Shown: positions 1 to 43,999 of the stretch, piece by piece
Layout of the letters: every line of letters begins with the position of its first letter
Numbering within the stretch: position 1 is the stretch's first letter
Assembly (NCBI GenBank): GCA_017434045.1
Contig: JAFRGA010000085.1
Location: forward strand, 1 to 43,999
Reading direction: 5' to 3'
Length of the DNA stretch: 43,999 nucleotides
Origin: Eggerthellaceae bacterium
GTDB lineage: Bacteria > Actinomycetota > Coriobacteriia > Coriobacteriales > Eggerthellaceae
The notes under the pieces: generated by a model
The model's database searches: none
What the model was told of the DNA's origin: nothing
The model's input: only the letters and a program-made list of their open reading frames with translations
Program-made: the position numbers and the translations under genes

Positions 1-21
1 GGAGCCCGATAGCCGCGAGGC

Positions 22-169
22 GTGAACCAATGTGATTCAGTGTCTAAGCAGGCTGGGGTGAGGGGTGAGCGCGATTCCGCAGATACTGTATTAAAACAAT
101 CTAATGCTAACCGAGGACAAGCGCGAATCCCCTCACCCCGGCCCGCTTAACTGAATGACATCGGTTCAC
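22..169. repeat. long imperfect inverted repeat downstream of nnrD
   Basis: The left arm (22-65) and right arm (129-169) are reverse complements over about 41 positions, with four mismatches and one 3-base gap. They share the core GGGGTGAGGGG at the inner end and GTGAACC at the outer end. About 63 AT-richer bases lie between the arms. The element sits just past the 3' end of the leftward nnrD operon. It could act as a large transcript-end hairpin or be a dispersed palindromic element; no T-run follows it. The rest of 1-236 holds no convincing gene. Confidence 0.8.
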
Positions 170-236
170 ATGGACCATCCGACTGCCCGCCCTGTTCAGG
201 AGGGGAATGCTTGAGAAGGGCGCTACTCCATAACGG

Positions 237-1157
237 TTACAGCAGGCTTTGTATGGCAACGGGCAGGTAGGCCAGCACATCTTCCGGTGTCACGCTTATC
301 ACCCCGAGGCCATGCGAAGCCTCGACTCCTGCGCGTGCATGGAGCGTAGCGCCCAGCACGCCGGCATCGACGGGATCGACCCCTTGCGCAAGCAGAGCCG
401 AGATCATTCCCGCAAGCACATCTCCCGTTCCCGCCTTCGAAAGCGCCGCCGTTCCCTCGAGCATGGGGATGACGCGCAAGCCATCGGAGACATACGTAAC
501 GGGGGCTTTCATGATTACAACAGCCCCCGTCGCAAGCGAAAGGTCCAAGGCCATCTGTGCGGGATCCGCCGTTTCGATTCCCAGGCTGTCGCAAAGACGC
601 TTGCCCTCTCCGACATGGGGGGTGATCACGGTTGCCGACCCCCTTTTCCGACGCCGTTTGAGCGCGCGCTTTCCCTGGCTGCCGCCGAGCGCTGCCAGGC
701 CACCACCATCTACCAACACGGGGCAAGTTGCCTGGGTCAGCACGCTCACGACAAGCGCCCGAGAACGCTTATCGGAGGGTTCGAAGCCGGGGCCGACACA
801 TGCCGCCTGCTTTCTCGGCTTGTCTTGGGCTACCAGCTCGGCAGCATCAAAGTCCTTGACGCTGCGCGTCACAAGCGACGGATACGCCTGCATCGCCAAG
901 TAGCGCGCTGTCTTGCACGAAATGAGCTGCGTGTATCCCGCTCCCATGAGCTGACCTGCGCGAGCGGCAAGGCAAGCAGCGCCGGGGTAGCGCTTGCTGC
1001 CGGCAATCACCTTGAGGACTCCACGGGAATACTTATGGGAATCCGCCGAAGGAACCGGTAGCGCATCTCGGAGGTGCCCATCTGACCAAGGGGTTTCCAG
1101 CTGGGCGCATGCGTTTTCTTGTGCATCCGCGCGCATCTCGTCGACCTTAGAGCTCAT
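237..1157 (-). CDS. nnrD: ADP-dependent NAD(P)H-hydrate dehydratase
   Basis: Predicted cytosolic repair enzyme of the ribokinase-like YjeF C-terminal family, which uses ADP to dehydrate damaged S-NADHX and S-NADPHX back to NADH and NADPH. The 306-residue product shows the family landmarks: an N-terminal YSRGVLKVIAGS stretch, GPGF for the usual GPGLG, PVLVDGGGL where PVVIDADAL is typical, ITPHVGE, and the C-terminal GTGDVLAG anion-hole motif with the catalytic Asp. There is no attached YjeF_N epimerase domain, so the epimerase must be elsewhere. The ATG overlaps the end of acpS by 11 bases and has GGAG eight bases upstream, inside acpS, so the two genes are probably translationally coupled. 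Substitution of the usual DAD by DGG is mildly unusual. Identification of the family is secure; retained activity is likely. Confidence 0.9.
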   Translation of the reverse strand: MSSKVDEMRADAQENACAQLETPWSDGHLRDALPVPSADSHKYSRGVLKVIAGSKRYPGAACLAARAGQLMGAGYTQLISCKTARYLAMQAYPSLVTRSVKDFDAAELVAQDKPRKQAACVGPGFEPSDKRSRALVVSVLTQATCPVLVDGGGLAALGGSQGKRALKRRRKRGSATVITPHVGEGKRLCDSLGIETADPAQMALDLSLATGAVVIMKAPVTYVSDGLRVIPMLEGTAALSKAGTGDVLAGMISALLAQGVDPVDAGVLGATLHARAGVEASHGLGVISVTPEDVLAYLPVAIQSLL

Positions 1158-1722
1158 CTAAGATGCTCCTCGTCTCCTTGAACTGCTTTGCCAGCTCTTC
1201 CATCGGATCTTTCCTCTTTTCAGCAGCGCTTGCCGAAGCCTCCGTGACCGCCAGAGCGCATGCCACCGCATCGGTATGTGTATATGAAAGGGAGAGCGTT
1301 ATCTCCCGTACGCCTTGCTCTTGGGCTACTTCGAGGGCGCGCCCCGATAGCTTGACCACGGGCCGGCCGCCCTTCGAGCGCACGACCTCGATATCGTTAA
1401 CCCAGATGCCGTTGGAGAACCCGGTGCCGAGCGCTTTCACCACCGCTTCTTTCGCGGCAAAACGTAAGGCATAATGCGTCGCCGGATTCGCCGTCTTGTT
1501 GCAATACGCCTGTTCCGCTGAAGAAAAGACCTTCTGGGGAAACGAAGGGGTTTTCTCGAGGATGCGCTTCATCCGCTCGATCTTGACGATGTCGACGCCA
1601 AGCCCCACCGACCCGTCGACGAAAACCCGGGAAGAGCTTTGAGCGAGCGCCGCATCGGCCGCCTCTTGGGCGGTTGGCATTGCGGAAACCGTCTTCGATT
1701 GCGTGTTTTCGTCCATGGGCAT
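1147..1722 (-). CDS. acpS: holo-[acyl-carrier-protein] synthase
   Basis: Transfers 4'-phosphopantetheine from CoA to the acyl carrier protein, activating it for fatty acid synthesis. The family signatures are plain: GVDIVKIERM (Mg-binding Asp), RFAAKEAVVKALGTG (Glu and Lys of the active site) and the C-terminal SLSYTHTDAVACALA. The product is 191 residues against about 120-130 usual. About 40 residues precede the conserved core and about 25 charged residues follow it (ending near SILDEL). The N-terminal extension may be an over-call: the shine-dalgarno before the ATG at 1722 is poor, and a second ATG lies two codons in. The C-terminal tail is in frame up to the nnrD overlap and is therefore real if the frame is right. 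It sits 53 bases behind rdgB and overlaps nnrD, suggesting one operon. Confidence 0.92.
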   Translation of the reverse strand: MPMDENTQSKTVSAMPTAQEAADAALAQSSSRVFVDGSVGLGVDIVKIERMKRILEKTPSFPQKVFSSAEQAYCNKTANPATHYALRFAAKEAVVKALGTGFSNGIWVNDIEVVRSKGGRPVVKLSGRALEVAQEQGVREITLSLSYTHTDAVACALAVTEASASAAEKRKDPMEELAKQFKETRSILDEL

Positions 1723-1775
1723 CTATTCACCGCCAATCGGATAATCGTCAAGCGCCTTGACGCAAACGTCGAGCT

Positions 1776-2381
1776 TTACTGTGCGGCCTGCGCCAACTTG
1801 GCCCTCAACTCGCGGAGGGCGTTCCCGCGATGCGACACCTCGTTTTTACGCTCCTGGGGCACTTCTGCCAACGTGCAGGCACCTTCGAACACGTCAGGCC
1901 AGAACAACGGATCGTACCCGAAACCGCCCTCGCCTTGCGGCTCGAAGCCGATCCGCCCCTCGACCGTCCCATACGCCGTCATTTCAGCGCCGTCCTCGTC
2001 GATGAACACGAGCGTGCAGACGAACCTGGCCGTCCGCTCGGGGTCGGAAACACCCTTCAAATCTTCCAGCAGCTTTTGGTTGTTGTCCTCATCAGTGGCG
2101 GTTTCGCCCGCATAACGGGAGGAATACACTCCCGGCGCGCCATCGAGCGCATCTACCGCAAGCCCCGAATCGTCGGCCAATGCAGCCATGCCGCCTGAGG
2201 CCTCATGCGCCGCCTGCGCCTTGATGCGGGCGTTCCCGAGAAACGTGTCGGCATCCTCTTCTGGATCCGAATCGATGCCCATCTGCCGCAGCGTCTTGAA
2301 TTCCCAACCGGGGAAATCGAGCGCATTCGAGATCTCGGACACTTTATGGGCGTTGTTGGTGGCGAGTATGACAGTCTTCAT
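1776..2381 (-). CDS. rdgB: XTP/dITP diphosphatase (RdgB/HAM1 family)
   Basis: Hydrolyses non-canonical purine nucleoside triphosphates (dITP, XTP, ITP) to the monophosphate and pyrophosphate, keeping deaminated purines out of DNA and RNA. The 201-residue protein has the N-terminal ATNNAHKVSEI motif, LADDSGLAVDALDGAPGVYSSRYAG in the substrate pocket, GFGYDPLFWP and the C-terminal KNEVSHRGNAL motif, all in the normal order and at normal length. A GGGG-type ribosome-binding site precedes the ATG. It is the first gene of the leftward set rdgB-acpS-nnrD, with tRNA-Gly just upstream in the same direction. Nothing in the sequence suggests loss of function. Confidence 0.95.
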   Translation of the reverse strand: MKTVILATNNAHKVSEISNALDFPGWEFKTLRQMGIDSDPEEDADTFLGNARIKAQAAHEASGGMAALADDSGLAVDALDGAPGVYSSRYAGETATDEDNNQKLLEDLKGVSDPERTARFVCTLVFIDEDGAEMTAYGTVEGRIGFEPQGEGGFGYDPLFWPDVFEGACTLAEVPQERKNEVSHRGNALRELRAKLAQAAQ

Positions 2382-2425
2382 TGCGACCCCATCTATGCGA
2401 AAGCGCCCGAAGGCGCCTTGGTCTT

Positions 2426-2499
2426 TGGAGCGGGTGACGGGAATCGAACCCGCGTTATCAGCTTGGAAGGCTGGAGTTCTACCATTGAACTACACCCGC
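2426..2499 (-). tRNA. tRNA-Gly (anticodon TCC)
   Basis: On the minus strand the acceptor arms GCGGGTG and CACCCGC pair. The D-arm contains AGTTCAATGG, the anticodon arm is CAGC-CTTCCAA-GCTG giving anticodon TCC, and the T-arm holds GGTTCGATTCC. A CCA end is encoded. The cloverleaf is complete without unusual pairs. Confidence 0.96.
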
Positions 2500-2528
2500 T
2501 TATGTAGAGGCTATTGTACCTCATTCCA

Positions 2529-2655
2529 AATGGTCGGGACGACAGGATTCGGGCTGTCGCGATTTCATCGCGACAGCTGCGCTCGCGCCACGCTACCGCT
2601 GCGCTCGCGCCCGAACGCGCCACTGGCGCGTTCGCCTGCCCCGCAGGTTCGAATC
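2529..2655. repeat. palindrome-rich spacer with tRNA-Pro 3'-end copy
   Basis: Bases 2529-2551 are an exact 23-base copy of 2706-2728, the 3' end of tRNA-Pro with its CCA. The copy is followed at once by a perfect 10-base inverted repeat (2553-2562 with 2568-2577), by two copies of TGCGCTCGCGCC, by a second perfect 10-base inverted repeat (2612-2621 with 2625-2634), and by CGCAGGTTCGAATC (2642-2655), the T-arm sequence of the same tRNA in the opposite orientation. No gene is present. It looks like the scar of an event that used the tRNA end, or a palindromic element next to a tRNA. Confidence 0.75.
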
Positions 2656-2707
2656 ATGTAACCCGCCCAAACCAGCAACTCCCCGGAAGCTGGGAAGGTG
2701 CCTCGAA

Positions 2708-2784
2708 TGGTCGGGACGACAGGATTCGAACCTGCGACATCCTGCTCCCAAAGCAGGCGCGCTACCAAACTGCGCCACGTCCCG
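2708..2784 (-). tRNA. tRNA-Pro (anticodon TGG)
   Basis: On the minus strand acceptor arms CGGGACG and CGTCCCG pair, the D-arm has AGTTTGGTAGCGC, the anticodon arm is CCTGC-TTTGGGA-GCAGG giving anticodon TGG, and the T-arm has GCAGGTTCGAATCCTGT. CCA is encoded. The 3' 23 bases, counting the base after CCA, recur 177 bases away at 2529-2551. Confidence 0.96.
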
Positions 2785-2902
2785 ACGCAACTCGCAAAGC
2801 GATACTTTAGCGTAATGGCAGGCGTTATGCCAGTATCAACGCCGCTTCTGCACAAACTCCCGTATTCGACCGACGTCTAGGACGCGGTAGCACACATGAG
2901 CA

Positions 2903-4741
2903 TTAGAAATGCACGACAACGACATCGTTGGGCTGGATGATACCGTAAAGCTCCCTTGCGTCGCTTGGGGAGAGGTTGACGCAGCCATGGCTCCCATAGC
3001 CTTCTGCATACATCGAGCCTCCGAAATCAGGTTGCCAGTTCGCGTCGTGAAAACCGACGCTGTTCCCCACAAACGGCATCCAGTAAGTGACATCCGCTTC
3101 GTATTCGATTTCCTTCTCAGATCCAGGCACATACCCAATAAGTTTTGAGGGGCTCTCCTTCATGATGACATACCACACGCCGGTAGGCGTGCCATGCTCG
3201 CCATCGGGTGCGCCTGAGATAATGTCCGCCTGCCAAATTATGCTTCCATCATCCCCGTAGAAATATGCATGCTGTTCGGAAAGATCAACGTCAATGTACC
3301 GGTTACCCCAATCGCGTTGCCCTCGCCCGGTGTAGGTGTTGGCGGAATCGATGCACGGGATGTCGATTTCAGCCTCTCCGCCCGCCTTTATGGCATCCAT
3401 GATGCTTGCGCTGAGTGAGCCCTGATCGACCTCCCAGCCATAGGTTCCCCCGCTGACGGTGATGACTTTCCCGTCAGCGCGCGTATAGGTGCGTTCCATC
3501 CCGATGGTGTTGTAGCCGGCGGCGAGGTTGTTCACCCACTGTCCGAGCTCGTCGGTGTTCAAGGACACATCGAACGTATTCTTGATCTCGATGAACTTGG
3601 ATAGGGTCTCCTTGTCGATTTTATCGACGGGATTGCCGTTGATCTTCAACGTCAAATTGGTAGACACAAGCCCATTCGCCATATCGGCCGAACTGACGAG
3701 CTTTTCGTCATCGGCACGCAAGCTCGGTTGCTTGAGCTGCTCGTCCGTCAGCTCGACCTTCGATTGCATCTCTGTAATGGCGTTGTTGACGGTTTTCTGC
3801 ACGGCTTCAGCATCGAGTTGGGTGCCCACCTCATCGGGCTTGATGGCAAACGTCTGCGAACTCTCGTCATAGTAAATCGAGGCATCCGTAGGCTTGTCCG
3901 CATTCTTGTTATACGATTTGACGGCTTTAGCCACGATGTCGGAACTCGCCTTCTCGTCGAAGGAAGTCTCCAAAAGCTCTGTTTCGTCATGGTTTGTCGC
4001 CGATACGTACCAAGGCCAATACCATTGGTTCTGGTCGTCGTGCATGGCTTTGACAATAGCCTCCGAGTCGATTGTCATGCCAACGTCGGGACCCGTCATG
4101 CGTAACGAGAAATTGTTGCCCACAACGTCTATCGTGTACTGCTCCGGCACCTTGTTCAGCAGCTCGACCACTTCATCGTCCTGCTTCATGGAGGCATCGA
4201 TGCCGCCGATGCGCGTGTTGGGCATGAACTGGGTTGAGAACATCATCGCGATACCGCAGTACACACCCGCGAGAATGCAACCGAGTATGACGAACGTGAT
4301 GATGAACGCCTTCAGCCCACGATGGCGACTATCTTCTGGCGACACGGCTGATGCGGGCGGCACGAAAGCCCCGTTATTGGGCAGCGGTGCCTGCACCGCA
4401 GGGGGATACCCGGCCATATAAGCAGTTGGTTTCGCTTCATCGCCTGCGCTGGCATCCGAGGACGACAGGTCCAAGCTCGGCAGATTCAGGCTCGGCATGA
4501 CCTGCGTTGGCTCCGAATCCGCCTTGCCTGCGGGATCCAAAGACGCAGTGGGCGAATTGACTATAGCCGACTTGTCCAAAGCGATTGTTTCTTGATTGGA
4601 AAAGCTATCGGATTCGTTAGACGCGCTGGCATCGATCAGCCCCGTCTGCTCATTACCGAACGAGCCCTGATCAAGTGCTTGCGTTGCGTCAGCATTCGCC
4701 TCGTTCGCAGAATGCTTCCCGCGCTGTTTGAAAAGACCCAT
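2903..4741 (-). CDS. membrane-anchored L,D-transpeptidase with peptidoglycan-binding repeats
   Basis: Predicted to form 3-3 cross-links in peptidoglycan or attach partners to it, outside the membrane. From the ATG at 4741 the product is 612 residues. It has a Gln/Ser/Asp-rich cytosolic region of about 140 residues, one membrane helix (LKAFIITFVILGCILAGVYC), then an extracellular region resembling the paired PG_binding_4 domains often found before YkuD, and a C-terminal YkuD domain beginning near RYIDVDLSEQHAYFY. The catalytic motif is seen as GFHDANW followed by YGSHGCVNLSPSDA, with the nucleophilic Cys. An upstream in-frame TTG (4759) is possible, but GAGG upstream favours this ATG, at a rather long 12-base spacing. 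The long disordered cytosolic part is unusual for the family and may be a phosphorylation or docking region, which is inference. Confidence 0.9.
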   Translation of the reverse strand: MGLFKQRGKHSANEANADATQALDQGSFGNEQTGLIDASASNESDSFSNQETIALDKSAIVNSPTASLDPAGKADSEPTQVMPSLNLPSLDLSSSDASAGDEAKPTAYMAGYPPAVQAPLPNNGAFVPPASAVSPEDSRHRGLKAFIITFVILGCILAGVYCGIAMMFSTQFMPNTRIGGIDASMKQDDEVVELLNKVPEQYTIDVVGNNFSLRMTGPDVGMTIDSEAIVKAMHDDQNQWYWPWYVSATNHDETELLETSFDEKASSDIVAKAVKSYNKNADKPTDASIYYDESSQTFAIKPDEVGTQLDAEAVQKTVNNAITEMQSKVELTDEQLKQPSLRADDEKLVSSADMANGLVSTNLTLKINGNPVDKIDKETLSKFIEIKNTFDVSLNTDELGQWVNNLAAGYNTIGMERTYTRADGKVITVSGGTYGWEVDQGSLSASIMDAIKAGGEAEIDIPCIDSANTYTGRGQRDWGNRYIDVDLSEQHAYFYGDDGSIIWQADIISGAPDGEHGTPTGVWYVIMKESPSKLIGYVPGSEKEIEYEADVTYWMPFVGNSVGFHDANWQPDFGGSMYAEGYGSHGCVNLSPSDARELYGIIQPNDVVVVHF

Positions 4742-4960
4742 GCTACGTTTCTGCCTCAATCTATGTTGTGTCCAGTCGCTTGCTCTTGAAAATAACAGTT
4801 TAGCAATAAGCCAGGGAATATTCCGCTGTTTTCTTTTACGAATAAAAGCTGTAACTATAATTCACGAAGGCATCATGATGCGATAGCTTGACGACGCATC
4901 GCGAACTTCCAAACTGCATGGTATGATGCTTATTCGTTCCAGGAAAGGAACTCTAACACG

Positions 4961-5239
4961 ATGGCAACCTATCTGGCACATTACAAATCTCCTGCAGCCG
5001 CCGACGTGCGTGGCGCCGGCGTGTTCGAATTTGACAGCGACGCACGCGCAAACTCTAAAGACAACCTGCATGATGCACGCCTGAAAATGCTCGAGATTTT
5101 CGGCAAGGATGCCGCTTCTTGGAGCATCGAGAGAGTCGAGAGGAAAACTGCCAGCAGCGAAGCCCTCGACGGTCAATTGACGCTCGATTTCCGCCCCGAG
5201 AAGAAGAGGCGGAGGAAGCGGACTAAGGAGTACTGGTAA
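4961..5239 (+). CDS. small unknown protein coupled to smpB
   Basis: I do not recognise this 92-residue protein. It starts MATYLAHYKSPAAADVRG, has an alternating charged middle (SKDNLHDARLKMLEIFGKD) and ends in a strongly basic tail with EKKRRRKRTKEYW. It has no Cys, signal peptide or membrane segment. A good AGGAAAGGAA site lies in front of the ATG. Its stop codon and the smpB start share one base (TAATG), so translation of smpB is probably coupled to it. The basic tail and the position suggest an RNA- or ribosome-associated role, but that is inference from context only. Region 4760-4960 before it holds a 12-base palindrome at 4870-4881 and no clear promoter. Confidence 0.75.
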   Translation: MATYLAHYKSPAAADVRGAGVFEFDSDARANSKDNLHDARLKMLEIFGKDAASWSIERVERKTASSEALDGQLTLDFRPEKKRRRKRTKEYW

Positions 5240-5721
5240 TGGGAGATTGGGGTGCCAAGAAACGGGAGCGCAAATCCATTGCGAAGAATCGCCGGGCGTT
5301 CCATGAATACGAGATCTTGGAGACCTTCGAGGCGGGCCTCGAGCTCACCGGCACCGAAGTGCGCTCGCTTCGCGAAAACAATTGCCAACTCACCGATTGC
5401 TTTGCCCTTATCCGAGGCGGCGAGGTGTGGCTGCACAATGTGCATATAGCGCCTTACAGCAACGGCAACATCGCAAATGTGGATCCCGACCGCAAACGCA
5501 AGCTCTTGCTGCATCGGAGGGAAATACGCCTACTCGAGCAAAAAACCCGCGAGAAGGGTTTGACACTTGTACCCGTCTCGATGTATTTCAAAGAAAACGG
5601 CCTCGTGAAGGTCGAGCTGGCCCTTGCGAGGGGGAAGAAAATCTACGACAAGCGCCAGTCTATCGCCAAGCGCGATGCCCAGCGCGAGATTGACCGCGCT
5701 ATGAAGGATCGTTACAGGTAA
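5239..5721 (+). CDS. smpB: SsrA-binding protein SmpB
   Basis: Binds tmRNA and carries it to stalled ribosomes, where its C-terminal tail substitutes for the missing mRNA. The 160-residue product has the typical start (IAKNRRAFHEYEILETFEAGLELTGTEVRSLR), the middle KRKLLLHRREIRLL, LTLVPVSMYFKENGLVKVELALARGKK, and the basic tail YDKRQSIAKRDAQREIDRAMKDRYR needed for A-site positioning. Length is normal. It is translationally coupled to the small gene upstream and lies 0.9 kb before ssrA on the same strand, its RNA partner. A perfect 13-base hairpin begins at the last base of the stop codon. Confidence 0.97.
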   Translation: MGDWGAKKRERKSIAKNRRAFHEYEILETFEAGLELTGTEVRSLRENNCQLTDCFALIRGGEVWLHNVHIAPYSNGNIANVDPDRKRKLLLHRREIRLLEQKTREKGLTLVPVSMYFKENGLVKVELALARGKKIYDKRQSIAKRDAQREIDRAMKDRYR

Positions 5722-5751
5722 ACCCTGAGGGGGCAAGCCCCCCTCAGGGTT
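5721..5751 (+). terminator. hairpin at the smpB stop
   Basis: Arms 5721-5733 and 5739-5751 pair perfectly (AACCCTGAGGGGG with its complement) around a 5-base loop. It starts at the last base of the smpB stop codon and is not followed by a T-run, so it may attenuate or protect the 3' end rather than be a classical terminator. Confidence 0.6.
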
Positions 5752-5798
5752 ACATCAGGGCTTGCGCCGTCAACGTGGACGGCGGAATGGAGCGGCAT

Positions 5799-6452
5799 AT
5801 GGCAGAGGAATTCGAGACCATCGAACTTGAATACTCCGAAGATGAGATTTTGTACTACATCGTTGACGAGGACGACAACGAAATCGGCTTCGCATTGGAT
5901 GAGGACGGGCAAGAGGTCGAATACTACTTCGAGGGTTTCGACGGAGACGACTACGAGCTTGTGGAGGTGGTGGAGCCACCCGCCGAACCTGCTAAAAAAG
6001 AAGCACCCACTCCCAAGGAACCTCTTGAGGCACGCAAAGCTGAAGACATGAGCTACCTGCAGAAGGTGGCAGCCATTGCCGGCCGTTCGGGCAGCAAAGC
6101 GCGCAAGAGAGCCGAAGAAGGGCTTGGCGTGGTACGCGGTAAAGCAGAAGAGGGGTTCGGCACAGTGCGCGACAAGGCCGAGGTGGGGATCGACAAGGTC
6201 CGAACGAAAGCCGAGATCGGCGTCGACAAGGCAACCGAGGCTGTCGAGTCGGGTGGTAAGAAACTCAAGGATAAGACGAGCGACATGGACTTGGGCATCA
6301 CGCGAGAGGGCGTTGCCGAAACGACCGCCGACCTCAACGCCATCGCGAAAGAGGGGGCGGAGACCGCCAAGGAATTGAAAGAGGCCTACGACGATATCAT
6401 GGACTCGTTCGGGTTCCTCGTTCCAAAGGGAATCCGCCGCAAGCTCCCGTAA
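5799..6452 (+). CDS. acidic protein with 11-residue amphipathic repeats
   Basis: I do not recognise an orthologue. The 217-residue product has a very acidic N-terminal domain of about 65 residues (FETIELEYSEDEILYYIV, then ALDEDGQEVEYYF) that resembles small DUF1292-type proteins, and a Pro/Lys linker. It then has at least four tandem 11-residue units, each starting [RK]AE-x-G (RAEEGLGVVRG, KAEEGFGTVRD, KAEVGIDKVRT, KAEIGVDKATE), at about 6108-6240. Eleven-residue amphipathic helical repeats of this type occur in LEA-like, apolipoprotein-like and synuclein-like proteins, so lipid or protein surface binding is plausible, as inference. The ATG at 5799 is chosen because GGAG lies six bases upstream; in-frame ATGs at 5775 and 5787 lack one. 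It sits between smpB and ssrA. Confidence 0.8.
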   Translation: MAEEFETIELEYSEDEILYYIVDEDDNEIGFALDEDGQEVEYYFEGFDGDDYELVEVVEPPAEPAKKEAPTPKEPLEARKAEDMSYLQKVAAIAGRSGSKARKRAEEGLGVVRGKAEEGFGTVRDKAEVGIDKVRTKAEIGVDKATEAVESGGKKLKDKTSDMDLGITREGVAETTADLNAIAKEGAETAKELKEAYDDIMDSFGFLVPKGIRRKLP

Positions 6453-6467
6453 CGGTACTGTGACCGA

Positions 6468-6497
6468 TTGGCCTTTTACCAGGGCAACGTGTATACT
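6468..6497 (+). promoter_or_regulatory. candidate ssrA promoter
   Basis: TTGGCC (6468-6473) and TATACT (6492-6497) are separated by 18 bases, about 120 bases before the mature tmRNA 5' end. That leader would be removed by 5' processing. Confidence 0.5.
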
Positions 6498-6615
6498 ACA
6501 GAACACGCGAAACGCACGTTTCGCCAGCACATTGACAAGGTGGAGCCGCGCTTTACCACGAGTTGAAAGCTCATGAAGCCACTCATTTGGGCATTCTGGG
6601 CAAGAACTCGCTTAC

Positions 6616-6983
6616 GGGGGCGACTGGTTTCGACATGGTGGGTCTGAGGTGAGGAGCAGGTCGTGGTCTCCTTTCCACGCTAAACAGGGGTACTGTCAAA
6701 ATTAATTGGCAACAAGACTTTTGCTGGGCGTCAGTACGCCCTCGCCGCATAACATAAGTCGGCGCGTCAATTCCGGGTGCTTCCCCGCCCCGGTTGCGAT
6801 GTCATTCTAGGGGAATGCTCTTGCGCACGTAGCCGGTATGGCGCAAGCTAAGACAGAACCGACTCGGGGCAGCAACGCACGTCGTTGCGCTGCGCCGCCC
6901 TTAAACCCGAGCAACGACTAAGCTTGTAGAGCCTGACCAGGGACTCAGTATGGACCGGAGTTCGATTCTCCGCGCCTCCACCA
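6616..6983 (+). ncRNA. ssrA: transfer-messenger RNA (tmRNA)
   Basis: Rescues ribosomes stalled on broken mRNA and tags the nascent chain for proteolysis. The 5' end GGGGGCGACTGGTTTCGACA and the 3' end TTCGATTCTCCGCGCCTCC plus ACCA form the tRNA-like half (acceptor GGGGGCG with CGCCTCC). The tag frame runs 6708-6752 and encodes GNKTFAGRQYALAA, with resume codon GGC and a TAA stop; the ALAA end is the usual protease signal. CCA is encoded. A strong terminator follows. Its partner gene smpB is upstream on the same strand and rnr, whose product degrades tagged mRNAs, is nearby. Confidence 0.97.
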
Positions 6984-6990
6984 CTCATTC

Positions 6991-7023
6991 AGGCGCCGTT
7001 CTGACGAACGGCGCCTTGCTTTT
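6991..7023 (+). terminator. rho-independent terminator of ssrA
   Basis: Perfect 11-base stem AGGCGCCGTTC (6991-7001) with 7006-7016 around loop TGAC, followed by TGCTTTT. Confidence 0.85.
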
Positions 7024-7025
7024 CC

Positions 7026-7136
7026 GCTGAGGGCTTTCATGGCATGCCATCTTTCGCCTTGTTTTGGGCACGGCGCGTACCAAAGTACGCTTGGCCCAAA
7101 GGCGGCGAAATCTGGCGCGCCATGAAAACCCTCAGC
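7026..7136. repeat. long imperfect palindrome between ssrA and the rnr operon
   Basis: The two arms, about 52-55 bases each, meet at a perfect centre GCGTAC-CAAA-GTACGC (7075-7090) and are otherwise about 80-85% complementary with short gaps. Shared outer sequence is GCTGAGGG and shared inner blocks include TTTCATGGC, TTTCGCC and TTTGGGC. It lies between the convergent ssrA and rnr units. The remaining 7137-7354 holds no credible gene; it includes another perfect 10-base inverted repeat, GAAAACGATC (7246-7255) with 7259-7268. Confidence 0.85.
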
Positions 7137-7354
7137 TGCTTTTCCTGGTACGGTTGGGCCACTTTGATCGGGCGACGGCCCCCGCTCCATTCGTGGCTCC
7201 GGCGCGGAGAATGCCCCTCAGCTGAAGCTTCGGGGCCTTTGCGCTGAAAACGATCATCGATCGTTTTCGCGGCGCTGCGCGCCGCCGCGCAAGCCCCCGT
7301 GCCTCAACCACGCTTCCGAGCTCCGTTCCAACGAGTAGGCCGTGCATTACCGCA

Positions 7355-8242
7355 CTACTCTTTGACCTTTAGGGCCCCTTTGAGCCTCTCCGCGCGATAC
7401 CCCTTTGCATTGGCGTTGTTCATTTGGACATGCGTGTGGTTTCCGCCGACGCCTTCGGGCGTATAGAAGAAAAGCTGCACGTCAATCAGGTCTTTTTGAA
7501 TGTCGCGTATATGACTGATCTCGGTGACGCCGGCCTCCACATGATCGCCAGCTTTCACGAGCGGATCGGCCGTATGCAGGAGCACGCAATCTAAATCGGG
7601 CTTGCCGTCAGGTTGGATATGAATCCGTATGTCAGGCACTTCGTCATACAGCTTGTAGTCCTGCACCAAGACGACCGTCCCCGATATAGGAGACCTCACA
7701 ATCGTCCCGGCGGCGGCACCGACGTCTATAGAGGTGTCCATGGGGGTCGTATCGCTCGTTCTCCATATGTGCAGGGCGTCTGCATCGAGCCATTCGCCCT
7801 CAACCTGCTCGTGGTTGATGCGCGTATTACGTTCGTTCAGGGCTTTTGTAGGATCTGCTTCCGGCAGTTTCGTCTCCATCACGAGCGCGTAATCATACGA
7901 CGCTTGATGGAATAAAACTCCCGTCAAATCCGCAGGTCGTATCGGGCAATGGATATCCACGCCTTCCACCTGTGCAATCAGCGGCGTCTGGCTCTTGCGA
8001 AGCTTCTCCAGCCGCTGTTCTTCCAGCTCGGCTTCAGTTAGCGTCGGATCCCCGACGCCGCCGAACAAAACGTCATCGGAGCGATTCTCGCCGCTGTAAG
8101 CCACTTTCTCCGATTGCTGTAATCCAAGCACCTCGAGCACGGGCGCCGCGAAGGGCGGCTTCACGGTGATGACTATGGAACAGAGGCTCACGATCAACAC
8201 AACGATCGAAAGAGCCAGCACTACCACGCTTCTCGCGTTCAT
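7355..8242 (-). CDS. membrane-anchored M23-like (LytM-fold) protein, probably degenerate
   Basis: A 295-residue protein with an N-terminal signal anchor (VVVLALSIVVLIVSLCSIVITV), a charged linker (EAELEEQRLEKLRK), and a C-terminal beta-rich domain resembling peptidase M23: DVGAAAGTIVRSPISGTVVLV, then VLLHTADPLVKAGDHVEAGVTEI and finally GNHTHVQM. The last motif keeps the H-x-H of M23 enzymes. The usual first zinc motif H-x-G-x-D appears as DTSID, so its His is missing and catalysis is doubtful. Non-catalytic LytM proteins are known to act as regulators of cell-wall amidases. It overlaps rnr by four bases (ATGA) and is the last gene of the ftsE-ftsX-S41-rnr set, which fits a cell-wall role. Function is inferred. 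Confidence 0.72.
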   Translation of the reverse strand: MNARSVVVLALSIVVLIVSLCSIVITVKPPFAAPVLEVLGLQQSEKVAYSGENRSDDVLFGGVGDPTLTEAELEEQRLEKLRKSQTPLIAQVEGVDIHCPIRPADLTGVLFHQASYDYALVMETKLPEADPTKALNERNTRINHEQVEGEWLDADALHIWRTSDTTPMDTSIDVGAAAGTIVRSPISGTVVLVQDYKLYDEVPDIRIHIQPDGKPDLDCVLLHTADPLVKAGDHVEAGVTEISHIRDIQKDLIDVQLFFYTPEGVGGNHTHVQMNNANAKGYRAERLKGALKVKE

Positions 8243-10470
8243 TTTGCCAACCTAAATCGTAACCTTTGCGCTCTTCTGTGCGCTTCAACCAACTGAACAG
8301 CTATATGCTTGCCCAGCCGGTATTGACGTCCCGTATCAGCGCCGGTGAGCGTATGCCTGGTCGCATCGAGCGCGAAATACTCGTGGCCCAAATCCGCCAC
8401 CTCGACCACGCCTTCGGCAGTGTTCTCCAAACGCACGAAGAGGCCGAACGAAGCCACGCCCGTGATGATGGCCGAGAACCTCTGGCCGACACTCGACTCC
8501 ATCAACTCGACGATCTTCACCTCTTGCGACTCGCTTGCAGCCCGCTCCGCAATGCGCTCCATCTCGGAAGAGTGTTCGGCTATCCAGGTGAGGTTCTTCA
8601 CTTCCTGGTCAAATTTCTGCGGACGGCCAAGGAGGCTCGCCCTCAACATGCGATGAACGACCAAATCGGGATAACGCCTGATAGGTGATGTGAAATGAGC
8701 GTATGCATCACTTGCGAGCGCGTAGTGGGCACCGAGTTCCGATTCGTAGAGCGCCCGCTTCATCGAACGCAACACCAGCGTCGTCACAAGCGCGCCCTCG
8801 TCGCGTCCCGAGCACTCCTCGAGCACGCGCGCAATCGCATGTGGGTTTCCGGCAACGAACGAGCGGGAATCCACGTCCTTGAACCAGGAAAACTCCTGCA
8901 AAACGGGCAGAAGCCCGGCGAGGCTCTCGCGGGAAGGCTTGTCGTGAGTTCGATATATGCACGGAAAGCCGGCGTCGCGTAGATAGCGTGCCACTGACTC
9001 GTTCGCGGCAATCATCGCCTCTTCGATGAGCTGGGTCGCATCGGTTCTCTTGCGAAGCTCTATGGAGACGGGCGCCCCCTCGCCATCGAGCTTGACCTTC
9101 GCTTCAACCGTATCGAAATCGATTCCCCCGGCCGCTTCGCGAAGCGCCATCCGCTTCTTGGCCAAAGTGGAAAGCTCTCGGACGCACGACTTCAGCTTGT
9201 AGGCGAGATCGCCCCGCACATCGCCCAACTGGCTGTCGCCGTCGATGAGGCCTTGGGCCTCATCGTACGTAAGGCGCGCCTTCGACGAGATGAGCGCCGG
9301 ATACACGTCAACATCCAAGACGCGCCCCTCGTCATCGAGCAACAGGTCGACGGTCATCGTGCGTCGCGTCTCGTTCGGCTTGAGCGAGCAAACCTCGTTG
9401 GACAGCGCCTCGGGCAACATCGGTATAACCCGATCGACCAGGTACACGCTCGTCGCCCTGCGCAGTGCATCCAGGTCGACCGACGATCCCCACGGCACGT
9501 AGTGGGAGACATCCGCGATATGCACTCCCAACCGCCATCCATTTGTTCCGTCGTCATTACCCGAGGGGCCTAACCTGTTCTCACCAGGAAGCGAGGGCTC
9601 CTGCGCTTCGCCGTTGCCACCCGCGGAGTCTGGCCTTTCCCCACCAGATAGCGAGGGCGCCTGTGATGCCCCAGATTGGCGTGAGGACGAGGCGAAGCGG
9701 CCTTCGGGCCGAGAGCCGAGTCCGGAGCGCCAAGATGGGGTATCACAGGCGTCCGCAGCGTGCAGTGTTCCGTCGTTTGTAAAAACGACGGAACAAATAG
9801 ACACTGCGTCGTCGAAGTCGCGCGCATCGGCTGGGTCTATCGTGAAGACGAACCGATCTCGCAAGTCCTTGTAGCCGCTGGACAAAGCGCCATCGACATC
9901 CACTTGCGCTTCGGCCGCCTGCTCGAGGGCGCCCTGGGAGAAAGCCGTTTCCAGCTTGTATCGCGCGACGATCAGGTCGACAGGCACGCGTTCATCGTCG
10001 AAATCGCCAAGCACCTCGACAACCCGACCCGCGGCTGCCTCTTTCCTGCTCGGGTACGTCTCGATGGCAACACGGACAATGGCGCCGTCGGGCACGCTTG
10101 CGCTTTCGGAACGCAACGTGAAGATGTCGTAAGGAATACGGGGGTCCTCCGGAACCACCACCCCGAAGGGCTCGGCCACCTCGTAACGCCCGATTATCTC
10201 AGGGTGGGCGTGCTCGATAACGCGCTTCACGCGCGCTTCGCGCTTGCGCGTCGAGGACGCCGCACGTGCCAAGGCTTTCTTCGAGCGTTCCTGGCGAGCA
10301 GGAGAAACCTCCACCATATCGCCATCGAACGCGCCGTTCAGCTTGTCGAAGGGGATGAAGAACTCGCCTTCGGCGGTTTTCACGAAGCCGTATCCGCCAC
10401 GTGTTATGGCCAAAAGGCCGCGGGGGTATTCATACGCTGTCGGGCGGGTGTTTGAACGATTGCGCGCCAT
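8239..10470 (-). CDS. rnr: ribonuclease R family exoribonuclease with a repeat-built insertion
   Basis: Processive 3'-to-5' exoribonuclease of the RNB family, which degrades structured RNA and, with tmRNA-SmpB, non-stop mRNA. Order in the 743-residue product: N-terminal cold-shock-like domain (RGGYGFVKTAEGEFFIPFDKL), a second OB region, the RNB catalytic domain with TIDPADARDFDDAV (metal-binding Asp cluster, about 206-223) and HIADVSHYV, then HFTSPIRRYPDL VVHR, and a C-terminal S1 domain (AIITGVASFGLFVRLENTAEGVV). Between DDAV and GWRLGVHIADV, where the family usually has about eight residues, there are about 87 (I225-N310 and neighbours), rich in Ser, Gly, Pro and Arg. At DNA level this is a repeat element (9541-9798). 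Four bases separate it from the S41 gene; it overlaps the next gene by ATGA. The enzyme call is firm; the effect of the insertion is unknown. Confidence 0.95.
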   Translation of the reverse strand: MARNRSNTRPTAYEYPRGLLAITRGGYGFVKTAEGEFFIPFDKLNGAFDGDMVEVSPARQERSKKALARAASSTRKREARVKRVIEHAHPEIIGRYEVAEPFGVVVPEDPRIPYDIFTLRSESASVPDGAIVRVAIETYPSRKEAAAGRVVEVLGDFDDERVPVDLIVARYKLETAFSQGALEQAAEAQVDVDGALSSGYKDLRDRFVFTIDPADARDFDDAVSICSVVFTNDGTLHAADACDTPSWRSGLGSRPEGRFASSSRQSGASQAPSLSGGERPDSAGGNGEAQEPSLPGENRLGPSGNDDGTNGWRLGVHIADVSHYVPWGSSVDLDALRRATSVYLVDRVIPMLPEALSNEVCSLKPNETRRTMTVDLLLDDEGRVLDVDVYPALISSKARLTYDEAQGLIDGDSQLGDVRGDLAYKLKSCVRELSTLAKKRMALREAAGGIDFDTVEAKVKLDGEGAPVSIELRKRTDATQLIEEAMIAANESVARYLRDAGFPCIYRTHDKPSRESLAGLLPVLQEFSWFKDVDSRSFVAGNPHAIARVLEECSGRDEGALVTTLVLRSMKRALYESELGAHYALASDAYAHFTSPIRRYPDLVVHRMLRASLLGRPQKFDQEVKNLTWIAEHSSEMERIAERAASESQEVKIVELMESSVGQRFSAIITGVASFGLFVRLENTAEGVVEVADLGHEYFALDATRHTLTGADTGRQYRLGKHIAVQLVEAHRRAQRLRFRLAK
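9541..9798. repeat. coding palindromic insertion inside rnr
   Basis: 258 bases, exactly 86 codons, bounded by perfect 14-base terminal inverted repeats ATTTGTTCCGTCGT (9541-9554) and its complement (9785-9798). Inside are a 24-base inverted pair (9658-9681 with 9728-9751, 21 of 24 matching) and a perfect 13-base hairpin (9766-9778 with 9783-9795). Two imperfect direct repeats also lie inside (about 9567-9605 and 9632-9666), sharing CACCAG and AAGCGAGGG or TAGCGAGGG. It stays open in the rnr frame. Origin by insertion of a mobile or dispersed palindromic element is inference. Confidence 0.85.
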
Positions 10471-10474
10471 GCGT

Positions 10475-11767
10475 CTATTCTTGGGGAATCAACGAGGCGG
10501 CGAGCTCTTTCGCATAGCTCTTCTGCGTCGATTGCGAAGCCTCGAGCGGATGGGTTGGCGTAACGCCGACCTTGTCTATGCTGTGGCCTTCGGGCGTCAG
10601 GTAAAACGCCGCCGTATAGCGCAGAGCGCCGCCAAACGATAGTTGGGATACAACCTGCACGGAACCCTTGCCGAGCGTGGTCCCGCCAACGAGTTCAGAA
10701 GCCCGCTGGCTTTCCTTCAACGCTGCCGCTATCACCTCAGCGCCAGCTGCGGTGTTCTTGTTGACGAGGACGACAAGCGGAGCATCCGTCGCCGACTGAC
10801 CCGATGCGGCTTTGGCAGAGATCCCGTTCGTCGTCTGCAGTTGAACGACTGTGCCGCTCTTCATGAACAGGCTCGCCACATCCACGGCTTGCGACAGGTA
10901 GCCGCCGGGATTATCGCAGAGATCGAGCACGAACGCCTTGGCGCCTTTTTTAGTGAGCTGCTCAATAGCTTTTTTCGTCAACGATGCAGAGTTCTCGGTT
11001 AGCTGACGTATCTTTATATAACCCACATGCTTATCATTATCGTATTCGGTCGTGACGTTCGGCTCGTCGTATTCCTTGCATTCTAGAGTGGTGCTGAACT
11101 CCGCTCCGTTATCGGACAACGGCGTGTCTGGACGACGCCAGGTGATGAGGATCTCCGATCCTGCTGCCTGGGCTAACCGGGCCGTCACCTCGGCACGTGA
11201 CCAAGTCTGAGAACTGTCAGCGTCAACTGAGACGACGAAGTCGCCTTCTTCGACGCCCTTCTCCTGCGCATCAGAGCCCTCGAACACGTCAACGACATAT
11301 GCCTGACCGTTGTGCTCGGAGAAAAGGACGCCGATGCCGGCGTAGCCCTCATCCTTCTGGTTTAGCAGCTCGGTATACCTCTCGTTCGAGTAGTAGCGCA
11401 TATATGGGTCTTCAGAAGCTTCCGCGATAGCCGTCAACACTGCATCGGTCGCCACATCGAGAGGATACGTATCAAGGCTGTCGGAGTTCAACAGCGTATC
11501 TACTTCCTTGACGCGTGCCGACAGGGAATGCATCACGTCGTCCGAAGTCGTCGTATTCTCGATCTTCGAGGTTTGGTCGATACCGGTAATGGAAGACGGC
11601 AGTCCGAGCGACGAGAGGAAATGGGTGTGGCCTCTCAGCGCAAATCCCAAGGCGAACGCAACGATCAAGGCGATAATCGCTGTGAATATCTTTATAAAAC
11701 GAAAGTTGCGCGCACGTATTTTCCGCGTGCGCGCAGCAGCTCTATTCGTATTTCTACGGCTTGCCAT
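10475..11767 (-). CDS. S41-family C-terminal processing peptidase homologue, catalytic Ser replaced
   Basis: A 430-residue membrane-anchored protein: basic N-terminus, one membrane helix (FIKIFTAIIALIVAFALGFAL), an extracytoplasmic helical part, a PDZ domain (GYAGIGVLF to about ILITWRR) and an S41 core with VGYIKIRQL, LDLCDNPGG and TTLGKGSVQ. CtpA-type enzymes cut C-termini of exported proteins using a Ser/Lys dyad. The Lys is present (K367, GKGSVQ). The nucleophile segment, normally like SASASE, reads TAAGAE, with Ala341 where the catalytic Ser aligns. The protein may therefore be inactive or use another residue. No strong ribosome-binding site precedes the ATG, 21 bases after ftsX. Family assignment is firm; activity is in doubt. 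Confidence 0.9.
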   Translation of the reverse strand: MASRRNTNRAAARTRKIRARNFRFIKIFTAIIALIVAFALGFALRGHTHFLSSLGLPSSITGIDQTSKIENTTTSDDVMHSLSARVKEVDTLLNSDSLDTYPLDVATDAVLTAIAEASEDPYMRYYSNERYTELLNQKDEGYAGIGVLFSEHNGQAYVVDVFEGSDAQEKGVEEGDFVVSVDADSSQTWSRAEVTARLAQAAGSEILITWRRPDTPLSDNGAEFSTTLECKEYDEPNVTTEYDNDKHVGYIKIRQLTENSASLTKKAIEQLTKKGAKAFVLDLCDNPGGYLSQAVDVASLFMKSGTVVQLQTTNGISAKAASGQSATDAPLVVLVNKNTAAGAEVIAAALKESQRASELVGGTTLGKGSVQVVSQLSFGGALRYTAAFYLTPEGHSIDKVGVTPTHPLEASQSTQKSYAKELAASLIPQE

Positions 11768-11788
11768 AGGCGAAAGCGCCCCGCCCGG

Positions 11789-12694
11789 CTACACCTTCAG
11801 ATAACGGCGCATCGCAAAAGCCGAACCGATGAGGCCGATGACGAGGCCAGCTACCAATAGCGCCAGGTAGATGATGATGAAAATGTTGCCTTCTACCTGG
11901 ATGGGCAGGAATGCGAGCGAAGCTTGCAGCTTCGGAAGCGCCAACCGACGGATGAGCTCGATGGACCCGATGGCCAGAGCGGCGCCGATAATCGCATGCA
12001 GCGCGCCCTCCATCAGGAAGGGCCCTCTGATGAAACCATTGCTGGCTCCAACAAGGCGCATGATGGCGATTTCCTTGCGGCGCGCCATGATGGCAAGGCG
12101 AATGGTGTTGTTGATGAACACGAGGGCGATGAACACCAGCAGGGCGATCAGGATGATGCCGCCGTAGCGCAGGTAGCTTGTGACCTGGAACAGGCGCTCA
12201 ACCGTACGCTGACCGTATTTGAGAGAATCGGCGGGGTTCTCCTCGTCGGCGACCTTTGCGAACAGCTCGCTCGACTGGATTTGGTTGGCAACGTCCTGAA
12301 CCTGCTGTGGATTCGACAGCTCGATGTTAATCGAGGCGGGAAGCGGATTACCGCCCAGCTCGTCAACGATGTCGGCGTTCGACGACATGGCGCGGAACTC
12401 CTCGAGAGCTTGCTCCTTCGTGGTGAACGTCACGCTCGACACGCCATCGAGGCCCTTGATGTAGTTCTGCACGGCATCGAGGTCGGCCTGTTCGGCTCCG
12501 TCTTTCACGTATGCCGTGATCGAGACCTCGCTCTCGACCGACTTCACGATGTTGTCGACGACCGTAGCTCCAACCAGGAACAAGCCGATGATGAACAGCG
12601 AGAGGAATATCGTGATGATAGAGCCGAGCGTCGTCGACAAGTTGCGTGCGAAGCCCTGGATGGACTGCTTGAAAAAGTACAGGATGCTAGACAT
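11789..12694 (-). CDS. ftsX: cell division protein FtsX
   Basis: Membrane partner of the ATPase FtsE. The complex couples ATP hydrolysis to activation of peptidoglycan hydrolases at the septum. The 301-residue protein has the FtsX layout: one helix near the N-terminus ([22 protein letters not shown]), a large extracellular loop of about 130 residues, then three helices ([49 protein letters not shown]). [19 protein letters not shown] is the conserved cytosolic stretch. The start overlaps the ftsE end by eight bases. The extracellular loop is expected to bind a periplasmic or wall hydrolase partner; the M23-like protein two genes downstream is a candidate by context. Confidence 0.95.
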
Positions 12695-13475
12695 CGGAAC
12701 CGTACACCCCCCTCTGCTGGTCGCGGGTCAGATGACCGCGCTCGAGGGCGATTACGCGACGACGCATGTTGTCGACCATCTCGCGGTCATGCGTGGCCAC
12801 GAGGACCGTGGTGCCCGTGCGGTTAATGCGCTCGAGCAAGTCCATGATGCCGCGGGATGTTTGCGGGTCGAGGTTGCCGGTCGGCTCGTCGCACACGAGC
12901 AGCGGCGGGCGGTTGACGATGGCACGCGCGATGGAAACGCGCTGAGCCTCGCCGCCTGAAAGCTGGTCGGGAAGCTTGTCGAGCTTGTCCTGCAGGCCCA
13001 CAAGGCGCAGCACCTCGGGAACCTGCGTGCGCACGATGGACCGGCTCTTGCCGATTACCTCCAACGCGAACGCGACGTTCTCGAATACCGTCTTGTTCGG
13101 CAGCAGCTTGAAATCCTGGAACACGCAGCCGATGTTGCGGCGCAGGTACGGCACACGCCAGTTGCGCATGGACCCCAGGTCCTCGTTCGCAATGGTGATA
13201 GTGCCCGAGCTGGGACGCAACTCCCTGATGATCAGGCGGACCAGCGTCGACTTACCCGAGCCGGAATGGCCTACGAGGAATACGAATTCCCCAGGGTAAA
13301 TCTGCAGTGATACATTGTCGAGTGCGGGGCGGTTAGGTTGAGCGGCATACACCTTCGATACCCGATCGAACGAGATGACCGGTGCTCCCTGCTGGGGAAT
13401 GTCCTCGGCTTGCAAAACCGGCAAAGCCATGGACAAATCAGCAGAACGTGCCCCCTGAGTGGTGGCTTCTGTCAC
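12687..13475 (-). CDS. ftsE: cell division ATP-binding protein FtsE
   Basis: ABC-type ATPase that drives FtsX. The 262-residue protein has Walker [10 protein letters not shown], the Q-loop [20 protein letters not shown], signature [15 protein letters not shown], Walker [13 protein letters not shown] and the H-loop [11 protein letters not shown]. FtsE normally begins at about the [10 protein letters not shown] segment; here 33 residues precede it, so either the true start is internal or this lineage has a Gln/Ala-rich extension. It is the first gene of the leftward ftsE-ftsX-S41-rnr-M23-like set, 43 bases from the transketolase stop. Confidence 0.96.
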
Positions 13476-13518
13476 AGAATGCTCCGTTCGAATAGTCGTT
13501 TGCTATGACTGCTCGATT

Positions 13519-15402
13519 CTAGCACTCCTGCCTTCGAGCGATAACCCTCTTCACAGCTTCGACAATCGCGGCGGCATCGGTTTCGAAGAATGCCGCGAGC
13601 TCTTTATAGGCGCCTGACTTGCCGAAGACGTCCTTCACGCCGACGAATTCGATAGGGGCCGGAACGGTTCTGGAAAGCGTCTCCGCTACGGCAGAACCCA
13701 AGCCGCCAAGAATGCTGTGCTCTTCCGCCGTGACGACCGCCCCCGTCTTGCGAACCGACTCCGTAATGGTCTTGACGTCGAGGGGCTTGATGCAGAACGC
13801 ATCGATGACCTCGATAGATATTCCCTCTTCAGCCAATTTGTCCGCCGCCTCGAGCGCTTCTTTCACCTCGACACCGCACGCGACGACGGTGGCGTCGGAC
13901 CCCTCGCGAATCTTGTAAGCGCGGCCAAGCTCGAACTTCATCTCGTCGGAATAGACACATGGAACGGGCTCGCGGCCGAGGCGGACGTAGACAGGGCCGG
14001 GGGTTGTCGCCGCAATTCTGACGGCAGCGGCCGCGGCCGCGTAGTCTGCCGGAACGAGCACGCGCATGTTGGGCAGGGTCCGCATGAGCGAGATGTCCTC
14101 GATCATCTGGTGGCTTCCGCCGTCTGCGCCAACGGAGATGCCGGCATGCGTCGGCGCAATCTTCACGTTGAGGTTCGCATAGCATACCGAGTTGCGGATC
14201 TGGTCGTAGGCACGACCGGTTCCGAAAACCGCGAACGAGGCGGTGAAGGCGACGTTCCCGGCAAGCGACAGGCCTGCGGCAACGTCCACCATATTCTGCT
14301 CGGCAATGCCGACGTTGAAGAGACGGTTCGCATATTCGGGCTTCGCATCTGCGAGTTTCTTCGTAGTGGTGGAGCTGGACAGGTCAGCATCGACCGCGAC
14401 GATGGGTATGCCCTCGTCTGCAAGCTTGACCAGGGTCTCTCCGTATCCTGCACGCGTGGCCTTCATAAGCGCAGCCTGCTCGGGGGTGGCGAACTTGACC
14501 TCCACGGGATCGTTCGAGATCAGAACCATGGAGTTGCGGCTGAAGCGAACCGGCTCGAGTGGCTGGAGGTCGCAGCTGACAGGACCATCGTAGCCGAGGT
14601 CCGCCAAGGCGGTTACCAGCTCGTCTCCCTTGGGAGCCTTGCCGTGCCATGAGACGTTGTTCTCCATGAACGACACGCCCTTGCCCTTGACGGTGTGGGC
14701 GATGATGGCATGGGGCTTCCCGCTCCTGTCGGCCTTCACCGAGCCCAAAACGTCGACGACTTCTTGCATGTTGTGGCCGTCGATGTCGCAAACTTCCCAG
14801 CCGAACGCCGCGAACTTCTGGGCAAGGTCGCCCGGATCGCATATCTCCTTTGTATTGCCGTCAATCTGCAGGCAGTTGCGATCGACGATTGCGACCAGGT
14901 TGTCGAGCTTGTTGTGCGCGGCGAACATCGCCGCCTCCCAAACTTGGCCTTCCTGGCATTCGCCATCGCCGAGGAGGGCGAACACGCCATGTTCGTCGCC
15001 ATCGAGCCTCAAGCCCGCCGCAAGGCCGCATGCGACGGAAAGCCCTTGGCCGAGCGAGCCCGTCGACATCTCGACCCCGGGGACAATCATGCAGTCGGGA
15101 TGACCTTGGAGCCGCGATCCCAGCTTTCGCAGCGTCAGGAGTTCCTCCCTCGGAAAATAACCCGCCTCGGCAAGCACCGCGTACAGCGCGGGGGCGGCAT
15201 GGCCTTTCGCCAAGATGAAGCGGTCTCGCGGACCATCGGGGTCTTCTGGATTATGCTCGAGGATTCCGCCGAAGTACAAGGCGGCCATGATGTCGGCGCA
15301 GGACAACGATCCTCCCGGGTGCCCGCTGCCCGCTTCGCCAACCATCCGAATAATATCGATGCGCAGGGTGTGCGCGATTTCATTCAGCTGATCGATGTTC
15401 AT
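13519..15402 (-). CDS. tkt: transketolase
   Basis: Thiamine-diphosphate enzyme of the non-oxidative pentose phosphate pathway, moving two-carbon ketol units between sugar phosphates. The 627-residue chain joins the N-terminal TPP-binding half (GSGHPGGSLSCADI, STGSLGQGLSVACG, GDGECQEGQVWEAA to IVDRN) and the pyrimidine-binding and C-terminal half (IVAVDADLSSST, RLFNVGIAEQNMVDVAAGLSL). Some relatives encode these halves as two genes; here they are one. It is somewhat shorter than the proteobacterial enzyme (about 660). GAAAGG precedes the ATG. TAGAAT at 15430-15435 (minus strand) is a possible -10 element. It is divergent from the regulator at 15667, with about 260 bases shared. Confidence 0.95.
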   Translation of the reverse strand: MNIDQLNEIAHTLRIDIIRMVGEAGSGHPGGSLSCADIMAALYFGGILEHNPEDPDGPRDRFILAKGHAAPALYAVLAEAGYFPREELLTLRKLGSRLQGHPDCMIVPGVEMSTGSLGQGLSVACGLAAGLRLDGDEHGVFALLGDGECQEGQVWEAAMFAAHNKLDNLVAIVDRNCLQIDGNTKEICDPGDLAQKFAAFGWEVCDIDGHNMQEVVDVLGSVKADRSGKPHAIIAHTVKGKGVSFMENNVSWHGKAPKGDELVTALADLGYDGPVSCDLQPLEPVRFSRNSMVLISNDPVEVKFATPEQAALMKATRAGYGETLVKLADEGIPIVAVDADLSSSTTTKKLADAKPEYANRLFNVGIAEQNMVDVAAGLSLAGNVAFTASFAVFGTGRAYDQIRNSVCYANLNVKIAPTHAGISVGADGGSHQMIEDISLMRTLPNMRVLVPADYAAAAAAVRIAATTPGPVYVRLGREPVPCVYSDEMKFELGRAYKIREGSDATVVACGVEVKEALEAADKLAEEGISIEVIDAFCIKPLDVKTITESVRKTGAVVTAEEHSILGGLGSAVAETLSRTVPAPIEFVGVKDVFGKSGAYKELAAFFETDAAAIVEAVKRVIARRQEC

Positions 15403-15586
15403 GACGCACCTTTCTCTTGGAACAACGTCATTCTACAACGCTGGATGACGCAGGTTAGCACCGTTCACCGAACCGCGCTATCGCAACACATTTGAAGCGC
15501 CGGTTAAGCGCCTCTACCAGGAAAAGTTTGAAATGCATTGCAGCAGAGTGCACCAAATTATCGGATTTCCTCCAACGGAGCGACAA

Positions 15587-15619
15587 TTCGCTTTACATGA
15601 AGCGAACATGCAATAAAAT
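15587..15619 (+). promoter_or_regulatory. promoter with overlapping operator-like palindrome
   Basis: TTTACA (15592-15597) and TAAAAT (15614-15619) are 16 bases apart. The perfect inverted repeat TTCGCTT-N6-AAGCGAA (15587-15606) lies over the -35 element. A start site near 15626 would give a leader of about 40 bases to the regulator ATG. The remainder of 15403-15586 shows nothing else certain. Confidence 0.6.
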
Positions 15620-15666
15620 GACAGTACTTGGCCAGAGCACGACAGTTCGCGGAAAGGTTGTGCTCT

Positions 15667-18261
15667 ATGTCAGGTTTCATCGTGAAAGCGGCCTGTTCTG
15701 GCCGGCGGCCAAATCAATTTGCAGGACATAGCGGGTACCAGCGTGCCAGCTTGATAGCGCACTTGCTCAGAGACCGCTCGGTCGCGCGTTTCGTGGTCGC
15801 GCCTTCGGGATACGGGAAAACCAGCTTGCTCGTCGATTATGCGGAGACCATGTTCGCATGGGTCCACGTGTTCTGGATAAACGGGCAGAGCCCCTGTTTC
15901 CTGCGCGATCTAGACGAAGGCGACATCGCGAAGGACTGCATGGCTGTCGACAAAGACGTGCGGCTCGTCATCTTCGACGACGTTCCGGCGCTCGACGCCA
16001 CCCGGGCCGAATCCTTCTCCCGTCAAATCGATGAGCTGCTCATGATGAAATGCGAGGTCATCGTGGCCTGCACGCCACGCTGCGATGTGCTGGGCCAACT
16101 GCAGCGCGATCGCATGCGCATCAGCGCCCGGGAATTGCTCCTCGGCGATGACGAGCTCGATTCCGCCCGTAGCGCCGAAGAGCGCGCTCAAAGCCCCTCT
16201 ACCCAGCTGCCCGACTCATGCCGGGTTCCCGCCCTCGTCTGGAAAGAAGGCGCCGATAGTGCCGCCCAGTTCGTGAAGTGCAGCCTTCGCGAGCAAATGC
16301 CGGCCGATTTGCTGCTGGGCATGAGCAGCATGTACGCCCTGCAGGAGGGCTCTTTGGAAAGCTTGACGAAGATCGGCTCTCTCGACATCGGCTTAATAGG
16401 GGAGCTCGCCGCAGATTACCCCCACATGGGCTTCGACGTCGACACCGGGCGCTTCGAATCCCCGCGCGTCTCGGTGGACGCGATTGCCACTGGCCTGAAA
16501 GGGGTCTTGGACGACATAGTCTCGAGCTCTTCTTGCCGCTCACGCGAGCAACTCGTCTGGGAATGGGCGGACATTCTCCTCAACGTCGAGCACTCCCCGA
16601 GCCGCGCCTGCGATATCGTCCGCGTTCTCTGCCCCAGGATCAAAAGGGCGCCATGGCTGGCCCAGCACGTCGAGGAGCTGGTGGAACAGGGATGCTTCTA
16701 CGACGGCCTCATGCTCGCCCGCTCCATCAGGCTTCAATCCAAGAACAGCTCTTCGGGCGAGAAAGCGCGATGCCTGGCTTTCGAATCCCTCTGCAGATCC
16801 CTCCTCGGCGACGGAAACGGGGCGGTACGGTGCGCGAAACGGCTCGCCTTCGACCGCTCATATGGAACTGCAGCTCAAATATGCGGGCTGCTCGTCGTGG
16901 TGCGCAACGGCAACGACTTCCTGCGGCAACGGGCCTGTGCCCTCCTTGCAGACATCGCCGTCGCCCAGGACGACCTCCCCGTCGAGACCCTGTCCCCCTG
17001 GATTCAAGTCTGCGTTTCGTGGAGGGTCCTCAACGATGAAATCGAGCGGTTTCCCGCCTGGTGGGACAGCCTCGTGAAAGGCGGCGCCTCTCACCACGTG
17101 CTCTGCTTGACCGCATCGTGGCTGTACGGCAAGCTTGCAACATGGTACGCCGAGCGAGACGACGGCTCTTCGCCGCTCTTGCCTGGCACGTATGCGCCGG
17201 TGGAGTCGTATTTGCGCGACACCCTGGCTTCCAGCGAAGAGGGAGACTGGGATTACCATGCGGCTTCGGCAGTCCTTGCGATGGAGCGCACCCACATGAG
17301 GGGGATGCCCCTGGCGAAGGGTCCGCTCCCCTCTTCGATCCTGCTTTTGCTCAGGCGCTTCGAGATGTCGATGCTCGTGCAGCGGACCAAACTCGAACAG
17401 GATGCGGAAAGCGAGCATGACGCGGATGGCAAATGGGCCGCAGGCGAGACTCGGAACATGCAGCAGGCGCTCTCGGAAATCGCCCACATGCCACCCGAGC
17501 GCAACATTCCCGTTCTCAAGATCAAGATGTTCGGCCGCTTCGAGGTCTCCATCGGCAACGCGCCTATCGCCGATTCCGCCTTCCGACGCAAGCACGTACG
17601 ATTGTTGCTCGTCCTTCTTGCCGCCAATCTGGGGCGGGAGCTATCCCGCATGAAGATGGCGAAGATGCTCTGGCCCGACACTGCGGACGAGATGGCACGA
17701 CGCAATTTCTACACCGCTTGGTCGAAGCTTCGTAAAGCGCTCTCGTTGCCAGACGGGACCTGCCCGTATCTCGTCAGGCATCAATTCGGCTGTAGCCTGG
17801 AGGCGCGCTACGTTCAATGCGATATCGTCCGCCTCAACGAAATATGTCGCGAGCTGCTGTTCGGCCGTCCGGATTTCAAGGGATGGGCTGCCCTCTACTC
17901 GGAAATCGACCGCGATTTCTCCAACGAATTCCTTCCCTCGGAAAGCTCGGAGGAAGTCATCGAGCGCGTGCGCAACGATTGCCGGGCACGGCTCGTGGAC
18001 GCGCTCGTCTCCGCAACGCAAAGCGTGATTGACGGCGGGAACAACCAGCTCGCCTTGTGGTTCGCGCGGTCGGCAGTCGGCCACGACGAGACGCGCGAGG
18101 ATGCTTACGTCGCGCTCATGCGCGCTCAAATCGCCAATTCCCAGCGCACCGCCGCCATGCTGACCTACCACAAATGCCGACGCGTGCTCGCCGAGCAGCT
18201 CGGAATGGACCCTTCCCCAGAAACCACCGCGCTGTACAAGAGCTTGCTCGACTCCATCTAA
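15667..18261 (+). CDS. large P-loop/BTAD-domain transcriptional regulator
   Basis: An 864-residue putative signal-integrating activator. Near the N-terminus is a STAND/MalT-like NTPase with Walker A APSGYGKTSLL (about 45-55) and Walker B VRLVIFDDV (about 98-106). A long helical middle follows. The C-terminal quarter is an OmpR/SARP-type winged helix (KIKMFGRFEVSIGN, then RRKHVRLLLVLLAA and MLWPD) and a BTAD helical domain ending LAEQLGMDPSPETTALYKSLL. In known SARP and MalT-like proteins the C-terminal part binds DNA and the NTPase switches state with a ligand. The ATG at 15667 is chosen because GGAAAGG lies nine bases upstream; an upstream TTG at 15628 is in frame. The ligand and targets cannot be told from here; the upstream palindrome suggests autoregulation. 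Confidence 0.85.
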   Translation: MSGFIVKAACSGRRPNQFAGHSGYQRASLIAHLLRDRSVARFVVAPSGYGKTSLLVDYAETMFAWVHVFWINGQSPCFLRDLDEGDIAKDCMAVDKDVRLVIFDDVPALDATRAESFSRQIDELLMMKCEVIVACTPRCDVLGQLQRDRMRISARELLLGDDELDSARSAEERAQSPSTQLPDSCRVPALVWKEGADSAAQFVKCSLREQMPADLLLGMSSMYALQEGSLESLTKIGSLDIGLIGELAADYPHMGFDVDTGRFESPRVSVDAIATGLKGVLDDIVSSSSCRSREQLVWEWADILLNVEHSPSRACDIVRVLCPRIKRAPWLAQHVEELVEQGCFYDGLMLARSIRLQSKNSSSGEKARCLAFESLCRSLLGDGNGAVRCAKRLAFDRSYGTAAQICGLLVVVRNGNDFLRQRACALLADIAVAQDDLPVETLSPWIQVCVSWRVLNDEIERFPAWWDSLVKGGASHHVLCLTASWLYGKLATWYAERDDGSSPLLPGTYAPVESYLRDTLASSEEGDWDYHAASAVLAMERTHMRGMPLAKGPLPSSILLLLRRFEMSMLVQRTKLEQDAESEHDADGKWAAGETRNMQQALSEIAHMPPERNIPVLKIKMFGRFEVSIGNAPIADSAFRRKHVRLLLVLLAANLGRELSRMKMAKMLWPDTADEMARRNFYTAWSKLRKALSLPDGTCPYLVRHQFGCSLEARYVQCDIVRLNEICRELLFGRPDFKGWAALYSEIDRDFSNEFLPSESSEEVIERVRNDCRARLVDALVSATQSVIDGGNNQLALWFARSAVGHDETREDAYVALMRAQIANSQRTAAMLTYHKCRRVLAEQLGMDPSPETTALYKSLLDSI

Positions 18262-18313
18262 ACGAATGCGCAACGGTGATGTTCTATTTCTCTGCATCAT
18301 CGGTTCAAGTGGG

Positions 18314-18341
18314 TTTACGTGCTGATTCCATATGTTACTGT
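18314..18341 (+). promoter_or_regulatory. candidate secA promoter
   Basis: TTTACG (18314-18319) and TACTGT (18336-18341) are 16 bases apart, 45 bases before the secA ATG. The match to consensus is only moderate. Confidence 0.35.
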
Positions 18342-18385
18342 TTAAGGGTTTGAACTAACTGGACAAGAAAAGGACACCAAGGCTT

Positions 18386-21259
18386 ATGGCAGGGTTTTTC
18401 TCCAAACTTTTACGCGCCGGCGAAGGCCGCCAGGTTAAGCAGTACCAGAAGGTGGCAGATCGCATCGGCGAGCTCGAACCCCGCATGCAGGCATTATCCG
18501 ACGAGCAACTCGCCCATTTGACCATCGAATACCGTGAGCGCCTCGACCGAGGCGAGGCGCTCGACGCGCTTTTGCCCGAGGCATTCGCCGCCGTGCGCGA
18601 AGCCAGCCTCCGCACTCTCGGGTTGCGCCATTTCGACGTGCAGCTCATCGGCGGCATGGCGTTGAACGACGGGCATATCGCCGAGATGAAGACGGGCGAA
18701 GGCAAAACGCTTGTCTCGACGCTCGCGGGCTATCTGAACGCATTGCCGGGCGACAACGTCCACATCGTCACCGTCAACGACTACCTGGCCAGGCGCGACA
18801 GCGAATGGATGGGTAGAATTTACCGCTTCATGGGCATGAAAGTCGGCCTCATCCAGAACGGCATGCGAAGCGAGGCGAAGAAGCCGGCCTATACCGCCGA
18901 CATCACCTACGGGACGAATTCGGAGTTCGGCTTCGATTACCTGCGCGACAACATGGTAACGAGCGCGGCAGCGCGCGTGCAGCGCGGCCATCACTTCGCC
19001 GTGGTCGACGAGGTCGACTCGATTCTCATCGACGAGGCCAGGACCCCTCTCATCATCTCGGGAGCCGGCAGCGCCGCGGCCGATACGTACAATCAATTCG
19101 CACGCGCCGTCCTAGGTCTCACCCGCGACGTCGACTACCAGATGGACGAGGCGAAACGCACCATCAACGCCACCGAAATCGGCCTGGAGCGAATCGAGGC
19201 GAACCTGGGCATCGACGACATCTACGCAGACACGTCGGGCACGTTGGCCAATCACCTTCAACAGGCCCTGAAAGCGCAGTACCTGTTCCATCGTGACGTC
19301 GACTACGTGGTCACGCAGGGCGAAGTGAAGATCGTCGACGAGTTCACCGGCCGCATCATGGAAGGGCGCCGCTGGTCAGAGGGCCTGCACCAAGCCGTGG
19401 AAGCCAAGGAGCACGTGCGCGTGAAGGAAGAGAACCAAACGCTCGCGACCATCACGCTGCAGAACTACTTCCGCCTGTACAAGAAGCTCTCGGGCATGAC
19501 GGGCACCGCCATGACCGAGGACTCCGAGTTCCGCCAAATCTACAAGCTGGAAGTCACGGCCATCCCGCCGAACAAACCCGTCATTCGCAACGACCGCAAC
19601 GACCAGGTGTATAGGACCATCGACGCGAAATTCAACGCCGTCGCCGACGAAATCGCCTCGCGCAACGCCATCGGGCAACCATGCCTGGTCGGCACCGTCT
19701 CGATCGAAAGCTCGGAGAGGCTGTCCCGCCTGCTCGACAAGCGCGGGATCCGCCACGAAACCCTCAATGCCAAGAATCACGAGCGCGAGGCGCATATCGT
19801 GGCGCAAGCCGGCAGGTCCGGCGCGGTCACCATCGCCACGAACATGGCCGGCCGTGGTACGGACATCCTGCTCGGCGGCAACCCCGAGGCCCTTGCCGAC
19901 GACCTCCTCCGCAATCGCGGCTTCAACCCCGACGCCGACCCCGCCCGTGAAGCCGCATTGCGCGCTGCTGCAGAAGAAGCGCTTTCCTCCAGCGAGCCCC
20001 GCGTCCGCGCCAAGGCGAAAGAGGTTCTCAACCAGCTCGAGAACGCCTTGCCAGCCCCATCGCCCGACGACTACGAGCGCGCCTTGGCAGAGGCGAAGCA
20101 GGTCACGGAAGCCGAACGTGAACAGGTCATCGCGGCGGGCGGCCTGCTCGTCATCGGGACCGAGCGGCATGAATCACGCCGTATCGACAACCAGTTGCGA
20201 GGCCGTTCAGGACGTCAGGGCGACCCCGGAGAATCCCAGTTCTACCTCTCGTTGGAAGATGACCTCATGCGCCGCTTCGGCGGAGACCGCATGGACAGCA
20301 TCTCGAAGATGATGCAGAGGACGAACCTTCCCGACGATCAACCGATCGAAGCCGGCATGGTGTCGAAGGCCATCGAGAGCGCTCAGCACTCCGTTGAGGC
20401 CATGCACTTCGCAGCGCGTAAGAACGTCCTCGAATACGACGACGTCATGAACTTGCAGCGTACGGCCATCTACGACGAACGCAACGCCATCCTGGACGGC
20501 AAGGACATGTCGGACCGCGTTCCCCAGATCATCGCCGACTGCGCACAGGGCATCGTCGACGAGAACTGCCCCGAGAGGACGACGAGCGAAGAGTGGGACA
20601 TCGCCTCTATAGAGGCTTGGATCACCAGCATGACCGGGCGCGAGGACTTCTCCGTTGACGAGATAGACCATGACGAGAACCCGGCGGTGCTCGTCCGGGC
20701 AATCGAGGCTTATCTGACCGAGATCTACAACGAGAAGCTCGACGAAGTCGGGCCCGAGGTCATGGGGCGTCTCGAAGGCCAGGTCATGCTCCGCATCATG
20801 GACGCCCGTTGGATGGCTCATCTGCAAGACATGGACTACCTGCGTGCCGGCATCGGCTTGCGCGCCTACGGCCAGCGCGACCCCTTGACCGAATACCGCG
20901 ACGAAGCGTACAACGCCTTCTCGCGCATGACGGGCACGTTGTACGAAGACTACCTGCGCACGCTCCTGCGCCTTCAGGTCGCACATCAGCCGGCTGAGCC
21001 CGAGCCAACCCAAGAGGACCCGCTCGCAGGCAAACGCGTGAGCTATTCGAATCCCGAGGAGAACCTGGAAGCGAGCAACGCTGGAAGGGCACCTGCTCCG
21101 CAGAGGTCCAACGCCGCCCCCGCCCCTCAACCCACCTCGAAACCGACAACTTACGTGAAAGACAAAGACGACCCCTATGCGAACGTGGGTCGAAACGACC
21201 CGTGTCCCTGCGGCTCGGGGAAGAAGTTCAAGAAATGCCACGGGATGTACGTGGATTAG
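18386..21259 (+). CDS. secA: preprotein translocase ATPase SecA
   Basis: ATP-driven motor that pushes unfolded preproteins through the SecYEG channel. The 957-residue protein has Walker A MKTGEGKTLV, the preprotein cross-linking region, DEAD-like VVDEVDSILIDEARTPLIISG, the second helicase half (TNMAGRGTDILLGGNP, GRSGRQGDPG) and the helical wing and scaffold. It ends in a zinc-binding SEC-C tail, DPCPCGSGKKFKKCHG, with three Cys and a His, which binds SecB or ribosomes in other bacteria. About 40 extra residues lie between the two helicase halves after LLGGNPEALADDLLRNRG, as in many actinobacteria. AAGG precedes the ATG. The stop codon is inside a perfect hairpin. Confidence 0.97.
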   Translation: MAGFFSKLLRAGEGRQVKQYQKVADRIGELEPRMQALSDEQLAHLTIEYRERLDRGEALDALLPEAFAAVREASLRTLGLRHFDVQLIGGMALNDGHIAEMKTGEGKTLVSTLAGYLNALPGDNVHIVTVNDYLARRDSEWMGRIYRFMGMKVGLIQNGMRSEAKKPAYTADITYGTNSEFGFDYLRDNMVTSAAARVQRGHHFAVVDEVDSILIDEARTPLIISGAGSAAADTYNQFARAVLGLTRDVDYQMDEAKRTINATEIGLERIEANLGIDDIYADTSGTLANHLQQALKAQYLFHRDVDYVVTQGEVKIVDEFTGRIMEGRRWSEGLHQAVEAKEHVRVKEENQTLATITLQNYFRLYKKLSGMTGTAMTEDSEFRQIYKLEVTAIPPNKPVIRNDRNDQVYRTIDAKFNAVADEIASRNAIGQPCLVGTVSIESSERLSRLLDKRGIRHETLNAKNHEREAHIVAQAGRSGAVTIATNMAGRGTDILLGGNPEALADDLLRNRGFNPDADPAREAALRAAAEEALSSSEPRVRAKAKEVLNQLENALPAPSPDDYERALAEAKQVTEAEREQVIAAGGLLVIGTERHESRRIDNQLRGRSGRQGDPGESQFYLSLEDDLMRRFGGDRMDSISKMMQRTNLPDDQPIEAGMVSKAIESAQHSVEAMHFAARKNVLEYDDVMNLQRTAIYDERNAILDGKDMSDRVPQIIADCAQGIVDENCPERTTSEEWDIASIEAWITSMTGREDFSVDEIDHDENPAVLVRAIEAYLTEIYNEKLDEVGPEVMGRLEGQVMLRIMDARWMAHLQDMDYLRAGIGLRAYGQRDPLTEYRDEAYNAFSRMTGTLYEDYLRTLLRLQVAHQPAEPEPTQEDPLAGKRVSYSNPEENLEASNAGRAPAPQRSNAAPAPQPTSKPTTYVKDKDDPYANVGRNDPCPCGSGKKFKKCHGMYVD

Positions 21260-21284
21260 GCGTTCGTAAGAACGCCTAATCCAC
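21251..21284 (+). terminator. perfect hairpin spanning the secA stop codon
   Basis: GTGGATTAGGCGTTC (21251-21265) pairs with 21270-21284 without mismatch around loop GTAA. The secA TAG lies in the 5' arm. There is no T-run. Confidence 0.65.
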
Positions 21285-21363
21285 CGCACGCTCGCGGCGT
21301 CGGCAGCAAGGAAACGAGGTCCCGCTGTTAGGAATCGGCCTCGCCGACCTGCAAACCAACCTG

Positions 21364-21369
21364 TATTAT
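21364..21369 (+). promoter_or_regulatory. -10 element of a probably leaderless prfB transcript
   Basis: TATTAT, preceded by TG, ends seven bases before the prfB ATG. No Shine-Dalgarno sequence is visible in that gap or just upstream, so transcription may begin at the ATG itself. No clear -35 is seen. Confidence 0.45.
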
Positions 21370-21376
21370 TACGATT

Positions 21377-22468
21377 ATGGATATAGACGCGAAGACAATT
21401 GAGCAGCTTGGCCAACGCGTGCAAGACGCACGCGTCTACTTGCATGTCGACGAGAAGGCCGCGGCACTCGAAAAGCTCGACGAGGAGACGGCTCAACCCG
21501 GCTTCTGGGACGATGCCGCGCATGCTCAAGCTGTCTCGAAGCACGCCGGCAACCTTCGCGACACGATCAAGGACTACGAGGAGACCCGCTCGCTATTCGA
21601 AGACGCTCAAACTGCCTTCGAGCTCGCAGACGAAGACGACGCCTTCGCCGAGGAGGCGGCGAAGGCATGCGAACTTCTCGAGCGCAAGCTCGACGCACTC
21701 GAGTTGTCCTCGTGGTTCACCGGGCAATTCGACGAGGGCGACGCAATCCTGACGGTCAATCCAGGACAAGGCGGCCAGGAGGCGAATGACTGGGCCGATA
21801 TGCTCTTCAAGATGTACACGCGCTACTGCGAGCAAAAGGGCTGGAAAGTCCATGTTCTCGACATCAGCTACGCCGAGAAGATCGGCATCGACCGCGCGAT
21901 CATCCAAATCGAGGGGAGGAACGTCTATGGCATGATGCGCAGCGAGGTAGGCGTCCATCGTCTCGTGCGTATCTCGCCGACCGACATGAAGGCGCGACGT
22001 CACACGACGTTCGCTTCCGTCGAGCTGCTCCCCGTGCTACCCGAGGATATAGAGGTCAACATCGATCCGAACGACGTGCGTGTCGACGTGTACCGGTCAA
22101 GCGGCCCCGGCGGGCAATGCGTGAACACGACCGACTCCGCCGTACGCCTGACGCATATTCCCACGGGCATCGTGGTGACGTGCCAGAACCAGAAATCCCA
22201 ACTCCATAATAAAGAGGCCGCCTTCCGCGTCTTGAAGGCCAAGCTCTACGAACACGAAGAGGCGAAACGCGCCGCTGAAATAGAAGAGCTTCGCGGAGAG
22301 CGTATGGACAACTCGTTCGGAAGCCAGATTCGAAACTACGTGCTCTACCCCTACCAGATGGTGAAGGACCTGCGCAGCGGCATCGAAACCGGGAATGTCG
22401 AAGCGGTGCTCGGCGGCGATATCGAGCAGTTCGTCATCGGCTATCACAAATGGAAGGCCTCGCAATAA
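21377..22468 (+). CDS. prfB: peptide chain release factor 2
   Basis: Terminates translation at UGA and UAA. The 363-residue product has the N-terminal helical domain (QPGFWDDAAHAQAVSK), AGPGG-like GQGGQEANDWADML, the codon-recognition domain with GVHRLVRIS, and the catalytic GGQ loop at about 245-247 (SSGPGGQCVNTTDSAVRLTH). Two points differ from textbook RF2. The recognition tripeptide is SPT (residues 200-202) instead of SPF, confirmed by codons TCG CCG ACC at 21974-21982. There is also no in-frame UGA, so the classical +1 frameshift autoregulation is absent. No ribosome-binding site precedes the ATG. It is RF2 rather than RF1 because the context RIS-P-T-D and GRRHTTFAS-type sequence is RF2-like. 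Confidence 0.94.
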   Translation: MDIDAKTIEQLGQRVQDARVYLHVDEKAAALEKLDEETAQPGFWDDAAHAQAVSKHAGNLRDTIKDYEETRSLFEDAQTAFELADEDDAFAEEAAKACELLERKLDALELSSWFTGQFDEGDAILTVNPGQGGQEANDWADMLFKMYTRYCEQKGWKVHVLDISYAEKIGIDRAIIQIEGRNVYGMMRSEVGVHRLVRISPTDMKARRHTTFASVELLPVLPEDIEVNIDPNDVRVDVYRSSGPGGQCVNTTDSAVRLTHIPTGIVVTCQNQKSQLHNKEAAFRVLKAKLYEHEEAKRAAEIEELRGERMDNSFGSQIRNYVLYPYQMVKDLRSGIETGNVEAVLGGDIEQFVIGYHKWKASQ

Positions 22469-22482
22469 CAGCCTGCGAGGCC
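22456..22482 (+). terminator. hairpin with the prfB stop codon in its loop
   Basis: GGCCTCGCA (22456-22464) pairs perfectly with 22474-22482. The TAA stop (22466-22468) lies in the 9-base loop. There is no T-run; the convergent rsfS ends 17 bases away. Confidence 0.6.
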
Positions 22483-22498
22483 CGTTGGCTGGAAATTG

Positions 22499-22987
22499 CT
22501 ATTCCCCGTCCGTCAGGCGGTTTTCCTCGACCTCTTCAGTGAAGGCGGTGCGGTCCCCCAACATCGCGGCAATGCGGTCGGAATACACTGCGTCGGTTAT
22601 ACCCGCCTCCGTCGCCAAGTCCATGACGGGAGCATCGTTCCAGAGCGCTTCCAGACGATAGTACTCGCGCGTCTCGGGCTGGAACACGTGAACCACGACG
22701 CTACCGTAATCCAGCAGCTCCCATGACCCATCGCGTGTCTCCTCGCGATGCAGCGGCTTGATTCCCGCTTGCAAGCGCTCCGCTTCCTCGATGGCGTCGA
22801 TGATGGCACCCACCTGACGGCTGTTCGCCGCCGTAACGATGACGAAGTAGTCGGTCACGCTGATGATCTCGCCTACGTACTGGACGATGATATCGGTCGC
22901 CTTCTTGCTATCGGCCGCACGAGCGGCAATTACGGCATAATCCTTCGAGGTGAGGTCAACTGCATTTGAACTTGCTTGCTCGGTCAT
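22499..22987 (-). CDS. rsfS: ribosomal silencing factor RsfS (iojap family)
   Basis: Binds ribosomal protein L14 and blocks joining of the subunits in starvation. From the ATG at 22987 the product is 162 residues. Core features are KKATDIIVQYVGEIISVTDYFVIVTAANSRQVGAIID, then HREETRDGSWELLDYGSVVVHVFQPETREYYRLEALW, which is the most conserved iojap block. About 35 acidic residues follow the domain. The start is set by AGGGA five bases upstream and by the ATGA overlap with nadD-yqeK. An upstream in-frame start at 23038 would lie inside the previous gene. Immediately after nadD is the common location for rsfS. Confidence 0.93.
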   Translation of the reverse strand: MTEQASSNAVDLTSKDYAVIAARAADSKKATDIIVQYVGEIISVTDYFVIVTAANSRQVGAIIDAIEEAERLQAGIKPLHREETRDGSWELLDYGSVVVHVFQPETREYYRLEALWNDAPVMDLATEAGITDAVYSDRIAAMLGDRTAFTEEVEENRLTDGE

Positions 22988-24333
22988 ATCGTCCCTTTTC
23001 TTTTCTGTTCCTGTCGGCGCAAAACGTTTGAATTCCAAATGCGCATCGTATCAGGATGAAGCGTCTTCTTGCGCTCGAAGAGTAGAAATGTCCAATATTC
23101 ATACGTTTGGTAGTACAGTTCCTCCAAGCTGACCTTCCCGACAGAAGCCCTCAGCTCGTCGATCCTGCCGAATTGCCGGTTCGGCTCTATGGCGTCGGCG
23201 ATGTAGAGAGCCATGTCAAGAGGCTCCATATCCTCTGCAGCTGTCGTATGCCGGTCGATTGCCTGCAGGATGTCCTCCGGGATTTGCGGGAAATCGCGGT
23301 GCAGGGCGCGCGCGGCCGTGTAGCCATGCAAAACGCGTGGCATATGCTCCACAACCCAAGGGTCGACAACGTCCTCCATGCCAAGCTCGCGAACGCGAGC
23401 GCGCGCCTGATCGTCGTCCATGCCCTTGTCCCAATCGTGCAGCAAGCCCGCCAGTCGCGCCTTCTTCTCGTCCAGGCCATACGTTTGCGCGAGCAGCACA
23501 CACGCCTTTGAAACGCCCATCGAATGCTCGAAACGCTTCGGGCTGACGCGTTCCTCGAGCTCCTTCCTCCGTCTCTTGAAGAACTCCTTGGAAAGAACGT
23601 CGACGTCGTTTTCCGCAGGAGCGCTAGCAGCCATCCCGTCGTCGCGCGGGACCTCCGAGCCATTGCGGCTCGCGAAACGGCATCCCTCATCCATGTACAA
23701 CCCATGCTCGCGTATGAACGAGCGAATAGGCTCGGGGATGAGGTATCGGCAGGGCCTCGCGCTCCGCAAAGCTTCGCGGAGTTCCGAGGAAGACACCTTC
23801 AGGGGAGAGACCTGAACGATATGCAGGTCGAACGGCGCTGCTTCGAGCACCGACTTGTGCAGCTCGTCAGCCTGCGCAGATCCCGGGCGGCCTGCGGCAA
23901 CCGCCAAACTCGCCAGTTGCGCCACCTCGGCGACATCACGCCACTTCCCCACGGTGCTCGCCGTATCGGAGCCCACGATGAAGAACAGCTTCACGTTATC
24001 GGGATAATGAGCCCGCAGCGTCCGCAACGTGTCGACGGTGAACGTGTAGCCCTCGCGTTCCACCTCGATATCGCTCACGTCGAAATGGGGATTGCCCATG
24101 ACGGCCCTTCTGCACATCTCGAGGCGCACACGGGCGTCGGTCACTTGCTGGTCTTTCTTGAACACCGGGTTGCCCGTGGGTATGAACAGGACGGCATCCA
24201 GGTCCAGCGTGAGACGCATCTCCTCGGCTACGCGGAGATGGCCTATGTGGATGGGATCGAACGTGCCACCCATAAGGCCGAGCCGCACATCTGCGCCATC
24301 GCTTCCCAAATTGTCAAACCGCTTGCTTATCAT
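22984..24333 (-). CDS. nadD: fused nicotinate-nucleotide adenylyltransferase and YqeK-type HD hydrolase
   Basis: One 449-residue chain from the ATG at 24333. Residues 1 to about 215 are NadD, which makes deamido-NAD from nicotinate mononucleotide and ATP, with GGTFDPIHIGHLRVAEE, FIVGSD and the SSSELR motif. A Ser/Ala/Asp linker of about 35 residues follows. The C-terminal 190 residues are an HD domain like YqeK (HSMGVSKACVLLAQ, GLLHDWDKG, HGYTAARAL, IDRHTTAAEDM, YIADAIEPNR), a family shown elsewhere to hydrolyse diadenosine tetraphosphate. In many Firmicutes nadD, yqeK and rsfS are separate consecutive genes; here the first two are joined. The start is set by GAGAGG five bases upstream. It lies 54 bases after proB. 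Confidence 0.92.
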   Translation of the reverse strand: MISKRFDNLGSDGADVRLGLMGGTFDPIHIGHLRVAEEMRLTLDLDAVLFIPTGNPVFKKDQQVTDARVRLEMCRRAVMGNPHFDVSDIEVEREGYTFTVDTLRTLRAHYPDNVKLFFIVGSDTASTVGKWRDVAEVAQLASLAVAAGRPGSAQADELHKSVLEAAPFDLHIVQVSPLKVSSSELREALRSARPCRYLIPEPIRSFIREHGLYMDEGCRFASRNGSEVPRDDGMAASAPAENDVDVLSKEFFKRRRKELEERVSPKRFEHSMGVSKACVLLAQTYGLDEKKARLAGLLHDWDKGMDDDQARARVRELGMEDVVDPWVVEHMPRVLHGYTAARALHRDFPQIPEDILQAIDRHTTAAEDMEPLDMALYIADAIEPNRQFGRIDELRASVGKVSLEELYYQTYEYWTFLLFERKKTLHPDTMRIWNSNVLRRQEQKRKGTI

Positions 24334-24387
24334 CACTGCCTCTCGCCGTTGAAACCCCATCGGAGAGCGTTTCGCATTTGACGACGC

Positions 24388-25503
24388 TTACTCGAAAATC
24401 ACGAGGTCATCGCGATGGACAAGAGGCTTATCCGCCATTTCTGCAAGCAGGCGGTTTGAAAGGAGCTGCTTGCGCGAGCGCCCCAAGGCAAGCTCGACTT
24501 CATCTCGGCTCGCGGATATGCGCCCACGCGCGAACAGGTGCCCCTCTGCATCGTGGATGTCAACGATGTCGCCGACCTCGAACCTCCCGTCAACGCTCGA
24601 GACGCCCACGACCAAAAGGGAGCTCCCCCGTTTCTGAAGGGCCTGTTTCGCCCCGTCGTCCACGACAATGGAGCCGCGCGCGGAATCCCCGAGCGCAATC
24701 CACAGTTTCCGCGGTGTAATCTCGTGTGTTTTACGGGAAGACGGGAACAGGGTACCCACCTCTTTACCCAAGGCGGCGTCGACGACGACATTTTCGCGAC
24801 GCCCCGAGCAGATGACGAGCGGAATGCCCGCCACCCCCAAGATTCGAGCGGCCTTCACCTTGGTGACCATGCCCCCGGAGCCGATTATGGTGCCGGCATC
24901 GCCCGCAACCGAGGTAATCCCGTCGTCGATCACCTCAACGCGGCGAATAAGCTGCGCATTCGGGTCTTTCGAAGGATTCGAGTCGTACAAGCCCTCGACG
25001 TCCGAGAGAATGACAGTCAAATCGGCGCGGATGAGGCATGCGACCAACGCGCCGAGGGTGTCGTTGTCACCGAAGCGGATCTGCTCGACTGATACGGTGT
25101 CGTTTTCGTTGACGATGGGCACGATACCCAACTCAAGCAACCGGTCGAGCGTGTCGCGCGCATGGAGATACGCACTTCTATCGGCCGTATCACGTCTGGT
25201 GAGCAAGACGAGCGATGAGGTGAGCCCGCATCTCTCGAAGGCATCTCCCCAGGCGGTGACGAACAGCCCCTGGCCGACCGATGCGGCAGCCTGCAGCGTT
25301 GGCATGTTGTCGGGGCGCTTTCCGCTCATGCCGAGCCGCTCGAGCCCACATGCAATCGCACCCGAAGAAACGACGACGACCTGCCATCCCTCTTCACGCA
25401 AGCGGGCAACTTGCTCGGCAAAGCTCCTCAAGAACTCGTGGTCGATACGCCCCTCGCCCGTTGTCACGGTCGACGAGCCGATTTTCACTACCAAACGCTT
25501 CAT
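24388..25503 (-). CDS. proB: glutamate 5-kinase
   Basis: First step of proline synthesis: phosphorylates glutamate to gamma-glutamyl phosphate. The 371-residue product has the amino-acid-kinase domain (VVKIGSSTVTTGEGRI, VVVVSSGAIACGLERLG, IVPIVNENDTVSVEQIRFGDNDTLGALVA, GSGGMVTKVKAARI) and a C-terminal PUA domain of about 85 residues (GSIVVDDGAKQAL to VGVSSVDGRFEVGDIV). GAGAGG precedes the ATG. The usual partner proA (glutamyl-phosphate reductase) is not next to it: obgE is upstream and nadD-yqeK downstream, so proA must be elsewhere or replaced. Confidence 0.96.
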   Translation of the reverse strand: MKRLVVKIGSSTVTTGEGRIDHEFLRSFAEQVARLREEGWQVVVVSSGAIACGLERLGMSGKRPDNMPTLQAAASVGQGLFVTAWGDAFERCGLTSSLVLLTRRDTADRSAYLHARDTLDRLLELGIVPIVNENDTVSVEQIRFGDNDTLGALVACLIRADLTVILSDVEGLYDSNPSKDPNAQLIRRVEVIDDGITSVAGDAGTIIGSGGMVTKVKAARILGVAGIPLVICSGRRENVVVDAALGKEVGTLFPSSRKTHEITPRKLWIALGDSARGSIVVDDGAKQALQKRGSSLLVVGVSSVDGRFEVGDIVDIHDAEGHLFARGRISASRDEVELALGRSRKQLLSNRLLAEMADKPLVHRDDLVIFE

Positions 25504-25563
25504 GTTTTCCTCTCAACAGGCTGCCTGCGGGAACGCTCGAGCGCTCTTCCCGCTTCGACCCGA

Positions 25564-26976
<1,413 letters not shown>

Positions 26977-27064
26977 CTAACCGTGCGCTACCGTTTCAAA
27001 ATCATGATAGCCGCAGGTCGAGGAAAAACCAGCGAGCGGAAGCGATACGCGCCATATAGACACG

Positions 27065-27106
27065 AAAGTCCGCCGACACGTACTTCACGTACGCGAGGCG
27101 GACTTT
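27065..27106 (-). terminator. hairpin between rpmA and obgE
   Basis: AAAGTCCGCC (27065-27074) pairs perfectly with 27097-27106, with an inner CGTAC/GTACG pair. On the minus strand the 3' arm ends in TTT. It may reduce read-through into obgE. Confidence 0.5.
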
Positions 27107-27148
27107 GAGTGGCTGGCTGGCGCTTATCGCTTTCGCGCAGCAGCGGTA

Positions 27149-27177
27149 GAACGGCCGCCCGTGAAGAGCGGCCGTTC
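27149..27177 (-). terminator. hairpin just after rpmA
   Basis: GAACGGCCGC (27149-27158) pairs perfectly with 27168-27177, eight bases past the rpmA stop. No T-run follows. Confidence 0.5.
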
Positions 27178-27184
27178 GTAATGG

Positions 27185-27442
27185 CTATTCCTCGACAAGC
27201 GGGCGAACGTGAATGCGACGCTTCACGCCCTGGGTGAACACCAGGTGGCCATCGCACTTCGCGAACAGGGTGTCGTCCTTGCCACGGCCGACGTTCTCGC
27301 CGGGATGGAACTTCGTCCCGCGCTGGCGAACGATGATGTTGCCCGCCTTTACGTACTCGCCGGCGAACTTCTTCACGCCAAGTCGCTGTGCGTGGGAATC
27401 GCGACCGTTACGGGATGAACCAAGACCTTTCTTGTGTGCCAT
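27185..27442 (-). CDS. rpmA: 50S ribosomal protein L27
   Basis: An 85-residue L27, whose N-terminus reaches the peptidyl-transferase centre. It starts [16 protein letters not shown] directly, so it lacks the cleavable N-terminal extension found in many Firmicutes. The core [27 protein letters not shown] and [15 protein letters not shown] is standard. It follows rplU by 19 bases. Confidence 0.97.
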
Positions 27443-27461
27443 GTTTCATCTCCCCCTTCGT

Positions 27462-27833
27462 CTATTCTTCGGCGTCGGAAGCCTCAACCGCGAGTTCAGC
27501 TTCCGCCTTCTTCTTTTCCCATTTCGCATCGCCGACAGACATGATGCGCACGCGCGTGAGCTGCTGACGATGTCCGCGCAGCTTCTTGTAGCTCTTGCGC
27601 TTCTTGAACTTGAACACGAGCTGCTTCTTGCCCTTGTACTGATCCAAGATCTTGGCGACTACCTTCGTGGCTGCAGCTTTCTCGGGGTCGATCTCGATTG
27701 CATCTCCGTCGGCGACGAAGATGACCGGCAGCTCCACCTCTTCGCCCACCTCGGCGTTGAGCTTCTCGATGCTGAGGACGGTGCCCGGCTCGACCTTATA
27801 CTGCTTGCCATCCGTTTTTACAATTGCATACAT
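27462..27833 (-). CDS. rplU: 50S ribosomal protein L21
   Basis: L21 binds 23S rRNA and is encoded just before L27 in most bacteria. From the ATG at 27833 (GGAG seven bases upstream) the product is 123 residues, starting MYAIVKTDGKQYKVEPGTVL. It has the conserved KFKKRKSYKKLRGHRQQLTRVRI segment and an acidic 20-residue tail. The frame stays open for 47 codons upstream, but that part is the mRNA leader. Confidence 0.96.
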   Translation of the reverse strand: MYAIVKTDGKQYKVEPGTVLSIEKLNAEVGEEVELPVIFVADGDAIEIDPEKAAATKVVAKILDQYKGKKQLVFKFKKRKSYKKLRGHRQQLTRVRIMSVGDAKWEKKKAEAELAVEASDAEE

Positions 27834-27945
27834 GAACGTTCTCCTAGCTTCGTTAGAACATTTCCAACACGACGGCACGTAAGGGTGAAGACGTACCATC
27901 TGTGCATGCGCACATGACGATTCCTCGCTTTTAGCGCAAGAAAGT

Positions 27946-27974
27946 ACTTTACCAGCGCCCGCATCCCAAGTCAA
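27946..27974 (-). promoter_or_regulatory. promoter of rplU-rpmA(-obgE)
   Basis: On the minus strand, -35 TTGACT (27969-27974) and -10 TAAAGT (27946-27951) are separated by exactly 17 bases. Transcription would start near 27938, giving a leader of about 105 bases before rplU. The leader contains GTGCGCATGCAC and other short complementary stretches and could host L21-type autoregulation. Confidence 0.75.
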
Positions 27975-28450
27975 CGCGTAAATATGAGGGTTTCGTGGGG
28001 TCGAGCGCCCGGAGAACGAGCTGCCCGCCCGGCCTGCCAGCGGCCCTCTCCTCGCCTGCGCGGGCTAACCGCTCGTTGCTCCGGCGCGGCAGCTGCGGAA
28101 CTCGCCGCCTTCGGCGGCTCAGACAGTCCTCGCTCCCGCCGCGCCTGCGCTTCCTCGCAGCCCGCGGGGGCTTCGTCGAAGGCCGCTGGCTGGCCCGATG
28201 GCCGCCTGCCCGGTCTGCATGAGGCCCTTCCGAGTGCCCGCGCAACAACCGCGCCTTCAAGAAGGCGGCGATACCCGCAAGCGCGGGGGGACATCGAGGC
28301 GCACTGCCAGGTGGTCGCTCTGGATGCCGCCTTCGTTTGCGCGGTTGGGGCGCGGAGTAAGCGCGAGGCGGGCCGAATGCGGGCCGGGCGGGCGGCCTGC
28401 TGTAGGCGCAATAAGGCTTGCCAGAGGAGAGGGCTGCCGGCCGGCCGGAA
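27975..28450. other. GC-rich spacer between polA and rplU, no gene supported
   Basis: About 475 bases of very GC-rich sequence with open frames on both strands but no recognisable protein, ribosome-binding site or conserved motif. It contains the perfect hairpins GCCGCCTTCGGCGGC (28104-28118) and CGCCTTC-AA-GAAGGCG (28252-28267). GCCCTCTCCTC near 28050 recurs inverted near 28425. Confidence 0.6.
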
Positions 28451-31135
28451 CTAGTGAGCCTCGGCCCAAGTTGCCCCGTACGACACATCCGCGATCAACG
28501 GAACCCTGAGCTTCGCGACGTTTTCCATGACGTCCTTCACCAGGGCGCTCAGCGATTCCACCTCGCCTGCAGGAACCGAGAAGTCAAGTTCGTCATGCAC
28601 TTGCAACAGCAGCTTAGCCTCAAACCCCTCGGCGAGCATGCGGCGCGCCACCTCGTTCATGGCCATCTTGATGATATCGGCGGCACTGCCCTGCATCGGA
28701 TGGTTCATGGCCGTGCGTTCGCCGAATCCGCGCTGCACGGCATTGCGCGCGGCAAGTTCCGGGATATAGCGGCGACGGCCGAACATCGTCTCGGCGTAGC
28801 CGAGTTCCTTGGCGTTCTCCACCGCTTCATCGAGGTAGGCGCGGACGCCGGGGTACGCCTCGAAGTACCGGTCGATCATGCCCTTCGCCTCGGCCATGGG
28901 GATCTCGAGGCTCTGAGCCAGACCGAACGCCTGCTGTCCGTACACGATTCCGAAGTTCACCGCCTTGGCGCGGCTGCGCATCTGCGGTGTGACCTCGTCG
29001 ATCGGAACATTGAACACACGGGAGGCCGTGCTAGCGTGGAAGTCGGCACCGGAATTGAACGCGGCCACCAGGTGCTCGTCTGCCGAAAGATGCGCGAGCA
29101 GGCGCAGCTCGATTTGCGAGTAGTCGGCCGAGAGGAACACGTCGCCTTCGTTGATGGCGCCGAAGCAGGCGCGGATCTTGCGGCCGAAATCGGTCCTAAC
29201 GGGTATGTTCTGCAAATTGGGGTCGGACGAGGACAGGCGCCCTGTCGCGGTCACGGTTTCATTGAACGACGTATGCACGCGCCCGTCTTCGTACTTCTTC
29301 GCTATCGTCGGCAAGGCATCGATATACGTGGACTTGATCTTCGCGAACTCGCGGTAACGCAACACGGTTGCCGGCAGCTCGTGCACTTCCGAGAGCTTCT
29401 TCAGAACCTGCGCATCGGTCGAGTAACCGCGCTGGGTCTTCTTCCCATGCGGCAGCTCCAGCACTTCGAACAGGATATGTCCGAGCTGCTTGGGCGAATC
29501 GACATTGAACTCCTCGCCCGCCAACTCGTAGATGCGTGCTTTCAGGACATCGATCTCGGATTGCGTGCTTGCCCCCAACTCGGCGAGCGCGTCGGCGTCT
29601 ATCGGGGCTCCGTTCCTCTCCATGACGGCAAGAACGCCCACGAGCGGCAAGTCGATCGTGCGGTACACGCCCGCTTCGTCCTCAGCTTCGAGCTTCTCTT
29701 CCAAAACGCCCGCAAGCGCCAGGACAACCTGGGCCTGGATAGAGGCAGCTTGACGGTCGTCTTTTGCCTGCGGCAAGTCCAGGCCAAGGTACTCCCTGCA
29801 CAACACGTCAAGCGGATACTTGCCGGCGGAGGAGTTGAGCACGTAGGCCGCCAAGGCGATGTCGAAGGCATCCGCAGAGAGGACCTCGTCTTCCGTCACA
29901 GCAGCCTCCTGGGCGGAGTCCCGTGGATACACCTGATGAATCACCGCTTTGGCGTCATGGGCCGCAAACGGGCTCTCCCTCACTATGCGCGCCAAAAGAT
30001 CGACGGCCTCATCGCCTTCGACATACCCGACGCTCATGCTTGCGCCTGCAGGCTCGTCAGCCTGCTCGCCTGGCTCGTCTTCCAAGTCGACGGCGAACGC
30101 CACCATGGTGTCGTTTCCGAAAAGGGATTCCTGGGCGGGCTTCGAGACCGCCACGGCAATCCGCTTGCCGCTGGACAGCGCCTTCTCGGCGAGCGCCTGC
30201 GCCTCGGGCCCCTCGCAAGCTTCGAGCACCTCGAGAGCCGGCGAAGATGCTCCTGGAGAGGTCTCGCCAGCGAGCTTGAGGAGCTTGTCGAGATGGGCGC
30301 TGAAACGGATCGCCCCGAACGACTCGGTCACCGACTGCACGTCGAATGACGGCCAGGAGACCTCGTCGACATCCAGCTCGAAATCGAGGTCTGTCACGAT
30401 GGTCGCGATTTGACGCGAGAGGAATGCCAGCTCGCGATTGTCCCGGATGTTTTCGAGCTGCTTGCCCTTCAGCTTGTCGAGGTTCTCGTACACTCCCTCC
30501 ATCGTGCCGAACTGCGCGAGCAGCTTCTGGGCCGACTTCGGGCCGATGCCCGGCACGCCCGGGATATTGTCGGATGTATCGCCCATGAAGCCCAGGTAAT
30601 CGGCGAACTGGCTCGGCGTGATGCCGTACTTCTCCTGAACGGTCTTGGGATCGTAGATCACGACATCCGTGATTCCTTTTTTCGTGGTGACGACATGCGT
30701 CAGCTCCGTGACGAGCTGGTTAACGTCCTTGTCGCCCGAAACCAGCAGCGTCTCGTACCCCTTCGCCTCGTCGCGGGCGGCGACCGTGCCCAGAATGTCA
30801 TCGCCTTCCCATCCCTGCACCTTGACGACGGGGATGTTCATCGACTCCAGGAGGCTCTCGATTACGGGAAACTGAACGCGCAGCTCGTCATCCATCGGCG
30901 GGCGTTGGGCCTTGTACTGTTCCAGGGCCTCCATCCGGAATTTCGGCTTCCCCGCGTCGAAAGCGCATACGATTCCGTCTGGGGACGCTATTTCGATGAA
31001 CTTGAAGAGCATCGACAGGAACCCGAATACCGCGTTCGTCGGCGTTCCATCGGGCGCGTTCATGGTCTGCGGCACCGCATGGTAAGCTCGGTGCATAAGC
31101 GAATTGCCGTCGATTACGGCGATCTTCTTTGGCAT
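28451..31135 (-). CDS. polA: DNA polymerase I
   Basis: Removes RNA primers and fills repair gaps. From the ATG at 31135 (GGAAGG about eight bases upstream) the product is 894 residues. The N-terminal 5'-3' exonuclease has DGNSLMHRAYHA, GWEGDDILGT and GDTSDNIPGVPGIGPKSA. The C-terminal polymerase has DPNLQNIPVRT, SADYSQIELRLLAHLS, RSRAKAVNFGIVYGQ and LLQVHDELDFSV. The middle 3'-5' exonuclease domain is degenerate: the segment expected to carry D-x-E reads KRIAVAVSKPAQE, and the second motif is FAAHDAKAVIH. Proofreading is therefore probably lost, as in many Gram-positive Pol I proteins. An earlier in-frame start at 31165 has no good site. Confidence 0.96.
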   Translation of the reverse strand: MPKKIAVIDGNSLMHRAYHAVPQTMNAPDGTPTNAVFGFLSMLFKFIEIASPDGIVCAFDAGKPKFRMEALEQYKAQRPPMDDELRVQFPVIESLLESMNIPVVKVQGWEGDDILGTVAARDEAKGYETLLVSGDKDVNQLVTELTHVVTTKKGITDVVIYDPKTVQEKYGITPSQFADYLGFMGDTSDNIPGVPGIGPKSAQKLLAQFGTMEGVYENLDKLKGKQLENIRDNRELAFLSRQIATIVTDLDFELDVDEVSWPSFDVQSVTESFGAIRFSAHLDKLLKLAGETSPGASSPALEVLEACEGPEAQALAEKALSSGKRIAVAVSKPAQESLFGNDTMVAFAVDLEDEPGEQADEPAGASMSVGYVEGDEAVDLLARIVRESPFAAHDAKAVIHQVYPRDSAQEAAVTEDEVLSADAFDIALAAYVLNSSAGKYPLDVLCREYLGLDLPQAKDDRQAASIQAQVVLALAGVLEEKLEAEDEAGVYRTIDLPLVGVLAVMERNGAPIDADALAELGASTQSEIDVLKARIYELAGEEFNVDSPKQLGHILFEVLELPHGKKTQRGYSTDAQVLKKLSEVHELPATVLRYREFAKIKSTYIDALPTIAKKYEDGRVHTSFNETVTATGRLSSSDPNLQNIPVRTDFGRKIRACFGAINEGDVFLSADYSQIELRLLAHLSADEHLVAAFNSGADFHASTASRVFNVPIDEVTPQMRSRAKAVNFGIVYGQQAFGLAQSLEIPMAEAKGMIDRYFEAYPGVRAYLDEAVENAKELGYAETMFGRRRYIPELAARNAVQRGFGERTAMNHPMQGSAADIIKMAMNEVARRMLAEGFEAKLLLQVHDELDFSVPAGEVESLSALVKDVMENVAKLRVPLIADVSYGATWAEAH

Positions 31136-31267
31136 GGTCCGACCTTCCGCTCGTGTTTTCGGCACTCTAGGCCATTCTTCTCGACTCGCCTCTCCACGTG
31201 AGCCGAAAAGAACCTTCCCTAGTATGCCAGAAAAACGGGTGGGTTTCGCAGACGCTTGGAGGCGAGC

Positions 31268-31939
31268 TTATTCCGCTGCCCAGAGATAGCCGACGCCGCG
31301 CACGGTCTCAAGACGCAACGCGAGGTCGGGTCCGAGCTTTGCGCGTATCCGTCGCACGTGCACGTCCACGGTCCGCGAGCCCCCGTAATAATCGAAGCCC
31401 CAAACATGCTGCAATAGCGCATCGCGGGAGAACGTCCTGCCCGCATGGCGCACCAAAAACGAGAGGAGCGCATACTCGAGATACGTGAAATCAACGGGCT
31501 TCCCAGCGACCGTAACCTGGTACGTGGCCAAGTTGATGGTCATGTTCTCTACCGATAGAATGTCGGAATGGGCGCCGAAGCCGCTTGACCTCAGCATGCG
31601 CCGCACGCGAGCGCAACACTCCTCCTGGCTGGCGCCATGCACGACGAAATCCGACAACGAGGACACCGGCATCTGTATCCGATCGAGGTTGTCCGCATCC
31701 ACGATCAGCAGCAGAGGGCATGAGCGGTCATCGGCAAGCGATATGACGCTGTCCAGGCTGGAAAGAGCCGTGCCCCTCGCCTCGTAGATGATGAGGTCAT
31801 ACGTCTCCTGGGAAGAAAGGAGCTTCGGAACCTGGACGACGGAGCCGGCGGCGATCTCCACCTGGAAGGTCGAGAGCACTTGCTGGAACTTGTAAGCGTT
31901 ATCCAGGCTATCGGCAATAAAAACGACGCGACGTTTCAT
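31268..31939 (-). CDS. orphan OmpR-type regulator, GlnR-like, without phospho-acceptor Asp
   Basis: A 223-residue predicted transcription factor. The N-terminal half has the receiver fold outline (RRVVFIADSLDNAYKFQQVL), but the phosphorylation pocket is not canonical. The acceptor position reads YDLIIYEARG, with Glu53 where Asp is expected, and the conserved Lys region reads SDFVVHGAS. The C-terminal half is a standard winged helix (GKPVDFTYLEYALLSFLVRHAGRTFSRDALLQHVWG, SRTVDVHVRRIRAKLG, VRGVGYLW). No kinase gene is adjacent. The ATG shares one base with the glnA stop (TGATG), so it is co-translated with glutamine synthetase. Actinobacterial GlnR is likewise an OmpR-type nitrogen regulator that works without a partner kinase. 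A nitrogen role here is inference. Confidence 0.85.
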   Translation of the reverse strand: MKRRVVFIADSLDNAYKFQQVLSTFQVEIAAGSVVQVPKLLSSQETYDLIIYEARGTALSSLDSVISLADDRSCPLLLIVDADNLDRIQMPVSSLSDFVVHGASQEECCARVRRMLRSSGFGAHSDILSVENMTINLATYQVTVAGKPVDFTYLEYALLSFLVRHAGRTFSRDALLQHVWGFDYYGGSRTVDVHVRRIRAKLGPDLALRLETVRGVGYLWAAE

Positions 31940-33273
31940 CAGAGCACCGCCAGGTACCGTTCAAGCTCCCACTGGCTTACATGCCGCAGGTACTGCACCC
32001 ATTCGGAGCGCTTGGCCTCGACCAGGTAGGAGTGGATGTGCTCTCCAAGAGTCCGTTTCATGAGTTGAGAAGACTCGAATCGGTCGACCGCTTCGCCGAG
32101 GTTCATGGGCAAAGGACCTGCAATCCCGCAACGGTCGACTGAGGCCAAGCCCGCCGCGCCCTTGCTCTCGATGGGGGAAGGAAGCTCGAGGCCCTCCTCG
32201 ATACCTGCCAGGCCGGCTGCGAGCATGGCGGCGAACGCAAGGTACGGATTGGCGCCGGGATCAGGGCTTCGAAGCTCGACTCGACATGCATCGGGCCTGT
32301 TCGGCCGATAGCCGGGAACCCTCAACAACGCCGAGCGGTTCGTACGGGCCCACGACACGCACACCGGGACCTCACCTTGGCCGATCAGCCTCTTGTACGA
32401 ATTGACATACTGATTGGTGACCAGGCAAAACTCAGGAGCATATTTCAAGATGCCCGCTATGTAGCTCTTGGCCAGCTCGGATAAGTTGTACCCAAGCGAA
32501 TCGTTCTCGTCAAAGAACAGGTTCTTCCCATCGAAATCAACCAGGCTCTGATGGACATGCATGCCGCTGCCAGGCGCATCGGGTAAAGGTTTCGGCATGA
32601 AGGACGCGTAGACGCCGTGCTCGTTGGCTATCTCCTTCACGACGAGCTTGTAGGTCATCACAGCATCGGCCATGGAGAGCGCATCGGTGTAGCGGAGGTC
32701 TATCTCGTGCTGCGAAGGGCCGTTCTCGTGATGGGAGTACTCGATGGGAATCCCCATCTTCTCGAGTGCGAGGACGGTGTCGCGACGTAAGTCAGACGCA
32801 TAATCTAAGCTGGTCAAATCGAAGTATCCGCCGCGATCGAGCACCAGGGGCTCGTCGGACGTCTCGAAGTAATAATACTCGAGCTCGGGCCCGACGTTGA
32901 ACACGTAACCCATATCGGCAGCTTTGTCGACCATGTTGCGCAACACGTTGCGCGGATCGCCTTCGAAGGCGGTGCCATCTGGGGTGCGGATATCGCAGAA
33001 CATGCGCGCGACAGCGTTGGAAGACGGCCTCCACGGCAGTACTTGGAAGGTCTCAGGGTCGGGGAACGCAAGCATGTCGGATTCCTCTGCCGGGCTGAAC
33101 CCCGCAACGCAACTTCCGTCGAAGCCCATTCCCTCCAGGAATGCGCCCTCGATTTCGGACGGGGAAACGGCGAAAGACTTCATCGTGCCCAAAACATCGG
33201 TGAACCAAAGACGCACGAAATGGACGTCGCGACTCTTGATGGTCTTCAACACGAAATCGATTTCGGGATTCAT
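31939..33273 (-). CDS. glnA: glutamine synthetase type I
   Basis: Makes glutamine from glutamate, ammonia and ATP. From the ATG at 33273 (GAAGGAAGA upstream) the product is 444 residues, in the range of the shorter GSI-alpha type. Visible: FVRLWFTDVLGTMKSFAV, GFDGSCVAGF, the beta-grasp DPETFQVLPW, VGPELEYYYF metal site, GPSQHEIDLRY, GSGMHVHQSL, and the ATP and glutamate loops NSYKRLIGQGEVPVCVSW and NRSALLRVPG. The adenylylation motif NLY-[DE]-LP of GSI-beta is not seen, so control is more likely by feedback or transcription. The regulator gene follows with a one-base overlap. It lies 19 bases after the double glycosyltransferase. Confidence 0.95.
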   Translation of the reverse strand: MNPEIDFVLKTIKSRDVHFVRLWFTDVLGTMKSFAVSPSEIEGAFLEGMGFDGSCVAGFSPAEESDMLAFPDPETFQVLPWRPSSNAVARMFCDIRTPDGTAFEGDPRNVLRNMVDKAADMGYVFNVGPELEYYYFETSDEPLVLDRGGYFDLTSLDYASDLRRDTVLALEKMGIPIEYSHHENGPSQHEIDLRYTDALSMADAVMTYKLVVKEIANEHGVYASFMPKPLPDAPGSGMHVHQSLVDFDGKNLFFDENDSLGYNLSELAKSYIAGILKYAPEFCLVTNQYVNSYKRLIGQGEVPVCVSWARTNRSALLRVPGYRPNRPDACRVELRSPDPGANPYLAFAAMLAAGLAGIEEGLELPSPIESKGAAGLASVDRCGIAGPLPMNLGEAVDRFESSQLMKRTLGEHIHSYLVEAKRSEWVQYLRHVSQWELERYLAVL

Positions 33274-33292
33274 GGCATCTTCCTTCTTCGGG

Positions 33293-35635
33293 TTATTTTC
33301 CCTCGCGCTTCGCATGGGCGGAGACGAATGACTTCAGCGTGTTTGCCGTCATGGCAGGCCCCGTGTTCGAAATATTGTACAACCCGCCCCTCACAACTTG
33401 CACCAAATAGGGAAGAGGATTCACTTTCGGCATTTCCACGCCTTTCAGCTGAGCATAGAGTTCCTTCGAACCAGGAGATACATTCGGTTCGGAAAACACG
33501 AGGTCATCATCCATGCGCTTGAAAACCGAGAGGATCTTCTCGCGCACGTCTTCTTCGGATAGGTCGTGGTATTCCAATATGAGGCCAATATACGTGAAGC
33601 CTCGGCGCACGTGGGCGCGGCGGATGCTCTCGTCGGTCACGCCCAGGCGCTCGTACACGTCCATCATGTCATGCCATCGATCGAGCGATACCTGCCAACT
33701 ACCCCGCGCCATGTTCGCCGTCTTCTCGGGCGTTTCCTCACGATAGCTGTAGAAAGGCTCGTCAAGATACACGATGGACTCCGCCTGACAGAGCGTTTCG
33801 GCCAAGAAGGGATTGTCAGCCCATCCCGCACCGGGTATCTCGCGCATGCGGATATTGCACCTATCCAGGAAATCCTTTCGATACAGTGCCGACCAGATTG
33901 ACGGATGGTGGATGATCAGGTGGGTCACGCCGGGGTCGGTGAGTTTGAACGGTTGCGCTGCGGGCTTGATCCGTCCACGGTAGCTGCAGTTGACGCGCCG
34001 TTGCTGATCGGTATCGGGCATCCATATACGCCAATACGGCGTCTTCACGATATCGACCGGCGTCGGGAACAACACCGCATAATCGGTCATCGCCTGATAC
34101 ATTTCCGGTGCGATCCAGTCGTCAGGCTCGACGATTGCGATCCAGGTACCCCGGGCTTCCGCGAAGCCCAGATTGCATGCTGATCCATACCCTCCATTGG
34201 GTTTGTTTATTATCTTGATACGCCCATCGAGCACAGCGTGCTTCTTCAAGATCTCGGGCGACCCGTCCGTGGAGCCATCGTTCACGCAGATGATCTCGAT
34301 GTCGGCAAGTGTTTGCGCCTGTATGCTGTCAAGCGCTTGGTCGAGGAACTTCTCGACGTTGTAAACCGGTACGATGACCGAAACGAGCGGTCCGGACGCA
34401 GATGCGGGCCCTGCCCCACCAGATTCCATTAAGGCAGCGAGGGAGCTTGCCTGCACCTCAACCGGTCGATCCTCTGCAGCTTCGTAAGCGGAACGCCCCT
34501 CCATCTGCTCGGTTAACTCGATTTCCTCTTCCCGTTCCGACGATTTCAGCAACATATGCCTGTTTTCGAGCAGCTTCGCCACCGCCCGCTCGGCAGCCGT
34601 CACCAAAAGGTCCGCTGCTCCGTATTCGGCGATGCGCCAGGCGAAGAGCGCTCGGGAAAGCTCTTTCTCAGTTACCGCGAGCACACCTTCGTCACTTGCA
34701 TCGAGGACGATTCGAATAAGCTGCATCGTCTCGTCGTTAACCTCGAGAGATTTAAGCTCGTCGCTCGTGAGGTTTGCGCACCACATGTGCTTCACGATTG
34801 CTGTCAGCTGTTCGCGCAGTTCAACCGGCTGGCGCAGAATCGTGTAAAGCTGGCCATGAACAAACCATTTCATAAGCTGAGAGGCGAATTTTTCCAACAG
34901 CCCCTCCTGCTTCCACTTCGCGAAGATGCAAATCGCCGCATTGAGGTCGCAAATGCACAGATGGGAGACGTCGTACTTGTAATCGGCCATGATCGACCCC
35001 TCATGCGGCAGCCGGTACCGATAGAGCTTATCGGAGATGAGCTTCACGGCGCCAATTCGAGGATACAACGAGAAGAGGAAGACGGAATCCTCGCCCACGC
35101 GCAACGACTCGTCGAAGAAGACGCCGCTTTCCAAGAGTGCAGCACGGCGTATGGCGATTCGCAAATACGGGTTCGACATCTCTTCGAACAGCAGCTCTGG
35201 CGCAAATTGGGGGTACACCGCATCGCGCACGTTCGCATGCTCGCGGACAAACCGGTCTGCAAGCTTTGCGGGAAAATATGACCATCCGAATACAAGGGCG
35301 TCGTACGAGCCCTCCTCCAATACGGCGGACATCTTCTCAAGCGCATAAGGTTCAAGCTGGTCATCAGCGTCGAGGAAGCAGACGTACTCGCCTTGGGCGA
35401 TGCGAAGACCGTCGTTTCGAGCACTCGAAGGCCCTCCATTCGCCTTGTCGATGACGCGGATGCGCGCATCGGAGAACGACCGATCCGACAGAATCTCGCG
35501 AGAGCCGTCCGTCGACCCGTCGTTTATGCAGATGACCTCGAAATCCCCACAGGTTTGACCGCAGACGGAATCCAGGCATTCATCCAGGTACTGCTCTGCG
35601 TTGTAGACTGCGACGATAATCGAGAAACGGGGCAT
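33293..35635 (-). CDS. two-domain family 2 glycosyltransferase
   Basis: A 780-residue protein with two GT-A, family 2 domains. The first starts FSIIVAVYNAEQYLDECLDSV and has INDGSTDGS and FLDADDQLEP as the nucleotide-sugar and metal motif. The second starts VSVIVPVYNVEKFLDQALDSIQAQ and has VNDGSTDGS and VEPDDWIAP. A region of about 170 residues plus a low-complexity linker (SSLAALMESGGAGPAS) joins them. No membrane helix is evident, so it would act at the cytosolic face, probably extending a lipid-linked glycan. The ATG at 35635 follows the strong site AGGAGGAAGG. The linker DNA (34407-34455) resembles the repeat in the rnr insertion. Sugar specificity cannot be told. Confidence 0.9.
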   Translation of the reverse strand: MPRFSIIVAVYNAEQYLDECLDSVCGQTCGDFEVICINDGSTDGSREILSDRSFSDARIRVIDKANGGPSSARNDGLRIAQGEYVCFLDADDQLEPYALEKMSAVLEEGSYDALVFGWSYFPAKLADRFVREHANVRDAVYPQFAPELLFEEMSNPYLRIAIRRAALLESGVFFDESLRVGEDSVFLFSLYPRIGAVKLISDKLYRYRLPHEGSIMADYKYDVSHLCICDLNAAICIFAKWKQEGLLEKFASQLMKWFVHGQLYTILRQPVELREQLTAIVKHMWCANLTSDELKSLEVNDETMQLIRIVLDASDEGVLAVTEKELSRALFAWRIAEYGAADLLVTAAERAVAKLLENRHMLLKSSEREEEIELTEQMEGRSAYEAAEDRPVEVQASSLAALMESGGAGPASASGPLVSVIVPVYNVEKFLDQALDSIQAQTLADIEIICVNDGSTDGSPEILKKHAVLDGRIKIINKPNGGYGSACNLGFAEARGTWIAIVEPDDWIAPEMYQAMTDYAVLFPTPVDIVKTPYWRIWMPDTDQQRRVNCSYRGRIKPAAQPFKLTDPGVTHLIIHHPSIWSALYRKDFLDRCNIRMREIPGAGWADNPFLAETLCQAESIVYLDEPFYSYREETPEKTANMARGSWQVSLDRWHDMMDVYERLGVTDESIRRAHVRRGFTYIGLILEYHDLSEEDVREKILSVFKRMDDDLVFSEPNVSPGSKELYAQLKGVEMPKVNPLPYLVQVVRGGLYNISNTGPAMTANTLKSFVSAHAKREGK
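34407..34455. repeat. repeat unit in the glycosyltransferase linker, related to the rnr insertion
   Basis: Shares GGCC-T-CCCCACCAGAT and, after a short insertion, AGCGAGGG and GCCTG with 9632-9666 inside rnr. In both genes it is read on the minus strand in the same frame: QASSL...SGGAGP here against QAPSLSGGERP in rnr. Confidence 0.5.
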
Positions 35636-35669
35636 GACCTTCCTCCTGCCTGTCGGTACGGGCATCTCA

Positions 35670-36404
35670 TCACGAGACTGCGCCGTCTTGACCTCGGCTC
35701 TCCTGTTCATCTTGTACGTAAATGCCCTCCTGTAGGAACACCGTGGAGAACGTCCGCGCGAAAACGCTGGCATCGAGCGGAAAGCTCATATGGTCGACGT
35801 AGTACACGTCAAGCGCCAAGCGGTCATGCCAGGGAAGGGAGTTTCTCCCATATACCGCAGCATATCCGGTGATTCCCGGCTTTACCGTCAGCTTCCGCGA
35901 TTCCTCCCCCTCGTACAGCTCGGTTTCGCGCTTCAAGTCGGGACGGGGGCCCACTACGCTCATATCGCCCTTCAAGACGTTCAGGAACTGGGGCAGTTCG
36001 TCAACGCTTGTCTTGCGCATGATCCTTCCCACGCGCGTCATGCGAGGATCGTCGGCTCCGTTGTAAGTCGACCCATCCTCCATGACCAAATCAGGCGCGT
36101 TCACCTTCATGGACCGCAGCTTGTACATGATGAACTCTTCACCGCCCATGCCGACGCGCTCTGCGTTGTAGAACACGGGCCCGCCATCTTCGGCCTTGAT
36201 AGCCAAACCGCACGCAGCCGTCACAGCACCCACGAACGGCAATGCGACAAGGCTCACCGCAACGTCGCAAGCACGTTTTCCAAATCGCTGGTAAAACGTG
36301 CCTTTCGTCTGGGTCTTCAGCTGATCGAACACGGCAACAACCGTAGAGGACGCGGCGATTGCCAAAAGAACACCGGTGACGACTCGACCTGCCCGACCGC
36401 TCAT
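35670..36404 (-). CDS. undecaprenyl-phosphate sugar-1-phosphate transferase (initiating glycosyltransferase)
   Basis: A 244-residue member of the bacterial sugar transferase family (PF02397), which puts the first sugar phosphate on the lipid carrier. Seen: an N-terminal membrane helix ([19 protein letters not shown]), [24 protein letters not shown] as the re-entrant helix, [25 protein letters not shown], the catalytic [36 protein letters not shown] and [18 protein letters not shown]. This short form lacks the four-helix N-terminus of WbaP. The ATG overlaps the aminotransferase stop (ATGA) with GGAGG upstream. The sugar may be the amino sugar produced by the dehydratase and aminotransferase in this block, which is inference. 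Confidence 0.93.
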
Positions 36405-37627
36405 CGTAAGCCTCCGTCTTCCATCTGGTGCTTGCAACGCTTGAACGTGCGGATAACCGTATCGACGTCCGCATCGGTGAGGAGCGTATGCAACGGCAGG
36501 GTGATCTCGTTTTCGAACTGAGCGAGCGCATTGGGGAAGTCGAAGATATCGAATCCCAAATCCCTATAAGCGGTGAGCAGGGGAAGTGGCTTGTAGTGGA
36601 CGTTAGCCGAGACGCCCGCCTCGGCAAGGCGCGCTATGAGCTCGTCGCGGAAATCCCGGCTGCGCCCGTCGAGGCGCACGAGCATCAGGTGGCAGCTCGA
36701 CGAAAACCCACCTTCGTCCGGATTGCCTTCGACATGGCGCAACGCGGTCACCCCCGCATCGGCCAAGCCCTTCTCGTACTGCGCGACGATGTCGCGTCTA
36801 CGGGCAAGCAGATCCGGGTATCGGCGCAGTTGGGCAAGGCCCAAAGCCGCCTGGATATCGGTCATGTTGCATTTCCATCCAGGAAAGGCGATGTCGTACT
36901 CCCATGCACCGGCACGGTCTTTGGCCAGGGCGTCTTTCGTCTGGCCGTGCAGCGACATCAACATGATGTCCTTGTACGCCTCGTCGTCATCGAGCAAACC
37001 CGAACGCCAGGTGAGCGCACCACCTTCAGCCGTCGTGAGGTTCTTGACCGCATGGAACGAAAACGCCGTGAGGTCGGCGGCTTGACCCGAGTTGAGCCCA
37101 TGTCGACGTGCCCCGAGCGAATGCGCGGCATCTGCGACGATGGGGAGGCGCGGAAACAGCGCCTGGACGGCGTTCGATGGGCGCCATCTTGGCCTCGCAT
37201 CCTGCAACGCCGCTTCGAGGCTATCGTAATCGACCATGCGGCCGGCTATGTCGACCGGTATGACGGCTTTCGTGCGCTCGGTCACAAGCTTCGGCAGCTT
37301 GCCGTAATCCATCTCGTAAGAACCAGGGACAACGTCGCTAAGCACGGGGACCGCGCCCACATGGCAGATGGCCGAAGCAGACGCGGTATAGGTATAGGCG
37401 CTGGTGATCACCTCATCGCCCGGACCGATACCCAAAAGCCGCAACGCACACTCCAAAGCTGCCGTCGCAGAGCCCAGGCAAGCGACCCTTGGAACACCCA
37501 CGAAAGCTGCAAGCTCCTTCTCGAGCTGCTTCGTCTTCGGGCCAGTCGTTATCCAGCCGCTTTGGAGCGCATCGACGACCTCGTCAATCTCGTCTTGAGT
37601 TATATCCGGTGGAGAAAAGGGTATCAA
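36401..37627 (-). CDS. DegT/DnrJ/EryC1-family nucleotide-sugar aminotransferase
   Basis: PLP-dependent enzyme that aminates a keto-sugar nucleotide. The product is 408 residues from the TTG at 37627, chosen because AAGGAG lies five bases upstream and the conserved start IPFSPPDITQDEID follows; a GTG at 37657 is less likely. Family marks: LQSGWITTGPKTKQLE, CLGSATAALECALRLLGIGPGDEVI, the cofactor segment PIVADAAHSLGARR, and the Schiff-base Lys in FSFHAVKNLTTAEGG. A 20-residue insertion (RPRWRPSNAVQALFPR) interrupts the region before IVADAAH. The dehydratase encoded at 40484-42331 could supply its 4-keto substrate, as in the bacillosamine-type routes. Confidence 0.92.
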   Translation of the reverse strand: MIPFSPPDITQDEIDEVVDALQSGWITTGPKTKQLEKELAAFVGVPRVACLGSATAALECALRLLGIGPGDEVITSAYTYTASASAICHVGAVPVLSDVVPGSYEMDYGKLPKLVTERTKAVIPVDIAGRMVDYDSLEAALQDARPRWRPSNAVQALFPRLPIVADAAHSLGARRHGLNSGQAADLTAFSFHAVKNLTTAEGGALTWRSGLLDDDEAYKDIMLMSLHGQTKDALAKDRAGAWEYDIAFPGWKCNMTDIQAALGLAQLRRYPDLLARRRDIVAQYEKGLADAGVTALRHVEGNPDEGGFSSSCHLMLVRLDGRSRDFRDELIARLAEAGVSANVHYKPLPLLTAYRDLGFDIFDFPNALAQFENEITLPLHTLLTDADVDTVIRTFKRCKHQMEDGGLR

Positions 37628-37690
37628 ACCTGCTCCTTGTCTCTCTTGCCAAACCACGCGACCAGGACACCGTGCAGAGGAGCAGGGCGC

Positions 37691-38971
37691 CTACTCCACG
37701 AGCGACCCGATCAGCTCTACGATAACTTGATACGAACGCGCTTGGTCGAACTGCTCTTCAGCAACCTTCCGAGCCCGCGCGCCCATCTCCGCGCACAAAT
37801 CGGGGTTGCCGGCGAGCATGAGGATCGCATCGGCGAGCGCCTGTTCATCTTCGGCCTCGACGTTCACGCCAATCCCCCATTCGTCCAACTTGCCGCGCAT
37901 CTCGGGACTTGAGCCGGTGTTGATCATCGGTATGCCAGCTGCACAGTAATCGCCGATTTTCGTCACGATGCTCTGCGCCGCTGATTTGACGAGCGAATTC
38001 ACCGTCACGTCAGATGCGCAGAGGTAAGCGGCCATCAGATCGTATGGCGCGTATCCCGCAAATTCGACCGGCGCTTCCAGTTCGGATGCAATGGCCTCGA
38101 GGCGCTGCCTATCGGGGCCGTCGCCGAGCAACTTGCAGCGGATGCGGGAATCCGAGGCGTTTGCGCGCTTCGCCGCGCGAATGAGCGTCTCGATATCGTA
38201 ACTTGCACCGAGCATGCCTGCGTAGATGACCCAGAATTCGCCCTTGGGCTTGCTCACCTCAGCTGCGCGAGCCGCAGCGCCTTCGTCAAATGCAGCCAGG
38301 TTGTTGCCGACGTACACCGTGCGCTTCTCGTAAGGCCCCACCCGGTCGAGACCCGGCCGGTTCGCATACTCGTCGGAAGTGCCCACCGCTGCGCTCATGA
38401 GCCGATACACGCGACGGGCGTCGCGGGCAAACGGAGCGAACGCGATATCGCTGGCCACGGGAACATTGACCGCCATGCGCATGGCCTCGGGCCAGAGGTC
38501 GTTTACGTCGCACACATAGGGTACGCCGTTGTTCCGGGCAACTTCGGCACAGGCAAGGGCCATGTCGTTCGGCGGAATCTCGGAATACACAAGGTCATAA
38601 GCACGAGGTTTATCCGCAAAGCGGCCCAACAGGAACGCGCGCAGATTGCGGGCGAGCACGCGATGGCTGAGAATCCTCTTCACGTCGAGGTTTTTCGAGT
38701 AGCCCGGCTCGTATATGAAGCGCACCCGATAGGGCAACCCCGTATAGCAGGGCAGCGTCGTATCGCGCTGGGCTTTGTCCCAATGTTGAAACGTCGACGT
38801 GATGAGTTCGACCTCGAACCCTGCGTTGACGAGCGCTTCGGCTATCGCCCTGAACCGCGTGTATCCCCGCGTTTCGTCACCGAGCTTGACCCCTTGCGTC
38901 ACCACGGCTATGCGTTTCTTCCTTGGCGCAGCCGTCAAAGAGCTATCGGGATATGTGTAGTAACCTTCCAT
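37691..38971 (-). CDS. family 4 glycosyltransferase
   Basis: A 426-residue GT-B enzyme, probably adding a sugar to the lipid-linked glycan in the cytosol. The N-terminal domain begins KKRIAVVTQGVKLGDETRGYTRFRAIAEAL. The C-terminal nucleotide-binding domain has VIYAGMLGASYDIETLIRAA, CKLLGDGPDRQRLEAIA, APYDLMAAYLCASDVTVNSL and the late acidic region AGIPMINTGSSPEM. Overall it resembles the WbuB type. The ATG is seven bases after a perfect TATAAT with no ribosome-binding site, so it may be translated from a leaderless mRNA. A long palindrome separates it from glf upstream. Confidence 0.9.
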   Translation of the reverse strand: MEGYYTYPDSSLTAAPRKKRIAVVTQGVKLGDETRGYTRFRAIAEALVNAGFEVELITSTFQHWDKAQRDTTLPCYTGLPYRVRFIYEPGYSKNLDVKRILSHRVLARNLRAFLLGRFADKPRAYDLVYSEIPPNDMALACAEVARNNGVPYVCDVNDLWPEAMRMAVNVPVASDIAFAPFARDARRVYRLMSAAVGTSDEYANRPGLDRVGPYEKRTVYVGNNLAAFDEGAAARAAEVSKPKGEFWVIYAGMLGASYDIETLIRAAKRANASDSRIRCKLLGDGPDRQRLEAIASELEAPVEFAGYAPYDLMAAYLCASDVTVNSLVKSAAQSIVTKIGDYCAAGIPMINTGSSPEMRGKLDEWGIGVNVEAEDEQALADAILMLAGNPDLCAEMGARARKVAEEQFDQARSYQVIVELIGSLVE

Positions 38972-38978
38972 GCGAGAA

Positions 38979-38984
38979 ATTATA
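38979..38984 (-). promoter_or_regulatory. -10 element giving a leaderless GT4 transcript
   Basis: On the minus strand TATAAT, preceded by TTG, lies exactly seven bases before the ATG (38971). No Shine-Dalgarno sequence fits in the gap. No convincing -35 is seen. Confidence 0.55.
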
Positions 38985-39049
38985 CAACGCCGTCAAACGC
39001 TCAGCCCAGCGAACGGGCTATATACAAACTCTTAAACTGCGAAAGCACG

Positions 39050-39252
39050 AAGCTTTCGGCAGGACGGCGTGTCATCGGCCTTCCGAGCGCCCCCGGAAAA
39101 CCAAGCGCATAGGAAAGCGGCAATTCACGCAGCCGCCGAGGACTTCGAGGCGCATGGCCAGTTAGTCGGCTCCAGTCGCCGCTTTCTGTTAGCTTGGTTT
39201 GGAGGGGGATTCAAGCGAGGCGGCCGACGACACGCCGTCTTGCCGAAAAGCT
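39050..39252. repeat. long imperfect palindrome between glf and the GT4 gene
   Basis: The left arm (39050-39121) and right arm (39178-39252) are about 75-80% complementary with small gaps, around a 56-base loop. Matching blocks are GACGGCGTGTC, TCGGCC, AAACCAAGC and GAAAGCGGC. Small hairpin CGAAAGC/GCTTTCG borders it on the left. The whole gap 38972-39301 holds no credible gene. It lies after the glf stop, so it is probably transcribed from the glf side. Confidence 0.85.
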
Positions 39253-39301
39253 CCAATGAAATACTGCTTGCGCGATGTTACTCGTAAAAGCAATTTCAGC
39301 G

Positions 39302-40414
39302 CTAGAGCAGAACCCCCAGCTCCGCTTCCACGAGGTCGAAGGCGGCGGCAATCGCCTTGTCCATGTCGTAGTACTTGTATCCTCCCAAGCGACCTGCGAA
39401 CACGACGTTGCCCTCAGCGTCGGCGAGCTCCTTGTACTGTTGGTACAACCGCATGTTGCGCTCGTCGTTGATGGGGTAGTACGGCTCGTCGCCGGGATTC
39501 CAGTCAGCCGGATACTCGCGCGTGATGATCGTCTTGGGTTGGGTGCCGAACTCGAAGTGCTTATGCTCGATGATACGCGTCCACGGCACTTCGCGCTCGT
39601 TGTAGTTCACCACAGCCACGCCCTGATGGTTTTCCTCGTCAAGCACCTCGGACTCGAAGCGCAGGGAACGGTACTCGAGCTTGCCGAGCTTGAAGTCGTA
39701 GAAATCGTCGACCGGCCCGCAGTAGATAATGCGTTCGGCGATATCGGGCTGCTCCGCAATCAGGTCCCGGTACTCAACCCCGACGCGTACCTCAACGCCT
39801 TCAAGCATGCGCTCGACCATCGCGGTGTACCCGCCAATGGGAATGCCCTGATAGCGGTCGTTGAAGTAATTGTTGTCGTATGTGAAACGGCAGGGCAAGC
39901 GCTTGATGATCGACGCCGGCAGGTCCTTGCAGTCCCGGCCCCACTGCTTCTCCGTGTACCCTTTCACCAGCTTCTCGAAAATGTCGCGCCCGACGAGGGA
40001 AAGTGCCTGCTCTTCCAAGTTGCGGGGCTCGCCTATGTTCTCAACTGCAATCTGCTCGGCGATTTTCGCCTTCGCCTCAGCAGGAGTGACCACACCCCAC
40101 ATCTTCGAGAACGTGTTCATGTTGAAGGGAAGGTTGTACGTCTCCCCCTTGTAATACGCAACCGGGCTGTTCACGTAGTTGTTGAATTCTGCGAAGCGGT
40201 TCACGTACTCCCAGACGTTGCGCATGGACGTATGGAATATATGGGCGCCGTACTTATGAACCTGGATGCCTTCGACCTCCTCGGTGTACACGTTGCCCGC
40301 GACATGGTTTCTCCTGTCGATGACCAAGCATGTCTTTCCAACTTGCAATGCTTCATGCGCGAAGACCGCACCTGTCAGACCTGCACCGACAATCAGGTAA
40401 TCGTACTGAGCCAT
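39302..40414 (-). CDS. glf: UDP-galactopyranose mutase
   Basis: Flavoenzyme that interconverts UDP-galactopyranose and UDP-galactofuranose, supplying galactofuranose for surface glycans. The 370-residue protein is of normal length and has the FAD-binding N-terminus DYLIVGAGLTGAVFAHE, GNVYTEEVEGIQVHKYGAHIFHT, YTEKQWGRDCKDLP, the substrate segment IPIGGYTAMVERML, and the C-terminal GRLGGYKYYDMDKAI. GGAAAGGGAA precedes the ATG. Its presence says the glycan made here contains galactofuranose. Confidence 0.97.
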   Translation of the reverse strand: MAQYDYLIVGAGLTGAVFAHEALQVGKTCLVIDRRNHVAGNVYTEEVEGIQVHKYGAHIFHTSMRNVWEYVNRFAEFNNYVNSPVAYYKGETYNLPFNMNTFSKMWGVVTPAEAKAKIAEQIAVENIGEPRNLEEQALSLVGRDIFEKLVKGYTEKQWGRDCKDLPASIIKRLPCRFTYDNNYFNDRYQGIPIGGYTAMVERMLEGVEVRVGVEYRDLIAEQPDIAERIIYCGPVDDFYDFKLGKLEYRSLRFESEVLDEENHQGVAVVNYNEREVPWTRIIEHKHFEFGTQPKTIITREYPADWNPGDEPYYPINDERNMRLYQQYKELADAEGNVVFAGRLGGYKYYDMDKAIAAAFDLVEAELGVLL

Positions 40415-40483
40415 AGCCGTTCCCTTTCCGCTCTTCTGCCTCTGGCCAGAAGTCCAAGCTCGTTCAATCCCAGCCGCGAAATG

Positions 40484-42331
40484 CTAACCTTCGTTTTTCG
40501 TCACGGTGTACGTCGGCACAGCTTGCTCGAGTGCGCGTAGGGCGCTTTCGTCGTCACCCTGAATCGCATCGTGCAGACTTGCAAGTTTGGACTCGACCTC
40601 TGCGAACCCGACGTCTTTCCCTGTCGAGATCATGATGCCCCTCAGCTTTGTCGCAAGCGTGTTCTCCTCGTCCATGAGAAGCTCTTCGTACATCTTCTCG
40701 CCAGGACGTAAACCCGTGAACTCGATTTTTATGTCTTCATCTACACGCAGGCCTGAAAGCGTGATGAGGCTGCGGGCGAGATCTACGATCTTGACCGGAT
40801 CGCCCATGTCGAGGATGAAGATTTCTCCCCCCTGAGCCATACCGCCCGCCTGAATGACAAGTCGCGAAGCCTCGGGGATGGTCATGAAGAAGCGTTCGAT
40901 GTCGGGATGCGTGACGGTTACCGGGCCCCCTTCGGCAATTTGCTTCTTAAAGATCGGGATAACCGACCCGTTCGAGCCGAGCACGTTGCCGAAGCGCACA
41001 GCCGCGAACACCGTCTTGGATTCCTGCGCGTAATGTTGGACGACCATTTCGCCCATGCGCTTGGTCGCGCCCATCACCGACGTCGGGTTCACGGCCTTGT
41101 CGGTTGAGATGAAGATGAAACGGTCCACCCCGAATTTGTCGGCAAGCGTCACTGCGTTGAGGGTTCCGAAAACGTTGTTCTGTATAGCCTCGCGAGGGCA
41201 CATCTCCATAAGCGGAACATGCTTGTGAGCGGCTGCATGGAAGACCACATTCGGCCTGTACTTCGTGAAGACGTCACCGAGACGGTCTATATCGCAAACG
41301 CTTCCAATTTCCACCTGCACGTCAATGTCATCGTATTCACGCATCAGCTCGCCTTTGAGCAGATACGCATCGTTTTCGTACATATCGAAGATGACGACGC
41401 GTTTAGGAGCTACCGCGCACATTTGACGGCAAAGCTCAGAGCCAATCGATCCACCGCCACCGGTGACGAGGACTGTCTTTCCCGATATGTAACCGCAGAC
41501 GAGCCGCGTGTTGAGAACGACCTCCTCGCGCCCGAGCAGGTCCGCCACGTCAACTTCACGAAGCGCGACGTCGTTTATCTCGTCGATGCGCAGTTCGCGG
41601 ATATTGGGAAGCGTCCGCAGAAGGCAATCGGTTTGAACGCAAGTGTTGTAAATCTGCTTTCGCTGTTCAATCGTCGCAGAAGGTATAGCCACGACTATTT
41701 GCTCTACATCGTAGCGATCCACGACTTCGAGAATGTCGTCGCTCGTTCCCACGACGCGTACGCCATGTATGCGCATTCCCTGTTTTGACGGGTTGTCGTC
41801 AACGGCAGCAACCGGCATACCCGGCATGTTGGGGTCTTTGTTCAGCATCCTGCTGATAGCCATCGATCCCGTCTCGCCGGCGCCGATAACGAGCGTTCGA
41901 GGACGGTTTATTGCCTGGCGTGCCCCCCTTAACTCATGGCGCTTGCTGCTCTTGAATCTGAAGAAGAAGCGTGCGCCGCCGACGAAGAACACCATGATGA
42001 ACATCGATACGAAATAGATGCGTATCGGGATCCACTGCCCGAGAATCCAGAGAATAACGGCCGTGCCAAGCGTGGCAAGACCCACCGCTGCAGCGATGCG
42101 CAACACCTCGTCTACAGAAGCGTATTCCCACAAGTCGTTGTACAGGTGAAAGAGTGCGTACACGAACAAATTGACGACTACCGCCACACCCAGCATGAAG
42201 TAAATCTCGTGCGTAGCGAAGACTTCGCCAAGCAAGTTCGTGAGCACTGAGGCGAGATAATATGCCAGAAACGTCGCAACGGTATCGCAGAGCATCAGGA
42301 TAATCGTCCGACGCGTGAATTGTAGCTGCAT
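40484..42331 (-). CDS. membrane-bound nucleotide-sugar 4,6-dehydratase (PglF/CapD/FlaA1-like)
   Basis: A 615-residue membrane enzyme expected to convert UDP-GlcNAc or a similar sugar to a 4-keto-6-deoxy form. The N-terminus has four membrane helices (IILMLCDTVATFLAYYLASVL through RIYFVSMFIMVFFVGGARFFF). A CoA-binding-like Rossmann domain follows (TLVIGAGETGSMAI), then the catalytic SDR domain with TGGGGSIGSELCRQ, AAAHKHVPLME, FISTDKAVNPTSVMGATKRM and FGNVLGSNGSVIPIFKKQI. In this family the Tyr of the usual YxxxK is replaced, and here the segment reads SVMGATKRM, as in FlaA1 and PglF. It is the first gene of the polysaccharide block, 69 bases before glf. A possible promoter is at 42370-42400. 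Confidence 0.93.
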   Translation of the reverse strand: MQLQFTRRTIILMLCDTVATFLAYYLASVLTNLLGEVFATHEIYFMLGVAVVVNLFVYALFHLYNDLWEYASVDEVLRIAAAVGLATLGTAVILWILGQWIPIRIYFVSMFIMVFFVGGARFFFRFKSSKRHELRGARQAINRPRTLVIGAGETGSMAISRMLNKDPNMPGMPVAAVDDNPSKQGMRIHGVRVVGTSDDILEVVDRYDVEQIVVAIPSATIEQRKQIYNTCVQTDCLLRTLPNIRELRIDEINDVALREVDVADLLGREEVVLNTRLVCGYISGKTVLVTGGGGSIGSELCRQMCAVAPKRVVIFDMYENDAYLLKGELMREYDDIDVQVEIGSVCDIDRLGDVFTKYRPNVVFHAAAHKHVPLMEMCPREAIQNNVFGTLNAVTLADKFGVDRFIFISTDKAVNPTSVMGATKRMGEMVVQHYAQESKTVFAAVRFGNVLGSNGSVIPIFKKQIAEGGPVTVTHPDIERFFMTIPEASRLVIQAGGMAQGGEIFILDMGDPVKIVDLARSLITLSGLRVDEDIKIEFTGLRPGEKMYEELLMDEENTLATKLRGIMISTGKDVGFAEVESKLASLHDAIQGDDESALRALEQAVPTYTVTKNEG

Positions 42332-42369
42332 GTAGTGCGTTCCTAGCCTCGATTACGAATGCTCATGCA

Positions 42370-42400
42370 ATTTTACGCCATGGAGCATATTCCCACGCAA
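42370..42400 (-). promoter_or_regulatory. candidate promoter of the polysaccharide block
   Basis: On the minus strand, TTGCGT (42395-42400) and TAAAAT (42370-42375) are separated by 19 bases, slightly long, about 40 bases before the dehydratase ATG. Confidence 0.4.
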
Positions 42401-42477
42401 CTTTGACATGCTTTACATGCGCTCAACCTGTCTCAATCCATAAGAGCCCATCACTCAACTATAAGCGAATCCGCGAT

Positions 42478-42509
42478 TTGACAAGTATTTGCCATTCGGC
42501 AGCTACAAT
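42478..42509 (+). promoter_or_regulatory. possible promoter of the C39-like gene
   Basis: A consensus TTGACA (42478-42483) is followed by TACAAT (42504-42509) at a long 20-base spacing. The pairing is uncertain. Confidence 0.3.
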
Positions 42510-42574
42510 CCGCTCGCCTGCTGCACTTTGGAGTATTTTGATAGAACAGTGAAATACCGAAAGGATAATGTGTC

Positions 42575-43795
42575 ATGCTTTGCCATATCAAGAAATCTTC
42601 CTCTCGCCTTCTCCACTTAGTCCTATTCGTAGCTGCCATAACCTTCCTCGTAGGATTGTGCGCGGGATTCGCCTATGCAGACGATTCGCAACAAACGCCT
42701 AACCTTGCTGCAGGTTCTGTAGATGCTACTGAAAATGCAAACTCAACCGACCAGACAAGCTCTTCCGAGGCCACAAGCGTGAAGCCTTACAAGAAAGCTG
42801 GAACGTTTTACATAACCGTTGGCAAAAGCCCCAAAAAAGTGCTTGGAATGCTAAGAAATGATCGAACGAACGACACCCGAGTCGTGGTCAGCCGCAAGGC
42901 AAATACTAACTTGTTGAAGTTTCGCCTTATTCGCACTGGGGAAACGGGTCGATATTTCATTAAAAACATCTCAACGGGACGACTTCTGTCTGTTGACACA
43001 AGAACCAAATCGAAATCAAAAGTCACTATGAGAACGGAACATACTTGGAAATCCCAGAAATGGGATATCACCGTAAACGAAGACAACACGGTGAGTTTCA
43101 CGAACGCTTTGACTAAGACCATGTTAACCGCTTATGGAGATAAGCCCATTATCGGAGCGAAGCTTTCCCTCAAAAAGGCTAACGTGAAGAAACTTCAGCG
43201 GTTTTCCCTGGTGAAAACCACACGTAATAAAAATGAGAAGGTTGAGATCAAAGTCCCCTGCTACATGCAAAATCCCCAGCTTCCAACCGGCTGCGAATCA
43301 GTAGCCTTGGTAAACGCGCTCAATTACTGGGGATTCGGCTTGAGCAAGACGTCGATCGCCAACAAGTGGATGCCCTATGGGAGCAATGGCGTGTATAACT
43401 TCATCGGAAACCCGCGTGATAGCAGCGGTTGGATCATATGCGCTCCAGGAATCGCTAAAACCGCCAAAAAATTCCTGAGGAGCAAAGACTCCTACGTCAA
43501 AGCAAAAGCCGTGAAAGGCGAGAGCCTCAAATCACTTCGCAAATACATCGCTCAGGGATGCCCCGTCATCGTGTGGACCACCATAGGCATGGGCAGCCCC
43601 GGCCGTCTCGCCGCTTATCGTTCGGGATACCCCCTGCGTTACAACAACCACGCAGTCGTCTTGTGCGGATACGACCCCGAATCTGGCGACTATAAGGTTG
43701 CTGATTCCCTAAGGGGCACGGTATGGCGCAGCTCAAAGCGTTTCACCAGCCTGTACAACATAATGGGAAAACAGGCAGTCGTCCTTTATGACTAG
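42575..43795 (+). CDS. secreted ricin-lectin and C39-like peptidase protein
   Basis: A 406-residue exported protein. The signal peptide is clear (basic start, LVLFVAAITFLVGLCAGFAYA, cleavage after about residue 36). A Ser/Thr linker follows. A beta-trefoil, ricin-type domain spans about 70-220, with GRYFIKNISTGRLLSV and a QKW that fits the QxW motif. A papain-like C39_2 domain occupies about 225-405: QNPQLPTGCESVALVNALNYWG (Cys nucleophile), GCPVIVWTTIGM, NNHAVVLCGYD (His) and VADSLRG (Asp). The AAAGGA site is about ten bases upstream. Its sequence is visibly AT-richer than its neighbours, suggesting transfer or surface-protein drift. It probably binds or trims extracellular glycoprotein or peptide; the substrate is unknown. 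Confidence 0.85.
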   Translation: MLCHIKKSSSRLLHLVLFVAAITFLVGLCAGFAYADDSQQTPNLAAGSVDATENANSTDQTSSSEATSVKPYKKAGTFYITVGKSPKKVLGMLRNDRTNDTRVVVSRKANTNLLKFRLIRTGETGRYFIKNISTGRLLSVDTRTKSKSKVTMRTEHTWKSQKWDITVNEDNTVSFTNALTKTMLTAYGDKPIIGAKLSLKKANVKKLQRFSLVKTTRNKNEKVEIKVPCYMQNPQLPTGCESVALVNALNYWGFGLSKTSIANKWMPYGSNGVYNFIGNPRDSSGWIICAPGIAKTAKKFLRSKDSYVKAKAVKGESLKSLRKYIAQGCPVIVWTTIGMGSPGRLAAYRSGYPLRYNNHAVVLCGYDPESGDYKVADSLRGTVWRSSKRFTSLYNIMGKQAVVLYD

Positions 43796-43823
43796 GCTTC
43801 TCTCCAGTCCATCTCCCTATGAA

Positions 43824-43847
43824 AAAAGGCCCTTTTGAGGGCCTTTT
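43824..43847 (+). terminator. rho-independent terminator
   Basis: AAAAGGCCCT (43824-43833) pairs with AGGGCCTTTT (43838-43847), giving a perfect stem with a T-rich 3' arm, 26 bases after the C39-like gene. It could work in both directions. Confidence 0.85.
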
Positions 43848-43889
43848 CATAATTGACAAGCATTATCTTCTTCTATAAAAACCGAAGCG

Positions 43890-43999
43890 CCACGCGCGAG
43901 TGCGGCGACCTATCCTCCCGCAGGCTTCCCCTGCAGTACTTTCGGCGAGGGCGGGCTTAACTTCCGAGTTCGGAACGGGATCGGGTGATCCCCGCCTCC
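43890..43999 (-). rRNA. rrf: 5S ribosomal RNA, truncated by the window end
   Basis: On the minus strand the sequence reads CGTTCCGAACTCGGAAGTTAAG, then GCCGAAAGTACTGC and GGGAGGATAGGTCGCC, the conserved loop A to helix V features of 5S rRNA. The 5' end lies beyond 43999. An rRNA operon therefore enters from the right. The 3' end near 43890 is estimated; TTTTT follows shortly after on the minus strand. Confidence 0.93.

Follow-up and report, generated by a model that had tools for sequence, protein, structure and literature searches.

The ribonuclease R gene rnr of this uncultured Eggerthellaceae bacterium raises the question of how a stretch of 86 codons built from repeats came to lie, in frame, within a conserved enzyme gene. 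In the window, by which we mean the whole 43,999-nt stretch of DNA analyzed, rnr occupies positions 8239 to 10470 on the minus strand and encodes 743 aa; its frame is open across the insert (9541-9798, minus strand), and its product scored 629.7 bits against the NCBIfam model RNase_R (TIGR02063; cut-off, 597.85). The sequence-only reading had described an in-frame insert of this length with perfect 14-base terminal inverted repeats, a 24-base inner inverted pair, tandem direct repeats, and strong mRNA folding, at a place where RNase R homologues have about eight residues. The outermost 14 nt (9541-9554 and 9785-9798) were indeed inverted repeats without a mismatch, and the direct repeat was confirmed (54 nt with 60-nt spacing, 72% identity). 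The RNA of the 258-nt insert was predicted to fold at -129.2 kcal/mol (z = -6.9), with none of 200 shuffles equally low. The inner pair was real but proved to be 27 nt long and only 85% complementary (9655-9681 and 9728-9754), its pairing being broken by conserved mismatches. The figure of eight residues was true of some homologues only: between the motifs DDAV and GVHIADV, the window's rnr has 91 residues and same-genus relatives mostly 11 to 20, with 78 in G012, 72 in G008, and 36 in G013. We consider it very likely (probability of about 0.85) that a mobile palindromic element of the Coriobacteriia is present here as an inherited, in-frame copy, with the limit that there is no transcript or protein evidence.

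The insert belongs to an interspersed repeat family that is strongly structured and unannotated. When a 281-nt segment was compared with its own genome by BLAST, many unrelated loci were matched, with E values down to 7.7e-15. Thirteen cores of about 115 nt were aligned, and their common fold was one long imperfect hairpin with mismatches at constant places. The family core is thus a 115-nt imperfect hairpin of fixed length with the conserved ends ACGCTGCG...CTCGCT, and in rnr it occupies positions 9650 to 9764 on the minus strand (covariance model R1, 116.7 bits, E 2.3e-24). The rnr copies were themselves among the seeds of this model; the BLAST matches to other loci are independent of it. 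The covariance model found 33 copies in the window's genome (G000, a metagenome assembly of a gut or rumen organism, 2.2 Mb and 77% complete); in the relatives set, 31 of the 61 genomes had copies, with a maximum of 34 per genome. The family was also present in 120 of 298 genomes of a Coriobacteriia sample, and within one genus the copy number ranged from 0 to 33, close relatives differing strongly. Other copies in the window lie at 27031-27146 on the minus strand, 38 nt past the rpmA stop codon and ahead of obgE, where G009 has a copy at the same place, and, more weakly matched, at 7021-7137 on the plus strand, just downstream of the tmRNA gene (6616-6983) and its terminator-like hairpin. In an alignment of 104 distinct copies, 93.4% of the pair cells were paired, against 34.6 to 40.7% when the partner was slid, the covariation score was 0.627, against 0.058 to 0.098 for the slid controls, and double changes were seen in 28 of the 31 pairs. 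The alignment had been fitted to the covariance model, which favors structure; the slid controls were drawn from the same alignment. An Rfam 15 search with 13 element loci returned no family match, only tRNA and sub-threshold chance matches, and we found no report of the family in the literature on repeats of Eggerthella, Collinsella, and Coriobacteria, our coverage of which was incomplete.

The anatomy of the rnr insert shows that the mobile unit is the 115-nt core and not the 258 bases between the 14-nt arms, so that the unit boundaries claimed earlier failed. Upstream of the core in the reading direction stands a 30-nt hairpin, hairpin A (9766-9795, minus strand), with 13-bp arms TGTTCCGTCGTTT and AAACGACGGAACA and codons that read SVVFTNDGT. 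Its position relative to the core is that of the terminator-like hairpins at intergenic copies. On the other side of the core is a 3' tail region (9555-9649, minus strand) that has grown through a tandem duplication of 60 nt (copies at 9559-9612 and 9619-9672), and repeat analysis showed that the insert is closed by a second occurrence of hairpin A's right arm (ACGACGGAACA; 9544-9554, minus strand). The 14-nt arms of the insert thus derive from hairpin A, the right arm of which recurs at the far end.

The placement of the family was surveyed with 108 copies from seven same-genus genomes, the genes being called by a codon model. Where a gene lay within 250 nt upstream, 79 copies were co-directional with it and 6 were not, and 51 of the 79 started 28 to 42 nt past the stop codon, the gap between stop codon and core being taken up by a hairpin roughly 30 nt long. 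In the 42 nt upstream, 93 of 106 copies had a stem of 9 bp or more, compared with 11 of 106 downstream (p 2.6e-32), and some of these upstream hairpins, behind tRNA genes, were evident terminators with T runs. In G008 and G014, cores 93 to 100% identical (e.g., 100%, 99%, and 97%) were found at different loci, with unrelated hairpins and flanks. Because near-identical cores stand behind unrelated hairpins, the copied unit is the core with a tail of about 20 nt, the hairpin in front being mostly local, although hairpin and core may on occasion have moved jointly, since some copies share related hairpins. For 11 gene clusters, among them groEL, rpmA-obgE, and greA-lysS, at least two species have the element at the same 3' place; many of the copies are therefore old, and others are recent. 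Inspection by eye revealed no target-site duplication in the flanks of recent copies, for which there was no strain-level empty site for comparison.

An alignment of rnr across relatives showed the segment to be present in some and absent in others, and a segment conserved in all relatives without DNA repeats, which the sequence-only reading had named as its refutation, was not found. In the rnr of G012 (Eggerthellaceae UBA3686), a sister species, the element stands at the identical codon and in the same frame, and directly past the core, 16 of 17 bases are identical to those of G000 with one gap, in a sequence unlike the usual tail. Since codon, frame, and these post-core bases are shared, a single inherited insertion is the simplest reading and a likely one. 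A local-alignment shuffle test of the post-core match, which ignored position, gave 22, whereas shuffles reached up to 24; this test is weak, and the argument for inheritance therefore rests on the fixed register. The two rnr cores are only 73% identical and are not mutual nearest neighbors within the family (ranks 2 and 16), and for this reason, the core may have been replaced by gene conversion, or two copies may have landed separately at the site.

The synonymous difference between G000 and G012 was 0.41 in the insert, compared with 0.77 and 0.69 in the flanks (Fisher p 1.4e-6), whereas the amino-acid change was higher in the insert (0.28) than in the flanks (0.13 to 0.17). Between the two cores, 5 pairs had changed on both sides and were still paired, and 2 pairs had been lost. 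This pattern is consistent with constraint on the nucleic acid and relaxed constraint on the peptide. A similar picture could also arise from gene conversion by other copies, from a later separate landing, or from palindrome-templated mutation, the last of which may also produce compensating changes without selection.

The rnr loop has received two palindromic families among three species. In G008 (Coriobacteriaceae SIG38), the 72 residues at the site include a 34-nt inverted repeat at 88%, and this insert is a copy of a different palindromic family, of which G008 holds about 40 copies and the window's genome five clear ones. The second family (L118:10694-10843, L336-L355) has a core of about 100 nt that is conserved and predicted to form three hairpins, and its outer stem, of 12 to 35 pairs in the 20 copies read, varies in sequence from copy to copy with almost perfect pairing; an Rfam search with this family gave no match. 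Separately, G021, from another genus, has no core at the insertion site of its rnr (L041) but a hairpin-like stretch (GATCCTGTCGTTTTGACGAACGGCGAAATC), which might be the ancestral target or a remnant.

A second in-frame copy was found in the aconitase gene of the same genome (954 aa; L198:870-3734, G000:C63, minus strand), and rnr and aconitase are the only in-gene cases among the 33 copies. The aconitase of G000 has 88 residues between fixed motifs, compared with 18 to 52 in 22 relatives, and the repeat was absent from the aconitase of all 22 relatives compared. Read in the frame used in rnr, the element encodes SAVLANGGTADAAAS in aconitase and SVVFTNDGTLHAADA in rnr. Hairpin A lies next to the core in both genes, which is a further hint that the two may at times move as one. 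Both sites are loops of naturally varying length, and ahead of the aconitase copy is a second, truncated element start (hairpin plus CGACGCTGCGGCTTC). We considered the common frame as a sign of selection and dropped it: 45% of the other copies are open in that frame, a count that covers hairpin A plus the core, and both remaining sense frames do equally well or better.

An AlphaFold2 model of the RNase R, built with 18 homologues, had a mean pLDDT of 83.6, and its fold matched RNase R on the degrading 30S subunit (8cdu) and E. coli RNase R (5xgu). The pLDDT fell below 50 only at the N-terminus and at residues 241 to 306, which correspond to core and tail, while residues 221 to 230 and 236 to 238, encoded in part by hairpin A, were modeled as strands. 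It had been suggested that the peptide forms an exposed loop beside the RNA channel; the model shows only a disordered stretch flanked by two RNB-domain strands, and proximity to the channel is inferred. That RNase R tolerates a disordered loop is the simplest reading of this prediction, with translation and activity being inferred. A predicted tryptic peptide of the insert is, for example, QSGASQAPSLSGGER.

Our proposed explanation is that the family spreads as the 115-nt imperfect hairpin with its tail of about 20 nt and settles directly 3' of stem-loops, mostly terminator hairpins behind genes. The settling pattern is shown; that an enzyme recognizing stem-loops places the element is inferred. 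A copy would have landed in rnr in the ancestor of G000 and G012, beside a hairpin-forming stretch within the codons of a surface loop between two RNB-domain strands; the shared position and frame are shown, and the ancestral hairpin is inferred. The element could be translated there because many copies of the family have no stop codons in that frame, and it would have persisted as a disordered loop that is tolerated or neutral, for which the open frame and the disorder prediction are shown and translation and activity are inferred. The 60-nt duplication of the tail would have been gained later in the G000 lineage. The retention of the hairpin with paired changes and few synonymous differences suggests, by inference, that it probably still acts at the DNA or RNA level, in the way of the intergenic copies, for which we infer a role as REP-like structured blocks at mRNA 3' ends.

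Other explanations of the insert fared less well. If it were a lineage-specific loop selected for its peptide, with repeats that arose by local duplication, then the variation of loop length across the protein family (11 to 91 residues) and the 60-nt duplication within the loop would be accounted for. However, the same core stands at dozens of intergenic loci, which refutes this reading for the core, and the insert's higher amino-acid and lower synonymous change relative to its flanks are the opposite of peptide selection, so that we regard it as very unlikely. Also very unlikely is that the insert is removed after transcription or bypassed by the ribosome, from GACGGAACA to GACGGAACA (222 nt, in frame). 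Identical in-frame codons GAC GGA ACA at 9774-9766 and 9552-9544, beside a hairpin, speak for such a bypass, but this codon repeat is a consequence of the palindrome, aconitase has GGC there, G012 is without a matching pair, and there is no stop codon to force a bypass.

The remaining rival, an immobile structured RNA for 3'-UTR processing or termination that was simply inherited, with the rnr copy relocated by chance recombination, deserves more weight and is still unlikely. It is supported by the orthologous 3' sites of the 11 gene clusters across species and by the strict length, sense orientation, and covariation of the family. Against it are the near-identical cores with unrelated flanks at unrelated loci of G008 and G014, the clean gain in aconitase, and the spread of copy numbers from 0 to 33 within one genus.

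For the mobile element that we prefer, no mobilizing enzyme was identified. A RAYT/IS200 mobilizer was rejected, as Y1_Tnp was missing in 7 of the 15 genomes with at least 10 copies and its relation to copy number was weak (Spearman 0.23, p 0.075). The terminator target had pointed to a reverse transcriptase or group IIC intron, but this candidate did not track copy number either, with the RT domain missing in 9 of these 15 high-copy genomes, and was likewise set aside. Both absences are weakened by the incompleteness of the assemblies. An integron attC site, considered for its length and post-stop position, was dropped after inspection, as the element ends lack attC core motifs.

The closest known counterpart is the Rickettsia palindromic element (RPE), and the earlier suggestion of an RPE-like coding palindrome in an actinobacterium held, given the 33 copies, the aconitase copy, and the presence or absence of the segment among rnr orthologues. 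RPEs are palindromic repeats of 100 to 150 nt, mostly intergenic, some of which are translated within conserved proteins or lie in tmRNA, and 19 Rickettsia reading frames have been reported to contain them (PMC2229807, PMC3733652); in R. conorii, RPEs have the tetranucleotide CGTC at one end (PMC3733652). The Coriobacteriia family is similarly a multicopy palindrome found in frame in unrelated conserved genes. However, it belongs to another phylum, has a fixed core in sense orientation 3' of terminator hairpins, ends with (A)CGCTG and CTCGCT and has no CGTC, and provides 2 in-gene cases among the 33 copies of G000 as opposed to the 19 frames of Rickettsia. By analogy, then, it works like an RPE without being one.

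REP/BIME sequences with RAYT lie downstream of genes as imperfect hairpins that are probably transcribed, sometimes within genes, and the recB genes of two Xanthomonas species contain different REPs at about the same site (PMC3733652). Our family shares the downstream position, the imperfect hairpin, and the occasional place within genes, but its core exceeds the 20- to 40-nt REP hairpin about three- to fivefold in length, GTAG is at neither of its ends, and the Y1 transposase is absent from the 7 high-copy genomes noted above. Bacterial MITEs such as NEMIS, RUP, ERIC, and YPAL are small, non-autonomous, and strongly folding, with some frames fused to genes (PMC2229807). The Coriobacteriia element is also non-autonomous and amplified at unrelated loci, with cores up to 100% identical, but neither IS-type terminal inverted repeats nor a target duplication was recognized, and its target is a stem-loop, not a short sequence. 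The likeness to group IIC introns, which insert in sense orientation on the 3' side of terminator stem-loops, is confined to target choice, as our element has no intron ribozyme and most of its high-copy hosts (9 of 15) lack a reverse transcriptase domain.

REPs and MITEs within genes are known from Proteobacteria (PMC2229807, PMC3733652), and the building of proteins from palindromic repeats had until now been a matter of Rickettsia and some of these proteobacterial cases. The same process now appears in a class of actinobacteria that is common in the gut and the rumen, by way of an undescribed repeat family, and the clear insertion preference 3' of terminator hairpins makes the mobilizing enzyme searchable. 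With two palindromic families in three species, the rnr loop offers a natural test of how repeats turn into loops of a protein and whether a hairpin is able to keep its function when it lies within coding sequence. A bolder reading, which we offer tentatively and would not yet favor, is that the family represents a new kind of class-wide mobile palindrome that seeks DNA or RNA stem-loops such as terminators and lands 3' of them via an unknown enzyme. Hairpin-forming coding stretches would then be recurrent entry points, through which enzyme loops such as that of RNase R may be rebuilt by different palindromic families with the hairpin still working at the nucleic-acid level in the coding sequence.

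Some minor observations concern the arrangement of copies elsewhere. Tandem pairs of the element at L067, L068, and L285 have a period of about 165 nt, which equals the core plus a 50-nt tail, at the end of which the right arm of the upstream hairpin recurs. On the G008 contigs C22, C28, C16, and C30, the copies on one contig are nearly all on the same strand, a bias that may reflect orientation along the replichore or with leading-strand genes.

Follow-up and report, generated by a model that had tools for sequence, protein, structure and literature searches.

The insertion within the RNase R gene rnr in the 43,999 bp of an Eggerthellaceae genome analysed here (the window) is a genuine dispersed palindromic repeat. 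It belongs to a structured repeat with a preference for the place behind stop codons and with occasional in-frame copies in genes. Our overall reading, to which we assign a probability of roughly 80%, is that the rnr insertion is a dispersed Coriobacteriales palindromic element of the MITE/REP-like type that is tolerated within genes, and that the match to it in a double glycosyltransferase gene arose by chance in a fast-changing linker. The coordinates of the features are collected in Table 1, where G000 is the genome that contains the window.

Table 1. Features of the window and copies of the element found in frame within genes
Feature	Genome	Position	Strand	Basis
rnr (RNase R), 743 aa; no other full-length match in the genome	G000	8239..10470	-	translation and Pfam
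In-frame RNase R insertion, residues 228–305	G000	9556..9789	-	alignment to solved RNase R (8cdu)
Core element (121.8 bits): long hairpin flanked by GCGAG and GCAGCG boxes	G000	9643..9768	+	model R1
Second hairpin of rnr element, loop GTAA on + strand	G000	9766..9795	+	arms read by eye
Partial second left end of element (unit 1 of the preliminary description)	G000	9567..9605	+	30-base similarity to unit 2
Further element copy, 33 bases past tmRNA gene (6616–6983, +)	G000	7017..7144	-	R1
Further element copy, between minus-strand genes	G000	27024..27150	+	R1
Double family-2 glycosyltransferase gene, 826 aa	G000	33293..35773	-	translation and Pfam
Reported 'unit': ordinary variable linker joining two GT2 domains, no repeat copy	G000	34407..34455	-	
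rnr in-gene copies, same site	G000 and G012			
Aconitase in-gene copy	G000	residues 190–267		unmatched against solved structure
recQ in-gene copy, element's other strand	G021	residues 399–449		unmatched against solved structure
tsaB-rimI-tsaD fusion in-gene copy	G020			names read from translation
phnJ in-gene copy, at gene end	G021			name read from translation

Alignment of the rnr product with 8cdu left the inserted residues unmatched, and the positions flanking them are nearly adjacent in the solved structure. The distance from the DFDDA motif to HIADV is 99 residues in the window's own genome, 86 in G012 and 80 in G008; of the 27 readable loci (own locus included; 30 tried), 20 have 19–28 residues. 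Asp 212, 218, 220 and 221, just ahead of the insert, are nearly invariant. In a structure model of RNase R built from 25 sequences (mean pLDDT 85.3), residues 246–305, between strands 236–238 and 309–319, are the only long internal stretch below 50 pLDDT, and most of the insertion is modelled as an unstructured loop. The corresponding loop of G008 (L045/L103) holds another in-frame insertion, in which GCGAG and GCGCAG boxes are surrounded by a long inverted repeat and whose layout apparently differs from that of the element described here.

The preliminary description had recognized two similar units within rnr, and this likeness was borne out, with 30 bases alignable between them. A genome search matched the rnr insertion to many further places in its own genome. 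A covariance model, R1, was built from 14 aligned copies, in which 24 of the 32 consensus pairs show two-sided changes; the rnr copy belonged to this seed alignment, which bears on its own score. At E≤1, R1 matched 40 places in the window's genome; of the 41 Coriobacteriales genomes searched, 20 (from 11 of 27 genera, all of one order) gave matches. Summed over the 20 genomes, 232 matches were counted. The nearest named records of the carriers are Eggerthellaceae or Coriobacteriaceae, mostly metagenome assemblies. Thus, the repeat is dispersed as had been claimed for the rnr insertion, but the claim does not extend to the glycosyltransferase place.

We studied 146 copies, the best of the genome searches among the matches listed; they are a non-random set in which copies from the same genome are counted separately. 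The starts of the GCGAG box and the GCAGCG-like box lie 103–105 bases apart in 116 of the 146 copies among the matches listed. Across 105 copies, 93.7% of the pair cells of the long hairpin between the boxes are standard and 28 of 32 pairs vary on both sides, giving a covariation score of 0.667; shuffling lowers this to 0.209, and slid pairings do not exceed 0.104. When the rnr elements of the window and G012 are compared, 21 of 32 pairs are unchanged, seven have two-sided and one has one-sided changes that keep the pair, and three are broken. On the + strand, the long hairpin includes 291 G.T and 71 A.C cells, a count on which it bears that R1 itself favours G.T and that two wobble pairs supply 141 of the former and one of the latter. 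Tandem elements, two copies 136–166 bases apart in one orientation, were seen at four loci (L189, L191, L199 and L273). In the window, positions 21250–21283 hold a 15 bp hairpin with a GTAA loop, followed by CGCACGCTCG, that is perhaps the remnant of an element.

Among the matches listed, 140 copies are non-coding, and 109 of these have the stop of a sense-strand gene within 150 bases upstream. The distance from stop to element is 26–40 bases in 80/140, in a single orientation, while on the opposite side a gene stop is near only 36/140 and there is no distance peak. Genes were called with a simple codon score, by which 31 non-coding copies are without such a stop, some of them sitting after tRNA or tmRNA genes. 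TGA is rarer before elements (4/96) than at other genes in the same loci (29/248), a difference too weak to support targeting of stop codons. Judged by position, most copies either insert or are retained immediately past a stop codon, in one orientation.

A second hairpin adjoins the GCAGCG box in 128 of the 146 copies among the matches listed, with mismatches allowed. Read on the + strand, its loop starts with G and ends with A in 111 of the 128 (78 four-base and 33 three-base loops). A stricter count of loops gave G..A in 27/28 of three bases and 53/59 of four bases, only 15 of the latter being GNRA. Control hairpins in the same loci have such loops in 13/66 and 6/41 cases (19/107 for three- and four-base loops together), even with either orientation counted. 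Loops of the GNNA type are stable in DNA. GNA loops are likewise characterized as extraordinarily stable DNA minihairpins in a passage of PMC6479982 that cites Yoshizawa 1997. Mismatch cells in the second hairpin, on the + strand, are 10 G.T and 21 A.C, the reverse of the long hairpin. The two hairpins lean in opposite directions, which is compatible with folding of either strand, as DNA or as RNA.

It is possible, though unlikely, that the family is immobile, being a structured RNA or an mRNA 3′-end element selected behind stops, with in-gene copies produced by local rearrangements. The sharp stop-codon distance and single orientation, the covarying arms of the long hairpin, the copies after tRNA and tmRNA genes and the lean of the second-hairpin mismatches toward the sense strand would all suit such a role. 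However, the strand on which the long hairpin tolerates G.T is antisense to the gene upstream, a T run of the kind found in intrinsic terminators follows the second hairpin in only 4 of 87 copies, and the second hairpin comes along with the in-gene copies in rnr and aconitase. Nor was there any Rfam match at gathering scores: known Rfam RNAs were ruled out, with no match at elements in 15 sources and only sub-threshold matches in seven sources, tmRNA excepted.

Correction of one arm from the other by template switching is a known mutational process, and both arms change together inside rnr as well. We nevertheless find it quite improbable that the arms covary through switching from one to the other in a quasi-palindrome whose structure is not under selection. 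Neither the length nor the boxes would be maintained by template switching, nor would the loop rule, which second hairpins follow in 111/128 elements as against 19/107 controls.

The element was compared with known families by description. Rickettsia palindromic elements (RPEs) are, as summarized in part of PMC10969869, palindromic repeats of approximately 150 bp found in frame within unrelated metabolic genes, and the in-frame copies in conserved genes reported here (6/146, among the matches listed) resemble them as intragenic palindromes. Unlike RPEs, the Coriobacteriales copies are mostly outside genes, behind stops, and the host phylum is another. REPs, including GTAG- and CGTC-tagged palindromes, are placed near gene 3′ ends, with some inside ORFs, in a section of PMC3733652, and REP hairpins are recognised by TnpA-REP according to a passage of PMC8266576. 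The Coriobacteriales element is also found near gene 3′ ends, with some copies within ORFs, but its hairpin is much longer, of near-fixed length and accompanied by two boxes. GTAG was found near the second hairpin in merely 6/87 copies on the + strand and 9/87 on the sense strand.

The Y1 transposase domain PF01797 occurs in 14 of 20 element-bearing genomes and 8 of 21 element-free ones, and is missing from six element genomes, including G007, G009, G019 and G021, which have 12–29 copies. Given this distribution, no transposase could be assigned to the element by Y1 co-occurrence among the 41 genomes. The rarity of GTAG and a Y1 transposase that does not track the elements rule out membership of the REP/RAYT group. 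The window's own genome includes a Y1-type transposase (164 aa open frame; G000:C7:44957-45313, L241) that is likewise left unassigned to the element.

PMC5896051 describes the Coxiella elements QMITE1 and QMITE2 as small elements that form hairpins; certain copies are in frame or lie at the 3′ end of a gene. They differ in host, and the QMITEs in functional annotated genes are there described at 3′ ends, while four of the five in-gene sites found here are internal. The pneumococcal BOX, RUP and SPRITE repeats, named in a passage of PMC10969869 as clustered modular intergenic repeats, some of them terminator-like, resemble the Coriobacteriales element by description. In searches of an open-access library, none of the listed titles or abstracts described the Coriobacteriales family, which would then be a new family of the REP/RPE-like kind.

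The six in-frame copies occupy five sites in conserved genes (Table 1). Comparison with solved structures confirmed that two of the genes encode aconitase and RecQ. In aconitase, the stretch from HQLNIE to GTDSH is 103 residues long in the window's genome versus 33–52 residues in the readable 17 of the 19 other loci, a comparison from which L365 and L367 were left out. In G004 (L352), the same aconitase loop contains a different, near-perfect palindrome in frame, and is 52 residues long compared with 33 in several relatives. The four sites that use the sense strand share one common frame (GAC-GCT-GCG and variants, x-A-A). It had been proposed that the repeat is selected to remain open in that one frame. 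The frame used by the proteins is open in 30 of 83 non-coding copies, compared with 40 and 41 for the remaining sense frames; therefore, openness is not a general property of the element, and the proposal is not supported. Open frames through the elements at L214, L239, L288 and L311 looked like shadow frames of opposite-strand genes and were not counted. Tolerance inside proteins, in one frame at the sense-strand sites, was upheld for rnr, aconitase, recQ, rimI and phnJ but not for the glycosyltransferase.

The glycosyltransferase linker had been presented as a third coding copy of the rnr unit. As described, the second rnr unit (9632–9666) and the linker share CCCCACCAGAT (34414–34424) and AGCGAGGG (34436–34443) in the same order, although in our alignment the two blocks are spaced 11 bases wider in the glycosyltransferase. 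The further statement that both are read in the same frame holds for ATCTGGTGGGG, which has equal codon phase in both genes. It does not hold for the octamer CCCTCGCT, which the two rnr copies read as CCC-TCG-CTN (P-S-L) but the glycosyltransferase as tCC-CTC-GCT (S-L-A), so that the seemingly common S-L is yielded by different codons. The 11-mer belongs to flanking sequence outside the conserved element, and when sought via its 7-base core this flank was found in one of the 146 copies among the matches listed, rnr itself.

The alignment of rnr unit 2 to the linker has a score of 29. Equal or better scores were obtained in 8.5% of 200 order-2 Markov windows of equal length, scanned on both strands with both units, and other minus-strand places in the real window score 27 and 26. 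At 8.5%, the match is not far from notable. When 34380–34500 was used to search the whole genome, the best match besides itself had an E value of only 0.125. With filters off, R1 gave 10.3 bits (E 0.79) at 34429–34489, like many noise matches in the window, and 34407–34455 lacks the covarying long hairpin that the family has between its two boxes. The two best orthologues, G009 (74% identity) and G012 (72%), can be aligned to almost the full length of the glycosyltransferase; their linkers are of similar or slightly greater length and lack the motif, and the alignments show no insertion-like gap. The linker of a third orthologue, G011, is acidic and much longer. The comparison of orthologues thus revealed no gain of a repeat, and the random-sequence control did not set the match apart. 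The genome search, the orthologues, the R1 score, the random windows and the codon phase rule out the linker as a member of the family, and from these and the 1/146 flank we conclude that the match is due to chance. That the linker is instead a decayed, partly deleted left end of the element is very improbable: it includes a GCGAG box in GCAGCGAGGG and its unit 2 score exceeds the best (28) reached when 40 random sequences were scanned with this unit on one strand, but random scans with unit 1 attain 29, as do 8.5% of the two-strand, two-unit trials, the shared 11-mer is outside the conserved element, and the linker has no hairpin and is similar in length to those of G009 and G012.

The dispersed element is a long, near-constant hairpin between two short boxes followed by a second hairpin, and it would most likely move as a folded single strand on which an enzyme acts in trans. 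Copies would occasionally land in genes and, where length, frame and a site at a surface turn fit, might add an unstructured loop of approximately 50–78 residues. The in-frame state and the site are observed directly; the intact, single-copy genes suggest that the loops are tolerated. A bolder view, which we regard as rather unlikely, is that the family represents a novel type of mobile single-stranded DNA carried by some enzyme. The GNA/GNNA loop of the second hairpin would be kept while the stem varies freely, the element would be aimed just behind stop codons, and a missed aim would add in-frame loops to essential enzymes.

With the false third copy removed, a defined family of elements takes its place. 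This family is a natural test of the spread of palindromic DNA behind stop codons, and also of how RNase R and aconitase absorb insertions of approximately 70 residues while the gene is retained.
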